The translations under genes were made by a program, and so were the position numbers. Positions 1 through 64,000 of a DNA stretch of 64,000 nt are shown here, piece after piece. The notes beneath the pieces were generated by a model. It had not been told where the DNA came from, searched no databases, and saw only the letters and a program-made list of their open reading frames with translations. The stretch is taken from the NCBI GenBank assembly GCA_001600495.1, contig BCKE01000061.1:165985-229984 (forward strand). Reading direction: 5' to 3'. Source of the DNA: Pilasporangium apinafurcum. Its lineage: Eukaryota; Oomycota; Peronosporomycetes; Pythiales; Pythiaceae. Position 1 is the stretch's first letter; every line of letters starts with the position of its first letter.

Positions 1-3000
1 GTTCACCAGACCAAATAACTGCGTCACGCGTTCATCTTGACGAAGATCTTCGTGGCCCTTCAGTAAGAACATATACTCAAGTCCATTTGAGCCTACTATT
101 GTGATTCGACGCGGTCGTTGCTTGGACGTGATCACCTGCACTGTAGGCAAAAAGCTGCCGATTTTAACCACCGCATGCCCGGCGCGATATGTGCCTGGAA
201 CAGCGAGCTGTAAATTTCGCGCTTGCAACAAATTTGGTGAAACGTACTGCAGTTCCAACGTTGTTAGCTGAGGCAGCTGCTTGTTGATCCGACGGAATAC
301 ATGATAATACAAGTCCCATGCACGATTTAGATCCGATTCGTTGCGCCGATTATTGAGAAAACGTTGCAGCCATTCATGAGCTTCGCGTAAATCTCGACCA
401 AATGCTTGCTGGAAGCTTACTTCGCGTAGGGTTTCTGGTCCATTGTCCATCATAGCATGCAGCGGTTGGAGGACAGCTACCATGCCGTCGACATCGTGTT
501 CTCCAAAGTACAAACGCGAAGCTTCCTCTAGTCCTTCATGCCACATTTCATGCCACAAGATGGCTACTCGAATAAGCTCACGGCTCACTAGTAGCGCCTC
601 ATCGACTAACTCTACATAATTTCGACGCATCGTGGTCATGATGGCTTCGGCAGCTTGTTGGCGAACTTGAAGCAGAGATTTCAGCGCTACTGATAGCGGA
701 TAAATGAGCGCGTGTGGATGTTGGGTCCCAATCGCGCAAAGTAAGCGATGCAGTTGTGTATGAATACGAGGGTATGGCGTATGGATACGAGCAATCAGTT
801 GCGGGATGACAATAAGCCACGTCTCGATACTCACAGAGGCAAATCCTTGTACGAGCGCAGCATGAACATCAGAGCGATGCCCATGAGCAAACCATAGCGT
901 TAGAACGCGCAGAATATCTTGTTGAACATTGGCGGCCCAACGGCTACGCCCAAGCGCGATGGATCGGAAAAAACCTTGTATAGCTGGAGCAATATATTTG
1001 TCAAGCGCAACAGGCCCGGGATTAAGTGCCGCGGTTGATGAAGATAACTGTGTATAATGCTCCACCACATGAAAGTTCATTAGAGCCCAAGCATGCCAGG
1101 CTTTGTAACTTTTTGGTTCTAACTCAGTACAAGCTTTTAGTGATTGCAACACGTTTGGAATCGACACGCGCTCCAATTGCTGCTCATGAATGGCCAATTG
1201 CCATTCCGACAATTTCAAGTAGCATTTCACCAACAGCTCCTTTTCAGATTGCGATATTCCCGAGCTTCCAAGCGGCGGCGAACCCATCGTCGAGCCACTC
1301 GTAGCAAAACCACCAGTCGAATTACCATGCTGTGCTGGGATGGATGGGCGTTGACGATTTGATATTCTAGATACCAATTGTTGCAATTCTGTTAGCGCTT
1401 TCGACTTGTCGCCCACGGCCCACAAATGTTTGTAATAGGCAAATGCCACACGGTTTCGCTCCTTGTCTCCAAATCCAAATGGAACTGATGATGATGAAGC
1501 AGATGACGGTGGAACAACCAAAATTTCCGGAATTGCATCTCCAGTCGCGTTGATTGCGCCATTGGTGTGAACAGAAAGAGCATTGACAAAAACTTTTAAC
1601 GACAACGACAAATTTCCAGACTGGCGACATAGGCTTGCAAAGTGCAACCATGTATCGATATCTTCGTGAGGAGACAAAATCAGTGATCTTATGGCTAAAA
1701 TTTGTTGCCAAACGTCAACAACACGTTTGACACCGCCTAATCGAGCGTGCCACATACGCACCATGTGTCTCTTGTATCGTGCAGCTTCTTCAGTTTTGGC
1801 CACTTGCATGCGCAACTTTTTGTATGTTACAACTTCTTCCAGTTCGCTTAATTGCTGCAGTATGACCATACTTCGGTAAGCGCGGCTGTATGATTCTCCA
1901 ACAAGGGCCCCAAGTTTTGTATCTAGCGACTTTCTCGTTTCATCTATCAGCAGCGATGCCTCTTCGAACTTTCCGTGATGAACAGCTAAGACAGATCGAT
2001 ACAGGGATAGCTGAATAGTTCCTTCGCCAGTGTCTAATGTAGTTGCTGAAATACTCGAGGTTGGCGCACAGTCAGTGACATATTTTTCCATTTTATCCCA
2101 CTGTGATAGACACCAACTTGCACGAGCACCCAACATTGCCACCTTTTCCAACACACTTTCTTCCCTATTTTCGCCGTGGAGATGAATATTGCTACTTGAT
2201 CCAGACATAGGAGCGCTCGATCCCGAAAAGCTACTGACTCGGCGAATGTTACTTTGTCCTCCAGAATTAATCAAATTAGAGCTCAGTCGCCTTACAAGTC
2301 GCTTGTTATTGAGAGTTCTGTTACGGCGTTGCTGCTGTTGATCATCACCAGCAGCGGAATGAAGATGTTTCCACACTTTTTCTGCAATAACAGCCAGTTC
2401 ATCCCATTGACCAAGCGCTTCAAGGCACCGCATTTTACCGATACAAATATCAATGTCCAGTGCAGCTTCGCCATCAGGCGAAGCAGCATCAGCTGCCAAT
2501 TTTTGGTCGTAGAGTGCTAAAGCTGCTTGCCAATCCTGCAGCTTTTCATACCAGGTCTCCTTCACTTCAATGACACTCTTGTAGTGTTGTTGAGCATACT
2601 TTAAAATTCCTGCTGCTGCTTCAGGCTGTCCCAGCTGGTTATTGATTGAGATCAGAGCCTCGATGCAAGTACTCGGAGATGTATGAAATTCCAGCTCCTT
2701 GTAGTGCAATGCTTTTGCGTAAGCGTGACATTTTTGCGCAAGCTCGCCCAACTCTCTAATGTCAATAGGAAGAGCTTCGACGTCATGTTCCATAAACTCT
2801 GCCAAATTTAACAGTGTCTGCAGAATCTCGGCTGGTATCGTATCACTTTGAAAGGCAGTTTCGAGTGCCCTCACGAGATAGTCTTGATATTGTTCGTACA
2901 ATTCGTTCCAACATGAAACAAAGGCGGGATTGAACAAAGCTCGAGCTAATGGATTATACGCCTGAGCTAACGCACAACAAGATCGCAAGGCTGCAGAAGG

Positions 3001-6000
3001 CGACTCGCGTAGCAGCTCAATTGAAAATCGGCGCATCCACTCAAGCCAATCTTCCTTGGTACTTCTTTGAGACGCCTCCCAAGCCCTGCGAAGATTTTGT
3101 TGATTGACATGAAGGCGCATATTCGTGGATGGTGCGGGAGGTGTAGCTGTAGATCCGCCAGATGCTGCTTGGACAGCGTAGAATATTTTTTGCACACTGC
3201 TGTTAATGAACACTGGACTATCTAATACATTCAGCGATACACACTGACCACAGCGAAGCATATCGAGCGATTGAGATACTAATTGAATCATATCTTGAGT
3301 CGAGGCTTCGTGGTGATGAGGAAGCGAAGCTATAATTTGGTTCACCAACGGCTCAAAACTTAAAATTTCAAATTGTAACTGGTAGACCATGGCGCACAAC
3401 GCATATAAAATAACTTCAGAAAACCTTGTTGCTTCGTCTTTTGTTGCAGCTATCGAGCCTGTAGCAGTGCTTCCATTACTTAAACCGCCCCCAACTGCGC
3501 TAACAGTGCTAGCACTGTTTGAGCTCGAGCGACTAAAAAACGATCCTTTTGAAAGAACCTGCTTAGCCACTCGAGCTAACGGTTGTAAAATTCGTGCACC
3601 AGCATAGTGCTCAAACTGTGTCACAACGCACATGCGAGAAATGGCAAAGATCGTCATAATCTTGACATCCAGAGGCGTCTCGAGACTTTCCATCAAACGA
3701 ACCAGCGCTGGAATGAGTAGATACACATACTGATCGACAGCATCGCGGAACACAACCAAAGACTGTACAACTTGGACTTGAATAGCAGCAATTACACTAC
3801 CACTGCCTTGAAAGCCCATCTTTTGTAGCGTTTCCATATCAGCACCTCTGCTAACCCCATCATATCCAACAAGGACTAGTCCACCATCACCACTGGATAT
3901 GCTGCCTACCCCGCGGCCCATTATAGACTGACCATGACCATGATCCGCACTAGCATGGGTGTTGCCAACATGATGATGAATCCCGGTACCAACGACTCCT
4001 CGGTGGCTTTCTCCTACAAGCGGTGAGCTGCTGATCTTTGAGCCAGACGCAGTGGTCATACCAGACACATTGCTCCCACTTAAATGCTCACCACTATCCA
4101 CATGATGAATACCTGCATAGTCGAACAATTCTGGATGAGGCTGAAGTACTTCAAGTAGCTTGGGTAACAATTTGGGAAAGTATTCTGTACGGAATTCCTG
4201 AGGAGCGGCTTGAGATATCTTCTCCATCAGTCGAATAATCTGAGGCAGATGGGAACCCCAAAATCGAAGTGCAAGGACCATGATTGGAGGGAAAAATGGC
4301 TTCATGTGTGCATTCACGATAGAAATCAGATTCGTAAGTTGCAAGAACAGCGACTCACGTAACCGTGGCTCACATCTAGCCAGCACACGAAGGAATGGTG
4401 GCAAGATATACTTGAGAAACGGGACACATTGAATCGACAAGCTCTTGAAAATGAACATGATCGCTTGAATCACTCCATAATGGTGCATGCTGAGCGAAGG
4501 CTCTTTTAAAATTCGTAAAAGTGCATGTATAGCGACCGTCGGGAAATAAGCATCAGATGATGGTGACAATTCTGTCGGATCTAGTTCCATTTCGGTATCC
4601 ACCAGAACACTCTCAAAGTCAAAAGCGCCATCACCATACAAACTTATTGCACCAGAATTTGTTTTCTTCTTTTTGGTCGTTTTATGGACTGAGAGAACAG
4701 AGCCCATAAGCTGATTATGAGATGTCGTCGAGGTAGCGCTGTCGACAGACCCTGCTTGAATTTTATTAGTGCCACCATCTGAGCGTCGAATTCCAATAGG
4801 AGCAGCAGTAAATAACTGCAGTTCGATTTGTTGTTTTTCATCGAGAACTTCTCCAATGTTCTTCATATTAAAGCTTGCAAAGTCAACATTCACACCCAGC
4901 GCATTCAAATCCAAATCTAACTTTGGATGATGGTATGAGCCATCAACTGTATCAGCATTTCCAGGTTTTCGCTCACCTTCCTTGTCCTCGCGCGTCCCTA
5001 AACTATTTCCAGAGGATTGATTGGTAGATGCAACTTTATTTGCATCTTGAAGAGATTTCCGTGACAAACACAATTTGTACTTGTAGGGATCCAATGCTCC
5101 AAGAATTCCAATCGTTTTCATAGCCTCTCTGCGCAAGGGCCATGGTGTCGTAGGATTATGCTGAAGCAAACTCAACAGGACTTCTAATAGCTTTGGTGAA
5201 GCTAAATACGGGCGAATTACGCAGCCTGTACTCCCGGTAAGTTGTCCAAGTGTTTCGAGTGCAGCTTGTCGTTTTTCAATCGAGGAATGATCTTGCAGCG
5301 TGTTGATAATCAAAGGGAAGAGGTAATGCTCGTACGCAGCGATTTGGTTCTGAGATACGAGCGCTAGCTCTCCAATGGTTACCAACACTGCAATCGCTAA
5401 GGATGCATTGCCCTGGACAAGCTTCGGAAGCAGAACTTGCAGAATCCTGACAACGTAAGGATCAACAAGATGCTGCGCTCCACGAATTAGATACCCAAAA
5501 AGCCGAGTGCTTTCCTCTCGAGTTCGGATATCAGAAGTATGCTCCAACTCGGTGATTAGTTGGATTAACACTCTGCGAAGTGAAGGCATGACAAATGCAG
5601 GGTTGCGTGGAGCTAATCGTTCCAGTAGTTGCATCGACTTTTCTCGGATTTCAGCACTTTCATCATTCAAGAACGTAAATACCATTGTCAAGTGGTTTTC
5701 TTGACTCATCAATTCATCGAATCTGTGATCCAAGGAGTCCACGACACTCTTTCGCACCATCATGTCCATATCGCATATACCGACTTGCAGAATTTGAGTA
5801 AGAACTTGGTCAATTACACGTCCGCTAGGTCCACGTTTGGTAACGCGACTCCAACGATCACGTGTTTGGAACTGAACAAGTGCTTCTCTTGAATCATCGC
5901 CAATCACACCATTTACATTATGATTTCCAGACGGTAACAACAATTTGCTGCACGTCACAACAGCTTCCTTCCGGATACGCGGATCTTGATTTTTTAAATA

Positions 6001-7902
6001 TAAGGATACACAGTCACGGACAAATGGTAATAGACAAAAATTTCCACTGAAATTGAAGCAACTCAATGTCCTGAGCGAAAGCAGAATAATCTCGATTTCA
6101 TCCGTGGTTTCTCCCTTGATTAACAAAGCAGATGATGGAGGCGATGTCGATGCAATTGAAGCTGATCCCAAACCATCCATGCTGCGAACGGATCCTGGAG
6201 AGGAAGATATGGAATCTTCTGTCGGAGCAGCACTTCCCGAGCCAGTCAGTACTGACCCTAGTCTCATGGACGATAACAGTGCGCGTACTGCAGAGGGCTT
6301 TGCAGGTGTTGAGATAGCCTTCTCATAATAAACATGGTCTGGCTCATTGCTGATCAGCCCACTTTCACCATGGATGCCACCACTATTGATGGAGGTACTT
6401 GCTACCGCTCCCTGTAAAAATGGAATGCCACGTAATATTATCGAGATCTCATCAAGTAATCGTTCTTGCACAATTGGCCGAGCACTTGGAACACTAGCTA
6501 CGATCTCCGACAGTGCATCAATCAATTCATCACTCAATCCACCTTGCATCATAATGTCCAGCAGATCATCGAACAAGTACTTCTCAAACTTCATACCCAA
6601 CGCTTTGGACAAATTCGCGACACACGTAAGCGTCTCTATGCAGTACAGTTTGTTTTTAGCCTTCTTGTTTTTCTTCGTATGCGTTGCAAGCCCCTCCTTC
6701 ACCAGTTTCACAATAGCTGGCAGCTGAGGGATGACATGATCACCAATTGCTAATGCCATTTTTCCCAACGACAAAAATGCAATTCCACGCTCGGACGTCG
6801 CCGAATAGTTGACAATTCGTTTCATCAAGTGATTCAGACACACGTCCAGATAGTGACGAACAAAAGCGTCAGGGCAAAAGCTCGCCAACTCTGGGAGTAA
6901 CACACAGACTGCACGACTGACAAGTTTCTCCTTTGCATCTTTATATAGCAGCACCGTATCACAAACCTCCCGAAATCGCGGCACCATGAAGCCACCGGTA
7001 TTATGTAGGAGCTCACCGATCACTAATAATGAACCATGTGCAGATTCCCAAGAAGTTTGGGTTGCTACTAAAGGCACTGAAGTAGTCGATGTAGAGCCAG
7101 CAGCAGCGGTAGTATTACTACCAGTTGTACTCATCTCACTAGCTGCATTTCGAGTAGTCCCTCGCACTCTGAGTCCTTCAAAGGCTTGGTCATATACTTT
7201 ACAATACCACTGCACCCGATGCCTCGTTTGCCTCTTCGCGATCAATTGCAAGCACGCACTCAACGCTTCAGTTGCTGCCTCTCGAATCTCGACTTTTGTA
7301 TCGCGAATAGCACCCCATATGGACTGGAAGAATGTCGTCAGGTTAACGTGAAACAGCGTCGGCGCGGACAATGCGAGCTCTCGAAGCACAAAACACGCAG
7401 CTAGTCGACGATGACTGAAAAGTGCGTCTTGCCGTTCCCCTTGAAGCCATTCAAATGCACGTTTGACTTCAAAATCAACAAATGCAGCCACTAACGTACC
7501 GCTGACGCCACTAGTGACATTCGACGATGCCAAATGCCCGAGTGCTGTTGATGCAGCCAACAACGCCCGGTGCGATGTATGTTGTTGGGTCAGGAAATTC
7601 CGCAGATAATTTGCAAAACGAATAATCTGATCTTCATTAGATATATCGATCAAAAGATCGATCGCTGCTAAGCCACCGAGTTGATCGTACTCCTGGGATG
7701 ACTGCAGCAATGCATATAACTGCGGGGTGAGCTGCTGAAGCACCTTCGTGAAGGTCTCGGATGACAATTGCCGTGAAATCGTCGCGATAAACGTATACAG
7801 TTCCTTGGCATGCTGCTGCCGCACTGTTGCATCCTTGGACTTGAGTCGTTTCACAAGCTGATTCACGATAGTTTCCACATGCTCCCGCTCTTGGAATGAC
7901 AT
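1..7902 (-). CDS. TOR: Target of rapamycin (TOR) PIKK-family kinase, C-terminus cut by window edge
   Basis: TOR is the catalytic Ser/Thr kinase of TORC1/TORC2 and controls growth in response to nutrients. The start is the ATG at 7902. The frame stays in register at each place I checked down to base 1 (2634 codons), so this part appears intronless. The N-terminus is a HEAT-repeat solenoid; FEVKRAFEWL at about residues 140-150 matches the conserved TOR segment. Ser/Thr/Gly-rich inserts (for example around 3900-4080) make it roughly 430 residues longer here than human mTOR to the same point. FAT and FRB follow. The FRB region near 300-600 has ILWHEMWHEGLEEASRLYFGE and AWDLYYHVFRRI, keeping the Ser and Trp that contact FKBP12-rapamycin in other TORs. 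Then come VQVITSKQRPR and KGHEDLRQDERV, the start of the kinase domain. The window ends at LFGLVN, so the catalytic loop, DFG motif and FATC lie outside. Identity is very secure; rapamycin sensitivity is inference. Confidence 0.97.
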   Translation of the reverse strand, partial: MSFQEREHVETIVNQLVKRLKSKDATVRQQHAKELYTFIATISRQLSSETFTKVLQQLTPQLYALLQSSQEYDQLGGLAAIDLLIDISNEDQIIRFANYLRNFLTQQHTSHRALLAASTALGHLASSNVTSGVSGTLVAAFVDFEVKRAFEWLQGERQDALFSHRRLAACFVLRELALSAPTLFHVNLTTFFQSIWGAIRDTKVEIREAATEALSACLQLIAKRQTRHRVQWYCKVYDQAFEGLRVRGTTRNAASEMSTTGSNTTAAAGSTSTTSVPLVATQTSWESAHGSLLVIGELLHNTGGFMVPRFREVCDTVLLYKDAKEKLVSRAVCVLLPELASFCPDAFVRHYLDVCLNHLMKRIVNYSATSERGIAFLSLGKMALAIGDHVIPQLPAIVKLVKEGLATHTKKNKKAKNKLYCIETLTCVANLSKALGMKFEKYLFDDLLDIMMQGGLSDELIDALSEIVASVPSARPIVQERLLDEISIILRGIPFLQGAVASTSINSGGIHGESGLISNEPDHVYYEKAISTPAKPSAVRALLSSMRLGSVLTGSGSAAPTEDSISSSPGSVRSMDGLGSASIASTSPPSSALLIKGETTDEIEIILLSLRTLSCFNFSGNFCLLPFVRDCVSLYLKNQDPRIRKEAVVTCSKLLLPSGNHNVNGVIGDDSREALVQFQTRDRWSRVTKRGPSGRVIDQVLTQILQVGICDMDMMVRKSVVDSLDHRFDELMSQENHLTMVFTFLNDESAEIREKSMQLLERLAPRNPAFVMPSLRRVLIQLITELEHTSDIRTREESTRLFGYLIRGAQHLVDPYVVRILQVLLPKLVQGNASLAIAVLVTIGELALVSQNQIAAYEHYLFPLIINTLQDHSSIEKRQAALETLGQLTGSTGCVIRPYLASPKLLEVLLSLLQHNPTTPWPLRREAMKTIGILGALDPYKYKLCLSRKSLQDANKVASTNQSSGNSLGTREDKEGERKPGNADTVDGSYHHPKLDLDLNALGVNVDFASFNMKNIGEVLDEKQQIELQLFTAAPIGIRRSDGGTNKIQAGSVDSATSTTSHNQLMGSVLSVHKTTKKKKTNSGAISLYGDGAFDFESVLVDTEMELDPTELSPSSDAYFPTVAIHALLRILKEPSLSMHHYGVIQAIMFIFKSLSIQCVPFLKYILPPFLRVLARCEPRLRESLFLQLTNLISIVNAHMKPFFPPIMVLALRFWGSHLPQIIRLMEKISQAAPQEFRTEYFPKLLPKLLEVLQPHPELFDYAGIHHVDSGEHLSGSNVSGMTTASGSKISSSPLVGESHRGVVGTGIHHHVGNTHASADHGHGQSIMGRGVGSISSGDGGLVLVGYDGVSRGADMETLQKMGFQGSGSVIAAIQVQVVQSLVVFRDAVDQYVYLLIPALVRLMESLETPLDVKIMTIFAISRMCVVTQFEHYAGARILQPLARVAKQVLSKGSFFSRSSSNSASTVSAVGGGLSNGSTATGSIAATKDEATRFSEVILYALCAMVYQLQFEILSFEPLVNQIIASLPHHHEASTQDMIQLVSQSLDMLRCGQCVSLNVLDSPVFINSSVQKIFYAVQAASGGSTATPPAPSTNMRLHVNQQNLRRAWEASQRSTKEDWLEWMRRFSIELLRESPSAALRSCCALAQAYNPLARALFNPAFVSCWNELYEQYQDYLVRALETAFQSDTIPAEILQTLLNLAEFMEHDVEALPIDIRELGELAQKCHAYAKALHYKELEFHTSPSTCIEALISINNQLGQPEAAAGILKYAQQHYKSVIEVKETWYEKLQDWQAALALYDQKLAADAASPDGEAALDIDICIGKMRCLEALGQWDELAVIAEKVWKHLHSAAGDDQQQQRRNRTLNNKRLVRRLSSNLINSGGQSNIRRVSSFSGSSAPMSGSSSNIHLHGENREESVLEKVAMLGARASWCLSQWDKMEKYVTDCAPTSSISATTLDTGEGTIQLSLYRSVLAVHHGKFEEASLLIDETRKSLDTKLGALVGESYSRAYRSMVILQQLSELEEVVTYKKLRMQVAKTEEAARYKRHMVRMWHARLGGVKRVVDVWQQILAIRSLILSPHEDIDTWLHFASLCRQSGNLSLSLKVFVNALSVHTNGAINATGDAIPEILVVPPSSASSSSVPFGFGDKERNRVAFAYYKHLWAVGDKSKALTELQQLVSRISNRQRPSIPAQHGNSTGGFATSGSTMGSPPLGSSGISQSEKELLVKCYLKLSEWQLAIHEQQLERVSIPNVLQSLKACTELEPKSYKAWHAWALMNFHVVEHYTQLSSSTAALNPGPVALDKYIAPAIQGFFRSIALGRSRWAANVQQDILRVLTLWFAHGHRSDVHAALVQGFASVSIETWLIVIPQLIARIHTPYPRIHTQLHRLLCAIGTQHPHALIYPLSVALKSLLQVRQQAAEAIMTTMRRNYVELVDEALLVSRELIRVAILWHEMWHEGLEEASRLYFGEHDVDGMVAVLQPLHAMMDNGPETLREVSFQQAFGRDLREAHEWLQRFLNNRRNESDLNRAWDLYYHVFRRINKQLPQLTTLELQYVSPNLLQARNLQLAVPGTYRAGHAVVKIGSFLPTVQVITSKQRPRRITIVGSNGLEYMFLLKGHEDLRQDERVTQLFGLVN

Positions 7903-8575
7903 CTTTTTTGGATTTGGGTGGATGCGGATGCTGCAATGGTGGGATGAATTCAATAGAAATATGCCTTCACGGCGTAGATTTGTTTCCTCTATTTAGTGTA
8001 CCCAATGGTTTGCCATAAACCAACGGCAAAGGTCGATTCCGCACGTGATTCTTCCTCGAGCGGTTCTGCTTCGCCCGCCCGCGCACTTCCCTTTGTTTCT
8101 GTACGCTCGACTGACTTGCGTCTTGATTGAAGCCGCACCAACGGGAATGGATATTGCCACAATTTAAAGAACGATATGGTTAGAAACTGTATAAAACAGC
8201 AATAATTGTAGTTCATGGGGGATTATTGAGACAGGAAGCTGTTGGCGGCCACAAAGTCAGGTGGAAATGCTTACGAAAGATAATGCTTAGGCTTCTACCA
8301 AGCCAAAAGCAATGTTCCTCTTGAAATATCAATTAAAGCTCAGTATGGCAAAGTCAATTATGCTCCAAGAGTTTGGTAGAAATAGCGTTAGCGGTTGTGG
8401 TTCGCTCGCTTCGTGGCTGGTTTGAGTTTTCGGATGAGCTTTGAAGGAGAAGAGCTTAACCTGAACACGACTCTACTGGATGCTGTTGTTTTGAGACCGA
8501 CAGAAGCCCCAAGACAACTTTTCATTAAGCTATAACGGGAAGAAGATTTAAGAAAACCTAGAGACAAGACGCGAT
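7903..8575. other. Intergenic: upstream of TOR, downstream of eL34
   Basis: Between the stop of eL34 and the start of TOR, both read leftwards. It must hold the eL34 3' end and the TOR promoter. I see no conserved protein. A 75-codon open frame at 7989-8216 (minus) has no recognisable domain and I treat it as chance. No tRNA or repeat was noticed. Confidence 0.5.
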
Positions 8576-9437
8576 CTAAGCGGACTTCTTCTTGAGCTTT
8601 TCGAGAAGGACCTTCTTCACGATCTTTTGTTCTTCGATCAAGAAGGCACGCACGATTCTATCAAGTAAAGGCGTAACAGTTAATTCCCCATGCTATTCAA
8701 CAACCAAAGAGGCAAAACTCCGGCAACATACCTTTGGCGAACGCAACCAGCGCAGCGAGAGCCACCGTAGGCACGAGACACAGTGCGTTGGGTCTTGCTG
8801 ACGTTCTTGTATTCCTTGGGAGCCAAGTGCTTGATCTAGATCAACCGAAGTCATCAAACAATACAATTAGTACAACTCTATTGTCTAAAGTCACGCAATA
8901 AATAGCGTCTAATGTCCACGTACTCCCTTCAAGGATTGCTTGCAGTCACCGCACTTTGGGCCAGCAGCACGCTTCTTGCGGTACTGGGCAACCAGCTTGC
9001 CACCTAAACATCATCACCACCGATCCATAATGTATCAATGCAAACGTTAGGACGTCTTCGCTCCAATACAAATCAAACTCGAATAATTGTCTGCTGGCTT
9101 GGCTAGGCGCTGCTCTACTGTTGGGGTTGCCACGTCAAATCGTTTTCTAGTTCTCTCGCGCCTGCTATTATCGGCCCGATTATCCCCCATTCGGTTCCCA
9201 TCGTCAAAATCGCGTAGCCAATAGATAGCAACAGTAGTAAACCTGCTCGGACGTTTATTGCCTGTTTGCCTCCTTGTTTGGTCGCCAGTAGCCATCCACA
9301 GTAGAGCCTCGCCGAGCACAGCTGACAGTCGTTCAATGAATTATCTACATACCAGGGGTCTTCACAGCCGTGATGGCGTTGGACTTGGTCGCATACGAGT
9401 GGCGGCGGCGGTAGGTCACACGCAAGTTCTTCACCAT
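8576..9437 (-). CDS. RPL34: 60S ribosomal protein eL34 (4 exons)
   Basis: Cytosolic large-subunit ribosomal protein eL34. Four exons, in transcript order: 9437-9353, 9003-8924, 8835-8732 and 8657-8576. Together they give 351 nt, or 116 codons plus TAG, the usual size of the family. Donors are GTATGT, GTACGT and GTATGT, with AG acceptors. The protein starts MVKNLRVTYRRRHSYATKSN. Two CxxC pairs follow (CGDC in exon 2, CAGC in exon 3), the zinc-binding cysteines of eL34. It then has SRAYGGSRC and ends with the family signature RAFLIEEQKIVKKVL and a Lys-rich tail. Intron 1 (9004-9352, 349 nt) is the longest I found; a long first intron is common in ribosomal protein genes and may carry regulatory sequence. 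Frame and phases close exactly. Confidence 0.95.
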
Positions 9438-9675
9438 TTTTCCCTCTTTACTTCTCCCGTTGCAAAGCGAATGACTTCAAAGCGCAGCCAACCAGGCCCT
9501 GAACTCGAGTCCCAACGCCAATCGTTTGGAGTTACCTTTATCATTCTATACATCCCCTTTGAATATTTATCAAAATGTAATTACACTTTTTACGGATAAT
9601 CCCGCAAATATAGTACAATACCAGACACAATAAGGATATATAATGTAGCCATGTCATCAGTTCATGGATGATATG

Positions 9676-9931
9676 CTAATTGGAGATGCATCTCATTAGT
9701 GCCATCTTTTGCGCCATGTCGTTTCGGACATCTAGCAGATCGAGTATTTCTGCTTGAGCACTACTGGCAGCAGAGATGAACCCAGCGACCAATGTTCCCA
9801 TGATGGATTTGCAAAATATTGCTCTCTCAGATATTTGCAACGAGCTCAAATGGGATAGTAGTCAGCACAGCGTGCTACAGCTACTGATCTCTGTACATGC
9901 GTCAGCAGCATAGAATACGCTAGTACATACC
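9676..9931 (-). other. Possible exons of a small unplaced gene
   Basis: On the minus strand a coding-like stretch of about 55 residues ends at TAG 9678-9676 (it reads EILDLLDVRNDMAQKMALM near its end). A plausible upstream exon ends at a GTATGT donor (exon base 9931) and would join in frame through an intron of about 75 nt. I could not find a convincing first exon: in-frame stops lie just upstream. I recognise no family. It may be a real short gene between eL34 and the M1 peptidase, or chance. Confidence 0.28.
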
Positions 9932-10221
9932 TCAGGTAAATTCTGACCTGCTCGACGGTAAAACGGTAATGATAGTTATATGCGAGTAAGCGTTGTTAAT
10001 GAGTACAGAAGAATTGAAACGATGCCAATTGTGATTGACCAAGCAATAGACCCATTTATTACGGCAGGTTGGTTTGCTTATACACTTCAAATAAAGAAAG
10101 ACAATGGAAATGCGACAACGCCACTGATTCTAGCGTGTGCCAACAGCAGTCGACGAAACCATGACACCTTAACCAAAGCTCTCATCTGGTCCTCTCTTCA
10201 TGGGTTCATATTGAGTAGCAC

Positions 10222-12405
10222 TTAGCGGCGTCTCGAAAGTGCAAAACCCGTTGTGGCCACCACCGTCACAACGACAGCGACCACCGTGTATCCAGCAACA
10301 TCTTCTGAAACTCCAAGCCAACGGGCAAGTGCACTATGAAGCGGTTGACTTGGCAGCTTTTTGAGCACTGCCGATGGTGCAGAGGTCGTCGTTTTCTTGG
10401 TCACCACGGTCTTGGTGATGGTCTTTGTCGTCGTCTTTCCATGTGCTTCATCAATGTCCTTCTGGATCATCTTGGCAGCGATCGGATGGTAGAGCGTCTT
10501 GGTCTCAGAGAAGAGATTGTCAGCCTCACTGGGTCCAACAGCCTTGCACAAGTCACGGAAGAGCGGACGCACGTACTTCATCCGGCCCTGTTCGTGCAAA
10601 AATTGCACCGTTTTCTTAAGCAAGCGCAGGTCCTTGGAACGCAATGCCAATGTGTACCATCGGAATCGCAACTCAGCGTTGTGCGTCGTGCTTAGATGCT
10701 TGTGACAGAATTCGTCGATGTTGTCCAAATGTGCCGTAGGGAACACCAGCGCCTTCTCGGATTGCTGGAGCAGTAACGTATCCAACAACAGAATCCACAA
10801 CGATGCCGTCCACTTCTTAAGCGCGTTCGCCTTCACGGCAGTCCATGTCTCGGGATCGGCGCTGCTTGCCATTTGCTCTCCCAAGGAAATCGCTTGGTTG
10901 GTCAGCGTCGAATCATACTTGCAGCGCACAGGAGGCATGCCAGGAGTGTGGTACCATGCCTGCCAGTCAATTTGCTGGATGACGGCGCTCTTGTCGACGA
11001 CATTCGTGAAGTAGTTGATGAAGAACTCCTTGAACTCCGTCGAAGTCAATGTCTTGAATTTAAAATTCTTGATGTACGCCTTGGCGAATTCATCAAACAC
11101 TTCGTGTCCACCGACAATACCCATGAGGTAGTTGAGGAAGCTAAAACCCTTCTCGTATGGAATGGAGGAAAACACGTCATCTGGGTCAACACCGTCTACG
11201 TTGGGCACTAAGTGCGTGTAAGCATGCGTGTGACCGAAATCTTCGACGGATTCGACCAGGTCACGGTATCCCATGGTAGCCTTGAGGTCGTACATGAGCG
11301 GATCCTTAGAGATCCGCTGCTGAATCTTGCGTTCTAGCCACATCGTCCAGCCTTCATTGAGCCAAAAATCCGTCCACGAGTGGTTCGTTACGAGGTTGCC
11401 CGTCCACGAGTGCGAAATCTCATGTGCCACTACGTCCGCCAATGAACGATCGCCAGCCAATAGCGTTGGTGTCACAAATGTCAGGCACGGATTTTCCATA
11501 CCGCCATAGGGAAATGAAGGCGGCAAACAGACGAGATCGTAGCGCTTCCAGACGTACTCTTGCCCTGTAATCTCCTCAGCGTGGGTCAAAAATTCTTCTG
11601 TTTGCGCGAACTCGTGCGCCGCCTTGGACACGACGCTCGGTTCCGCCCAAACGCGGCTGCGTGGCCCCAGTTCCATGCTGTCCATCCGACCAGCGGCGAT
11701 CGCCAGCAGGTATGACGGAATGGGCACGTCCTGATGGAACGACACAGTGCGTGTGCCCTGTGGCTGGTGCTCGTGATTATGCTTTTGCTTGGCCACGGGT
11801 GTTTCGTCCGCAATTGCACTCATGAGACACGTGCACCAATCGGGCACTGTGACGACCGCCGAATATTTGAATTTGCACGCCGGTGTATCTGGGCATGGCA
11901 CGATCGAGCGCGCGTGGATGGCCTGGCACTGTGTGAACAGATACGGATGCGTTTTACCCGCAGTCAGTTCCTTCGAGAGCCATTGCAGCCCACTGGATGC
12001 ATCCGTCGTGGTGTAGTCCACACGCACTTTGGTCGAATATGGATTGATCGGGATCACCAAAGCTTTGCCAAATGTCGGATTGGAGCTGACCAAATGGGAT
12101 TCGACTCTTGCGCCATCGACAAACGTGCGGTGCACGTTGAGGTGGTTCGTGTCGAGCACAAGCACGGGTGCTTCTTCGGTGTTTTCCTGCTTATAGTGGA
12201 ACGTGTACTCGGCAGAGCCCGAGATTTGTTGCTTGTCAAAGTCAATGGAGAGCACCCAATGGAGGTGCTCGTAGGTGACTTCGTGCAGATTCGCGTACGA
12301 GTGGTGGGTCAGTTTGCGCACCATTTGGGGGTTTTCTTCTTCTGTTGTTGATGTTGCGAGTGGTTGTTGTGTGCTGCTGAGAATGCTGAATGCTCTCCGC
12401 CGCAC
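10222..12405 (-). CDS. Leukotriene A4 hydrolase-type M1 aminopeptidase with C-terminal membrane anchor
   Basis: Zinc metallopeptidase of family M1, LTA4H/aminopeptidase-B branch, 727 codons against about 611 in human LTA4H. It removes N-terminal residues from peptides; epoxide-hydrolase activity on LTA4-like lipids is only inferred from the branch. Visible motifs: exopeptidase motif GGMEN (residues 301-305), zinc site HEISH (328-332) with the downstream glutamate in WLNEGW (E351), PYEKGFSFLNYL, and the C-terminal helical domain up to about residue 650. Odd features: after the canonical end come a Thr/Lys-rich linker (KTTTKTITKTVVTKKTTT), about 20 hydrophobic residues (VVAVVVTVVATTGFAL) and a terminal SRRR, which is a tail-anchor layout. 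The N-terminus MRRRAFSILSS precedes an alternative start at residue 28 (MVRKLTHHSYANL) that matches the family's usual beginning. Intronless. Confidence 0.95.
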   Translation of the reverse strand: MRRRAFSILSSTQQPLATSTTEEENPQMVRKLTHHSYANLHEVTYEHLHWVLSIDFDKQQISGSAEYTFHYKQENTEEAPVLVLDTNHLNVHRTFVDGARVESHLVSSNPTFGKALVIPINPYSTKVRVDYTTTDASSGLQWLSKELTAGKTHPYLFTQCQAIHARSIVPCPDTPACKFKYSAVVTVPDWCTCLMSAIADETPVAKQKHNHEHQPQGTRTVSFHQDVPIPSYLLAIAAGRMDSMELGPRSRVWAEPSVVSKAAHEFAQTEEFLTHAEEITGQEYVWKRYDLVCLPPSFPYGGMENPCLTFVTPTLLAGDRSLADVVAHEISHSWTGNLVTNHSWTDFWLNEGWTMWLERKIQQRISKDPLMYDLKATMGYRDLVESVEDFGHTHAYTHLVPNVDGVDPDDVFSSIPYEKGFSFLNYLMGIVGGHEVFDEFAKAYIKNFKFKTLTSTEFKEFFINYFTNVVDKSAVIQQIDWQAWYHTPGMPPVRCKYDSTLTNQAISLGEQMASSADPETWTAVKANALKKWTASLWILLLDTLLLQQSEKALVFPTAHLDNIDEFCHKHLSTTHNAELRFRWYTLALRSKDLRLLKKTVQFLHEQGRMKYVRPLFRDLCKAVGPSEADNLFSETKTLYHPIAAKMIQKDIDEAHGKTTTKTITKTVVTKKTTTSAPSAVLKKLPSQPLHSALARWLGVSEDVAGYTVVAVVVTVVATTGFALSRRR

Positions 12406-13284
12406 AACATGAGCGGCTCACTCATCGTCCCACTTGAAGCGCTTGGATTCAACCTTATTTTGATAATAGAAGGGTATTCATACATCATGTTTTGATCAAA
12501 TCATCCGGATATTCAAAGGGTTAGGGATGAATCTGATTTTTTTGTTTTGTTGGTTCGTTGACAAGCATAACTGATAGGACTGTATACCCAAAACCGACGT
12601 TCTACCCGACCCGAACGCTCTTTGAGAAAACTTGGGTGGTTCTCCAGCGCTGTCCGCCATCAACGCTATAAGCGGTCGTGATAGCTGAGTTTTTTATCGG
12701 ATATAGCGTGTACGGACTTGTTTGGGAAACAGTAACTCATACAGTAATTTTGAGGAGCAAATGATTTTTTTCTTCATTGACAGTGTTCGCTGATTGGTGA
12801 TAAAGATGAATGAGTTCACAGATATTCTGAGCTTAGAATATACCTCGCTTTAATGCCAATGAAAAATACCACCAATCAAGATGTTGTCCGCTGTAAGCAA
12901 AGTTCTTATTTTTCAATGTCATTAAAGTTCATAGGAAGAGGAGCCTGATTCACTGGCCACTTCAGAATGCATCGATCAGGTCAGAACGATGAATGGATAG
13001 ATAGACAAGAGGACGTTGGTGGATCGGATGTGAAAACCAAAGATGTTGTTCGTTATGTTCTGATGCCTTCATACTCCTTTGGACCGAGACATTGGGTTGC
13101 TTCAGCATCGGAGTAGCGATCAGCGTCCTCTTCATCTGCACTCCACTTAGCCATCGCCGCCTTCTATTGTGTGTGTTTCTGACTATCCAGTTGGACCAGA
13201 AGTACCGTATTTACTGTACATCTCAGACGAAAACATAGAGGTACACGCTCACATCGAAAGGAAAAAGGAAGAGCGCGGAGAATC
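12406..13284. other. Intergenic between divergent M1 peptidase and HDAC genes
   Basis: About 880 bp of A+T-rich sequence between two divergently transcribed genes, so it should hold both promoters. The only coding-like item is a 54-codon minus-strand frame at 12496-12660 that begins MADSAGEPPKFSQRAFGSG. It could be an upstream exon or a short uORF-type peptide, but I cannot link it to the downstream gene. I saw no repeats or RNA genes. Confidence 0.4.
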
Positions 13285-14547
13285 ATGCGAATGAAAAAAC
13301 GGGATCCGAGGGAGAAGATCCTGGAGCTCCTAGCGCGCGCACATGAACCAAGCGGCTCTTATTTCTCCGATCGCGACTGGTGCTTTATGATGTTGGTGTG
13401 TCGTCACTGGCAGCATACGATCGATGCTTTGGTATTTGCGCGTCGAAGTACTCTCTTCACAAGCGCCACCTGCGAACGCCATCTCATTCCGAAACGGTCC
13501 GAACGGCCACAGCGGCTGCAAGTAATCATGACGCGTTGTGCTCAGCGATTCCCAACAATTCGTGTGGCGACGGACCTTCCGTTTGCAACGCCAGCCCAAT
13601 TGGCGCGCTTCCACACGGAGATGCATGTCGACACTATCATACGCTTAGGCAAGAAAATTGAAAAGAGCATGGAGGCACTTGATGCCCACGTGAAACACAG
13701 ATCATCTCGAGAACAGCACTTGGTCCAAAAGAATGGATTAAAGACGATGGCTATGGAGCAGAATGGTCGAAATCATCACAATCAATCAAAGGAAATGAGT
13801 AAAGAAGCCTTCTACGCGCAATTTGAGTATATTGAGCTGGACGAAGACACATCCATGATGCGCCATACGCTGGACGCGTCCATGATCGCAGCTGGTGGAG
13901 TCTGTCATGCTATCGATCAGGTCATGGCTGGTGACATTCAAAACGCATTTTGTGTAGTGCGACCGCCTGGCCATCATGCTGAACCGCAGAAATCGATGGG
14001 GTTTTGCATTTTTAACAATGTAGGCGTCGGCGCCTTCCACGCTTTGGATCATCACGGTCTCTCGCGTGTCGCCATCATCGACTTCGATGTCCATCACGGC
14101 AACGGCACACAAAAAAGAGTGCAGTCCGAGCCGCGGATTTTGTATGCTTCGCTACACCAAGCTCCGTTATACCCTGGTACCGGGTTCGCGCACGAATGTG
14201 GCGAGTATAACAATATCCTCAACGTCCCATTGAAGGCACGCACGAATTCCAAAACGTACCGACAGCTCTTTCTGGATAAAGTTTGGCCGCGCATTCAGAG
14301 TTTCCAGCCAGAGTTGTTGCTCGTTTCAGCGGGGTTTGATGCGCATACCCATGATCCCTTGGCAGACATTCGTCTCGTGGCGAACGACTACTATTGGATC
14401 ACGAACGAAATCACCAAAATGGCTTGGGAATGCGGCCACGGTCGTGTGGTCTCTGTGCTCGAAGGAGGCTATCACACGCGCGCTCTGGCGGATAGCGCTG
14501 AGCAGCATGTACTAGCACTGGTACATGGCTCCATTTCAACCGTTTAG
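13285..14547 (+). CDS. Class II-like histone deacetylase with F-box-like N-terminus
   Basis: Zn-dependent arginase/deacetylase-fold enzyme that removes acetyl groups from lysines (histones or other proteins). 420 residues, single exon. The deacetylase domain starts near residue 66 (HLIPKRSERPQRL, the HPERPxR region). It has RPPGHHAEP (226-234, active-site His pair), GFCIFNNVGVGA, DFDVHHGNGTQ (266-276, zinc ligands D268 and H270), SAGFDAHTHDPL (third ligand D352) and LEGGY with the catalytic Tyr at 396. All catalytic residues are present, so it should be active. A charged, His/Gln/Lys-rich insert at about 125-175 separates the two parts of the domain. The first 60 residues (DWCFMMLVCRHWQHTIDALVF) resemble the second half of an F-box, but this is weak. 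RPPGHHAEP and EGGY point to the class II/HdaH group rather than class I. Confidence 0.93.
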   Translation: MRMKKRDPREKILELLARAHEPSGSYFSDRDWCFMMLVCRHWQHTIDALVFARRSTLFTSATCERHLIPKRSERPQRLQVIMTRCAQRFPTIRVATDLPFATPAQLARFHTEMHVDTIIRLGKKIEKSMEALDAHVKHRSSREQHLVQKNGLKTMAMEQNGRNHHNQSKEMSKEAFYAQFEYIELDEDTSMMRHTLDASMIAAGGVCHAIDQVMAGDIQNAFCVVRPPGHHAEPQKSMGFCIFNNVGVGAFHALDHHGLSRVAIIDFDVHHGNGTQKRVQSEPRILYASLHQAPLYPGTGFAHECGEYNNILNVPLKARTNSKTYRQLFLDKVWPRIQSFQPELLLVSAGFDAHTHDPLADIRLVANDYYWITNEITKMAWECGHGRVVSVLEGGYHTRALADSAEQHVLALVHGSISTV

Positions 14548-14781
14548 GTCCCTAATTTAATGTGTGATGGATGTAAATAGAGTAGACAACTTTCTTATAG
14601 AATACTGTAGACGAATAGTAATAGAAACAATTCATTCTGTTTGGTAGGTTTCCATAGTAACGAGATCATATGTGTCACCAAAGTATGAGCAACTCAGGGA
14701 GAACTTTCTGTTTTTTCTTTGGGTCCGATTTGACCGGCGAAAGCTAGCTAAGGCTAGGCAACCGTGGAGTAGGCATCCCCC

Positions 14782-15018
14782 TTATCTGGACTCGATGAAT
14801 AAATGTTCATTTTTGAGGAAGATGTTCCTAGCAGCGGTGACATCTCTATTAAGAACGAACTTGCAGTGAGGACAGTCAAAGACCTTCTGGTGCTTCATCT
14901 CGTGGTTGATTCTCCCACACTGAGAGCAAGTCTTTGGTATATAGTGTTCCTCACACTTATATGTTTGGTCTTTGTCTTTCTTTTGCACCGATACTACTGT
15001 GCCATGCTTTCTGAACAA
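14782..15018 (-). pseudogene. Decayed TnpB/Fanzor-type nuclease C-terminal fragment
   Basis: Reading leftwards from about 15018, this frame encodes the C-terminal zinc finger and last RuvC motif of an OrfB/TnpB-Fanzor protein: YIPKTCSQCG, then FDCPHC, then LNRDVTAARNIFL, where the Asp is the RuvC-III residue. There is no ATG. An in-frame stop lies just before the fragment, and the sequence upstream in the same frame has another stop after a weakly similar stretch, so this is a truncated remnant of about 75 residues. It differs clearly from the Fanzor copy at 35.5-37.5 kb and looks closer to the TnpB/Fanzor2 zinc-finger style. No terminal repeats were recognised around it. It lies in the 3' intergenic space between the HDAC and DNALI1 genes. 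Confidence 0.8.
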
Positions 15019-15228
15019 TCACTTTGGTTTTCCATGTACTGTCACCACTTCGCATCCGTTCTTGAAAAGAAGAATGGCGCTGAAAAGAGCTCATGGCGGA
15101 GAACTCGAAACAAATTTCTGCTTCTATCGATAGGGATTGCTTCGCTTTAAAAAACACGTCAAAGTATATCCTACCGATAGGAGAAATGGGGGATAAAGAT
15201 TGAGAACTGGTGAAACTAACTTAAAATA

Positions 15229-16184
15229 TTACTTTGGACCAGCAAGCAAGGTTTCCAGATTAGCCTTGAGCTGATCATTGGCTTTCTTGAGCACCTCGAC
15301 CTCTTCTTGATGCCGCTTTTCGTCCTGGACTTTCTTTTCTTCTTCGCGGCGTGTCACGGCTTCGCAACGTATGTTGAGCTCGTCGATCTGCGTCGTTAAT
15401 TCACGCAGTTCTCCTTCCAACTGGCGGATCTTTTGTTCAACCTCCATCTTCTTCTGCTCAGCCATCAGTGCCTTACGCATACCAAAGGCAATACTGGATT
15501 CGTAAAGCGTCTGGTATGCAGCGATTGTCATGCGAGCTTCATCTCGGACGCGTAAGAGCAGTAGCCCGCGCTCGGAACAATTAAGCGTAATCTGCCGAAT
15601 GAGTTCGTCTAAGTAGGCAGAAACGTATAATGTGAGCGTTCAATACATCTATTAACACACACGAAGCAATTATAACATTACCAAAGCATTGTGCGTAGAG
15701 TTCCTCTCGAACAGGACAGATACCCGTTTCACGAGCTTGTCGCTGCTGGAGACGCAGATCCAATTGTTCCTGTTTCCAAATGAGGCTGAGTTTCTCGCAG
15801 ATACTGGAGATCCATCCAATGATGGAAACGAAGCCATAAGCAAACCTGCAGATTGACAACATCGAGTCGCGTGGCAGGGGTACTGGATACGTATTGTACC
15901 CATAATTGTCCGTCTTCACTCCATTCCTTGGGCGGAAGGATGGAATTGAGGATGTCCTCAGTCTGCAATTGGCTTTGTGTGTGACTTCCCGTAAAGACTG
16001 TAGGTTTTTGTGGTGCAACCGGCCCGTCATGGCCAGATGGATTGTTTTGATTAGAACTGCTACTGGTATGCTTGGTCACAGTATTGATACCAGGTTTCGT
16101 TTTCGACCGGAGTGTCTTCTCCTTGGTGGTACTAACGAGTATGGGGCTGTTGTATTTGACTAACGAACTCTGCGGTGGAATCAT
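15229..16184 (-). CDS. DNALI1: Axonemal inner-arm dynein light chain p28/DNALI1 (3 exons)
   Basis: Light intermediate chain of single-headed inner-arm dyneins in motile flagella. Exons in transcript order: 16184-15846, 15769-15682 and 15608-15229, together 268 codons plus TAA (human about 258). The start MIPPQSSLVKYNSP is the family's conserved N-terminus. Then come ILNSILPPKEW, WVQYVSSTPATRLDVVNLQ, and across the first splice EQLDLRLQQRQARETGICP. Exon 3 has ERGLLLLRVRDE and MTIAAYQTLYESSIAFGMRK. It ends in a long coiled coil rich in Glu, Lys and Gln. Intron phases are 0 and 1 and the frame closes. Its presence implies that the organism builds motile flagella, as oomycete zoospores do. Confidence 0.95.
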
Positions 16185-16535
16185 CTTCGGTCACTCACGT
16201 ATCAATCCTCAACTTCACTCAATTGCATGAATTTGCGCAGAGAACACAACAAATCATCACCAGAGGTCGGTCGTTACGATTGAAGTGTTTGGGGATGTCA
16301 GTAGTGTAGCCGACGCTTCTACTTACAGGAATCGAGGTTTCAGTGTTAAGGATTGTACCTCCTCGAACTCGTGAAGTTTCAGAGTATAAGATCGTGCTAG
16401 AATCCTTGCCTTTATAATGCAATATCGGAAATAAACGCTATAATAGAGGTAATTAGCCTGTAACTACAATCTTCTGGAACTTGCGGTTATTACAGCACGA
16501 TTAAGAGGACGGACGAGTGCTAGCGTGCTGTGTGT
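16185..16535. promoter_or_regulatory. Divergent intergenic region, DNALI1 / elongin-B-like
   Basis: About 350 bp between two divergent start codons, presumed to contain both promoters. I recognise no specific element. The short open frames on the minus strand here have no similarity to known proteins. Confidence 0.35.
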
Positions 16536-17019
16536 ATGATGATTCCTTACATCCGCGTGAAGCGAAAGCACCAGACAGTATTTCTGGAGGTGCAGTTCAG
16601 CGATACATTCCTCATCGTTAAGGAGAAATTGGGCGCGATTTTTCACCTCCAGCCGAATCAGATCCAGCTCTGGCAGGGTCTCAACCAGGTAGGAGTCTTT
16701 GCAGTCCATAGCTGCAAAGCGCTTGTGTGATTAAGTAATATCAATCTACAATTCCCGCAGAAAGAGTCGAAGGAGTTCACGGACGTGGCAACGCTCGCGG
16801 ATCACGAAATACAAAACGACGCCGTCATTTACATGTGTTGGAAGAAAGAAAGTAAGGAGCTTAGCAAACATCTTCTATGTTGTTTCATTCTATTGAGGCT
16901 TACTCCTGACTAACTTGCATATCTTCTTGGATTCCTCAGACTCAGAGCAGTGGGAAGAGTTGAGTGTAGCCAAGATCCCAGCTTTAGATGGTGACAGTGG
17001 TGCTAAGGCCGAGGCGTAA
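16536..17019 (+). CDS. Elongin-B-like ubiquitin-fold protein (3 exons)
   Basis: Three exons: 16536-16688, 16761-16851 and 16940-17019, together 107 codons plus TAA, close to the length of elongin B. The N-terminus MMIPYIRVKRKHQTVFLEV has the ubiquitin-like beta-beta turn of elongin B (compare its FLMIRRHKTTIF). It continues VKEKLGAIFHLQPNQIQLW (helix and turn) and LADHEIQNDAVIYMCWKKE. In animals elongin B pairs with elongin C in Cullin-RING ligases of the VHL/SOCS type. Donors are GTAGGA and GTAAGG; phases 0 and 1 close exactly. Two adjacent ATGs (16536, 16539) could serve as start. The elongin-B identification is likely; another ubiquitin-like small protein is the alternative. Confidence 0.75.
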
Positions 17020-17109
17020 TGGCAATACAAGAACTTATTTTCTCATTCAACATGTTGGCTGGATTATTAATACCGCTGATTGTATCTCTATTTTCTATCT
17101 ATATCTCTA

Positions 17110-17826
17110 TTACTCTTCCAGCAGAATCGCTGCTGGGCGTTCCCAGACCGATTCCTGCGTGCGTTTATTGTAGAAATACGTCGTGCCGTCACCATTGATA
17201 CATTCACACCAATCATTCGGTGATGACTCAATCTCACTCGTCCCGCTATTTACGAGATTAGCGAGCAGTTCCGGCGCCAGTTCTACAAATGTTTGCCAGG
17301 TCACGTCGCCAGTTTCAGTTATCCATTGTGCATGACACTGCAGGTTCTGGATTTGTTCTGCGTCGAGACCTAAATCAATGTCTTCACTCAGCAATCGCCA
17401 AAATTCGTCGTAACTCAGCACACCGCTCCCATCCACGTCGGCTGCACGAAATCGCACAGCCAAGTACTCTTCTATCCCAGGAGTGACGGGAAAGGAAGTA
17501 GATGCTTCCATCTCACCTATGTCTGCGGAAGAATCCTGCTCTTGCTGCGTCTGCGGGTCGTATCCTTCTTCTGGAGAAGAAGCATATACGGCAGCATTGG
17601 GATCACTGTCATCGAATGACGGATATGTTGTAGCAGCAGTGAGTAGATCATTGCCATCGTACGGCTGAGCATATGTCGCTAACAACTGTCGCAGTCGTGT
17701 GACTTCACTCTTGGCAGATACTCCGCGTGGAGTATCGACGTCACTCGCATCCAGTGGCCGCTGTTGCTCCTCCACCACGACGTCTGCTGCGCCTTCAACT
17801 GTAATCACACTGGCACCTGTTCCCAT
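17110..17826 (-). CDS. N-myristoylated-type EF-hand/WW domain protein
   Basis: 238 residues, single exon. The start is taken at 17826 (MGTGASVITVEG), not the upstream ATG at 17982, because the first residues form a textbook N-myristoylation site (Gly2, Ser6). The preceding 52 codons are basic, featureless and probably 5' UTR. Residues 20-115 are acidic, low-complexity. A canonical EF-hand loop lies at 130-141 (DVDGSGVLSYDE), followed by a degenerate second one near 171-182. A WW domain closes the protein: W206, YFYN at 217-220, W228 and P231. Such a protein should bind a proline-rich partner at a membrane in a Ca2+-sensitive way. No named family is recognised. The gene is convergent with the elongin-B-like gene, about 90 bp away. 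Confidence 0.8.
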   Translation of the reverse strand: MGTGASVITVEGAADVVVEEQQRPLDASDVDTPRGVSAKSEVTRLRQLLATYAQPYDGNDLLTAATTYPSFDDSDPNAAVYASSPEEGYDPQTQQEQDSSADIGEMEASTSFPVTPGIEEYLAVRFRAADVDGSGVLSYDEFWRLLSEDIDLGLDAEQIQNLQCHAQWITETGDVTWQTFVELAPELLANLVNSGTSEIESSPNDWCECINGDGTTYFYNKRTQESVWERPAAILLEE

Positions 17827-17987
17827 GTGGGTTCTTTCTTTCACTATTCGCTTTCTACAGAGTGAGTATACTTTTTTCTCCTTCGAACCTGTCCATGGTT
17901 TCTGAATCTTTGCCACGCTGTCATATCTTTGTGACCTCGATATAAATTTTGTTGAGCAGTATTTATAGCCCAATGTAGTCATCTTAT

Positions 17988-20450
17988 CTACTCATTGTCG
18001 CCTCGCCGGATTATCTGGAACTTGGCGACGCCACTGGCCTGGCGATTGCTGCCAAACGAGACCCCATTCGAGTGCTTGGCAATGCGCGTACCGAATTGAA
18101 TCGCGCGCTTCGCCAAGCCTGCACAACTTTTCAACCCCAACTGTCGTGCTACAGCACGAAGGACAACTTTATCACCTTGGCCGCGCTCTTGACTTAGATC
18201 ACAGAGACAATCGACAGGAATGTTACTCAAGAACGCCACAACATGTTCGTCTAGAAATGGGAAGCGAGCCTCTTTGCCATGTGCGGAGATACATCGATCG
18301 TCTCTCCCCAAATTGCGTTTCCAAATTCGCGCCATATCCATTGCCAGTTCCTCACGCAAAGCCTGTGCACCACGATTGCGATACGTGGTGCGGTGACGTC
18401 CATATCCTGCCAGCTGCTCGTCAGCACCGATCCCAACAAGCAGTACACGGGCCGTAGATGTGTAGCTCTTAGACAATAGTGAAGATGGCGGCAAAGAGGA
18501 AGAGGAGGCGGAGGAGGGATAATCATCAGCTTCACCAGATGTGGAAAGCATAATAGCAGTAGAAGTTGGCGTTTTGGATCGATGGACTCGACAGCTATGA
18601 GATATTGTGTTCCCATCTGTAGCTGCTGCATCAAGATATTCACTTTGAGTCGCCGAGTGGGAAGTCAACACTTCCAGTAACGAATCAACCACGTCTTCTT
18701 CACGAGAACCGCCCATCATTTCGATGAGCTTCTCTTTGCATTTAACTTTTTCTCGGCTGTCTGTATCATGGAGCAGCTGCTTCTGGACAAGTTTCTGGAC
18801 ACGAAAACAGCAGACTCGGCAAATGCCATAAAGGCATCCTGCTTTCTTTTTGCGTTTGCAGGCTATCACAGGACAAATAATATCTCCGTTTGTTGTGGTA
18901 GTCACAGTGTTGTTGTTCCTACCAAAGAGGTGCAGTACCGCGATGGCTCGTTCCAGTGCTTGAACCGCTAGTGTGGAGTCACTTGGTCGTAGAAATGCAT
19001 TGAGATCGCCCAAAGTTATGTTTTGCGCAGAAGAGGCGATTGATTCGTCCGTCACTGTGCCTTGTCCGCGAGCGAGAAACCAAAATGCAGCACCAATGTT
19101 GAAATCCATATGTGTATCGCACGGCGTCATCAATTTATAAACCTCTTGCTGCTGTGCCAGCACGTCCTCAAAAGGGACGTTGATACGCACAAAGTTCCAC
19201 TTACGCGTTGGAAAGAGTTGTTGCAATTCTCTATACGAGATTTCGGCAGCCAATCGATCGGGCGACTGGAAATTGGATGAAGAATCGAAGCAGACGTTGA
19301 GCAGGTCGATAGGCTCATGATCATCGTTATCTGGGACGTGGAAGTGCGTCAATGCTGCTATGACTACGGAATCCAAACCACCAGAAAATAACACACCGAC
19401 ACGAGCGGTGTGGTTACCACTTTTGTTGCTAGGAATGGTACGTACTCGCACACCAACAGCATTGCTGAGTGCTACCAAGAGCCTGTTGGCTGCGACATCC
19501 AGCTCTGATGAAGACGCGGTGATGGATGTCAATGGCAAGTTGCAAGTATATTCGTCTTGAGGCGCTGAAGACTTCGTCATCTCAGCACTTTTAGTGCCCA
19601 TATCCTGCGCTGATGTCTTAATAACTGCTTTGTATGGATGAAATTCCATTCGGTAAAGACCGTTTATTGGCTGAAGATCGAGCACGTACATACCACTCGC
19701 AGGAACTTCGTCAAACGTCATCGCTTCGACTGAATCAGTACAGTCGTCATTTGACGTTAACGCCACAGAGCTGATACACAGTCGCGCCAGTTCTTCCTGC
19801 GTAAAGGTTGCTACAGATGGAGCGGAGCATGCGGCCGACGCAAGCTCTTGCAGCAAGTCCTTCTTCTGTGCACCGTCAATATGATACAGGAAACTGCGGC
19901 GTCCAAAGTGATCGTGTCCGAAATATACGCGCTCTTTCTCAGCATGCAGCCACACAAACGCAAATGGCCCGTGAATCTGCTGGAAAACGTCCAAAATTTG
20001 CTGTTTCTGTTGTTGGTTATCGATTTCTTCCTCTTGTCTTCTAGCAATGCGATGCAGCGCTTCCGAAAGGAACTTGGTGTCATTATCGTGCATCAACTCG
20101 GAATTGACAGTGGCAGCGCTGCCTTGAGTGTCACCATCATAGGTTCCAAATATTTCGCCATTCCAGCACAAAACGTTACCTAAATCATCCACAACTGGTT
20201 GAGGAAATAGTCGCGCACCCCGTAAGTGCAACACAGAGCTGTGCAGCGTCAGTGTCCACCCGGATGTGAACGATTGTGTGGGTGGAGAACCCATGCAACG
20301 CTGGACTCGCTCGATGTGATCCGGACCGCGTAGTAGTAGCTTCCTCTGGATTTCTTCATCCAGTTGAGACGCAAAAGAAGGTTCCTGGGCCGATATGGAC
20401 GGTTGCGCCGCTGCAGTGCGCGCCTCCAGTACCAGCGCGATTCCACACAT
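17988..20450 (-). CDS. Asparagine synthetase domain-containing protein (ASNSD1-like)
   Basis: 820 residues, intronless. It starts MCGIALVLEA: Cys2 is the N-terminal nucleophile of a class II glutamine amidotransferase, followed by RGPDH, VLCWNGEIF and YFGHDHFGRRSF. The synthetase half has the ATP-pyrophosphatase P-loop VLFSGGLDSVV near residue 360, then LLVGIGADEQLAGYGRHRT and GKEARFPFLDEHVVAFL. This order and the ARFPFLDE motif fit the ASNSD1 family rather than true asparagine synthetase. Between the two synthetase halves is an insert with a Cys cluster (CLYGICRVCCFRVQKLVQK) and a Ser-rich stretch, longer than usual. True in vivo activity of ASNSD1 proteins is uncertain. It ends only about 160 bp from the WW-protein start on the same strand. 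Confidence 0.92.
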   Translation of the reverse strand: MCGIALVLEARTAAAQPSISAQEPSFASQLDEEIQRKLLLRGPDHIERVQRCMGSPPTQSFTSGWTLTLHSSVLHLRGARLFPQPVVDDLGNVLCWNGEIFGTYDGDTQGSAATVNSELMHDNDTKFLSEALHRIARRQEEEIDNQQQKQQILDVFQQIHGPFAFVWLHAEKERVYFGHDHFGRRSFLYHIDGAQKKDLLQELASAACSAPSVATFTQEELARLCISSVALTSNDDCTDSVEAMTFDEVPASGMYVLDLQPINGLYRMEFHPYKAVIKTSAQDMGTKSAEMTKSSAPQDEYTCNLPLTSITASSSELDVAANRLLVALSNAVGVRVRTIPSNKSGNHTARVGVLFSGGLDSVVIAALTHFHVPDNDDHEPIDLLNVCFDSSSNFQSPDRLAAEISYRELQQLFPTRKWNFVRINVPFEDVLAQQQEVYKLMTPCDTHMDFNIGAAFWFLARGQGTVTDESIASSAQNITLGDLNAFLRPSDSTLAVQALERAIAVLHLFGRNNNTVTTTTNGDIICPVIACKRKKKAGCLYGICRVCCFRVQKLVQKQLLHDTDSREKVKCKEKLIEMMGGSREEDVVDSLLEVLTSHSATQSEYLDAAATDGNTISHSCRVHRSKTPTSTAIMLSTSGEADDYPSSASSSSLPPSSLLSKSYTSTARVLLVGIGADEQLAGYGRHRTTYRNRGAQALREELAMDMARIWKRNLGRDDRCISAHGKEARFPFLDEHVVAFLSNIPVDCLCDLSQERGQGDKVVLRAVARQLGLKSCAGLAKRAIQFGTRIAKHSNGVSFGSNRQASGVAKFQIIRRGDNE

Positions 20451-21256
20451 TCGAATGGTGCCGACTGGGTGGAAGTGAGTTCTTATTTGATTGGCAACTT
20501 TTCAGATCAATCTGAATATAAATTTAAGTTTCTCTATCTTAATAAATCAAGTATTATGTTAAAAGTTCCTGTTTTTGATATCATTTATTGAGAGCAATAG
20601 AATTTATTGGTGTCTTTATTTCATGAATCATAGCAAATTTATTCCGGCTAAGTGTTATGCTGCCATATACATGCAGATAAACATCATTGTTCGTTCTTTT
20701 GGCCAAGGAGTCATGCAAACGTTTTTTGGTATCTGTCTCACCTTCCTAATTCTATTAACTATTAATGGTCCTTGTGCACCCTCGTAACTGACCAATTGAA
20801 AACAGAAAATTCGGGATAGATGTTTGTATGCTGATCAATCTCCCTAGGGTAAGCAGCAAAAACTGACATGCAAAAGATAGTATCAGATGGGTGAGCTCGA
20901 GCAATATAAAGCCGTCGAAGTAGATCACAAGCTCCTCGGTAGCAAAAGCTGCAAAAGAAAAATCTGCAGGGCGAGATTCCACTACTCAGACTGCCCGCTG
21001 GCACACATGTCTATCTAAATTGACCATTCGAAGACATATCGACCACAAATACTTTGCCTTAATGTCGTCGAGGAAAAGAATTGGATGCGCTGACCTTGAT
21101 AAGGAAGATGGTTCTATAAATTAATAGCTTTATTAATATACCATCAAAATTCAGAGCGTATACGGTAGTTATGATAAAAAAATACCGGTGTCATATCGAT
21201 ATAACCGATGTCAGTTTTCTGAGTTGCAACTTTCCCACTCACACAAACAACTGAAA
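20451..21256. other. Divergent intergenic region, ASNSD1-like / GPR107-like
   Basis: About 800 bp, A+T-rich, between divergent starts and presumed to hold both promoters. Overlapping minus-strand frames at 20755-21004 are hydrophobic but match no known domain; I do not call a gene. I see no RNA gene or repeat. Confidence 0.35.
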
Positions 21257-22966
21257 ATGGACCATCGTCACCAGCGGCAGCCAGTGATCAACAGACTACG
21301 TGGCTTCTGCGCGCTGACGTTGCTACTACTGGCGCTATGGACGCCACTCACTGCGGGTATGAAGCAGCAATGGACGTTTACCGAAGAAGACCGCGCGAAT
21401 TTCATGATTGAACGCTTCGGTTTTGGGCCGCAGGGCCACATGGAGGTCCATGTCACAGATGTTATCGCCAACAGCAATGGCAACGCTGTAGATAAAGGGC
21501 TGCGTGCGGGTTTGCTGTTTATTCATGTACGTATGCAGTCGAGGTATCATTGAGCAAAGGTCGCTTACTCGTGTTGATATACAGGAAGACGCGCTGTGGG
21601 ACACGATGGGGTTTTTACGTGATGCAGCCGATGACAGTGCCACTGACAGCTACTGCTTGCTGCAGAATCGCTCAGAGGAGATGTGGATTGACTTTGCCGA
21701 TGATGCTACTTGGTATTGTCTACAAGTTTGGCTGCTATGCTTTATTACATACGACTAAGCATTTGTTTATTGCTCTTGTGTGTATAGGAATATGAGCAGA
21801 ACGATTGGAGATGCTGCCACTACACCTGGTTTCTACTACCTCTTCTTCGCGCAATGCACTGAACAACTTGAGATTTCCTTTAAGGTATACGAACGAGAAT
21901 TTGCATTTGTGGTCTTGTCTTTCACCTGCTCACGTGTAGACAACTGTTTTGACTTGGAAGTAGATGGCGGCAGAATTTCGCAATGGACCACGCAACTACC
22001 TTTCGGCTGGAGATTCGACGTTGCCCAGCGTGTATTTACTCATGAGCTGCGTGTTTCTCGGCGCTGCCATTGTCTGGGGGCGCTACCTTCGTGCCAATAG
22101 CGTCCATGTAAGTGATTGATGCTAAGGAAAGAGGAAGTAATTGATGTGCTCATAGTTATTTGTATTTTGTTGCTGTGTAGATTCACTACGTGCACCACAT
22201 GATGAGTCTGCTGCTGGTCTTTAAAACACTCTGTCTGTTTGCCGATGCCATGCGGTATTATTACATGAAAAAACATGGTGACACGCTCACTGGGTGGACG
22301 ACAGTATACTACGTTTTCATGTTCCTCAAAGGAATTACGCTCTTCACGGTCATCCTGCTCATCGGCATGGGTTGGTCGCTTGTGAAGCCGCACTTGTCCA
22401 AGCGTGACAAGTCAGTCATATCAGTCGTTCTGGTATTCCAGGTCTTCAGCAACACGGCCATGATAGTGCTCGAAGAGACAGATGTGGGTACGCAGACGTG
22501 GGAAACCTGGCGTGATGTCTTGCACATACTCGATTTATTGTGTTGCCTCGCGATTCTGCTGCCGATCATCTGGTCGATCCGCACGCTACGACAATCATCA
22601 GCGACCGATGGGAAAGCGCATATCAATCTGCAGAAACTCACGCAGTTCCGGTCGTTCTACCTGCTCGTGGTCACCTACATATATGTCACACGCATCGCAA
22701 TATTCATCCTAACAGCGTCACTGCCGTACAACGCTACATGGATCGCCGTGTTCGTCGGTGAATTGACGTCCGTGACGTTCTTCACACTCGCCGGCTATCG
22801 TTTTCGACCAATGCCGCAGAATCCGTATTTGCAAGTGGCGACCCATATCGAATCTCTGGACGAATTTGGCCTCGAGGACGACGACGATCTTGATGCCGAT
22901 CTGCGTGGCGTTTCCATCCAACGGAAGGATCATCAGAGGTACAGCGTCCAGCGCAGCACAGTGTAA
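21257..22966 (+). CDS. Lung-7-TM / GPR107-type Golgi membrane protein (5 exons)
   Basis: Five exons: 21257-21526, 21585-21712, 21788-21884, 21964-22107 and 22181-22966, together 474 codons plus TAA. The protein begins with a signal peptide (CALTLLLLALWTPLTAG) and a lumenal beta-rich domain. The family hallmark RNYLSAGDSTLPSVYLLM opens the seven-TM bundle; LLIGMGWSLVKPHL, FSNTAMIVLEE, TDGKAHINLQKLTQFR and FYLLVVTYIYVTRI are typical of GPR107/GPR108/plant CAND homologues. These GOST-domain proteins act in Golgi-endosome trafficking. The tail is acidic and cytoplasmic. Exon 4 was set at 21964 because only that acceptor joins the frame into the YLSAG motif. All phases close. The exact N-terminal exon borders are the least certain part. 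Confidence 0.9.
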
Positions 22967-23041
22967 TGAACAGCAGTACTTAGGAGTTTTGAAGCGCTTT
23001 AGCCGAACGATAGAAAATCGAGGATGTCCCAAATGGTACTT

Positions 23042-23722
23042 TTATTTTACTTCCTTTCGTTGAGTGATGTGATTGCTCGAGGAGGAATGCAGTACTCGCT
23101 CCAGATATTGTATGCTTGTGTGGAATTCAGGCTCAGAAACCGTCTGAATCTGTGAAGAGTATGCAAAAACATGTATATGAGTTAGTGAAGTTTATCCAAG
23201 TAAATGCATTAAAGCATAAGGTGAGCGGTAGTGAATACAATAACGCACATAACCATTGCTGATTTGTACGCGTCTTGTGCCTTGCACCGATAAATAACTC
23301 GTCGGGTAGAATACATCGACGAGTGAGGCATCTCTCGCTGGAAGCACCTGGACGACTGTTCCCATCAGTGTTAAGTTCTCTAGCTTTTCATCCAGGTTCT
23401 GGTTGCTAATCAAGTCAAACAACGGCTCATCCATGACTAGGAGCCGGACGAAATCACCACGTGTAGGGAGCACACCGATCGCTGTCAATGGTGTCACGAC
23501 AATCGCAAGAGGAATAAGGTTCTCCGTGGTGAGTGGAAACCATTTGTCAGTTGTCACTGGTTCTCCGTGGATATGAATTTTGACTTGTTGAGCTGTTGTA
23601 AGTGCTGATGATGGAGGGTGTTGCTGCTCTGAGTCTTGGATCTGGAGCTCCACTATACGTCCCATGTACCAGTTGGTTCGCCATTTCTCCCACACGAATG
23701 CATTGATGGAGTCCAGTGGCAT
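23042..23722 (-). CDS. Conserved-looking protein of unknown function (2 exons)
   Basis: Exon 1 is 23722-23249; a GTGCGT donor and an AG acceptor lead to exon 2, 23149-23042, giving 193 codons plus TAA, with phase 0. Without splicing the frame would end at an unrelated tail, whereas exon 2 continues IQTVSEPEFHTSIQYLERVL in phase. The N-terminus (INAFVWEKWRTNWYMGRIVEL) looks like the first strands of a Tudor/SH3-type barrel, and DFVRLLVMDEPLFDLISNQN follows. I recognise no family and assign no function. It lies tail-to-tail with the GPR107-like gene, about 75 bp away. Confidence 0.6.
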
Positions 23723-26004
23723 GAAGAGAGACAGATAAACACACTACCCACGTTCTGTTTCTATGATCGTGTGGTAGGATGTTCGTTTCACTTCCCAGGT
23801 AGGATCATATGAAAGGAGGTATAATAATAGCACGTGAGAGATCGCATTAGCATCGCGACGGTTTAGCACGTGAATCTGTTGAATATTTGTATTTGATTTC
23901 CCAGTAGGTTTGTAGCCACTTCAGGTACAGAAAACAGACAAGGCCGACTCAACGCACATGACAAGAGGTTGATATGTGTGATGCTGAGCAGATGTGAAAC
24001 GGAAAAAACTTGTCACATTGCTGCGTTGTTGACTTCCTTCGCAATGTCTACATATTATTTTGTACCCCGTCGATGAACTATTGACAAACACAGCGCCAGG
24101 CACGCTAGTTTCATCATTTTCCCCTTTCCTCTGTTGTTTGTTCTCTATTGGCAAACAAATTTAGCGCTTCAAAAGCCATAGAATGCGATCCAGACTATCG
24201 CGAAAGAAATGCATTCACTTCTACTCCTTATGGCAAATTTTGAATCATAGCGATATTTTCAACGGTCGTGCGCATTTGTCAACTCCAAAGGAAAGATGCA
24301 AGAAAATATTTCCTTTTATTTGGAAGCTCTTGCGTATTTCTGTCAATCTTTCCACAGGATTTTAAGTTTGTCGACAGTTAAAGATTTTGACTGGACTCAA
24401 GCATGAAAACGATGTCAAAGAAGGAAGAAAACCGTATGAACATTTCGCAACGGTCGGCAGACTGCCATTTTTTTTTCCGTAAGTGAGGAGACACATGAGT
24501 CAGACAGGCAGTCATTATGCGACTCGCCTTGCGTCCGACCTTTATTGGCATCTTAGCAAATGTTATATTTCAAATAACGCAGAATTCATACATTTTGCAG
24601 CTTCTGTATCCATGTGGTCCCTTGAGTGCAATATGATTATGTCGAGACTTGAAGTGTCGGACAGCGTAAAAATAGTCAGTTACCTCCTCTCATCCACAAT
24701 GTTTGAACGACGCTGACGAAAACGATCAGTCATGTCTACTTCAAAGTAGGAGCAGAAGTGCATACTTTGATGACTAACCCACCACGAGTCACTGGTCCAG
24801 AAAAGCCCACCTTAGTCACCCTCATACACGGAAACTACGCCTTTGCCATTGAAGGATTACTCTGCACATCTAGATACGAGTCTATACATGTCCCATCGAA
24901 TATTTGATTCTGTGCTCGAAATGAATCGGAGCTTTCGTTCCACGATTGTGTCTCCATTTAGTATTTGCTCCTTCATGAGGCTAATAGGCAAGAGCATCCA
25001 GCCTTCCGGAATACCACTATACTGAGTACAACAACTTCTTCCTTGCTGTCTCTCTAGTGAGTTAATGTGTATCATGAGCCACAAGATACCGTCATAATGG
25101 CCACCGATTGCCTAGCCCCGATCTGCTTTAGCCTTCATTGACAGCCAAGTATTTGAGTGAATGCCCGAGTGATGTGCTTCGTCAGTCAAGGTGTTAAGTT
25201 CTTTCTATGGAATTTGGAATATATTAACGGTAGCACGTCATTCAATCAATGCCCCGAAATGCTGTTGTGCGTCGTTCTCTCTCCCACTGCGACTTTTCTC
25301 TTCTTCTTAAGTACTCAAGCAGCGAAAGTGAAGTTGTATTTTACATCTTTTGTTGAATCATCATATCGACTTTTCTTTCAAGCTCATTTACTGACTACAT
25401 CTGGCTGATACATACTGATAAAGGATTCGCAAGTAAATCTCCATTCTGCCCTTAAGCTTCTGTCCACCACTGATTTCTGGTTCGTTGTAGCGTGGGAAAA
25501 CTGTTGTAGGTCAACATGGATAGATAAACCGGCCAAATTCAATAATGGTCTAATCGTAGAGGCTCTTTTATACATAACCCAGGTAGGATTTTCCCTTCAC
25601 AGATGTACAAATCTAAAGCAACTACCGCGTGTGCAAAGCAGATCTCCAATACGGCTAGTGGATCGTGTCGTTACTGAAATTCTTCTTTTCTCTCCTTGTA
25701 TGGTGCAATTTTAGTCAGCAGACGATGCAACACCACATTTGACCTTCACTATCGATCTTCCTCCTCCTTCCCTGACGACTGATACGTCACCTACGTGGCC
25801 ATTGGCCGACTTCTTTCCGAGTTTTTATTCTATCTTTGAAGAAAACCACCGGAGGCACCCGTTGCCAACTTCCTTGCCTCTTACCCCTCTCTCACTGTGT
25901 TTTGGGCTATTTTCTTTCCTGAAGGATGTCGTGGCACTTGGGACACTTGAAGTTCATTTCTTAATTCGCCCATTATGGCTCAGCACTCTATTCAACACAC
26001 CACC
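23723..26004. other. Gene-poor stretch with isolated coding-like fragments
   Basis: About 2.3 kb with no gene I can assemble. One plus-strand frame, about 24707-24908, reads coding-like without an early ATG (PPRVTGPEKPTLVTLIHGNY) and faintly recalls the start of an alpha/beta-hydrolase or NDR-family domain; it ends in a stop and has no clear partners. A minus frame at 24857-25084 is open but unrecognised. The segment just before 26005 is pyrimidine-rich and is presumably the promoter of the ankyrin gene. The fragments may be a decayed gene. Confidence 0.4.
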
Positions 26005-28533
26005 ATGAATGATGCAGCAACAGAAGACGAAATCAAGGCTGCGTGGTTGGATGCAGCCGACAATGGCGATGTTGAAACCCTGCGGAGAATCTATGAATCT
26101 CATCCGCATTTGCTTAACTATCGCGCACGTTATCAGGTGATATTGTATGGAAGTAAAGTTGTAGAGCGACACGAAACCATGCAAGGAACCTAGTTAAAAG
26201 TGATTTGCATTCGCAGCAAAGGCACATCAACGCTAAACTTCAAAGCATACAGTCATTTTATACCTCGTATTTTTGTATTAGACCCACAAGGAGCTCTCAG
26301 CACTACACTTATGTGCGTGGCGGAATCATAGTCGAGCGGCAGCATTCCTTTTGGAACAGGGTGCCGATATTGAACTTCGTGATGAGGTATGTTGAACTGC
26401 ATGCATGTTTCATGTACAATTGTGCTGATCCGGCCAACCCTGGTATAAATCAGGTGGGCATGACGGCACTTCAGATCGATATCCTGCAAGTTTACATGAA
26501 AAACATGCGGCCAATGCCGTTTCTGCGATCTCGGTGTATCGATGTGAGATCTCCCGTGGCGGTAAGGAGTGGCTAAGCTGTTTCATGCTTTTGGATCTTG
26601 ATGCATATCACAATGGACTGTATTTCGGTAGTTGGTTCGTCTCTTCACAAGTGATTAATCGCCGATAAACCACATGTGGTTTTGTGTGTGTGTATGTGTG
26701 TGTTGGTTTAGCTTGCCTCCTTCAAACGTCAATTGGTTCGAGATCGCTCCACTTACAGAGATATTGATACGAGTACATTGGATGTATTGCTTGCCCATAA
26801 TGCTGATGTTAACAGCTACAGTGAGGTTGGTCTCCCCTTTATTTTGCATCATTCCTCTCCGCCGTGGCGTCTTCTCATCAAATCTTTGCTTGGATATAGG
26901 TTGGAGAGAGTCCATTACTACTCGCAGTGGAGGACGGACTGCTTAAGCATGTGGAGCGATTATTGGATCATGGTGCAGACGACTCGTTTATCGACAGAAA
27001 CGGGCGAACAGCGCTGGAAATTGCTGGGGAGCATGGGTACACCGATGTTGTGCAGCTTCTGGTGCAGCGAAACCCAGCGCTAATAAAGCAAAGTGGGGTA
27101 CGTACGTTGGAAGTGCTGGTTAGCATAGATGGAAGGTGTATCGGGATGTATCCATCTCCTGGGTATTGTGGGGTGCCGTGGCTGAGGGGACGCTCTAGAT
27201 TTTTGATGGTTGAAAATGGAGAAGAAAATCTAGAGCTTCAATGTACACTCAACACCCTCCGCTCTACCCCTCTCCCATCGTCTTGGGGGAGACGAAACTG
27301 AAAATCAACACGCTTTATTATTTCACTTTGCTAATTAATAGATTCAAGCGTTGCGAGCAGCTGTCTGTCATGATTCTTCGAACGTACTCGAGTATCTGTA
27401 CGATCTGGTTGCAACCCAATTATCCACCGACGAAGCCATTTCGGTATGATAACGTCCCAAAATGTGTTTACACGGAGCATTTTGGACTGATGACTGTATA
27501 CTGGCGACCTCAGTTGGGCGGTCGACTATTGCATGTCTCCATTGAATTTGACGCACCAGCATGTACACTTTACCTGATTAATCATGGTGTACCACTAAAT
27601 TGGAGGAATGCGGACGGCGATACCCCTGTTCATGTGGCGTGCTTCTGGGGGAGGACTGCACTCTTGGAACTTTTACTAGGGCATGGAGCGGATGGCAATG
27701 CCTGTTCAACAGGACCAATGCTATACTCGCCATATCATATTGCGATTATCCACCACCGGAAAGCGGAAATTGAGGTCCTTGCACGCTTTGAGACAAACAT
27801 CAACCTCTTTGACAAAGTAGAATGTTGCAAGCTATTTACCTACGGTGAAAATCTGAAGAGAAGACTAACACGCTATGCTTAATGGTTGTAGAAATTCAAC
27901 ACGCCGCTCATGTTTGCCGCAAAAGAGGGATTTAGCATCGAGGTAATGGAGCGTTTGATCAACCACGGCGCTGCCTTTATATTTCCCAACAGTGCCAGTC
28001 GAGATGAGGTATATACGTCGTCGTTAAAGCTGTCTGAGTCGTTGACGCCGTTATTGAAATCGACTGTATGAGTAGATGGCACCTATTCTCGCGACATGGC
28101 TGCACAACGTCGCGCCTGCTGGTGTCACCATGCTGATAGAGACACTCCTTAGCAATGGCTGCGTAGTTGACGAGGTAAGGCAACTGTTCTTGTCTATAAA
28201 TCGTACGTACTATCTGTTAATTGGTTCTTGGGGTTTTAATGTGTTGTCCATATGTACAGAGAAGTCGAGATGTGATTGCGTCGCTCTTGTGGACGAGTTA
28301 TACCGAAGAAGCGTTGTTGTTACTGCTGTTAGTCTTACTGTCGCCACAAGCTGAACCAGCACAGAAGGTAAGGAACTCTATCGGTGCTATGCAGACTCAG
28401 AATATGGATAAACCGTATCCAATTTCCCACTGTTTCTGTGGTGTAGGCGCTACGGATTTTCTTGCTCTGGTCGGAGGAGTTTGATGCAAATGCAGTGGTC
28501 CGCAGGTTACTTGTTGACTTGCTTCAGCGGTAA
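26005..28533 (+). CDS. Ankyrin-repeat protein, 11 exons, all introns phase 0
   Basis: Exons: 26005-26136, 26282-26386, 26454-26561, 26712-26825, 26900-27097, 27342-27443, 27514-27816, 27892-28008, 28076-28174, 28260-28367 and 28447-28533. All are multiples of three. The product is 490 residues (500 if the ATG at 25975 is used). Ankyrin repeats are clear: ELSALHLCAW...AAAFLLEQGADIELRDE; STLDVLLAHNADVNSYSE; SPLLLAVEDGLLKHVERLLDHGA...; TALEIAGEHGYTDVVQLLV; HVACFWGRTALLELLLGHGADGN; FNTPLMFAAKEGF. Later repeats are degenerate. Most exons hold about one 33-residue repeat (33-39 codons). It is presumably a protein-binding scaffold and no enzyme domain is visible. Intron 3 contains a short (GT)n tract at about 26684-26704. 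Individual exon borders could shift by a codon or two. Confidence 0.85.
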
Positions 28534-28775
28534 TTGGCAATCTAAATGGCGATAGAGCATTTTTATTTCTCATTTCAACGAAAAGAAATCAGAGGAAACT
28601 CGCACAGTTCTACCTACTGACAATGTGAGATATGTCAAACACGTTTTGTACTCGTAAAAAAGCAAATGCACCCCATTTCTTATTTACAACATACATTGCA
28701 CAGTTTCATTGTTGCGTTGGTATTTATACGTGCCCTTTATGTACATCATCGAAAGAAATTGAAGAAATGATCGCT

Positions 28776-30081
28776 TCAATCCAAGAGATCGATGTATTCT
28801 AGTAGTAGCCGTTGTAGCATCTCGATGACTTCTAGTGGTAGGGGTGTGTCCGACTTCGCACCCGCAGCCAGCAAATCCTCCAACAGTCTCAACAAATCAC
28901 TGTGGCGGTAGCGATGTGCCTGAAGGAAGAATGGTGATCGCAAGGCACAATCCAGTAACACAAGAAACTCTAAGCGCGAAGGATCTTCTAACGGCAAGTC
29001 TGTTGTCTCTCGAATTATAAGATCCACCAGAATCTTGAAATCATTAGTGAAAATCAAGCGCGAGGCCTTTGGGCAGACAAGAATGTCGCCAAACAACTGA
29101 AATGAAACGGAATTTAGTAGGTCACAACCTTTCTTTCAATATAAGCAGAAATACAATAAGCCATACCTGTAAAGCATTATACAGATGCGTGAGTCGATTT
29201 TTTGGACACGGATAGCCGCATGAGTTGATGACATGCAGTAGTGCTCCACCCAGGTGTTCCATGCCTTCTTTATGATCGGCCAGCACGTCTTCGACCAGTA
29301 CGTGGCTATCACAACGCACTTCATGCGCGTAAAAAGCCGCGATGACCATCGTCGTCGCTGCAAACACTTTGGTAGAGCTCACCGAGAGCAAACGCAGCAA
29401 TTTCGCCGACATGCTCACGTACAGACTGTGCCGAAAGACCTTGCGAAACTGCGCTTTTAAATGCGAGTTACCACACACAGACAGCAAATAAGCAATCGTC
29501 AGATGATGAAATAGTCCTCGTATCTACTTCTTTCTTACCACTTGACTGTCTTTAGTTACACGCATTATATTATCCAGAAATTGCAACCAACTGAAGAGCT
29601 GCTCAGCCTGTCGTTTATTCTGCGCGTCCAGTTCATCCAGCACTTGACATGTCGAGCTCACGATGGAGCGCACCCAGTGCGCATTGTTGCGATCCACGCG
29701 CACGAAGTCATCGTGCTGCGCTGTGTTGCTAAAACAAACGTTGAGCAGCTCCGCTGCGCGGATGCGCAGCCAGAGCGGTGAGCAGACCACGTCCAAGAGA
29801 AACCCCCAGAGCTCCTCCAGGATTCGCTCACGATCCTCCTGGCTGGCGATAGCAGCAACATTGCCACTCTCCTCCTCTTCTTCCTCCTCTTTTACTCTTT
29901 CACCGTCTACAAGCCAGCAGGATCCGCGTAATCGCTCTTCGATGTCTGCTAGCAGTCGCAGATTCGCCGTCTGATCCGGCGGAGAGTCAACGAAGCCATG
30001 ACTCAGCATTTTCATCATTTTATTGCATTTCTCGTTCCAGAAGCAAAAAACCTCTATAAATTCATAAGTAGCCTCTAACAT
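28776..30081 (-). CDS. SPIN90/Ldb17-like protein (DUF2013) with an in-frame stop or very short intron
   Basis: SPIN90 (NCKIPSD)/Ldb17 proteins bind Arp2/3 and nucleate unbranched actin at endocytic sites. The leucine-rich domain is clear: LFHHLTIAYLLSVCGNSHL, FRKVFRHSLYVSMSAKLLRLL, then ILVCPKASRLIFTNDFKIL and VDLIIRETTDLPLEDPSRLEF. Proposed exons: 30081-29562, 29516-29167 and 29096-28776, giving 396 codons plus TGA. The first intron is a guess forced by the sequence: an in-frame TAG lies at 29526-29524 and the same frame continues into conserved sequence on its far side. A 45-nt GTGTAA...CGAG intron (29561-29517) removes it and keeps the frame. Otherwise the gene would be truncated after about 185 residues. 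A second 45-nt intron in the CAP-G gene makes the short intron believable. An acidic EEEEEEES run lies in exon 1. Confidence 0.82.
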
Positions 30082-30376
30082 GGCCTATCATTTAAACCCG
30101 CAGTACTAGTGGGTTGCTGTTATTATAAACCTTTAAACATTAGATCATATGTATTAAGTCCGCACAACTAGATTGCATGCATTTGTGCCAATCCTGACAG
30201 CCCACATTGTATGGATATATGATACTACTTTTTAGTTCCATTTGTACCACCCGTGGTACAGAACACGTGGGACAAAAGGTTGAACATAAAATAGCGTGGT
30301 GTGATTTGCTTGTCAAAGCGATTTCATACTGCAAAACACTATGCCTGCACGCTTATCCTTCAGCCTTCGGCTAGTC
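30082..30376. other. Short intergenic region upstream of the SPIN90-like gene
   Basis: About 295 bp between two minus-strand genes. It should hold the 3' end of the zinc-finger gene and the promoter of the SPIN90-like gene. I see nothing else. Confidence 0.4.
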
Positions 30377-33283
30377 TCACACACTTACAAGAGGAACAAC
30401 TATAGTGAGATGGCAGACATTCGCACAAAAGCTCAGCCAATCCTCATTACGCTCGAGCCGGCGTCGCGTGCCATCGTAGCAGCAGTAGAACCACTGCGCG
30501 TTTTTTTGATGGTTGGACGTGGCCTGAAAGATCACATTCACGTAGCGGTCACTCTGGTTCAGTGCAGCGATCATGCGGTTGCGGATCACCATCTCCAGTG
30601 TCTGGAAATTTGGCACACCCAAAAGGTCCACCGTCACAAACGATCCGCTCGAGTGGGTTCCTTTTGCTCCACACATTTTGTCCTTTTCCTGTGCATCAGT
30701 TGGTGCACAAGATGTCGGATCATCTGCCTGGATGAAGCATTTCAGATTACGTTTGTCCTGGCTGACCAGCAAACGACTGATATCGTCAACTAGACCACCT
30801 CCAAGTGCGCGACTCAACACAACACTGGGACGGCTAAATGGCAGTCGAGTGGAAGGTTGAAGTGAAAACTGAGCTGAGCGCTTCTTTTTTATGGAAGATG
30901 AGGATGCGCTTCGGCTTTCCAGATACTTGAGCACTTCCTGTTCCAATGCGCCAATCATCGCTGGCGGAATCTCCGCCAATACGCGTTGCTTACGTGTCTC
31001 TTTGCGCTTCCGAGCATACACTTGCTCAACTGGTTTCTGGCGAGCGAAAAAATTAGACGAAGGAACGTTGTTCACACCATTCAATGGCACTGGGACAGAC
31101 AACGGGTGTAATTTCTGGCGTTTAATTGCATGCTGAACGCTCTCGTTCTCATTGTAACTGCTATCATCCTTCAACATCTGCCCAGAATGAACTTTAGTCG
31201 CTGAATGAGGCGTCGGCATTATTGTAAACTGCGGCTTCACATTCACCTTTGGCGCATCGTAATCTTGCATACTCCTTTCTTCTATTTTCTTGTGGTAATG
31301 ACAATCTTTGGAGCTCATTTTGTCCGCAGCCGACGCTCCATGTGCTCCTTTGTTGCTTATTTCTTTCTCGCAGCCCCACATTCTTTTATCATCGCCAATA
31401 TTCATCGCCATTGAAACTGTCTGCGACACTGCGACATGATGATCGACTCGGTCGACGTCATTGATTTCCATTGCATCCGCTGCATCTGCGACAGAGGGTA
31501 TCACTTTTTCAATCGCTGATATTTGTGATACCACTGTATGAACAATTTCAGCGAGGACAATCGATACTTGCTCTGCGTAATTAGTCATCTCCATTGAGCC
31601 CATTGCACGTGATGACGTTTGCTTTCCGTTTGAGCTCGGTAATTGATTAGTGGAATCTTCTGTGCTTTTCTTGGTTTCATTTTCTGCGTCACTCATTTCC
31701 ACATCATCATGGTCACCTATCCTGCCACCACTTCCTGCTTGCTCTTTTGATCCTTCCTTGTGACCACTGACAGTGCTGTTCTCAAGCATCGCTCGATTTT
31801 TCCCTCTAGTATCGATGTAGATATACAACGGCGCTCCTGATCCACTGTACTGCTTAGGTTGCTGATTGCGATGCGAAAGCCAAAAATTGTAACCTTTCAT
31901 TGCATCGGGGAGAACTTGGCTCATTGACAGAGACAATCTCTCGACAGCTGAACGAAATGCTGCGCAAGTGTGGTTTAATATTTCATCGCGCTTGGCTGTG
32001 TCAATGCTCAGATCCACATGTCCATCAAGTTCTTCTTGACGAATATTCAATTCTGCCACGGCGTGCCACATAACACATTCTCGCGTCATTGCGATTGGAT
32101 TCACAAACGAATTGGCCGTATCGAGTGGTAGAACATATCGATTTGGTACGGAGATGATGCTGCCATCGGAGAAAATGTTGACTGACAGCAGCTGGTTGCC
32201 CTCTTCCATTTGCTCCACACTGACGACCATCCCCCATTGATTACAGGCTTCTGGTGCGGCATCCTTGGCAGTTGGAGGTAAAAGTGCATTCGCGTATTCT
32301 AAAATCAGCACGATATCACCTTGATGGAGCCGCAAATTGAGTCCTAGTACGTCTTTCACTTGTCGTGGACCAGTGCTTGATGTGTGGTTGGAACACATAT
32401 GAAAGTTTCCATTTATTTGTGTTGGAGTCCTACTGCCATGTGGAGTGATCATCTGCTGTTGACAACTGAGATGTGTCATCTGGAAACACTTAGTGCAGCT
32501 CAGACACTTTTGCATATCACTCTCCACTGCATGACACACACTGCATTTATGCCGCGGACAGACAAGCGGGTTGTCACGTGGATGATCATGCGCATCCAGG
32601 CATTTCGGATGAAAAAAGTAGCCGCAGTTGACGAGCGAACATTTGACAAGTTCGTATCGCTCATGGCCCAGAAAGCCACACAATTGACATGGATGCAACC
32701 CGCGAAAACACTCGGCACACGTCCAATTGGCTGATTTTGTAGCAGAACTAGTGGAAGTCATTGCTCCTCCTCCTACCGTCAAATGTTGGATCTCATCAAT
32801 GCAGGTCTGATGGAATGACCGTGCACACTTTCCCGCGCAGTGGAGTAGAGAGCGACTGGTAATTCCACACAAAGAGCACTCATTGGGGAAGAGTTTCACC
32901 TTTGGTGTCATATTCGCGACCAGATACGCGTGGTCCGAGACATCGCTTTCGCGTGACCGTTTGCCGCTCTGCTTATTTCCAGTGGTTGACTTTAAATCCG
33001 GGCGATCGTTCACACGCGCGCATTCTGCTTCATGGAAATCGATCTCATGCGCCGCCAGCTCTGGCAAGTAAACACGATGACACATCGGACAGCTACGCAT
33101 GGTGGCAGCTGTCGTCACCTTCGTTTTCGAAGCAGCATTGTTGATGAGAGCTGTGCACTCTAGGGTGTGTAGCGCAAACGCTTCGCGTTCTTCGCCATCG
33201 TCTGCCACAGGGAAAGCGGTGAAGCAAATCGGACACGTACGCTCCACCTCCATTTGGCGCGCTCTTCCGATTTTTTTGTTCAA
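30377..33283 (-). CDS. Multi-zinc-finger PHD-type chromatin protein
   Basis: 968 residues, single exon; likely nuclear. Zinc fingers in order: two C2HC (UBZ-like) fingers at about 17-43 (CPIC...H..EC) and 65-88 (CPMCHRVYLPELAAHEIDFHEAEC pattern); a tandem Cys/His array at 136-299 with PHD spacing (CSLC...CAGKC..SFHQTC, CAEC, CQLCG, CSLVNCGYFFHPKC, CSVC, CTKC...HLSC). The array resembles the clustered PHDs of NSD-type proteins. Then comes a beta-rich domain (about 310-395: HQGDIVLILEYANALL, then WGMVVSVEQ), possibly a chromo/BAH-like reader. The middle is long, Ser/Asn-rich and disordered. The C-terminal 130 residues look folded (VPNFQTLEMVIRNRMIAALN). No SET domain is present, so it is a reader or adaptor rather than an enzyme. 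A second Met at residue 11 (base 33253) is an equally good start. Confidence 0.82.
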   Translation of the reverse strand: MNKKIGRARQMEVERTCPICFTAFPVADDGEEREAFALHTLECTALINNAASKTKVTTAATMRSCPMCHRVYLPELAAHEIDFHEAECARVNDRPDLKSTTGNKQSGKRSRESDVSDHAYLVANMTPKVKLFPNECSLCGITSRSLLHCAGKCARSFHQTCIDEIQHLTVGGGAMTSTSSATKSANWTCAECFRGLHPCQLCGFLGHERYELVKCSLVNCGYFFHPKCLDAHDHPRDNPLVCPRHKCSVCHAVESDMQKCLSCTKCFQMTHLSCQQQMITPHGSRTPTQINGNFHMCSNHTSSTGPRQVKDVLGLNLRLHQGDIVLILEYANALLPPTAKDAAPEACNQWGMVVSVEQMEEGNQLLSVNIFSDGSIISVPNRYVLPLDTANSFVNPIAMTRECVMWHAVAELNIRQEELDGHVDLSIDTAKRDEILNHTCAAFRSAVERLSLSMSQVLPDAMKGYNFWLSHRNQQPKQYSGSGAPLYIYIDTRGKNRAMLENSTVSGHKEGSKEQAGSGGRIGDHDDVEMSDAENETKKSTEDSTNQLPSSNGKQTSSRAMGSMEMTNYAEQVSIVLAEIVHTVVSQISAIEKVIPSVADAADAMEINDVDRVDHHVAVSQTVSMAMNIGDDKRMWGCEKEISNKGAHGASAADKMSSKDCHYHKKIEERSMQDYDAPKVNVKPQFTIMPTPHSATKVHSGQMLKDDSSYNENESVQHAIKRQKLHPLSVPVPLNGVNNVPSSNFFARQKPVEQVYARKRKETRKQRVLAEIPPAMIGALEQEVLKYLESRSASSSSIKKKRSAQFSLQPSTRLPFSRPSVVLSRALGGGLVDDISRLLVSQDKRNLKCFIQADDPTSCAPTDAQEKDKMCGAKGTHSSGSFVTVDLLGVPNFQTLEMVIRNRMIAALNQSDRYVNVIFQATSNHQKNAQWFYCCYDGTRRRLERNEDWLSFCANVCHLTIVVPLVSV

Positions 33284-33311
33284 CTACCAGTCAGCTGTAT
33301 GGCTCTGTTTG

Positions 33312-35315
33312 ATGTTGCACGAACGTCGTCTTAACGACATTACGCCGAATCAGCTGCGTTCGTGCGACATCAACTCCATGATCATAGTTGCTGGTGCTCC
33401 ATCACTTCCAAGTGGCACACAACAACTAATGAACGCCCGTCTGTCGTGCATGCGCGCGCTGCAGCAGCTGGTGCAGGATGCGCTGCTGCAAACGCATCCA
33501 TCGCTGGATTTCAACACGAAAGTGCCGGCCTTTCTCGGGGTGCGCCGCTCGATGCAACGCAACGCCGACTATCAGACAAGCATAGCATTGCAATTTGCGA
33601 ATCGACTGCGCGAAAATCCAGTCAAATTCGCTCAGATGATCATTCCGCATCTGCCTACCAGAGATAGCAGCATAGATAATACAGCAGATGTTTCCTGTTT
33701 TTCTTCTTCGCATATGTTACGTGAGGCGTTTGTGTCTAACGGCGGCTTCCTGAACTTCGTGCTGGACGACCAGTGGATTGCGCAGCAGGTTGTACGCATG
33801 GCCACCAACGGTATTCAACCGGCCCAATTAACAAACAAGTCCATTCTTGTGGACTTTGCAGCTCCAAATTTAGGTAAGAAATTGCACGTTGGCCACTTGC
33901 GCTCCAGTGTCATTGGCGACACGATCTGCAATCTGCTTGAGTTCCGCGGTCACAAAGTTGCACGCATCAGTCACACAGGCGACGTCGGGTCGGCGTTAGC
34001 GACGCTGCTCGTGGAGCTCATAGAGCAGTGCGTACCGCTGGACACACTTTCTGATTCCCAGCTGGGTCAGTATTATGAGTCCGGCAAGAAGAAATTTGTC
34101 AAGGATGCACGGTTTAAAGCTCGTGTTGACGATGTCGTGATCCAACTGCAGCGCATTGGAACAGCGAATAGCGCCGATAAAATCGACCCAGTGGTGCTGC
34201 AAACATGGGAACGTGCCTGTCAAGTGAGCCGTGAGGCGTATGCGAAAATCTTTGATCGGCTAGAAGTCAATGTGCAAGAGCGTGGCGAGTCAACGTACTT
34301 GAAGTTGGTACCTGAAATCGTGGAGAAACTCGTAGACAGTGGGTTCGCTGTGAAATCTCGCGGTGCACTTTGCATCTTCGTTGATGGTCCAGAGAAGCCC
34401 CCGATGCTCATTCGTAAGAAGGACGGTGGATACTTGTATGCGACCGTGGATCTCGCATGTCTCTATTCACGCATCCATGGATTTCCCGGTGTCGATGAGA
34501 CCCAATACGATGAGATTTTGTATATCACGGACCAGAGCCAACAACTCCACTTTGACCATTTGTTTAAAGCGGCCAAAAGCGCTGGATGGACGAAACGTGC
34601 GAACGGTCAAGAAGTGAAGCTGATGCATGCGCCATTTGGTCTGGTGCTGGGCAAGGACGGTACGAAATTGAGTTCGCGGAACGGTGCATTTGATTACTTG
34701 GAAGATTTACTGAATGAGGCGACAGAAGAATGCAACCGTCGGTCTCTAGCAGGTGAAGGAGGAGACGATAAGCAGTACAGTGATATTATAAGTAACAACC
34801 GTGTGGTGGGCGATGCAGCAATTCGGTACTTTGAGCTCTCGCAGCAACGCGAGCGTAACTACAAGTTTCTCTTTGATAACGTACTTAACTTGAAAGGCAA
34901 TACGGGGGTTTACCTCATGTACGCCTCAGCGAGATTGCAAGGCATCCTCCGCAAGGCCTCATCACCATCAGGATCTGCTCTGGAATCAGCGCCTTCGTGG
35001 TCTGAGTTCTTGACTTCAGACGCCTCAAAGATGCTGACCGATGCCTCACGGGACTGGCACCCATCCGAGCGCCAGCTAGCGCTGTTGTTGTGCCAATTCG
35101 ACGACGAAGTGGGCATGACGCTAGCGCAGCTCTACCCGCATTATCTCTGTGACTATTTGTTCCGCGTGGTCACCCAGTTCCACTCGTTTTACGAGAAGTG
35201 CCGCGTACTGAACGATCCCAAGCAGGAAAGTCGACTGCTATTGTGTGCTGCCACGGATGCCATTCTGGGTCGTGGGTTACAACTCGTGGGCATCAAAGCA
35301 GTTAAACATATGTGA
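33312..35315 (+). CDS. Arginyl-tRNA synthetase
   Basis: Class I aminoacyl-tRNA synthetase that charges tRNA-Arg. From ATG 33312 it has 667 residues. ATG 33378 (MIIVAGAPSLPSG) is an alternative, and an upstream in-frame ATG at 33099 is rejected because it lies inside the opposing gene. An N-terminal Add1-like tRNA-binding domain precedes the catalytic core. The HIGH-type motif is HVGH near residue 192 (NLGKKLHVGHLRSSVIGD), followed by HTGDVGSALATLL. YATVDLACLYSRI and ITDQSQQLHFDHLFKAA are conserved in ArgRS, and the KMSKS equivalent is GTKLSSRNG near 450. The C-terminal anticodon-binding helical bundle ends at VGIKAVKHM. The gene diverges from the PHD gene with only 28-130 bp between starts, so the promoter is shared. 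Whether the N-terminus targets mitochondria is not clear. Confidence 0.93.
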   Translation: MLHERRLNDITPNQLRSCDINSMIIVAGAPSLPSGTQQLMNARLSCMRALQQLVQDALLQTHPSLDFNTKVPAFLGVRRSMQRNADYQTSIALQFANRLRENPVKFAQMIIPHLPTRDSSIDNTADVSCFSSSHMLREAFVSNGGFLNFVLDDQWIAQQVVRMATNGIQPAQLTNKSILVDFAAPNLGKKLHVGHLRSSVIGDTICNLLEFRGHKVARISHTGDVGSALATLLVELIEQCVPLDTLSDSQLGQYYESGKKKFVKDARFKARVDDVVIQLQRIGTANSADKIDPVVLQTWERACQVSREAYAKIFDRLEVNVQERGESTYLKLVPEIVEKLVDSGFAVKSRGALCIFVDGPEKPPMLIRKKDGGYLYATVDLACLYSRIHGFPGVDETQYDEILYITDQSQQLHFDHLFKAAKSAGWTKRANGQEVKLMHAPFGLVLGKDGTKLSSRNGAFDYLEDLLNEATEECNRRSLAGEGGDDKQYSDIISNNRVVGDAAIRYFELSQQRERNYKFLFDNVLNLKGNTGVYLMYASARLQGILRKASSPSGSALESAPSWSEFLTSDASKMLTDASRDWHPSERQLALLLCQFDDEVGMTLAQLYPHYLCDYLFRVVTQFHSFYEKCRVLNDPKQESRLLLCAATDAILGRGLQLVGIKAVKHM

Positions 35316-35350
35316 TCGAACATAGAGAAATGCACTAGAGAGACATCAGT

Positions 35351-35478
35351 GTGGAAATACAAGTGAGAATAAACGATGGGAAGGAAGTAGAGGTCAAGCC
35401 CATACTTGAAGTGAATCCATTGAACTTGACACACGATATTCAGTCAAATTTATTCCTCCCGGATTCCGATCTTACACC
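35351..35478 (+). other. Open coding-like segment abutting the Fanzor element
   Basis: From 35351 to the left inverted repeat a plus-strand frame without ATG is open and coding-like (VRINDGKEVEVKPILEVN); it runs on into the element. On the other side of the element a 51-codon frame starts at 37840. The two may be parts of one older gene split by the insertion, but neither has a recognisable family. Low confidence. Confidence 0.25.
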
Positions 35479-35504
35479 GTTGGAGATTTCAAACGCCCAG
35501 GGCG
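35478..35504 (+). repeat. Left terminal inverted repeat of Fanzor element
   Basis: Pairs with 37813-37839 on the opposite strand, 22/27 matching. Its inner part forms a short palindrome, ACGCCC-A-GGGCGT (35493-35505). Confidence 0.6.
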
Positions 35505-35553
35505 TCCTAAAAAAACAATGTTCGGGCATCTCAGCCCAGTGTAAATTATGGTT

Positions 35554-37503
35554 CTATGCTGTCGACGCAACAGCACTGTCTGCTGGCGGCAGTCGTGTCT
35601 GGTGACTCAGATACTTTGGTCGCTCTCCTCCTTCCAGAGCCTGTCTTGTGAGGCGAGCTATGTTGATTGAAGAGTTGACATCTCGGTTCCACAGCCTATG
35701 ACACTGTTGGCATAGCAATAGACCGTGTACAAGTCGGAGTTGTCTGTCTTCGTCAGCCTTTTTGGTGTTAGGGTCCAGCCTGACACGAAACTTCTCGTAC
35801 TTGGCACCCTCGACTTGGTAGTGAGAGCACTGACAGCTGGTCTTGAACTCGTCCACGAGGTATAGCGAGCAGCCCGCTTTCTTCAACAGAGTCCTGAATC
35901 CCTTTCCCTTGGTGGACTCCTTGAACTTGTGATGCTTCTTCTGCTCCTAGTCATCGATTCCCACCACTACCTTGTCTAGGGTGCCGAAGATCTCCTTGAA
36001 GCGTTGTACCAGCCGCTGTTCGGACTTGAGTATGTTGTAAAAGTTGTTCAATCTTATTTTGCGGTACAACCCCCCTTGTAGAACCCAGTCACCTTGCTGT
36101 ACAACCTGCCTTTGTAGAACTTAGGCATCTTGTTGTTCACCAGCAGCTTAGTCTTGATGAAAGCCTTGAAATTGTCGTTATCGACAGTCTTGCGATAATT
36201 CACTGACAGGTCCGATTCTCACTCCACGATCGTGTGACCTTCGACTGAAGATTGCTTCTTGTTGTTCAGCATGATCTGAGCATACCTCTTGGTCTTGGTC
36301 TCCTGTCTGCACTGGTTTTGAGTGTAACGGTACCGCTTCGAGGCATCCTCGTCGATGCAGAATAGCAGGTCACTCATGTTGAGGTCAATTCCCACCACAC
36401 TTCGCTTGCTCAGCTGTTGCGCTTCATCTGCTGACAGGTCGTCTACGTACCGCTCCCGAGCCACTACAAGCTTCTTCTTGGGGGTATTCTTACCATATAG
36501 ATAGCGCCTGATCAGCAGGATGCTGCAAGCAACCCCATCGGTGTTGATCATGTGGTTGAGTCAGTAGTCACGTGCCTTGAACACCTTCATCTTGGTCCTG
36601 AAGAACGTCTTCCATATCTTGTCCTTGTTGCGCATCAGTTCTCCTTTGGTCAACGGCTTGAATTTGGCACCGTTCTCCTTGGTGAACAGTAGGTGGATCA
36701 GAGTGGTCGTGTCTAGTGTGATATACCTTGAAATGACGCTGGCCCTCAGAGGGCAGAAATTACAGAGCTTCTTACCAGGCTGCTCCATCACCTTGGTCAT
36801 CCTCAGCATGCCGGGACAGTAATCCTGTGGTCTGCACTGCAGGTCGTAATACAGCAGATCCTTCTCATACCTGGTCTTTGCAGGTAGTACTAGGTTCTTC
36901 TGCTGCCTCACCCATGAGTGGTAAAAGGGATGTGACTGAAAAGGCTCTGAGCCGACGTTCAGCAGATCGTTCTTGAGCTGCCGGAGAGTAACACATAGCT
37001 TCCTGATCGCAGCCTTGCGCTCCCTTTTGGTTATCCCAGTAGCTCTAATGCGCTCTACCAGGTAGTCTTTCTGCCACACCGTGTTGACATATGCTTCTAC
37101 ATACTCGATGAAGTGCTGTCTGATATTGGTCTCGAAGACGATCACCGCTTGCACAGAGGCATAGTCGAGCACAGTGTTGAGGTGAGTCTAGGACGACGGT
37201 TGGTCTCCTATCGGCAATAGGAGCTCGAAGTGCTGCTTGTAGAACGCAGTCAAGTTATCCCGCAGGGCTTTGGCGGTGGCCGAAGGCGGTCTACCTATAT
37301 CCCTTTCGCTGACAAACCGTCTTGAACACCGTATCCAATAGCTCGGCATTCACAACCGGCGGTGTATCCTTGTGGTGCATCAAGTATAGCCTGAGGAATA
37401 GGAGCGATCGAATGATGATGCGGTTGACCATCAGTGCTGCCTGACTGATCACCGGCTGCTTCTCCGAAGTCTTGAGGACAGAAGCAAGGCTAGTCTTGGT
37501 CAT
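35554..37503 (-). pseudogene. Fanzor (eukaryotic TnpB-like RNA-guided nuclease), degenerate
   Basis: Fanzor proteins are transposon-encoded, omega-RNA-guided DNA endonucleases. This copy reads from about 37503 (MTKTSLASVLKTSEKQ) to TAG 35556-35554. It keeps the RuvC-I region (SVVGIDLNMSDLLFCIDED), a RuvC-II-like region (VVVGIDD just before a stop), the zinc finger (TSCQCSHY, then GLLLCQQCHRLWNRD) and the RuvC-III aspartate in WNRDVNSSINIARL. Damage: a frameshift near 37285, in-frame stops at 37190-37188 (TAG), 36563-36561 (TGA), 36221-36219 (TGA) and 35949-35947 (TAG), and a second frameshift near 36070. It is therefore inactive as read, unless there are sequencing errors. Similarity is close enough across the whole length for the decay to be recent. 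It is of the Fanzor1 style and distinct from the fragment at 14.8 kb. Confidence 0.9.
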
Positions 37504-37795
37504 TTTGTAGTATGGTAGGCTAGGATCAGGGGGGCTTGTCCTCGAATTCCATCCGACTATATTTCTGTGTTAGATTTTTATTTTCGCCGGAAGGCGTGTT
37601 GTGCCTCTGCATCCAACCTGTTTGCTGATACCCGTCAATCTACTGATTCAGAGACCTCCGAGAGTAATGTAGGGCTCTACAGGTCACTTCACGTGAATGA
37701 GACGCCTCCAGGAAATGGCTGACATCAGCTAGCTTGTAGTCTTCGGCTTCGCGCTTTATGACCTTGGTATTATATGACAATATAAGAGTCAACAC

Positions 37796-37839
37796 AATGC
37801 CTAGGGGGCTGGCCCCCTAGGCATTTGAAATTTTCAACG
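37796..37839. repeat. Right end of Fanzor element: inverted repeat plus perfect hairpin
   Basis: 37813-37839 is the right inverted repeat. 37796-37808 and 37813-37825 form a perfect 13-bp stem (AATGCCTAGGGGG) with loop CTGG. Such subterminal hairpins recall IS200/IS605-type ends, though Fanzor elements vary. Confidence 0.6.
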
Positions 37840-37995
37840 ATGGAAAATGCTGAAGAGTCGCTTACAGTTTGCCAAATACTTGCGCTGATTTCCTTCAGCT
37901 GTATGGAATTGCATTACGACGAGACGCTTCAGCTGGCACGAAATGTGACCTTTCAAGCGCCCGTCCTCCCTGCGTTCCAACTACGCCAAGCTTAG
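37840..37995 (+). other. 51-codon open frame next to the Fanzor right end
   Basis: ATG 37840 to TAG 37995 encodes 51 residues (MENAEESLTVCQILALISF near its start). Its ATG immediately follows the right inverted repeat. It is coding-like but matches no family I know. It may be the 3' part of a gene split by the element, a short independent gene, or chance. Confidence 0.25.
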
Positions 37996-38107
37996 ATTCT
38001 CATGTTTTGAGCGTTTGTACGTGACAAAAACCAGGAAAAACTAAAGGATAAAACGAAGCACCATTCATTAGTCCATAAAAACAGGAAGGAACGAAAGGAA
38101 AACAACT

Positions 38108-39474
38108 ATGCGATGTCCAGCGTTGGCCCTTATCAGCGTTATAGTGAGTCAGACACTCGTGATTCCTGTCGGCAGTGAGCATTCAGCTCACTCGTTCGTA
38201 CTCCAGCGTGCAAATCAGACACCTGCCGAAGCGAAAGCAGCATTGGATGCGCTCATTGAACGCGAACTTGGCGAGTGGATAGATGACGATTCCGAAGAAA
38301 AAAAAGAACAAAATAAGGAAGAAGAAGCGCGCCATTATCTGCGTTCTGCTGGCGGTGGTACACTCATCGCACCCACGTCTTACGACAAGAAGAAGCATAA
38401 CCACGCACTAACACAATCTAGGGTGTATTCAGAGTTCTCTTCTATGCTAACTGCGCAGGGTGAAGACCCATCCGATGAACCAACGAATGTGAATGACGAA
38501 GAGGAATATCCAAGAGTGCAGGTATTTACGAATGGAGAAGAGGGAAAAGAGGAAGATATTCCAAGAGCAGAACCAGATTATGAGTATTTTATTCCTTCGT
38601 CGTGTTTAAATGCTTATCCAGAACCAACTCCGTGGGTGTACAAAACCATACCTCCAAGGCGACCTCATTCCCACTCGAGGTCACCACACTCTCTATCGCC
38701 GTATGAACCAGAACCGACACCTACTCCAACTGACCCAACATCGACGCCAACTGAGCCAACACCTACTCCAACATCGACACCAACTGAGCCAACACCTACT
38801 CCAACTGACCCNNNNNNNNNNNNNNNNNNNNNNNNNNNNNNNNNNNNNNNNNNNNNNNNNNNNNNNNNNNNNNNNNNNNNNNNNNNNNNNNNNNNNNNNN
38901 NNNNNNNNNNNNNNNNNNNNNNNNNNNNNNNNNNNNNNNNNNNNNNNNNNNNNNNNNNNNNNNNNNNNNNNNNNNNCCAACTGAGCCAACACCTACTCCA
39001 ACTGACCCAACATCGACGCCAACTGAGCCAACACCTACTCCAACGCCAGCATCTACTACTCCAACTCCGACGCCAGCGTCTACTACTCCAACTCCGACGC
39101 CAGCATCTACTACTCCAATTCCGGCGTCAGCATCTACAACCTCAACTCCGACATCAGCATCTACGACCTCAACTCCGACACCAACCACGACTGGGTCAAC
39201 GCCAGCTTCTACAACTTCGAGCCCAAGCCTATCGCCAACAACAACAACAACAACAAAAACGACGTCGAAATCTGCTTCGTCGAGTGGCACCAACACTGGT
39301 TCCCCTTCTTCTACACCCGCTTCGTCGGCTACAGCCTCGTCAAAGAAATCGGCAACATCCGCGAGTAGAGCCACTGAAACATCATCCTCACCCCCAAAGC
39401 AGCGCTTGTTTTCTGGTTTCATTGTCACTGTACTTGTTGGGCTCTCCGTCACTGGAGTTATGGTGTTGGAGTAG
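38108..39474 (+). CDS. Secreted Pro/Thr-rich repeat protein with C-terminal anchor, interrupted by assembly gap
   Basis: Starts MRCPALALISVIVSQTLVI, a signal peptide with likely cleavage near residue 23. It continues with a charged, acidic ectodomain (EEKKEQNKEEEARHYLRS), then a long mucin-like tract built on EPTPTPTDPTSTPT units and later ASTTPTPTP units. The C-terminus after SPPKQRLF is hydrophobic (SGFIVTVLVGLSVTGVMVLE) and ends there, as in a GPI signal or tail anchor. The repeat tract contains a run of 165 N (38812-38976). The frame before and after the gap differs by one base as printed, and only the shifted frame gives the same P/T repeat and a sensible end at TAG 39472-39474, so the gap length is wrong. 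The product is probably a heavily O-glycosylated wall or surface protein; an effector or adhesin role is possible but unproven. No RxLR or CHxC motif was found. Confidence 0.75.
38701..39080 (+). repeat. Tandem Pro/Thr-coding minisatellite spanning the gap
   Basis: Repeated units based on ccaactgagccaacacctac and ccaacatcgacgccaact flank and surely fill the N run; the true copy number is unknown. Units further right drift to a Ser/Thr/Ala version. Confidence 0.85.
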
Positions 39475-41245
39475 TAGTCGTGTGAAGAAGAATCATAGCT
39501 ACCTACGTATACAGCAGCACAGGAAAGCGATATATATAAATATACTCAAATTTTCAAGTGTACAACATTTTAGCAACCATACATCTCGTGAAGACATTGA
39601 ATTTACCACTTGTACAATGTTTTCTTATGAAACTAACTGGTTTACCTCGGCGCAACTGTGTGCAAAAGTCTGAGATCTTAAATGGTTGCATGGCTCATTT
39701 TGAAGTCTTAAATCTTTAGATGATGTTTTTGAGCGCATATGCTAGTGACATAAAAACGATTGCACGCACTTTTCTTTCAACAAGAAATATTATATATGAA
39801 CAAACTCTAGAAGAAAACACTATTACTCTGATGCATTCAACAAGGTACTATGCTGAGTGTGACTCTTTGCGTCTTCTTTGTCATTTTCTATGTTGAAATC
39901 GATGGACATGTTGGCAGCGCTACCCCTCAGGTATTTATCCCAATGTTAACAATAGCAGAGAGGATGATCCGCAGCCAACAATGGTGAGTGATTAGAGTTT
40001 TCATTATTTTGATTGTCCAAGCCGCTTCACATGTGCTGATGAAGCCCAGCAACTAACATGACCAACACGCATGAAGCATCAGAGCAAGAAAGAAGTATAT
40101 ATTAAAAGAGGTAGCACCGTGGCGAACAGCTCCAGTGGCAATGCGATATGGGTGAACGGATTGGCAAAAGCGACGAAGTATTTAATTGAGGCGCAAGTGT
40201 AGACAAAAATGAGCATTGTGGCTCAACCCCACGTCGAATTATTCCAGCGTCCATGAACAATTACTGAAAGCACTTACCAGTACACGCGAATACTTCACAT
40301 CAGTATCAAAACACGAGAACAATATGGATCAGAACCAATCATACGAGAGTACAAACATCAAATGCTGTAACGTTCACAAAGATGACTGCGGTGTATCGAC
40401 ACACTTGATCTTTGTTTACATTATCAGCGTATAAAACATGGTGATGTCGTAGCTCCTCCTTGCTTCATGTATGCGATTAACCCTCCAATATTTTTGGGTA
40501 TAGATTTTCAGGCTGACCATGCCATGCCAGTGGTAGGTTTCATAGATTTGTTTAGCAGTTGGCCTACGTCATATTCCTTTGCTCACAGGATTTTCTTTTT
40601 GACGTTCGTTGCAGCTGAGGTAAGTAGGACTGTTTGTACAAACGCCGGTACAGCAAACACAAGGTACCAATGAGATCAGCCAGTCGTGGGTGGATGATGT
40701 GCAAACCATGAATTCACTCGACTGTCGCGTGTTTGCGTGACTGGTCCCACCTCTTACATTCCCGAAACCAAAGTTGCATGTTTATGCATGCACACAAATT
40801 TACCACGCTCTAGTCAGACCATAGCGGATACATTCCGGATGGATTTCTCTCTCTCGCCGAGTTGCTTCACCTCCGTATCTCCACAAACTCCTTCAATTGC
40901 TTGCTTGCTTGCTTGCATACTTGCATGAATAGCTGGGACACAGTCCAGTTTCAAAATCCTAAGAAACGAGGAATGCCTTTCTTTCTCTCGTTCTCTGAAT
41001 TGCCCTCGTGGCTGTGGCAAAACGAGGAGTGCAACAGTGTGATCACAGAACCCTCACGATATCACTACAAGATCATATACCACCATGTTCTAAAAAGTAG
41101 GTAAATGTATAGCATAGTAGCACAAAATCTGTTGATTAGATTCATGACTATGTGAATGACCTCAACCATCCTTTCTGCTCTATTTCGATTGTATCTTGTT
41201 TTGAAACATAACAATAATATGAAACTTCTTTTAATTAGTTAACAG
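39475..41245. other. Gene-poor stretch with small-ORF candidates
   Basis: A 45-codon plus frame at 39850-39987 begins MLSVTLCVFFVIFYVEIDGH, which looks like a signal peptide; it may be a small secreted protein, possibly spliced at a GTGAGT donor overlapping its stop. Further right, a frame at 40862-41104 is coding-like in its second half (ELPSWLWQNEECNSVITEP) and may be an upstream exon of the candidate gene at 41246-41611, but I could not match phases. A ttgc-type short repeat occurs near 40900-40925. Confidence 0.35.
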
Positions 41246-41611
41246 CGTGAATGGAGGTTTCTGCCAAATGAATTTACTGATCAGTTGACACTGCTTGGAT
41301 TTCTGGCAATTGCCTCGTTTTCCATCGCAACACGGTGAATCTACTTCATAATGGATGGCGTTGGTTTCGTGGGATAAAGAAGTGAAACACGAACTCTACC
41401 TATGATATTTTCGTGGAACCAATTAGAAAGTGGACTAGCGCAATCAACCGTCGACAATGATGGTGACCTCCACTGGTGTTCACCCGCAGCCATTCATTCA
41501 TGGCGGGAAGCTGGACTGCAAATGTACAACATTTGGTATGACATGGATCCTCGATCGCTGCTTTCTGAATGGAAAAAAGTGTCACAGCCCCAACCCAGGA
41601 ATCCACGCTAA
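41246..41611 (+). CDS. Two terminal exons of an unrecognised gene (partial)
   Basis: Exons 41246-41334 and 41383-41611 join across a 48-nt GTGAAT...AAG intron with matching phase (2). The join gives REWRFLPNEFTDQLTLLGF, then FSWNQLESGLAQSTVDNDGD and a Trp-rich end (HSWREAGLQMYNIWYDMDP) up to TAA 41611. The first exon has an acceptor (TTAACAG) directly after an in-frame stop, so upstream exons must exist but were not resolved. No family is recognised. It may be a fast-evolving or decaying gene. Confidence 0.4.
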
Positions 41612-41922
41612 TACTTTTTGGTAGCATTGTTTGGACTAACGAAGGTATCATGACACCATTGCGTTTGAACAGGTTTTAGCACTTTCATAACGACCCATCA
41701 GTGCTTGTGTTTTATAGGAGTAACTTTCTGCATTGATAGCCGGCCAGTGACTGCTCAGATATAGGAATACAAGTCCATCGTAACCTTCAATTGCAACACA
41801 CGATTGGATTCACTTTGCACATATCATCAAATACTCACTTTTCATTCACGCACATTTAATTGGTTCCTTACACAAATCGTCAGTTTATGCCATAGATTTT
41901 AAAAAATTGTCTATATGTTGGG
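41612..41922. other. Convergent intergenic region
   Basis: About 310 bp of A+T-rich sequence between the ends of two convergent genes. Nothing recognised. Confidence 0.4.
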
Positions 41923-42939
41923 CTAGGCCCCTCCGTTGTTCTTCGAGATGAGATACGTGTAGTGCATGCGGCAGAGCCCCTTGATCTGCCCGTTCTTATG
42001 GCAATTCAGCAGCCGACATCGCCGTGCACCTCCATGCAATTTACATCGCCCCTGTGACTGTGCAGACTTCTGACAACCTGTGATGATACATCGTCGTCCA
42101 CCACCGTGAGCGATACAGTGGCCACCGCCTTGGTCACTAATATCACAGCCAGGAGTCGTGCATCTCCGACCACCGCCGTGCGCCTTACAGAGTCCCCGCG
42201 AGCGGATTCCCTTTGTGCATCCTGGTGCACGGCAAATTCGCCTTGGAGGAGCTGCTTTCTTTTGCTCTAAGCTCGGTGCAACATCAGCTGCATACACACC
42301 GGAACCAACAAAGAGTGAGTGGGTCGGGGATGCGCCCTGATAAACAGGGGAGGCAGACGACAGCATTGTTGGAGGAGGCGAGTGCACTTGGATTGGTGGT
42401 TCTGTTATGGAAGACGTGGCGTGGGACATCAGGTAGCCACTTATCGTCGGAGAAGCCTGGTTTGACATTGGATCTGTATTCGGTGTCGTTGGAGAGGCAT
42501 TAGTGCTAGCTATTGGTAAATCGAGAAGGGCTTCCTGAAGCATTTTTAAGTCCATCAGCTCCTCTTCTTCGAGAGTTTGTCTCTCGTGTGGATAGTAGGA
42601 CTGATTGGTATCATGTGTTGACAGGGTGTCTGTATGTGACTGTGGAGTCTGCTGGGTTATACTTGTCATAGTCTGCCATGGAAAGTCAGGGTCGCTGTGC
42701 TTATGTTCGTCGTCGTCGTCAGCCCCGTACGTATACGTCGGAATCATAAAGTCGTGCATGAACGCAGTGCCGATCACAAGATGGCTTGACTCCCTGGTCG
42801 ATGGATATGTCAGCGTACTCTCATTCGGAAACGCATCATCATACCGCAGATCGCTTTGGCAGTGATCTGGACACTGTGAATCATGCTTGTGTGGGCATCC
42901 ATATTCACTCATAGTAAACACAGGGACCTGGTTGATCAT
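41923..42939 (-). CDS. WRKY19-like protein with four Cx4Cx9CxxH repeats (paralogue A)
   Basis: 338 residues, single exon. The first two thirds are low-complexity (Ser, Thr, Pro, His) with one conserved patch, LKMLQEALLDLPI. The C-terminus holds four tandem modules of about 24 residues, each C-x4-C-x9-C-x2-H followed by GGGRR or GGARR: CRAPGCTKGIRSRGLCKAH, CTTPGCDISDQGGGHCIAH, CIITGCQKSAQSQGRCKLH and CRLLNCHKNGQIKGLCRMH. Such Cys/His repeats occur in many oomycete proteins annotated as WRKY19-like, although no WRKYGQK sequence is present here. Zinc or nucleic-acid binding is inferred from the repeats alone. The repeat block is nearly the same as in the gene at 54612-55721, which lies on the other strand. 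Confidence 0.85.
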   Translation of the reverse strand: MINQVPVFTMSEYGCPHKHDSQCPDHCQSDLRYDDAFPNESTLTYPSTRESSHLVIGTAFMHDFMIPTYTYGADDDDEHKHSDPDFPWQTMTSITQQTPQSHTDTLSTHDTNQSYYPHERQTLEEEELMDLKMLQEALLDLPIASTNASPTTPNTDPMSNQASPTISGYLMSHATSSITEPPIQVHSPPPTMLSSASPVYQGASPTHSLFVGSGVYAADVAPSLEQKKAAPPRRICRAPGCTKGIRSRGLCKAHGGGRRCTTPGCDISDQGGGHCIAHGGGRRCIITGCQKSAQSQGRCKLHGGARRCRLLNCHKNGQIKGLCRMHYTYLISKNNGGA

Positions 42940-44794
42940 ACCTCAGTCTTGTGTGAGTTAGAGCTTCCGAATAGTTGCTGTAGTTAGTCTTCCAGGTCGT
43001 TTTGCAAACTGAGACAGCTTTAGTTAACGTCAGCGTGCTTCAGATAGATCGGTGAAGAAATACTAATTGCTCATATGAACGGCGCTTCTTTGGCGTCTGA
43101 TCCAACTGTTTGGTCCGCGCCGAGCGCCCCAATCACAGTTGACATTGCGATATACGGTAATCGTTAGCTCTATCCACCTGTTCGATTTCAGGAAGCTCAT
43201 GAACTCTTCAGAAACAGGGGTCCAGGGAAACTCCAGCCCAGAAAATGCAGCTGAAGAGACGGAGAAGCTTTACTGGGGGGTTTGTCTTTCGATGGCGCGC
43301 GTTATGCACATTAGGCATCTTGAAAGTCTGAGATGTAAAATCTTGTGGTATGGTCTCTTGATTGTTTCGCTCGTCGCGACGGCACGCAAGAGGCGTCGAG
43401 GAAAGGGTACAGCTCTGGCCATTAGTGACGATACGGTGAGACGGAAGATTTAACCACCACACAATTGCCCACGTCTCTGTCAAAATTAGAGACAGACTGC
43501 CACAGCAGTCAAAGAGTTGCCCGTCGGTAACTCTACCCTTAAGGGCCAGCTGCGTGCAGGAATCACCACCTGATCTCTTAATGTAGTCGTTGTCTTCTCA
43601 AGATTCCATCGTTAATACCGTTCTTTCTTTGTCTCTTCACCGCTTGCGTTTGTGCTGATCTGCCCACAAGTTCTTCCTGGTGCATGTCCAGCTGGTTTTT
43701 ACACGGACTTCTCTGAGTAACATCAGATTTCGCACGTCGCGCGTCATCCCAATAATTCGGTTCGTCTACCGTTTATGTCACCGATCATCATCCTCGTTGA
43801 CTCGGTTGCTGAAATATTGTCGACGCATCCAGATAACGACACGATCGGCTGACGCTTGATGTTGCGGAGAAACTGTACAACTCATTCACTACCGTTCCCA
43901 TGGAACTGTGGTACGAATGGATCCTCCTTCGTCACTCAGCATAAAAGAGACGATCAAGCCACATCTGACAGAGAAGAATGCTGCTTCTTGGGCAAAAATA
44001 CACATGTACCACTAGTCGATGCATTATTTTCGCGTCGTGAATGCTAGTCTTGCGACCGACCTACATGCCACGTCGTGTTGGATCTGATGAGATTCGTAGC
44101 TTCAGTGCCTAGTGTCTCGTCCACTGCAATATTTTGCTAAAGCTGCGGATGGTGTGAATTCGACATTGAGTAAACACAGTCATGGCGTCAAATTTGATGC
44201 TCACCACACCCACGATCTCGCTTGGTTAACAAGAAGCAACGATGACGTTGCTGCCGTGGCCACTTCTGTCACTTACCTTTGATCGCAGAACATTATCTAT
44301 ACGCAGATCTAATACCTTTCCATGGTGTACAAGGTTTCCTCATCATTACCAAGAGCAACAGTAACCAGAAGCGAATCCAAGTCTTCAATTAGATAGTTAA
44401 GTACATTACGAGGAGGGAGAGCGACACCTCACCATGTAGGTCTAGCAAGGACGGCATGGCAGTAATTCTCAATCACACATACAATATCCTTTATGCTCTT
44501 TGCTTTTAGAGTCCCTTGTGGTGTGTGGTCCAGATTCTGTCACTCCAAAGAACGCTTTTCGATCGGAATGCTACCTTTGTTTCATTCCAAAGATCTACTA
44601 TTCGTTCAATCTGACCCCATACGACAAGCAGTATCATCCTTTGTTGTATGAGTCCATATTGGGAGCGATTCACAAACATAATCGCGAAAGTCTGTAATTG
44701 CTGGTCAATCTGCGTCACAAGGGTATAAAATCATCAGCTGCAACGGGTTGTCGAGTTATCTACCTGTACAAAGGTGCTTCGTCAGCTGGTCTAT
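42940..44794 (+). pseudogene. Coding-like fragments of an unassembled multi-exon gene or pseudogene
   Basis: Many plus-strand pieces look coding but sit in different frames. 43075: MNGASLASDPTVWSAPSAPI. 43199-43438: an 80-residue stretch with a TM-like ILWYGLLIVSLVATA followed by RKRRRGKG. This joins in phase through a GTGAGA...TTAG intron to RQTATAVKELPVGNSTLKG at 43490. 43670-43712: LPGACPAGFYTDFSE. 43856-44047: a Cys-rich piece (NCTTHSLPFPWNCGTNGSS). About 44115-44280: RPLQYFAKAADGVNSTLSKH. About 44287-44393: AEHYLYADLIPFHGVQGFL. 44512-44697: a terminal exon (SLVVCGPDSVTPK...) ending TAA, after a TTTTAG acceptor. I could not join all pieces without stops. It is either a rapidly evolving gene with many short introns or a recent pseudogene. 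Family unknown. Confidence 0.4.
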
Positions 44795-47700
44795 CTAGTC
44801 ATATTCATCAGCTGACGATTCTTCGTCCTCTGATTCTTCTTCTGATTCGCTTTCCATGTCGTCGTCATCATCGTCATCGACAATAATGATTTTTTGTTCC
44901 TGGAGCTTCATTCTATCCACAGCAGCAGTTTTACTGCGTCGCGATGATAATTCTCTCCGAGCTGGAACAGCCGGTTTGTTTGTTTCGTCATCGTCGTTAG
45001 CGCTCTCATCTTCACTATCAGATTCGGAAGATGACGTCGCATATCGTGATCGACGCTTGTTTGCTGCTTTTCGCTGTTTCTGCTTCCGTATCTCTTCTTC
45101 TTTTCGGCTGACCTCTTCCAGTTGTTGTTGCAGAAGCACGTGACGCTCCTGGATTCGTTCTTGAGCCCATTCTTGATCTTGTTTCAGTACAGTTAGCTGC
45201 TCTTCCGTTTTAAGGTCATCAGTAGTACTCTGCATTTGCTCGTCGAAAGCTGCTAGGGATTTCTTGAGAAATAAATCTACGTTTCGATGCAGTCCTTGCT
45301 GAGAAGCAAAACAAGTTTTGACTATTTCCGTCAACAAAAACTTGAATAAAGCAGCAGACCGTGGTTCTTGTACTGAAATATCAGTCAGTACCAGCATTTT
45401 CACCAAAATCTTGAATCGAGCAGACACGACTTCAGGCTGAACAGAGTCGTTGGTAACCGTTGACAAAATATGCTCCAACGCCAAAATATCCATGCAGATG
45501 TTGATTCCAATCCGATTTTGGTGCGCACACCGGCGCTGTTTTTGCTGCTTTTGAGAAACATCATTACCCTTGACCAACTGCAAGGGCTCATTTGCTTCGG
45601 TATGACTCAAGAGATGGAGCACATACTTAGTGCACACCACCAAATCAATTGCATTCTCACTTTCAATATCTTCTTTCTCCATTGATCTATGCAAGAGATA
45701 ACTGACGGCTTCTTCAAGCAATGTACAATTGAACGTGGATGTAGCCACATATGTTGGGAAGAACACACTCAGTATCTGAAGTGATCGTGATTGGTACCCA
45801 TGTTCACTTGAGGATTGAATGCGCAGAAGCTTCGGGCTGAAGTAGGTTTCGAGTAAAATCGCCAATACTGCAGTATTCTTTATGCGGTTCATCAAGAATA
45901 GTTTACCAAATCCTTCCACAATGATACTTTGCATATCAAGATCATCAGTTGTGACTAACAGTTCAGCAAGTCCCATGAAAATTTCACCCATATCCAATTT
46001 TTCAAGGACTGGCATCACCTTCTCTGCTCCAGCATCTTCATTTTCGTCTGACTCAGGTTTCTTTAATGCCTGAACGACTTGAGGTTGCAAGTTGGCGAAA
46101 CTGAAAGTCATATCGAATATTGCCCCAATGCAATTCAGTTTCACTTCTCGCTCTTCTTCAGCATTGTTCAATGCTCGCCAAAATACAATCATATGGCGCT
46201 CTGCAACTTTTCTATCAAACAAACAAAACAATCCGAGACACTCCATTCCAGATTCCCGGAGAGCAGGTACATCGCATTCAATCGCAGGAAGGATGTAGCG
46301 ACTCATTCCTGCAACTGTTGGATTGCTGAGAGTGGATGCCGTCAATTTGAGTAACTGGGCAACAATCTCAAGACATCGTAGCCAATGAAGTACTTGAGGA
46401 TCCTGCAGCACCTTCTCCAGTTCCAGCATTTCATTTTGGACTTGATTGTATTCTGGGGAGTCGAGGTCCAAGCTATCCAATTGTTTTTCGAGCTGTTCGA
46501 ATCGATTTGTGGCTTCGGTCAGTTCTTCTTCGCTCATGTTATGATGTTGGTCTGGTTGGGAGTTTTCATCTTCTAGAGGGTCATAGACGTCAGAGATGAT
46601 CTCGGCAATCACTTGAATAAACTCTTGTTCGGAGCTACTAGCATAGATACAGGCAACCAACTCCATGATCCCTGCAATCAAATTGCTATCCGTGTCAAGA
46701 TTTCGGAGCATGGTCTCTACAAAGTGAAAAATTAGGGTTTAATTAATTCTCTTTCAGCGATTAGGAAGTTAGATGATCACTTACGTAAACGATCAAGAAG
46801 GTTCCGTCGACCAAATTCATCCTGAAAATCCAGCAATTGACCAAGAGCGAGTAACTGCTGGGCAATAAACAGCATTTCAGGTCCTGCCTTGCACATCGCA
46901 ACTAATAACGTGGAGAAATCGGTAACGTTGGGCAGTAAAACTGCCAGCTTTTCAGGATCATGGTCAATTTTTTGATAGTAATGGCATTGCTCCTTCCAAA
47001 AGAAGATACTTTCCGCGTCGATGGCTTCCTGATTTGCAGCAAGTATTTCCAATGCATTGTGAGCGACCGATTCTTGCTTTAGAGTCGGTTGTTCCGCGAG
47101 ATGTTTCAGCACCAATTTGGCCACTCTGCTGCCTAGTTCTTGCGATTGTTCAATATCTAGGGTTTTGAGAAGCGCCACTGGAGAACCGTCGCAGGCTGGA
47201 AGCCATTTCTTGAGAATCATTTGTTCACAGGCAATTCGTACCTTTTCGGATCGATCCTGCAATCCCTGGTCTAATAAATGAGCTCGATCATTAATTGGGA
47301 TTTCTTGGAGGCTATGTTGTCCACCAAACACTTCAAATGCAGTCACTCGGACTTCAGGACTGACGTCACGAATACGCAGAAGTAGATCTTTAGATGTAGT
47401 GGAGGTCACTGCGAGACTCTGAAGAGCTGCCTGCCGTACCTCTCTGTATATAGAAAATTACGTGAGAAAAGTTGCCATGCCATGAATAAGGTAAAGCGAC
47501 GTACTTCGATGGGTCCGAGTTCAACAGTCGTAGTAGCTCCTGCGTAACGATGTCTTTTTCAGCTTCATTTGGTTCCTGAAGCTTCTTAAGCGCTAAAACA
47601 GTGTGGATTCGAACCGTTACCACTTTGTCAATTGCTCGCGGTAGAAGCCCATCTCGCACTTGCGTAAAAACCTCCTCCCTGAAAATTAGAATGAAGACAA

Positions 47701-48253
47701 AATAAGATGTTAGTATTCTAGACGAGGTTGCTTGATCACGAATCGATTCGTTGGCATACTCGATATAATCCAGCTTATTCAGCATGAGCTGCAGCATTTG
47801 GCAGGCGCGAATACGGATGCTTTTGTCATCAGTCTTGCTAGCACTCACAAGGCGCACTAGTAATATCTGGCGCAACTCGCGCGTTTTGTTTGCCTGGCGC
47901 TCCTTCGTATGGAGAAAGTCGCCCAGGAACGACGCCATGGCCACCACTACGATGTCCTTCAGCTTGGCAGTAACAAGGACGCGTCCAATTGCAAGCCACA
48001 ACTCCTCTATGAACAATTGACGCTTGGTCTTATCACGAGTAACGTCTGTCCAGACTTTGGTCAGACGTCGCACCGTGGCCTGATTAGTGATGTGCGCCTT
48101 TGACTGGTACGCTGTCGCCTCGAGTGCCTCCGACTGTACATCTTGAAGTACTTGTCGCAGCGTGGAAATCCACGCTGGGGAAGCGGCCGTGGTATCAACA
48201 TCAACGCCAACAGGTTTCGGTGCGGGGGCGACCGTCTTCTTCTTCTTCGCCAT
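44795..48253 (-). CDS. NCAPG: Condensin I subunit CAP-G (4 exons)
   Basis: HEAT-repeat subunit of condensin I, needed for mitotic chromosome compaction. Exons in transcript order: 48253-47724, 47678-47505, 47443-46785 and 46716-44795, giving 1094 codons plus stop (human 1015). Phases are 2, 2 and 1 and close exactly. Introns are 45, 61 and 68 nt. Family features: IRIRACQMLQLMLNKLD; PRAIDKVVTVRIHTVLALKKLQEP (compare DKVPAVRVQAVLALSRLQDP); DPSK/EVRQAALQSLAV across intron 2; LLDQGLQDRSEKVRIACEQM. The third exon's FQDEFGRRNLLDRL leads into the C-terminal Cnd3 domain. A coiled coil (QERHVLLQQQLEEVSRKEEE) and a very acidic tail (DDDDDDDMESESEEESEDEE) close the protein. It diverges from the PX-RCC1-TBC gene, with 272 bp between starts. 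Confidence 0.93.
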
Positions 48254-48525
48254 GATGCGTCTGGTTTTGAATCACAAAAGGGAAACTTTGCGCGCGAGAG
48301 CGGACTGTATTTTTATTTAAACACAATACTTTTGTAGAATACATATTTTTGAATATTTATAAGATACTTATACAAGTCAATGAAAGATGACCATCACTCC
48401 TGTTCAAGCAACTTAAATACCCCGGGGGTACTATTCGGGTTTCTGTTCTCTCCCATTCTCTTGTTGTTGAACGCCAGTATCTTCTTTTTTTCTGTTATCA
48501 GCCAGAAACAGGAGCAGTGGCGAAA
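48254..48525. promoter_or_regulatory. Divergent promoter region, CAP-G / PX-RCC1-TBC
   Basis: 272 bp between opposite start codons, A+T-rich near 48300-48420. It contains a perfect short palindrome, ccccgggg, near 48422. No known factor site is assigned. Confidence 0.4.
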
Positions 48526-51500
48526 ATGGGCGGCGGCTTCGGCTTCGGTATGCTGCTAGACGTGCAGATGCTGGGCTTCTACCAAGCACAGCACCACGGC
48601 TCCAATAAGCACTTCTTGGCCTACGTTCTGCAGGTCTCCACAGCCAACTCCCAGTTTCTCATCTACCGGTAATATCTCCTCTAAATCATATCTTTAACAG
48701 CTGTACGTAACGTTGACTTAATTTTGTTGTCTTGTGCTTCACAGGCGATATTCACAGATCGCTAACCTTGCTGCGAAGATTCACTTCCATCCCTCCGTGG
48801 GGCTTCCACCAAAGTATGCATTGCAAGTGTTTCCACTTACGGAGATGCAGGTGCAGCAGCGATTTGAGGGTTTACGCGCGTTCATCCACGACGTATTTGC
48901 CCAGTTATGTCGTCAGCACGAGGAAGGAATGCACCATGATGTGACATCTTCCGCAGGACTTGATATGCAGATTTTCTATGACTTCATCTCTCATCACCGT
49001 AATCGCCCTCCGCAACCTGTACATACACTTCCGGAATGGGCCACGCCGACCATCGATCACCATCATGGAACAATGCAATCGGGCTCTTCCTATTTCCCAT
49101 ATTCTCCTGGGAGTGAAGCGATAAGTCGTCAGGGTAGTAGAACTAGCATGTGGCATGATGCAGACAGTGTTACCGATAGTGAAGATGTCGGTGAAGGCTT
49201 GATTGCTGGAGAGAAACTCTTCCCAGAAGAAGACGATCGATCAAGTCATTTTCGGAATGAGATCCTTCAAGCTGAAGGAAAAGTAAACGCATTATGGAAT
49301 TGCGTGAGAGCATACATGCAAGCCACTAAGGCGTGGTGGAGTGCTGCAGATGCTGTCATGGATGAGTACAAACGCATCGGCGACATGTCGCTATTTAAAC
49401 ATCAAGATGTGCATCTCGGTTCTCCGTCCAGTTCATCGTCTCCTCTTTCATCTCCGCAAGATATGGCTAGCAGTGTGCACCCCTTCCGTCTCGCCACAGC
49501 TCACAACCAAATGGTTGATGCGTTGCAAGCTGATTTTGAGAAGCTATGTGAAGAGCGTATTCTCAAACCTCTAGAAGCATTAACACAAGATGTTCTCCCC
49601 GAGGTAAAGCACTCGTACTGGACTCGGTTTGCAAATCTGCCTTCAGATACTGGAGATGGTGACCAGCCATGGCAAGCAGAGAACATTAACATACGCCGTC
49701 TGATGCGTGAACGCGAAACGCTGCACAAAAAAATCCGGAAGGACGTCCAGGAGAGTATGACGACGCTAGTGAAACTTCAAAACGAGGTTTTGGAAAAAAT
49801 GCGAGCGAACCTGAATCCGTTTGAGACCCCCCGGGATAGTACAGAGCGATCAGATAAGAAAGATCATCGAGATAATTCAGAAGACGTGGAGAGTTCACAT
49901 CCAGGAAGAGATGAAGAAACGTGTGAAGAGAATGAAGATCAAATACTGCAAAACGACACCACTCAAGAAGTGGCTACTACTTTCGAAGAGTGCAACAGCA
50001 ACATCAGCATCTTCGATAATAACACAAATACAGGCAACATTGTGAACGAGGCTATGACGAGCATAATAGAGGTTGTACATGAAGAGCAGATACAACTTCA
50101 AGAAGAAGAGGAGGAGGTTTCCCGTGTGTGGATATGGGGTCGCCCACCAACTACGGAAAGTGGTACACCGTTGATTCTTCGTCCGAAACGAGTGACACTT
50201 TTGAATGGTCAATCAATTGTGCAGGTCGCTTGTGGTGGAGAGCATGTGCTGTATTTAACTGATACTGGGGATGTTTACAGCTACGGTGACGATGAAGAGA
50301 AAAAGAAACCGCTAAGTCGTACTGCGAGCAGTAATAACTTCCTTGCACCTCGGCTTGTCGAAGAGTTTGCACTCGAAAAGGCATTGCATCGCACCAAGAT
50401 CATCAAAGTCTCATGTGGTGCCCAGCATTCGCTTGGGATCACAGACGCTGGAGAGCTTTATACTTGGGGAAGTGGAGAGGATGGGCGGTTAGGTCACGGT
50501 GATACACGAGATCGAAGTGTTCCAAGAAAAGTCGTGAGTCTGTTGCGTGATCGTGTTATTCATGCCAGTTGTGGAGGAGCACATACTGCTGTTTTAACTG
50601 ACAAGCATGCAATATTTACGTTTGGACGTGGCCGAAATGGACGACTCGGACTAGGCGACAACAAGTGGAGAGATACACCTGAAGAAATTACGAGCTTCCC
50701 CATTGGGACAACTGTTGTGTATGTTGCATGCGGATGGAACTTCACAGTTGCTCTGACGCGAGACGGGAGTGTATTCTCCTGGGGTAAACAGGGTGAGGGA
50801 CAGTGTGGCCTTGGTTATTTGGACAAAGACCAGTTGGTTCCGCGGAAAGTCGAGAAGCTAATGGGTTCCCATGTTGTTGATATCGCATGCGGCTATACTC
50901 ATACATTGGCACTTACTATGAAAGGTGAAGTATTCACGTGGGGGCTGGGCGAATATGGTCAACTAGGGCGAGGTATTGTTTACCAACCCGTGCCAGAACG
51001 TGTTGACTTCTCGTCCATCCTCTGTGCTCCAGATAGAATCGGTCGTGTGTATTGTGGTGCGTTCCATTCCATTGTGACGACGGAGATGCGAGTCATGTTT
51101 GCATGGGGATTGAATATTTATGGTGCTTGTGGACTCGGTCATACTGCAAACAAAGACAGCCCTGCCAGAATTGACTGTTTTTTGCCAAAGAAGGATCTCA
51201 TCGTCGCATGTGGTCACAAGTACACTGTGGCGTTAGAAGTTGATCCAGCAATCTTACGTTCATCAGCGTCCCATGTAAATAATAGTTTGACAATGACAAT
51301 GACAACGACAACATCGATACAAATCGATACCAACGGTCACGCGGAGTTGCCAGCTGCACTGAATATTGCAATCAATTCAACTCCAGCTGCGGAATGGTCA
51401 ACGACGCCGACGAATCGAGAAGGGAGGAGAAGCGGAGATAGCACACCCAACATTTCCTATCATACTGATCCGGAAGCTCGCCAAACCATTCACGAAAAAG

Positions 51501-52597
51501 AGGAAGAGTTGCGACGAGCGAAGAAGCTTTGGCGAACTAGAATCCTTAGAGACTGGGAGGAGAGTAAAGATACACCGCTTGCACATACTATGTGGCGTCA
51601 AGGAATTCCTCCATCTATCCGTGCACGTGTATGGCCGTTGGCGATAGGGAACAAGCTCAAAATCACCCCAGAAATGTACAAAATATATCGGAAACGAGCC
51701 ATCGCTGCGAAAAAAGAACGAGCTGCAGGTGTGGGTATCAATGCCATTGGTCGGGAGCATACTCTAGCACTGATTGACACAGACTTGCCGCGAACGTTTC
51801 CGTCATTAAAACTTTTTGATTCCAGTGGGCCATACTACGAATATCTGCTGGAAGTTTTGGAAACTTACGCATGCTACCGTCCTGATTTGGGCTATATCCA
51901 AGGCATGTCATATTTGGCTGCGATGTTGTGCCTGCACATGCCACAAGATCGGTATTTGAGCTTCCAGTGTCTAGCGAATCTCATGGTCCATGAGCACTTA
52001 TTTACTTTTTACCTGCTGGATGCCGAGCTTTCTGGAGTGTATTATATGCTATTCGAGGAATTTCTCAGTGCGCGTTTGCCAGAGCTACATCGTCATATGA
52101 CCTCGATTGGCATCTCCTGCTCGATGTATCTCATGAATTGGCTGCAGACGCTGTTCCTACAAGTGCTGCCGCTAGAACTAGCCACTCGAGTGTTTGACAA
52201 TTTCTTACTAGATGGCACAGTCTTTCTATTTCGAACTGCCATTGCCATTCACGAACTGTTGCAGGCAGATCTACTGCGAGCTGACATCGACGAAGCGATG
52301 CCGATGATCCAGAAGAATGTTTTGTATGAGGACTTATGGTACGCCCGCGTGTCCGAAGAGGAGCTCTTTCGCACCATCTCAACTGTTGTTGTCCCTAGTC
52401 ACATCTACTCAGCGTTGGACCGCGTGGTTAATGATGTTTTCTTTTACGAAAAGCGCGGTAATGTGGTTGGTGGATGTGAAAAAATGATGGCGTTAGCAAG
52501 CGGTGGACAAAGTATTGGCATTGGAAGAGTCAAGCACGAACGCAGGCGCATGTACTCCATCAGTGACACTCTCAATGGCGTCTTAGGAGGGTTCTAA
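48526..52597 (+). CDS. PX - RCC1 repeats - TBC (RabGAP) fusion protein (2 exons)
   Basis: 1331 residues from exons 48526-48668 and 48745-52597 (phase 2). Exon 1 plus the start of exon 2 form a PX phosphoinositide-binding domain: FLIYRRYSQIANLAAKI, then LPPKYALQVFP. Residues about 120-500 are acidic and Ser-rich with predicted coil. Residues about 505-880 hold RCC1 blades (VWIWGRP, VACGGEHVLYLTDTGDVYSYG, CGAQHSLGITDAGELYTWG, LGLGEYGQLGRG, ACGHKYTVALE). A TBC domain lies at about 995-1225: GIPPSIRARVWPLAIG, the arginine finger IDTDLPRTFP, the glutamine finger YIQGMSYLAAML, and VFDNFLLDGTVFLFR. Both catalytic residues are present, so an active Rab GTPase-activating protein on endosomal membranes is expected. 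RCC1 plus TBC plus PX in one chain is unusual outside protists. Confidence 0.93.
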
Positions 52598-54611
52598 TGA
52601 AAAGGTGGAAACATAAGATACACGCTAACAACATGTGGTTTTTAGAGAATAAAATGTCAATACTAGCCATATATTTGAGTGATAGTGTACAATTGGAACG
52701 AATAGCATTACCGGCGGTGCTTAGTTTGTACTTTGCTGGATTTTAGATCTGAAATCCAGCAAGACTGGGTTGTTTGCATGTGCAACCCAATCCACACAAA
52801 ACCATGAAAACCAGGGAATGCTCGTTTTAATATCCAGTAGCGACAGATAAATGGTAACCGACACACAATTTGTCTCTCAGAGTCAGATTTTCGCCCAGTT
52901 TACGAACACCAGGCTAGGGAGAGCGGGGGCGATTTATATAATGATCAACTTGAAGAAATGTTCATGTCGATCGTCAGTGAGAATAATTTTCTCATGCACT
53001 CCTTCTCCCTATGGTTCCTTTTGAGAACGCTGTCCATCCTCGTGGCCATAATTGATCGCCATCGTTGTGGTCCTGTTAAATGAGCACCACAGACTTAACA
53101 AATATAGCGTGGAGCAAGTAGAGGCATGTTCGATGTCAATTGGCGAGCTGCACATGTCAACCAACAGCGCGCAATCTTTACATTGAATCTTTGTTTCATC
53201 AGAGAGGAAAATTGCTTTTGTAAACATCTAACAACGCGACCGGTGACAAAGAAGCTAGAAGGTCAATCAGGGATGACTGTGGAAGGGATCCACTTACAGT
53301 ATGTAAGAGCAGATGTCGTGTGGAGCTATGAAGGACCAGAAAGAAGCAACAGCCTATTCGTTCGCTTGTTTTTGAAACCGCTTCATTCATCTGTCAAGAG
53401 AAATCAGAATCTCTCCATGACGGATAGACGTGTCGTTACAAGAGTACTGGAAGCATCACCCTTAGACATAAAAAGATCGATTGGGTCAGATGGAGCGTGT
53501 ACATTTGTGGATCTCATCAGCCCCGTCCAGTGTGATATGAAGTGTCAATCCGAACGAAACGAGCATAGAGAACGCGTACCACTTTCTATCTCTCCGTCTA
53601 CTCTCTATCGTACTATTACTTATTTCCAGCCAAATTGTTAGATAGATTCTTGATGCACAGAGGAGGATGCGCTTCTTTTTCAGAAATCGAACCCATTAAC
53701 ATGCTGCTCTTCTCTTCTCTTCGTTTTGCAGTGCACCTGCTGTCGACAGCTGTCTGTGACTGACTTCCTAACGGATGCGACCTACAAATGTCCGGTTTAC
53801 CAGTTGATCAACGCGCGCTACAAGTGAATAAATTGTGCATATTGGTGTTGATTAGAACCCAAAGTACTTCGCATATTCGTTGTTTACAAGTACTTGCAGT
53901 ATTAAAGGGGGCATGTTTTTACACTTGCCAAGTGGACTGAGGATGTTACAACTCGTGGAGTCGTACGTTTTTGTTCCTGATATCTGGAAATTTGCTGGTG
54001 AGAAGAGTGGACTTGAGTTATGTAAACATTTGATATTACTATTTGATACAAAATTTCTAGAAATTTAAAAGCCATACAATGTCCCAATTCAGTGCTAATT
54101 GCCATCAAATGTGGTGCTCGAATGGATCTTTTTTCTAATTTCATCGGTCCAGAAAGCTGAAATCGAGAAAGATGAGCAAAGGAAGCCACCTAAGGAATCC
54201 AGGGGTTACTGGACACCCTATTTCTGTTCTAAAATTCAGGTCTTAACATGTGAAGCGGTACCCTACGTCAGAGGCCACGAGCCCACATGTCAAAGAGTTT
54301 ACCTGTCACACCTGTATTACTTAGTTCTCCGTATATCATTCAGAGTTGTTGATGTCCTTTCCTCCTTTTACAGCCCCTCTCCATATCACAGGAGCTCCCT
54401 CCCAGCTGAATGCTTCTCTCTGACCCTGGGCGTCATCTTTAACGCTTGAGGGTGTCAATTGTGATGGTAGCTGTGTCACTCCTGCAAGCAGCTGCTCCTT
54501 CGCGCCGAAACGCTCTTTCTGGGTTATAGACAGTGAATACGACCATTCTCCCGAGTCTCAGTTTTCAAAAGGGAGTCGAGTGCACACTCCATTATTGAGT
54601 CAGCCACTTAC
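52598..54611. other. Gene-poor stretch with one clear orphan terminal exon
   Basis: About 2 kb between two plus-strand genes. The best coding signal is a short last exon at 53732-53827. A 171-codon plus frame at 53126-53641 (GMTVEGIHLQYVRADVVWSYEG inside) precedes it, but I could not join them. The 300 bp before 54612 should be the promoter of the next gene. Confidence 0.35.
53732..53827 (+). CDS. Orphan terminal exon with Cys cluster (partial gene)
   Basis: After a long pyrimidine tract and CAG (53731), the phase-0 frame reads CTCCRQLSVTDFLTDATYKC and ends NARYK with TGA at 53825-53827. The acceptor is one of the strongest in the window and the peptide looks real. No upstream exon was identified with confidence; candidates lie within 53126-53641. 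Family unknown. Confidence 0.35.
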   Translation, partial: CTCCRQLSVTDFLTDATYKCPVYQLINARYK

Positions 54612-55721
54612 ATGGGGATCCAGAGTACCAATCTGTACGAAGAGGCCCGCCTGCGACTTCCTCTTACCCACCATCACATGCAGAATAGCCCAACCGCTGC
54701 TACGACCTCGGCGAAGACCGATCAAGCTTATCTTGCGACCCATTTCACGTCATCAGACTCGTCATCAGCATCCTTGTATTACAACGAAGTGGCAGGTAGC
54801 CCCAATTGCGCGGCAATGCTGTTCTATCCGCCGGTAGCCGTGGACAATATGATTAGGCATAGTGGTATACCCCGGCACCATGGCGATGTTAGCGGAAGAG
54901 TTAGCGTCGCCTCGAATGCTGCAGCTACGGTAGTCTATAGTGGCCCCATCACAAGCCAGGATTTGACCAGTCCACCCCACCATACTTCATATCTGTGGCC
55001 CCTCACGTATCATTATCCCGCGCATCACCCTCACCACACTCCACCCCCTCCTCCCCAGAATAATTCGTATGTCTACATTGGCACCCAGCACACGGTCGCG
55101 CCGTCGACGGTGGGATTTGGGAGCACCGTCACCATAGAAGACGCCAAGTTGCTACAAGAAATGCTCTTAGATATGCCTGTCCAGAGTCTCAACTCTCGAA
55201 TTCCAGATCCCATTACTACTAAATTGGATAAGCCAGAAACAGAAGCCATCCTGGCGTCACGTGCCACCAAGAAACGCCATCGTCAGTCAGCCCAAGAACA
55301 GACTGTGCTTCCTCGCCACTCCCTACTACCTGACGAGGTTTGTACCGACGACTTGCCCCTCCCGATAGCTTTGTCGCCAAAGAAAAAGCGCCTACCGACG
55401 TCACGTATGTGTCGAGCACCTGGCTGCACCAAAGGTATTCGCTCCCGCGGACTGTGTAAAGCCCATGGTGGCGGACGCCGCTGCACAACACCCGGTTGTG
55501 AGATCAGTGACCAAGGCGGTGGTCACTGCATTGCACATGGCGGCGGCCGGCGGTGCAGTGTGAGTGGCTGCCACAAGTCCGCACAGTCCAAAGGACGATG
55601 TAAGGTCCACGGTGGTGCAAGGCGGTGTCGACTGCCAGACTGTCAGAAAAATGGGCAGATCAAGGGGCTCTGTCGATTGCACTACACGCTCACACTCGCG
55701 GAGAAAGGGATGGTGGTGTGA
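54612..55721 (+). CDS. WRKY19-like protein with four Cx4Cx9CxxH repeats (paralogue B)
   Basis: 369 residues, single exon. The N-terminal two thirds are His/Pro/Ser-rich (HYPAHHPHHTPPPPP) with the patch LLQEMLLDMPVQSL that is shared with paralogue A. A basic stretch (SPKKKRLPTSR) that could act as a nuclear localisation signal immediately precedes the four modules: CRAPGCTKGIRSRGLCKAH, CTTPGCEISDQGGGHCIAH, CSVSGCHKSAQSKGRCKVH and CRLPDCQKNGQIKGLCRLH. The repeat block is close to identical to that at 41923-42939 over about 100 residues, while the N-terminal halves have diverged almost completely. The pair probably arose by an inverted local duplication. Confidence 0.85.
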   Translation: MGIQSTNLYEEARLRLPLTHHHMQNSPTAATTSAKTDQAYLATHFTSSDSSSASLYYNEVAGSPNCAAMLFYPPVAVDNMIRHSGIPRHHGDVSGRVSVASNAAATVVYSGPITSQDLTSPPHHTSYLWPLTYHYPAHHPHHTPPPPPQNNSYVYIGTQHTVAPSTVGFGSTVTIEDAKLLQEMLLDMPVQSLNSRIPDPITTKLDKPETEAILASRATKKRHRQSAQEQTVLPRHSLLPDEVCTDDLPLPIALSPKKKRLPTSRMCRAPGCTKGIRSRGLCKAHGGGRRCTTPGCEISDQGGGHCIAHGGGRRCSVSGCHKSAQSKGRCKVHGGARRCRLPDCQKNGQIKGLCRLHYTLTLAEKGMVV

Positions 55722-55962
55722 TAACTGTCGTTGTCATGGTATAGTACTTGCAGAAAAATAAAATCAAGTGATTTTAGTAGCGTAGGTTTCGAGCAGGACA
55801 GAAGCGAGTTGTCTAATTTGGAACTCCATATTGAGGTGTAAGTGATCATATAAATAGCCTAATCAGATCAGTCACTAAACGAAATGGAGTAGAAGACAAG
55901 TAGAACGTGTTGGAGCTAACTAAACAACGACGTAAGCAGAAACAAGTTTTCTGACTGGGAAA

Positions 55963-57075
55963 ATGCCGAGGGCTACAGCTTGGAATGTGTGCAATCGAGT
56001 ACTGGAAGAAAAATGGCAGGAATCTCAGCTGTTATCGCACAGAGCACGGTTGGACGCCATTCAGGCGACACCATCACAGGTATTCGACTTATTACTTGTT
56101 TTTGCTGTTTGTGTCTGCGCGTTGTGGTAGTAATTACATACATCCGCCCACAAAGACAACTTATTTTGATGTATGTAGAGAATAGCTCCAAACTACTCTG
56201 CTACCCAGTCTGTTCCAATCAAAAATGGTTCCCGCATTCTCGCTAAGTCTAAGTCTCCAGCGTCAAAATCAAGGCAAAGACAGATTGATCGAGACAACCT
56301 CCTGTTAATTAAGAAGCTTATCGCCATGGACGACGTCAAGCCTCGACGCAGCAGTGTACCAACATTAAGCGGGACGTATACGAGACAAGTCCGATCACAT
56401 AGTGCACTCCCGCGCAGCAATCTTGTCATCCCCATTGCCGAACCTCTTGAACATATACCCACTTCTGCCTGTAGCAACGCCCATAATTGCCTCACTCTTT
56501 TGCCTGACGTCCCTCCGCCCACCTCACACGCCCTGTACACCCATCAATCGGCCACAATGAGAAACAATTTTGCTGATACAAATGCACCCTTCGTCGCCAG
56601 AGCGGCAACGGCTACCAACATCCGACAGCGCACGCACCGCAAGATCATGGACGAGAACAAGAAAATTTTACAGCGGATTCTCAGTGCACGCACGACAGTC
56701 AGTCGCCAACAATGGAGCAAACACGAACAAAAGCATTTTAAACTGCGCAGTCACATGTCCAGATACCATCCTCCATCGACGAGCAAGCTACAGCAGCGTC
56801 AGACTCACGATTCGACCACTTGCAAGCGACGCAATAGTAGTCAGGAGGGCTTATTCTTCTCGGAGATGCATGATCTATCGCAATGTGTTAATGATAACAA
56901 CGATGCTTGCTCGGCTATCCGTGTGGAAGAAACAAGTCATTTGACGCGACCGCAATCTGCGTCTATGCCATCAGCAAAAGGGAAGATGTCATGCCCACTT
57001 CCATTATCGTCCCGAACATCTAACCCCGAATCCATAGCTTCACGGATGCGCAACATAAAAATCACAATGGACTAA
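55963..57075 (+). CDS. CFAP97/Hemingway-type protein with two motif copies (2 exons)
   Basis: Exons 55963-56079 and 56179-57075 (phase 0, GTATTC...GTAG intron) give 337 codons plus TAA. Exon 1 starts MPRATAWNVCNRVLEEKWQ, and the frame continues directly into exon 2 (RIAPNYSATQSVPIKNGSR). Two short segments match the CFAP97 (KIAA1430) pattern of xIDxxNxxLLxxI: RQRQIDRDNLLLIKKL and KIMDENKKILQRILSARTT, the second followed by SRQQWSKHEQKH. The rest is basic and Ser-rich. CFAP97 proteins are linked to flagella and cilia, which fits the DNALI1 gene in this window. A start at 56326 would miss the first motif, so I prefer the spliced model. Confidence 0.75.
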
Positions 57076-57216
57076 CAGTGACTGATACAATTTTCACTAG
57101 ATCAACACTAGAAAGACGCTTGCGCTCGTCTTTACTCGTCACGTGAAAATGTATTGATCGACTCTTTATTTTTTCTTGTAATGCGTACGTACCTCACATA
57201 TTCTTGTCACTCAAAT

Positions 57217-59913
57217 CTACAACTCCACACCTCCTTCCCAATCGTATGGGTCCATGCGCTGGAACGTTAAGCGCATGGGTGTCCGCGTCCGTAGCTCAGT
57301 GAAGAACTTGGTCAACGCATGGCCCGTGTCGAGTCTCGATGTTAATCCAACGTCTAACCCCAATTCTGATACCTTCTTATCTCCAATCTTAATTAGCACG
57401 TCCCCCGCTCGAACGTTGCGGAAGCTCTTACATGTACTACGATCCGTATTCAGAAGCATGCGGAGGAACATTGGTGCATTTCGTTTAACGGTGCCATCAA
57501 TTTCATCATCGTCGTCGTCTTCCTCCGCGTACACGCGCTGGAATGAGAAACCAAACTCGCCCGTTTTCCATTCAATCTCGTAGAACGACTCTTCATCCAA
57601 TATGAATGTGTTGGGACCATTTGATAGGCCCGACAGAACTGCAATTGACGGCGGCAGTTGCCGCTTCAGATCTAAAGGCTCTTTAGCGCGTGAGCGACGA
57701 ATATATCCAGCACCAAGCGTCTGAGGGGCTTGAGGAAGTTGAGCGCCCGATTTTGGACGGCTCACGGAGGGACGACCACCTCCAATCGTAGCTGGAACAG
57801 CATCATGTGCATGTCGAGCAAGCACAGGTGACGTCAGTGGAGCAGAGGGAGACGACAATATTGACGACCTCGATGGCATTGCTGCTGGTGGCGAGGGTGG
57901 TTTTGCAGGAGATCTGGTAGGTGAGATCTCAACAGAGAGTGGCGGTGGCGCTCGTACAGGAGATCGACTACGTGCGCGTGATGTCTTCGGAGGATACCGG
58001 GTCGGTGAGGATGGCACTGGTGGCGGTAATGGGGCCCTTGGTGGTGATCGACTCAGCGATAGAGAAACTTTCAAAGGAGACGGAACTGATTCAGATGTTG
58101 AGCCATTTACTGCAGGCGATGAGGCATGACGGTCTGACGACCCCATTATCTGTGGAGAAGAAGCGTCTGTCACATCCTCTAATGACGCTATCAAGTCCGA
58201 ACGTGAAGGATACACACTCTTTTCATCTGATACTTTCGTTTGTTCTTCCGACACAGGATCCACTGTTTCGTGAAGCTCCCCTTTTGGGAAGAAGATCGCC
58301 TCGATCAAGTGTTGTTGTGATGGAACAGCGGCGCTAACTTCCACTTCTGATGCTCCAGCATTTTCGTCGTTAACTTCCGGAGTGTCCACATTCGATGTTG
58401 ACACTGGAATAGGAGAGAGCATTTCGTAAATATCTTCTTCAACTTCGGATTCCCAGACGTTATCATTCGGAGCATCACGTTTTTCAGATGCAGCAGTTAC
58501 AATCGGCTCAGGTTCAGCAGGTAGTGCATATTCTTCCGGAGCAGAACGTCTGCGCGGCATGGGAGCAGCATCAAATGCAGCCACTTCGATCTCAGATTTC
58601 GGTGGCATCTGCTCTGGAGCAGACCCTCTACGTCGGATTGTCACTTCTTCAAACGCAGACACCTGAATCTCCGATTTTGGAGGAACGACTGACGCTGCTG
58701 TTCCTTCCTCAGCAACTGACCCTCGTCGACGTGCAGGTGTCTCAGCAAAAGCTGACACCTTAATCTCTGACTTTGGTAGCGGAGCAGCGAGCGAACTCTT
58801 TCGTGGACGCTCTCCAGCTGGTGATGTGGGCATCACCAGCCCCGCGTCTTCGTATGCGGACACCTTTATCGCAGAGCTTGGCGGGTTAAGTGTAGCAGGA
58901 TTTTTCCGCTGCTGGCGCCTCACAGGTGAACCATCTCGTCTGGTAAATTCTCTCTCTTGCGCCGAAGCTTCGTGATGATGCGACTCCTTTTCACGATGCT
59001 TTCTGGTTGCTCGTTCTGGTTCGCGTTCAGGTTCTTTAACTTTGTCTGTCCCCGTCGCATCCTTGGCTCCGTCGTCGGAAGTGCTTTTCCTGTGCTCTTC
59101 GTCATGGAAGCGAACGCGTGAGCTGGGTGGAGGAGCAAATGCTGACCGCATTGCCGAAGGAGGAGCTCCATTAGCAGTTGTTGATTCGTTTTTTTCCCGT
59201 CGGTGATGAAGCTCCTGCTGCTGTCTTTCTCTTTGCTCGTGGCGATAACGACGCTGTTCTGGTGTTTCTTCGTGATGATGGTGATGATGTGAATGATACG
59301 CCGCTTCTTTTCCTCTGGTAGACGATTGCGGGTGTTTGCTCATCGGTGGCTTCGTCGACTGCGGACCCATCGTACGTGAACTTGAGTAGACGAGGAAGGG
59401 TGAAGACATGGGCGGTGGTCCGCCGTTTAGATAGTCCTGCTCCTGTGCTAGATTACGCGATGTACTCTGGTACTGATAACGAGGGTCGTGGCGTCGATGG
59501 CGAGACGACTGGTACTGTGTCTGCTGCGTCGATGGCGGCGGCACGCCCTGCCGCATGGGTTTACTCGCAGTGGATGGCGGCGGACGTCTGCTGCTCGTTC
59601 CAGAGGCTCCATATTTGCGCTCATCGGCGTAGGGATCTCTAGACAAAGGTGGATACCCGCTTGTCGTAGCAGTGGATGAAGGTGCGCCACGTCTTGAGAC
59701 TGTTGATGGTATATCTTCTATGTAGACGCTGCGGATCGCCGGTTTGGACGAATAGTCAGTAGGGAAATAGCGACTACTCGGCGGCATTCCGGACGAGCGA
59801 CCCGTACTGGGCGCACGATCCAGTCTCATCGCGGCACGCTCCAATTTTGAGCGGATTTGCTCCATCATTGCGCGCTCGGCCGTGAGCGGCGGCGCATTCT
59901 GGCTTGAGTACAT
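57217..59913 (-). CDS. Large disordered protein with SEIxVxAF repeats and C-terminal PDZ-like domain
   Basis: 898 residues, single exon. A short N-terminal helix (RAMMEQIRSKLERAAMRL) precedes several hundred residues of Pro, Ser, Arg, Gln and His-rich disorder, including a His run. In the middle are four spaced copies of a motif: AIKVSAYEDAG, KSEIKVSAFAET, KSEIQVSAFEEV and KSEIEVAAFDAA; the last three are each followed by an RRRGS/RRRSA basic patch. A proline-rich region with RSPPRAPLPPPVP SH3-type ligands follows. The C-terminal 120 residues resemble a PDZ domain (GEFGFSFQRVY, VRAGDVLIKIGDKKVSELGL, FFTELRTRTPMRLTFQRM). Probably a scaffold; no named family. The basic patches after each motif could be kinase targets (inference). 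Confidence 0.75.
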   Translation of the reverse strand: MYSSQNAPPLTAERAMMEQIRSKLERAAMRLDRAPSTGRSSGMPPSSRYFPTDYSSKPAIRSVYIEDIPSTVSRRGAPSSTATTSGYPPLSRDPYADERKYGASGTSSRRPPPSTASKPMRQGVPPPSTQQTQYQSSRHRRHDPRYQYQSTSRNLAQEQDYLNGGPPPMSSPFLVYSSSRTMGPQSTKPPMSKHPQSSTRGKEAAYHSHHHHHHEETPEQRRYRHEQRERQQQELHHRREKNESTTANGAPPSAMRSAFAPPPSSRVRFHDEEHRKSTSDDGAKDATGTDKVKEPEREPERATRKHREKESHHHEASAQEREFTRRDGSPVRRQQRKNPATLNPPSSAIKVSAYEDAGLVMPTSPAGERPRKSSLAAPLPKSEIKVSAFAETPARRRGSVAEEGTAASVVPPKSEIQVSAFEEVTIRRRGSAPEQMPPKSEIEVAAFDAAPMPRRRSAPEEYALPAEPEPIVTAASEKRDAPNDNVWESEVEEDIYEMLSPIPVSTSNVDTPEVNDENAGASEVEVSAAVPSQQHLIEAIFFPKGELHETVDPVSEEQTKVSDEKSVYPSRSDLIASLEDVTDASSPQIMGSSDRHASSPAVNGSTSESVPSPLKVSLSLSRSPPRAPLPPPVPSSPTRYPPKTSRARSRSPVRAPPPLSVEISPTRSPAKPPSPPAAMPSRSSILSSPSAPLTSPVLARHAHDAVPATIGGGRPSVSRPKSGAQLPQAPQTLGAGYIRRSRAKEPLDLKRQLPPSIAVLSGLSNGPNTFILDEESFYEIEWKTGEFGFSFQRVYAEEDDDDDEIDGTVKRNAPMFLRMLLNTDRSTCKSFRNVRAGDVLIKIGDKKVSELGLDVGLTSRLDTGHALTKFFTELRTRTPMRLTFQRMDPYDWEGGVEL

Positions 59914-60614
59914 GATGACGATGGCGGGTATGCCAGTGCTGTGTTGTGTGTGGTGGGTGACTTATGGCAGTTGCGAAGAGGAACAAACCGATGCTGCTGC
60001 AGGTGGGTTCTCTTGCTTCTTTCTCTTCTCCTTTTCTCTGCGTTGCTGATGTTCTTCTTCTCCAAAGGGTTTCTTCTGTCTCGTTGGCAAGAGACTCTCT
60101 GCCGCATTCGTTATGTCATTCATTCTGTCATACCAGTGTTGTTTCCGTTCTTTATATATTGAAGTCTGTATGATCTTGCAAACAGCCGGATCAAAACACG
60201 ATATATTGAGCATTAATGATAGAGACAACACTGTGCTGGTTCATACCAACTTCTGATTTTTCTATATTCAATCAACCCTCTTTTAATATTTTATGGTTTT
60301 AGAGGGTTTTAGGTGCAAACCCTGCTCTTGATACTAACGTGCGACATTCGAGTCACCTCCTAACTGCATGAATAAGGTAAGGAAATTAGCCATCTGTTTC
60401 TACCAAAGGACGTTTGTTCATCGATTGATTGTCGATTAACTGTCGGTTGCCTTTCTTAGTTTTCGTTTCATCTGCGACCCCTCAAATGAATTGAACAAGA
60501 TCCATGAAATGCATGCAGTATCTTGCTTACATCTGTCTACACGATGCGTATTAGTAGTTTGCTGATAAGTTATATATGCACAAGCAGAGGAAAAAAACAC
60601 CGATATTCCTTTCC
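59914..60614. other. Intergenic, upstream of the PDZ-like gene
   Basis: About 700 bp between two minus-strand genes: promoter of the PDZ-like gene and 3' end of the CHIP gene. Several small overlapping frames here have no recognisable content. No repeat was noticed. Confidence 0.4.
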
Positions 60615-61686
60615 TCAGTACTCAAATGCCCACGGATGTTTCTCCAGATAATCTTGAATGGCGGCGCGTAGGGACGTATTAGGACGCAACATGTCGAGCG
60701 TCAACTTCTTCCGTGTGAGCGGATCAATCGGACCATTCTTGCGGAGATGTTCTTCTATGTAATTCCGCTCGTATCTGCATCCATTACCAATAGCAACAGA
60801 CGACACAATGTACAATTCGTTATCAAATGTTCGAGAATAAATGGAGAGTATGTAGACAACTCACGAGACTCCATTGGGTGTCGTGACTGGGTCATCCATG
60901 ATTTCCATGCTCACAGGACACATGAAATACTCCGGAATCTCTCCAGGATGCATCTCCTTTTCAAATTTCGCCGTCACGTGCTCCATGTAGGCTATCAGCG
61001 AATCCAACTGCTCCATGGATGCTGTCTCGTAACCACTGTCTTTGGCCTTGGAGGCAAATAATTCTGCCAATTGCAATTTCATTTGGTCGTGCTGTCGAAT
61101 TTGCTTTAGTTGTTGATGTTGCCACTGAGCTTTTTTCACGCGCCTTAATTCTAGTCCGATATCTCGTTGAAAGCCCTGGGTCTTTTTCGTTTTCTCAGCA
61201 CTGATCAGCGCTGTTTGCAACGAAAGGATGGCATCCTCAAATAGCTCCAGATGCATTTGGCTCACTCCGAGCAAATAACTAGCTTTTGCATTCAATGAGT
61301 CGTATTTAAGCGCCAGCGTACAATCATCCCGACAGAGTGGCCATCGTTCCAGCTGTATCGACATGAAGATAGAAAAGGTTGAAATATAATTTATGATTAC
61401 CATGTCTTGCTCTGTACGTTCCATGAACACTGTACCTTCGAGTTACAAAGTGCACGATTGGAATAGTACGTTGACTGGTTTGGATTGAGCACCTACAAAA
61501 TACAATACCGATGAGTTTAAGTGCAAACATGTTAGTGGGATGTGCAGATAGCAACCAGTTTTTTCTCGCTGTTGGCCCACAATAACGTACAATGGCTTCA
61601 GTGTACATGTCAATGGCAGCATGAAACTTTCCTTTCTGGAAGCATTGGTTTCCCTTGAGCTTGAGCGCCTCCGCTTGCTCCGCCAT
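60615..61686 (-). CDS. STUB1: CHIP/STUB1-type TPR and U-box E3 ubiquitin ligase (4 exons)
   Basis: Co-chaperone ubiquitin ligase that binds the C-termini of Hsp70/Hsp90 and ubiquitinates their clients. Exons in transcript order: 61686-61591, 61492-61436, 61352-60865 and 60774-60615, giving 266 codons plus TGA (human 303). TPR repeats at about 3-115: ALKLKGNQCFQKGKFHAAIDMYTEAI, NQSTYYSNRALCNSK and SYLLGVSQMHLELFEDAI. A coiled helix follows, then the U-box at about 190-262: PEYFMCPVSMEIMDDPVTTP, YERNYIEEHL, DPLTRKKLT, LRAAIQDYL. The end FEY resembles the EDY terminus of animal CHIP. Donors are GTACGT, GTACAG and GTGAGT; phases 0, 0 and 2 close exactly. Confidence 0.93.
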
Positions 61687-62806
61687 ACTGTTCTCTCTCG
61701 TTCCTGTTTCTCAATCTGCTGCACTTGCACTCTTCTTGGCTCTGGTGGAAAACTTAGCTTCATCCCTAAATGATTGCGTAAGCATTCTATTATTTAAACA
61801 ATCAGATCGACGTTTTCAGCCAATCATTACTCATATTACGATGCTCAGTTACTTTTATTACAAAAATAAAACAATGACAGTAATCTGAAAATGCAACGTA
61901 ACGTTTCTGGGTATCTGGATACATTGATTGGACAAAAATGATATTAAAGGTTTTTGATTGGTTAAAAAGAAATGACTAGAAAGGACGTTGATAGGCGGAG
62001 ATGGCGACTTGATTGTAAAAAGGTAACCCTTTCACTGGCTTATGCTATTGTGCGGTGAGGAAGAGCAATTGATTGGCGACGGACGTCATCAATCAAAAAG
62101 AAAGGAAAGAGAGAAATCGAAAAAGACTTACTCTTTTGGAGGAAAATTAGGAACTGAATTATTGTTTTAATAAAGCTACCTACAAACTGAACTGAATGAC
62201 TGATGCTCGAGTGTCCAATTCGAACATAGCCAACTATACAAAATCCTATATGTAAGGATTGTTTCTCTTTGATAACATGGGAATAGTATTGTTTACTATT
62301 TCTTCCATGTCTTGTAAAACATGATTTATTTACGGACTAACCGTAAACAATGAACAACTGCACCTAGCAGAAGTTCGCATTTCTACACACAGTAAGAAAT
62401 CGTACTTTATCAACCCGTTCGGGTTTATCTCGTTTTCAGACCCGCTGGGTTTGATATGTAATGGAGATCCATTACAGAGTAGTGCAGTCTAAGACAATAA
62501 TCTCACTTTTCAATTTGCCTCATAACAACCAATCATCCTTACATTCTGCGGCATGTCACGAAAAGTGACGGATGTTTTTTGGTCTGAATTTTTGTCGGAA
62601 CAATAGATGTACAATGAACAATCCATGACCAGTGACATTCTTAAGATTTTGGCTAGTTGTCTCAGCAAAAATAAGCACAGAAGTATCGAAAAACGAGTCA
62701 TACGAGCAATTTTATGCAAGCTCATCCCATTGAGCAGGACTCATCATGTCAAGAACCCGTTTTTCCAAAGGGAAAAGCAACTTTGCTTTCTTGGCTGGTG
62801 GTATTT
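61687..62806. other. Intergenic, with a partial copy of the foldback-element coding segment
   Basis: Upstream of CHIP and largely A+T-rich. At about 62483-62526 there is a 44-nt segment that differs at only a handful of positions from the foldback element's left arm (63054-63097). Its plus-strand frame from ATG 62461 encodes VVQSKTIISLFNLP, close to VVQAKTIISLFKLP in the element. It is therefore a third, diverged partial copy of the same family. Nothing else is recognised. Confidence 0.5.
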
Positions 62807-63117
62807 GTAAGGATTGAAGACTGTTTATATCTTGATGTCCCTGGTTAGAATCTCACAAGTTCATAATTTTGCATATCAAGCTACATATCTGATATTGTTA
62901 TGATTTCTACATTTACAAAAGCGTAATTACTATATTTACGAAAACGTAATTACTATATTTACGAAAGCGTAATTACGAGGTAATCATTGCATNTTTATGT
63001 GTAAGGAAGAATGGTTGGTTCTTAGGCCAATAAGAAATGAATGGTTAGAAAGAAAGAGAGTAGTGCAAGCTAAAACAATAATCTCACTTTTCAAATTACC
63101 TTCAAACACTCAAGTTC
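62807..63117 (+). repeat. Left arm of foldback element
   Basis: Inverted copy of 63594-63904. Contains tandem units at about 62911-62978 (tttacgaaaacgtaattac type) and the ambiguous base at 62992. Confidence 0.8.
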
Positions 63118-63590
63118 CTTACAGTATTTGTCTGGAGAGCGTTCCTCGATCGATTCAGCACTTTGTCGCCATTAACGTTGAGTCAGCAATAGGGTTTATT
63201 TTGTCGCCTAAAAATGTAGCGTACCTTTTCTGGGGTACAAAAAAGCTTTGGGCTGATGGGAAAACACATATATTCCCTTCCATTATGCGAAAGAAAGCAA
63301 AAAAGCACATTAACGATGGATACGTGGAAAAATCGTCATCACAGGTCGAGAATACTCGGTTGCTTTCGCGACCCACGTCTTATTCTATTATGGCAACACT
63401 GATTGTTGGAGGTGCGAAGACAAGAAGACTTGTGCATTATATCACCAATATTTTAATGAACGATTCACTCGTCGTGATACTCCAAATTATCGCGCCAACT
63501 AATTTTAACGATGAGCTTAGACAACTCTTCCTCAATGAAATGGAAAGTATCGCCTTAATATGCCACGACGCTTCATGTAAGGATGCTTGA
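62997..63590 (+). CDS. 197-codon open frame within the foldback element, function unknown
   Basis: The frame starts in the left arm (MCKEEWLVLRPIRNEWLERK) and runs through the unique centre (SIQHFVAINVESAIGFILSP; KTRRLVHYITNILMNDSL) to TGA 63590, just before the right arm. The right arm encodes a variant of the same beginning on the minus strand (63720 leftwards), ending in HPYMKRRGILRRYF. Long openness and the three related copies suggest an element-encoded protein, but no transposase catalytic motif or known domain is seen. It may be a fragment of a larger protein. Confidence 0.4.
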   Translation: MCKEEWLVLRPIRNEWLERKRVVQAKTIISLFKLPSNTQVPYSICLESVPRSIQHFVAINVESAIGFILSPKNVAYLFWGTKKLWADGKTHIFPSIMRKKAKKHINDGYVEKSSSQVENTRLLSRPTSYSIMATLIVGGAKTRRLVHYITNILMNDSLVVILQIIAPTNFNDELRQLFLNEMESIALICHDASCKDA

Positions 63591-63593
63591 TAT

Positions 63594-63904
63594 GAACTTG
63601 AGTGTTTGGAGGTAAATTGGAAAGTGAGATTATTGTTTTAGCTTGCACTACTCTCTTTCTTTCTAACCATTCATTTTCTAATGGTCTAAGAACCAACCAT
63701 TCTTCCTTACACATAAACATGCAATGATTACCTCGTAATTACGCTTTCGTAAATACAGTAATTACGTTTTTGTAAATACAGTAATTACGTTTTCGTAAAT
63801 GTAGAAATCATAACAATATCAGATATGTAGCTTGATATGCAAAATTATGAACTTGTGGGGTTTGAACCAGGGACGTCAAGATATAAAAAGTCTTCAATCC
63901 TTAC
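63594..63904 (-). repeat. Right arm of foldback element
   Basis: Inverted copy of 62807-63117. Its outer part on the minus strand has TGGTCTAGTGAAG and, about 40 nt later, GGTTCAAACCC, resembling the A and B boxes of a RNA polymerase III tRNA promoter. Confidence 0.75.
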
Positions 63905-64000
63905 ACTTCACTAGACCACGCCGCGCCATTTTACGCCCTCGATCACACCTGGATGGGTCTTTAGACCATGATACACCATTTTACACCCGCTAACGTACTA
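63905..64000. repeat. Two short direct repeats at the window edge
   Basis: gaccacgccgcgccattttac at about 63914 and gaccatgatacaccattttac at about 63967 are imperfect direct repeats about 53 bp apart. They adjoin the tRNA-like box and may belong to the same repetitive element, which runs past the window end. Confidence 0.4.

Follow-up and report, generated by a model that had tools for sequence, protein, structure and literature searches.

The stretch of Pilasporangium apinafurcum DNA that was analyzed, henceforth the window, is 64,000 nucleotides long and contains a broken Fanzor1 nuclease gene that is read on the minus strand, a transposase-like helix-turn-helix module that precedes this gene, and terminal inverted repeats that enclose them both (Table 1). 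An arginyl-tRNA synthetase gene lies on the opposite strand, with its stop codon 159 bases from the element. In a search that scored 7993 candidates, those sharing the most words, the closest of the matches listed are Globisporangium (70–71% identity) and unnamed sequences, together at 70–72% over 85% of the synthetase's length; every organism named among those matches is an oomycete, in agreement with the oomycete origin proposed in an earlier note on this DNA, and the host is probably of the Pythium group.

Table 1. Features of the element and its immediate flanks, in window positions.
Feature	Position	Strand	Basis
Whole element, CACCG...CGGTG	35475..37842	- (= gene strand)	28 two-repeat copies, empty paralogues of another copy, window letters
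TA target duplication, left copy	35473..35474	.	L034 empty paralogues and window letters
TA duplication, right copy, decayed to GA here	37843..37844	.	Window letters; TA in relatives
Left terminal inverted repeat	35475..35501	+	22/27 identical to right repeat
Right terminal inverted repeat	37816..37842	-	Window letters
Left palindrome ACGCCC-A-GGGCGT, alone not above chance	35493..35505	.	
Right (gene 5') subterminal hairpin, 14-bp perfect arms	37796..37825	.	Shuffle test
Broken Fanzor1 gene; stop codon 35554-35556	35554..37533	-	tblastn with P0002, ORF list, Pfam TNB
Fanzor1 gene blocks	35557-36069, 36090-37307, 37303-37533	-	tblastn with P0002
Transposase-like helix-turn-helix upstream of Fanzor start, one stop here	37621..37759	-	tblastn; L043 Pfam matches
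Predicted three-stem 3' part of guide RNA scaffold	35471..35545	-	Predicted from folding and covariation
Predicted upstream hairpin within last codons	35557..35575	-	Folding and covariation
Predicted guide segment, flanking DNA beyond gene-3' end	35451..35470	-	Inferred from published Fanzor1 guide RNAs

The earlier description of a broken Fanzor gene holds: on the minus strand, three blocks align to P0002, a full-length relative of 653 codons that was the second match of the frame of copy L018 (73% identity), and against P0002 the gene in the window is interrupted by four in-frame stops and two frame changes. Its C-terminal piece matches the Pfam family Cas12f1-like_TNB (E = 4.4e-08). The gene is assigned to Fanzor1 because P0002 matches SpuFz1 (E = 4.9e-44); P0002 also matches the Fanzor1 proteins of Parasitella (2.3e-37) and Guillardia (2.3e-17), and a search for its viral relatives found none. 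Judged by these comparisons, the gene is a SpuFz1-like Fanzor1, with SpuFz1 as the nearest solved relative. The motifs GIDLN, VDEFKTS, and NRDVN and four cysteines can be read in the window pieces, as can the RuvC-I Asp and Asn, the alternative Glu, and the last Asp, all of which align between P0002 and SpuFz1; the residue roles are those given in the available text of PMC10432273, transferred to the window through P0002 by counting residues in the present analysis. By alignment, both the alternative glutamate that marks a Fanzor1 RuvC domain and the C4 zinc finger are present. Among the aligned copies, third codon positions are clearly more variable in two of the three coding segments; after correction for base composition and with all copies included, first and second positions of those segments stand at 0.78–0.89 of expectation and third positions at 0.95–0.98, with two of the four intervals of the corrected first- and second-position ratios excluding 1. 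These values point to past selection on the Fanzor coding region that was weak at most. The low third-position value near the gene end (0.57 in full-length copies, 0.78 with all copies), being one among about 20 comparisons per set, is a hint at most.

Nothing else in the element is as unusual as the transposase-like helix-turn-helix that lies ahead of Fanzor. The peptide of copy L043 scores above the cut-offs of HTH_23 and HTH_28, and its comparison with the genome returned 61 matches that, judged by position, look like family copies; the helix-turn-helix part is covered in 27 of them, counted as rows that span residue 4 or before to residue 38 or beyond. In copy L015, the module and the N-terminal half of Fanzor share one open frame; in several other copies it is broken by a stop, and in some the 5' region does not resemble it. 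Constraint on the helix-turn-helix part was not detected (corrected ratios of 1.15, 1.45, and 1.35), and a search for relatives outside the family returned three candidates and no protein at E ≤ 0.001. The module may be what is left of the original transposase, or it may represent a fusion.

The source genome (36.5 Mb in 136 contigs) was searched with the window element, yielding 71 matched segments from 40 scored of 67 candidate loci. The segments were merged by eye into at least 40 family loci, including the window copy, and the other 39 were fetched with their flanks; 14 of the 40 are near full length and 26 are derivatives or fragments. Full-length copies are 83–87% identical to the window copy, and no intact gene is present among those read: the longest open frame reaches 475 codons (L015), as against 653 in P0002, and the least broken copies relative to P0002 are L015 (no stops, one frame change) and L013 (one stop). 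The deletion derivatives L032 and L033 contain neither stops nor frame changes within their retained parts. Deletion junctions recur, in query numbering, at 473/1222 (six loci), 672/1557 (six), 626/1557 (seven), and 846/1781 (two), and the gene-3' end, including the predicted guide RNA scaffold, is largely kept in all 26 derivatives and fragments (query 47–369 at least). Two loci outside the 40, L082 and L086, show family similarity at the gene-5' side only. The aligned family copies have decayed mainly by C to T and G to A changes (8.2–8.4%, versus 2.5–2.7% in reverse), for which neither a CpA context nor a CpG-only context was seen. In a separate observation, CGGTG-TAAA is absent from the right end of L009 (G000:C17:9791-12110), where about 12 bases of the left flank are repeated instead, a pattern that suggests gap repair cut short.

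Comparison of these copies settled the ends of the element. The 27-bp inverted repeats of the earlier note were reproduced with the same identity, and its expectation of definable ends was borne out in that many copies share sharp, common ends; the limits that it placed at 35478 and 37839, which it expected other copies to share exactly, are 3 bp short on each side according to the other copies and the empty paralogues. The alignment of copies continues outside those limits, as TTTACACCGTTGAAGATTT, and comparing copy termini lengthened the terminal repeat to TTTACACCGTTGAAG. A genome search with TTTACACCGTTGAAGATTT, allowing up to two mismatches, found 83 sites, versus one for the reversed pattern. 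In 28 copies with both ends, base composition is already at background immediately beyond TTTA and TAAA, and no direct repeat of greater length could be detected in the flanks. These end pairs were hand-picked (26 of the 40 loci, plus L079 and L081); L012, L023, L038, L041, L044, and L081 were kept despite four or five mismatches at one end, and L029, with five, was dropped. The same pairs plus L091 and L092, with L090 excluded, form a set of 30 copies, in which TTTA is found on the gene-5' side in 20, TAAA on the gene-3' side in 24, and all 30 flanks are distinct.

The target site was read from copy L034, an insertion within a repeat whose occupied site is TTTA-element-TAAA, by examining eight paralogous segments that span the place in the fetched DNA. 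At the equivalent place, TTTAAA is found in three of the eight segments (window near 15150, L054, and L007, the last with a longer T run); window 15198-14867 and one L054 segment read TTTAAAGCG, L056 reads TTTGAAGCG (TTTGAA), the stretch is missing in four, and CACC of the element occurs in none. Element-free paralogues, which the earlier note had named as a check on the boundaries, do exist for this one insertion, and at L034 TA was duplicated on insertion inside TTTAAA. It follows that the element is CACCG...CGGTG, with the window span given in Table 1. A search for a target duplication by comparing left with right flanks was discarded, as no setting beat the shuffle test, which is expected if TA alone is duplicated. 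That the shorter ends are nevertheless real, and that the outer TTTACAC is target preference only, is scarcely credible. Local similarity to the window copy does start at query 1–3 in five of the eight longest matches and end at 2359–2362 in all eight, the other three starting at 33–34 with a different, shorter left end (outer repeat retained in two of them); yet the CAC that precedes CGTTG is as conserved as the interior, and the empty site of L034 has TTTAAA without CACC.

Hairpins had been reported at both ends, of which the right one beats chance (0 of 200 shuffles as good; p ≤ 0.05 in 6 of 16 right ends, these being the mapped ends of one type), but the left one does not (p = 0.265 in the window; p ≤ 0.05 in 2 of 46 left ends). 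Alignment A1 comprises 40 of these 46 left ends, those of L015, L028, L038, L046, L063, and L085 having been excluded because they were poor, rearranged, or duplicate; by gap counts, 15 of the 40 are missing the left palindrome.

Terminal inverted repeats with sharp ends in 28 copies and a TA duplication at one insertion are the hallmarks of Tc1/mariner elements, and the window element is read, with a probability of about 85%, as a dead copy from a family of non-autonomous DNA transposons of the Tc1/mariner type, in which a Fanzor1 nuclease is the one gene identified. It is highly unlikely that a transposase of a different class made the ends, whether Helitron2-like with hairpins at both ends or from another superfamily: one end does have a hairpin, no transposase gene was recognized in the copies, and Fanzor1 occurs in Helitrons and other superfamilies (PMC3627910, available text), but the inverted repeats, sharp boundaries, and TA duplication speak against such a class, and the left hairpin is weak or missing in many copies. 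Helitron2 itself, with hairpins at both ends and asymmetric short repeats, was rejected on the left hairpin not exceeding chance, the symmetry of the repeats, and the TA duplication. Against the Tc1/mariner-type reading, no transposase with these ends was found: the genome has 59 matches to DDE_3 and 11 to DDE_1, and when positions are compared by eye not one of them falls within a pair of the repeats. Three unpaired repeat sites were found to hold, in about 1 kb each, one Fanzor remnant and, in two cases, longest frames that match no Pfam family. A DDE_3 match at C8:657822-658112 was considered as a partner and set aside, as it lies about 300 bp beyond the end of similarity of the adjacent copy and the end repeat was not found. 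Elsewhere in the genome, DDE_3 occurs directly beside Fanzor-type domains at L052 (G000:C135:16210-16901) and L048 (G000:C7:591696-593110), which are candidate elements carrying both genes.

Three stems are possible in the final 75 bases, read in the direction of the gene: an outer one between TTTACAC and the terminal GTGTAAA (the internal complement and the repeat tip), a hairpin of GGGC with GCCC, and a capped stem of CGTTG with CAACG; a further hairpin can form over the last codons. A three-stem scaffold at the 3' end of the gene is predicted from this folding, with moderate confidence, as part of a guide RNA. The Fanzor1 guide RNAs described in the available text of PMC10711439 are built of three stems, take in both the repeat and the target duplication, and reach about 15 nt beyond the latter. 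An omega-RNA running off the 3' end, as earlier proposed, is plausible, but its end at 35478 is probably wrong, because the stems predicted for the scaffold take in the repeat tip and TAAA, as far as 35471; by analogy with the published RNAs, the guide RNA should pass 35471 into the flank and end near 35455.

Whether the structure is a scaffold was weighed against the reading that it serves the transposase alone, as DNA-level ends, or is chance, which is possible, with the odds somewhat against it. In its favor, the single-sequence folds of six copies are divided: L018 takes the three-stem form (z = -3.56) and L012 the outer stem without the rest (z = -0.80), and the best fold lacks the outer stem in L044 (-3.66), L001 (-2.57), L043 (-1.52), and L016 (-0.57), so that z falls below -3 in two of six and below -2 in one more, with the outer stem in two of six best folds. 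RNAalifold alone predicts four pairs, none compensated, and after correction for base composition the 50 bases adjoining the gene end (query 30–79, window 35507-35556) show no extra conservation (ratio 1.33). A 34-pair structure laid over 40 ends points the other way, with 86.9% of cells paired, compared with 85.8% in shuffled alignments, and a covariation score of 0.134, compared with 0.118 (0 of 500 shuffles) and at most 0.066 in slid versions; this structure was drawn from the same sequences, which biases the slide control in its favor, and on two of the five covariation measures it does no better than the shuffles (both-side changes, 9 versus 8.9; further pair types, 38 versus 38.3). A scan of 35300-38000 against Rfam gave no match. 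The layout matches that of the published Fanzor1 guide RNAs, again as described in PMC10711439, and a guide RNA scaffold is preferred.

Given such a scaffold, a mechanism can be proposed in which a mariner transposase, supplied in trans, would have moved the element by cut and paste. Transcripts that pass through the 3' end of the gene would serve as guide RNA, their three stems including the repeat tip and TAAA, and the guide portion would be read from the flanking DNA. The target-adjacent motif is predicted to be TTTA by analogy with the CATA of SpuFz1 and the putative TA duplication of SPu-1. The motif and the guide match would be adjacent in the empty site only, after excision; an allele emptied in this way would be cleaved by the nuclease at TTTA plus the guide match, and the element would return to the site when the break was repaired from the sister copy. 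The occupied site would be spared, the guide match there being preceded by GTGTA and not by TTTA. In place of a guess from one copy, the analysis provides an oomycete family for which the ends are defined, a target site is known, and the guide RNA boundary can be tested.

A further proposal, which is doubtful, is that the deletion derivatives are guide donors and not debris, with the Fanzor protein perhaps carrying an N-terminal transposase-type helix-turn-helix that binds the ends of the element. As the predicted scaffold is kept in the derivatives and the flanks differ in 30 copies, a few nuclease sources could serve genome-wide guides in trans. If so, such sources could have rescued the whole family after excision, and the family would be a natural example of one nuclease with a library of transposon-borne guides. 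One locus, L090 (G000:C53:175131-175275), is 145 bp long and retains little beyond the two ends and the predicted scaffold. It was considered as an amplified solo guide RNA element and rejected as such: the genome contains its junction a single time, and amplification is therefore not demonstrated.

Elements of this kind have been on record since 2013, and the present family is a further member. In the available text of PMC3627910, Bao and Jurka describe six Fanzor1 families in Pythium ultimum, of which PUl-1 has a Mariner transposase and PUl-4 has Fanzor only, Mariner repeats, and a TA duplication. The present family resembles PUl-4 in its oomycete host, Fanzor1 as the sole gene, Mariner-type inverted repeats, and a TA duplication, a likeness drawn from the published description; it differs from the Pythium ultimum elements in its upstream helix-turn-helix, which that text does not mention for them. 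Similarly, SPu-1, the Spizellomyces punctatus element of SpuFz1, is Fanzor1-only, with inverted repeats, a putative TA duplication, and no transposase found with its repeats (PMC3627910 and PMC10432273, as far as their available texts describe it). Loci of SPu-1 with the guide RNA and without the protein are on record (PMC10432273), and protein-less loci that retain the guide RNA part, here a predicted one, are likewise seen in the present family. In contrast to SPu-1, the target-adjacent motif is CATA there and predicted to be TTTA here, and intact copies exist there, whereas none is present among the full-length copies read here. The Fanzor1 element of the ascovirus SfAV is also non-autonomous and carries Fanzor1 only; its three-stem guide RNA uses the repeat and the target duplication, and sequencing reads extend about 15 nt past the latter (PMC10711439, available text). 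The SfAV element differs in its host and, according to the same text, has no assigned transposon family, and the guide RNA of the present family is a predicted one.

For the Fanzor/TnpB zinc-finger family PF07282, the whole genome has 150 matches or more: 852 candidates were obtained, and the 150 that were scored and listed are all above the cut-off. Among the long open frames listed, some are masked stretches read as N. The segment 14662-15198 of the window is a repeat that also appears in loci fetched for Fanzor-type domains elsewhere, and family elements lie within or beside copies of it at L018, L034, and L040.
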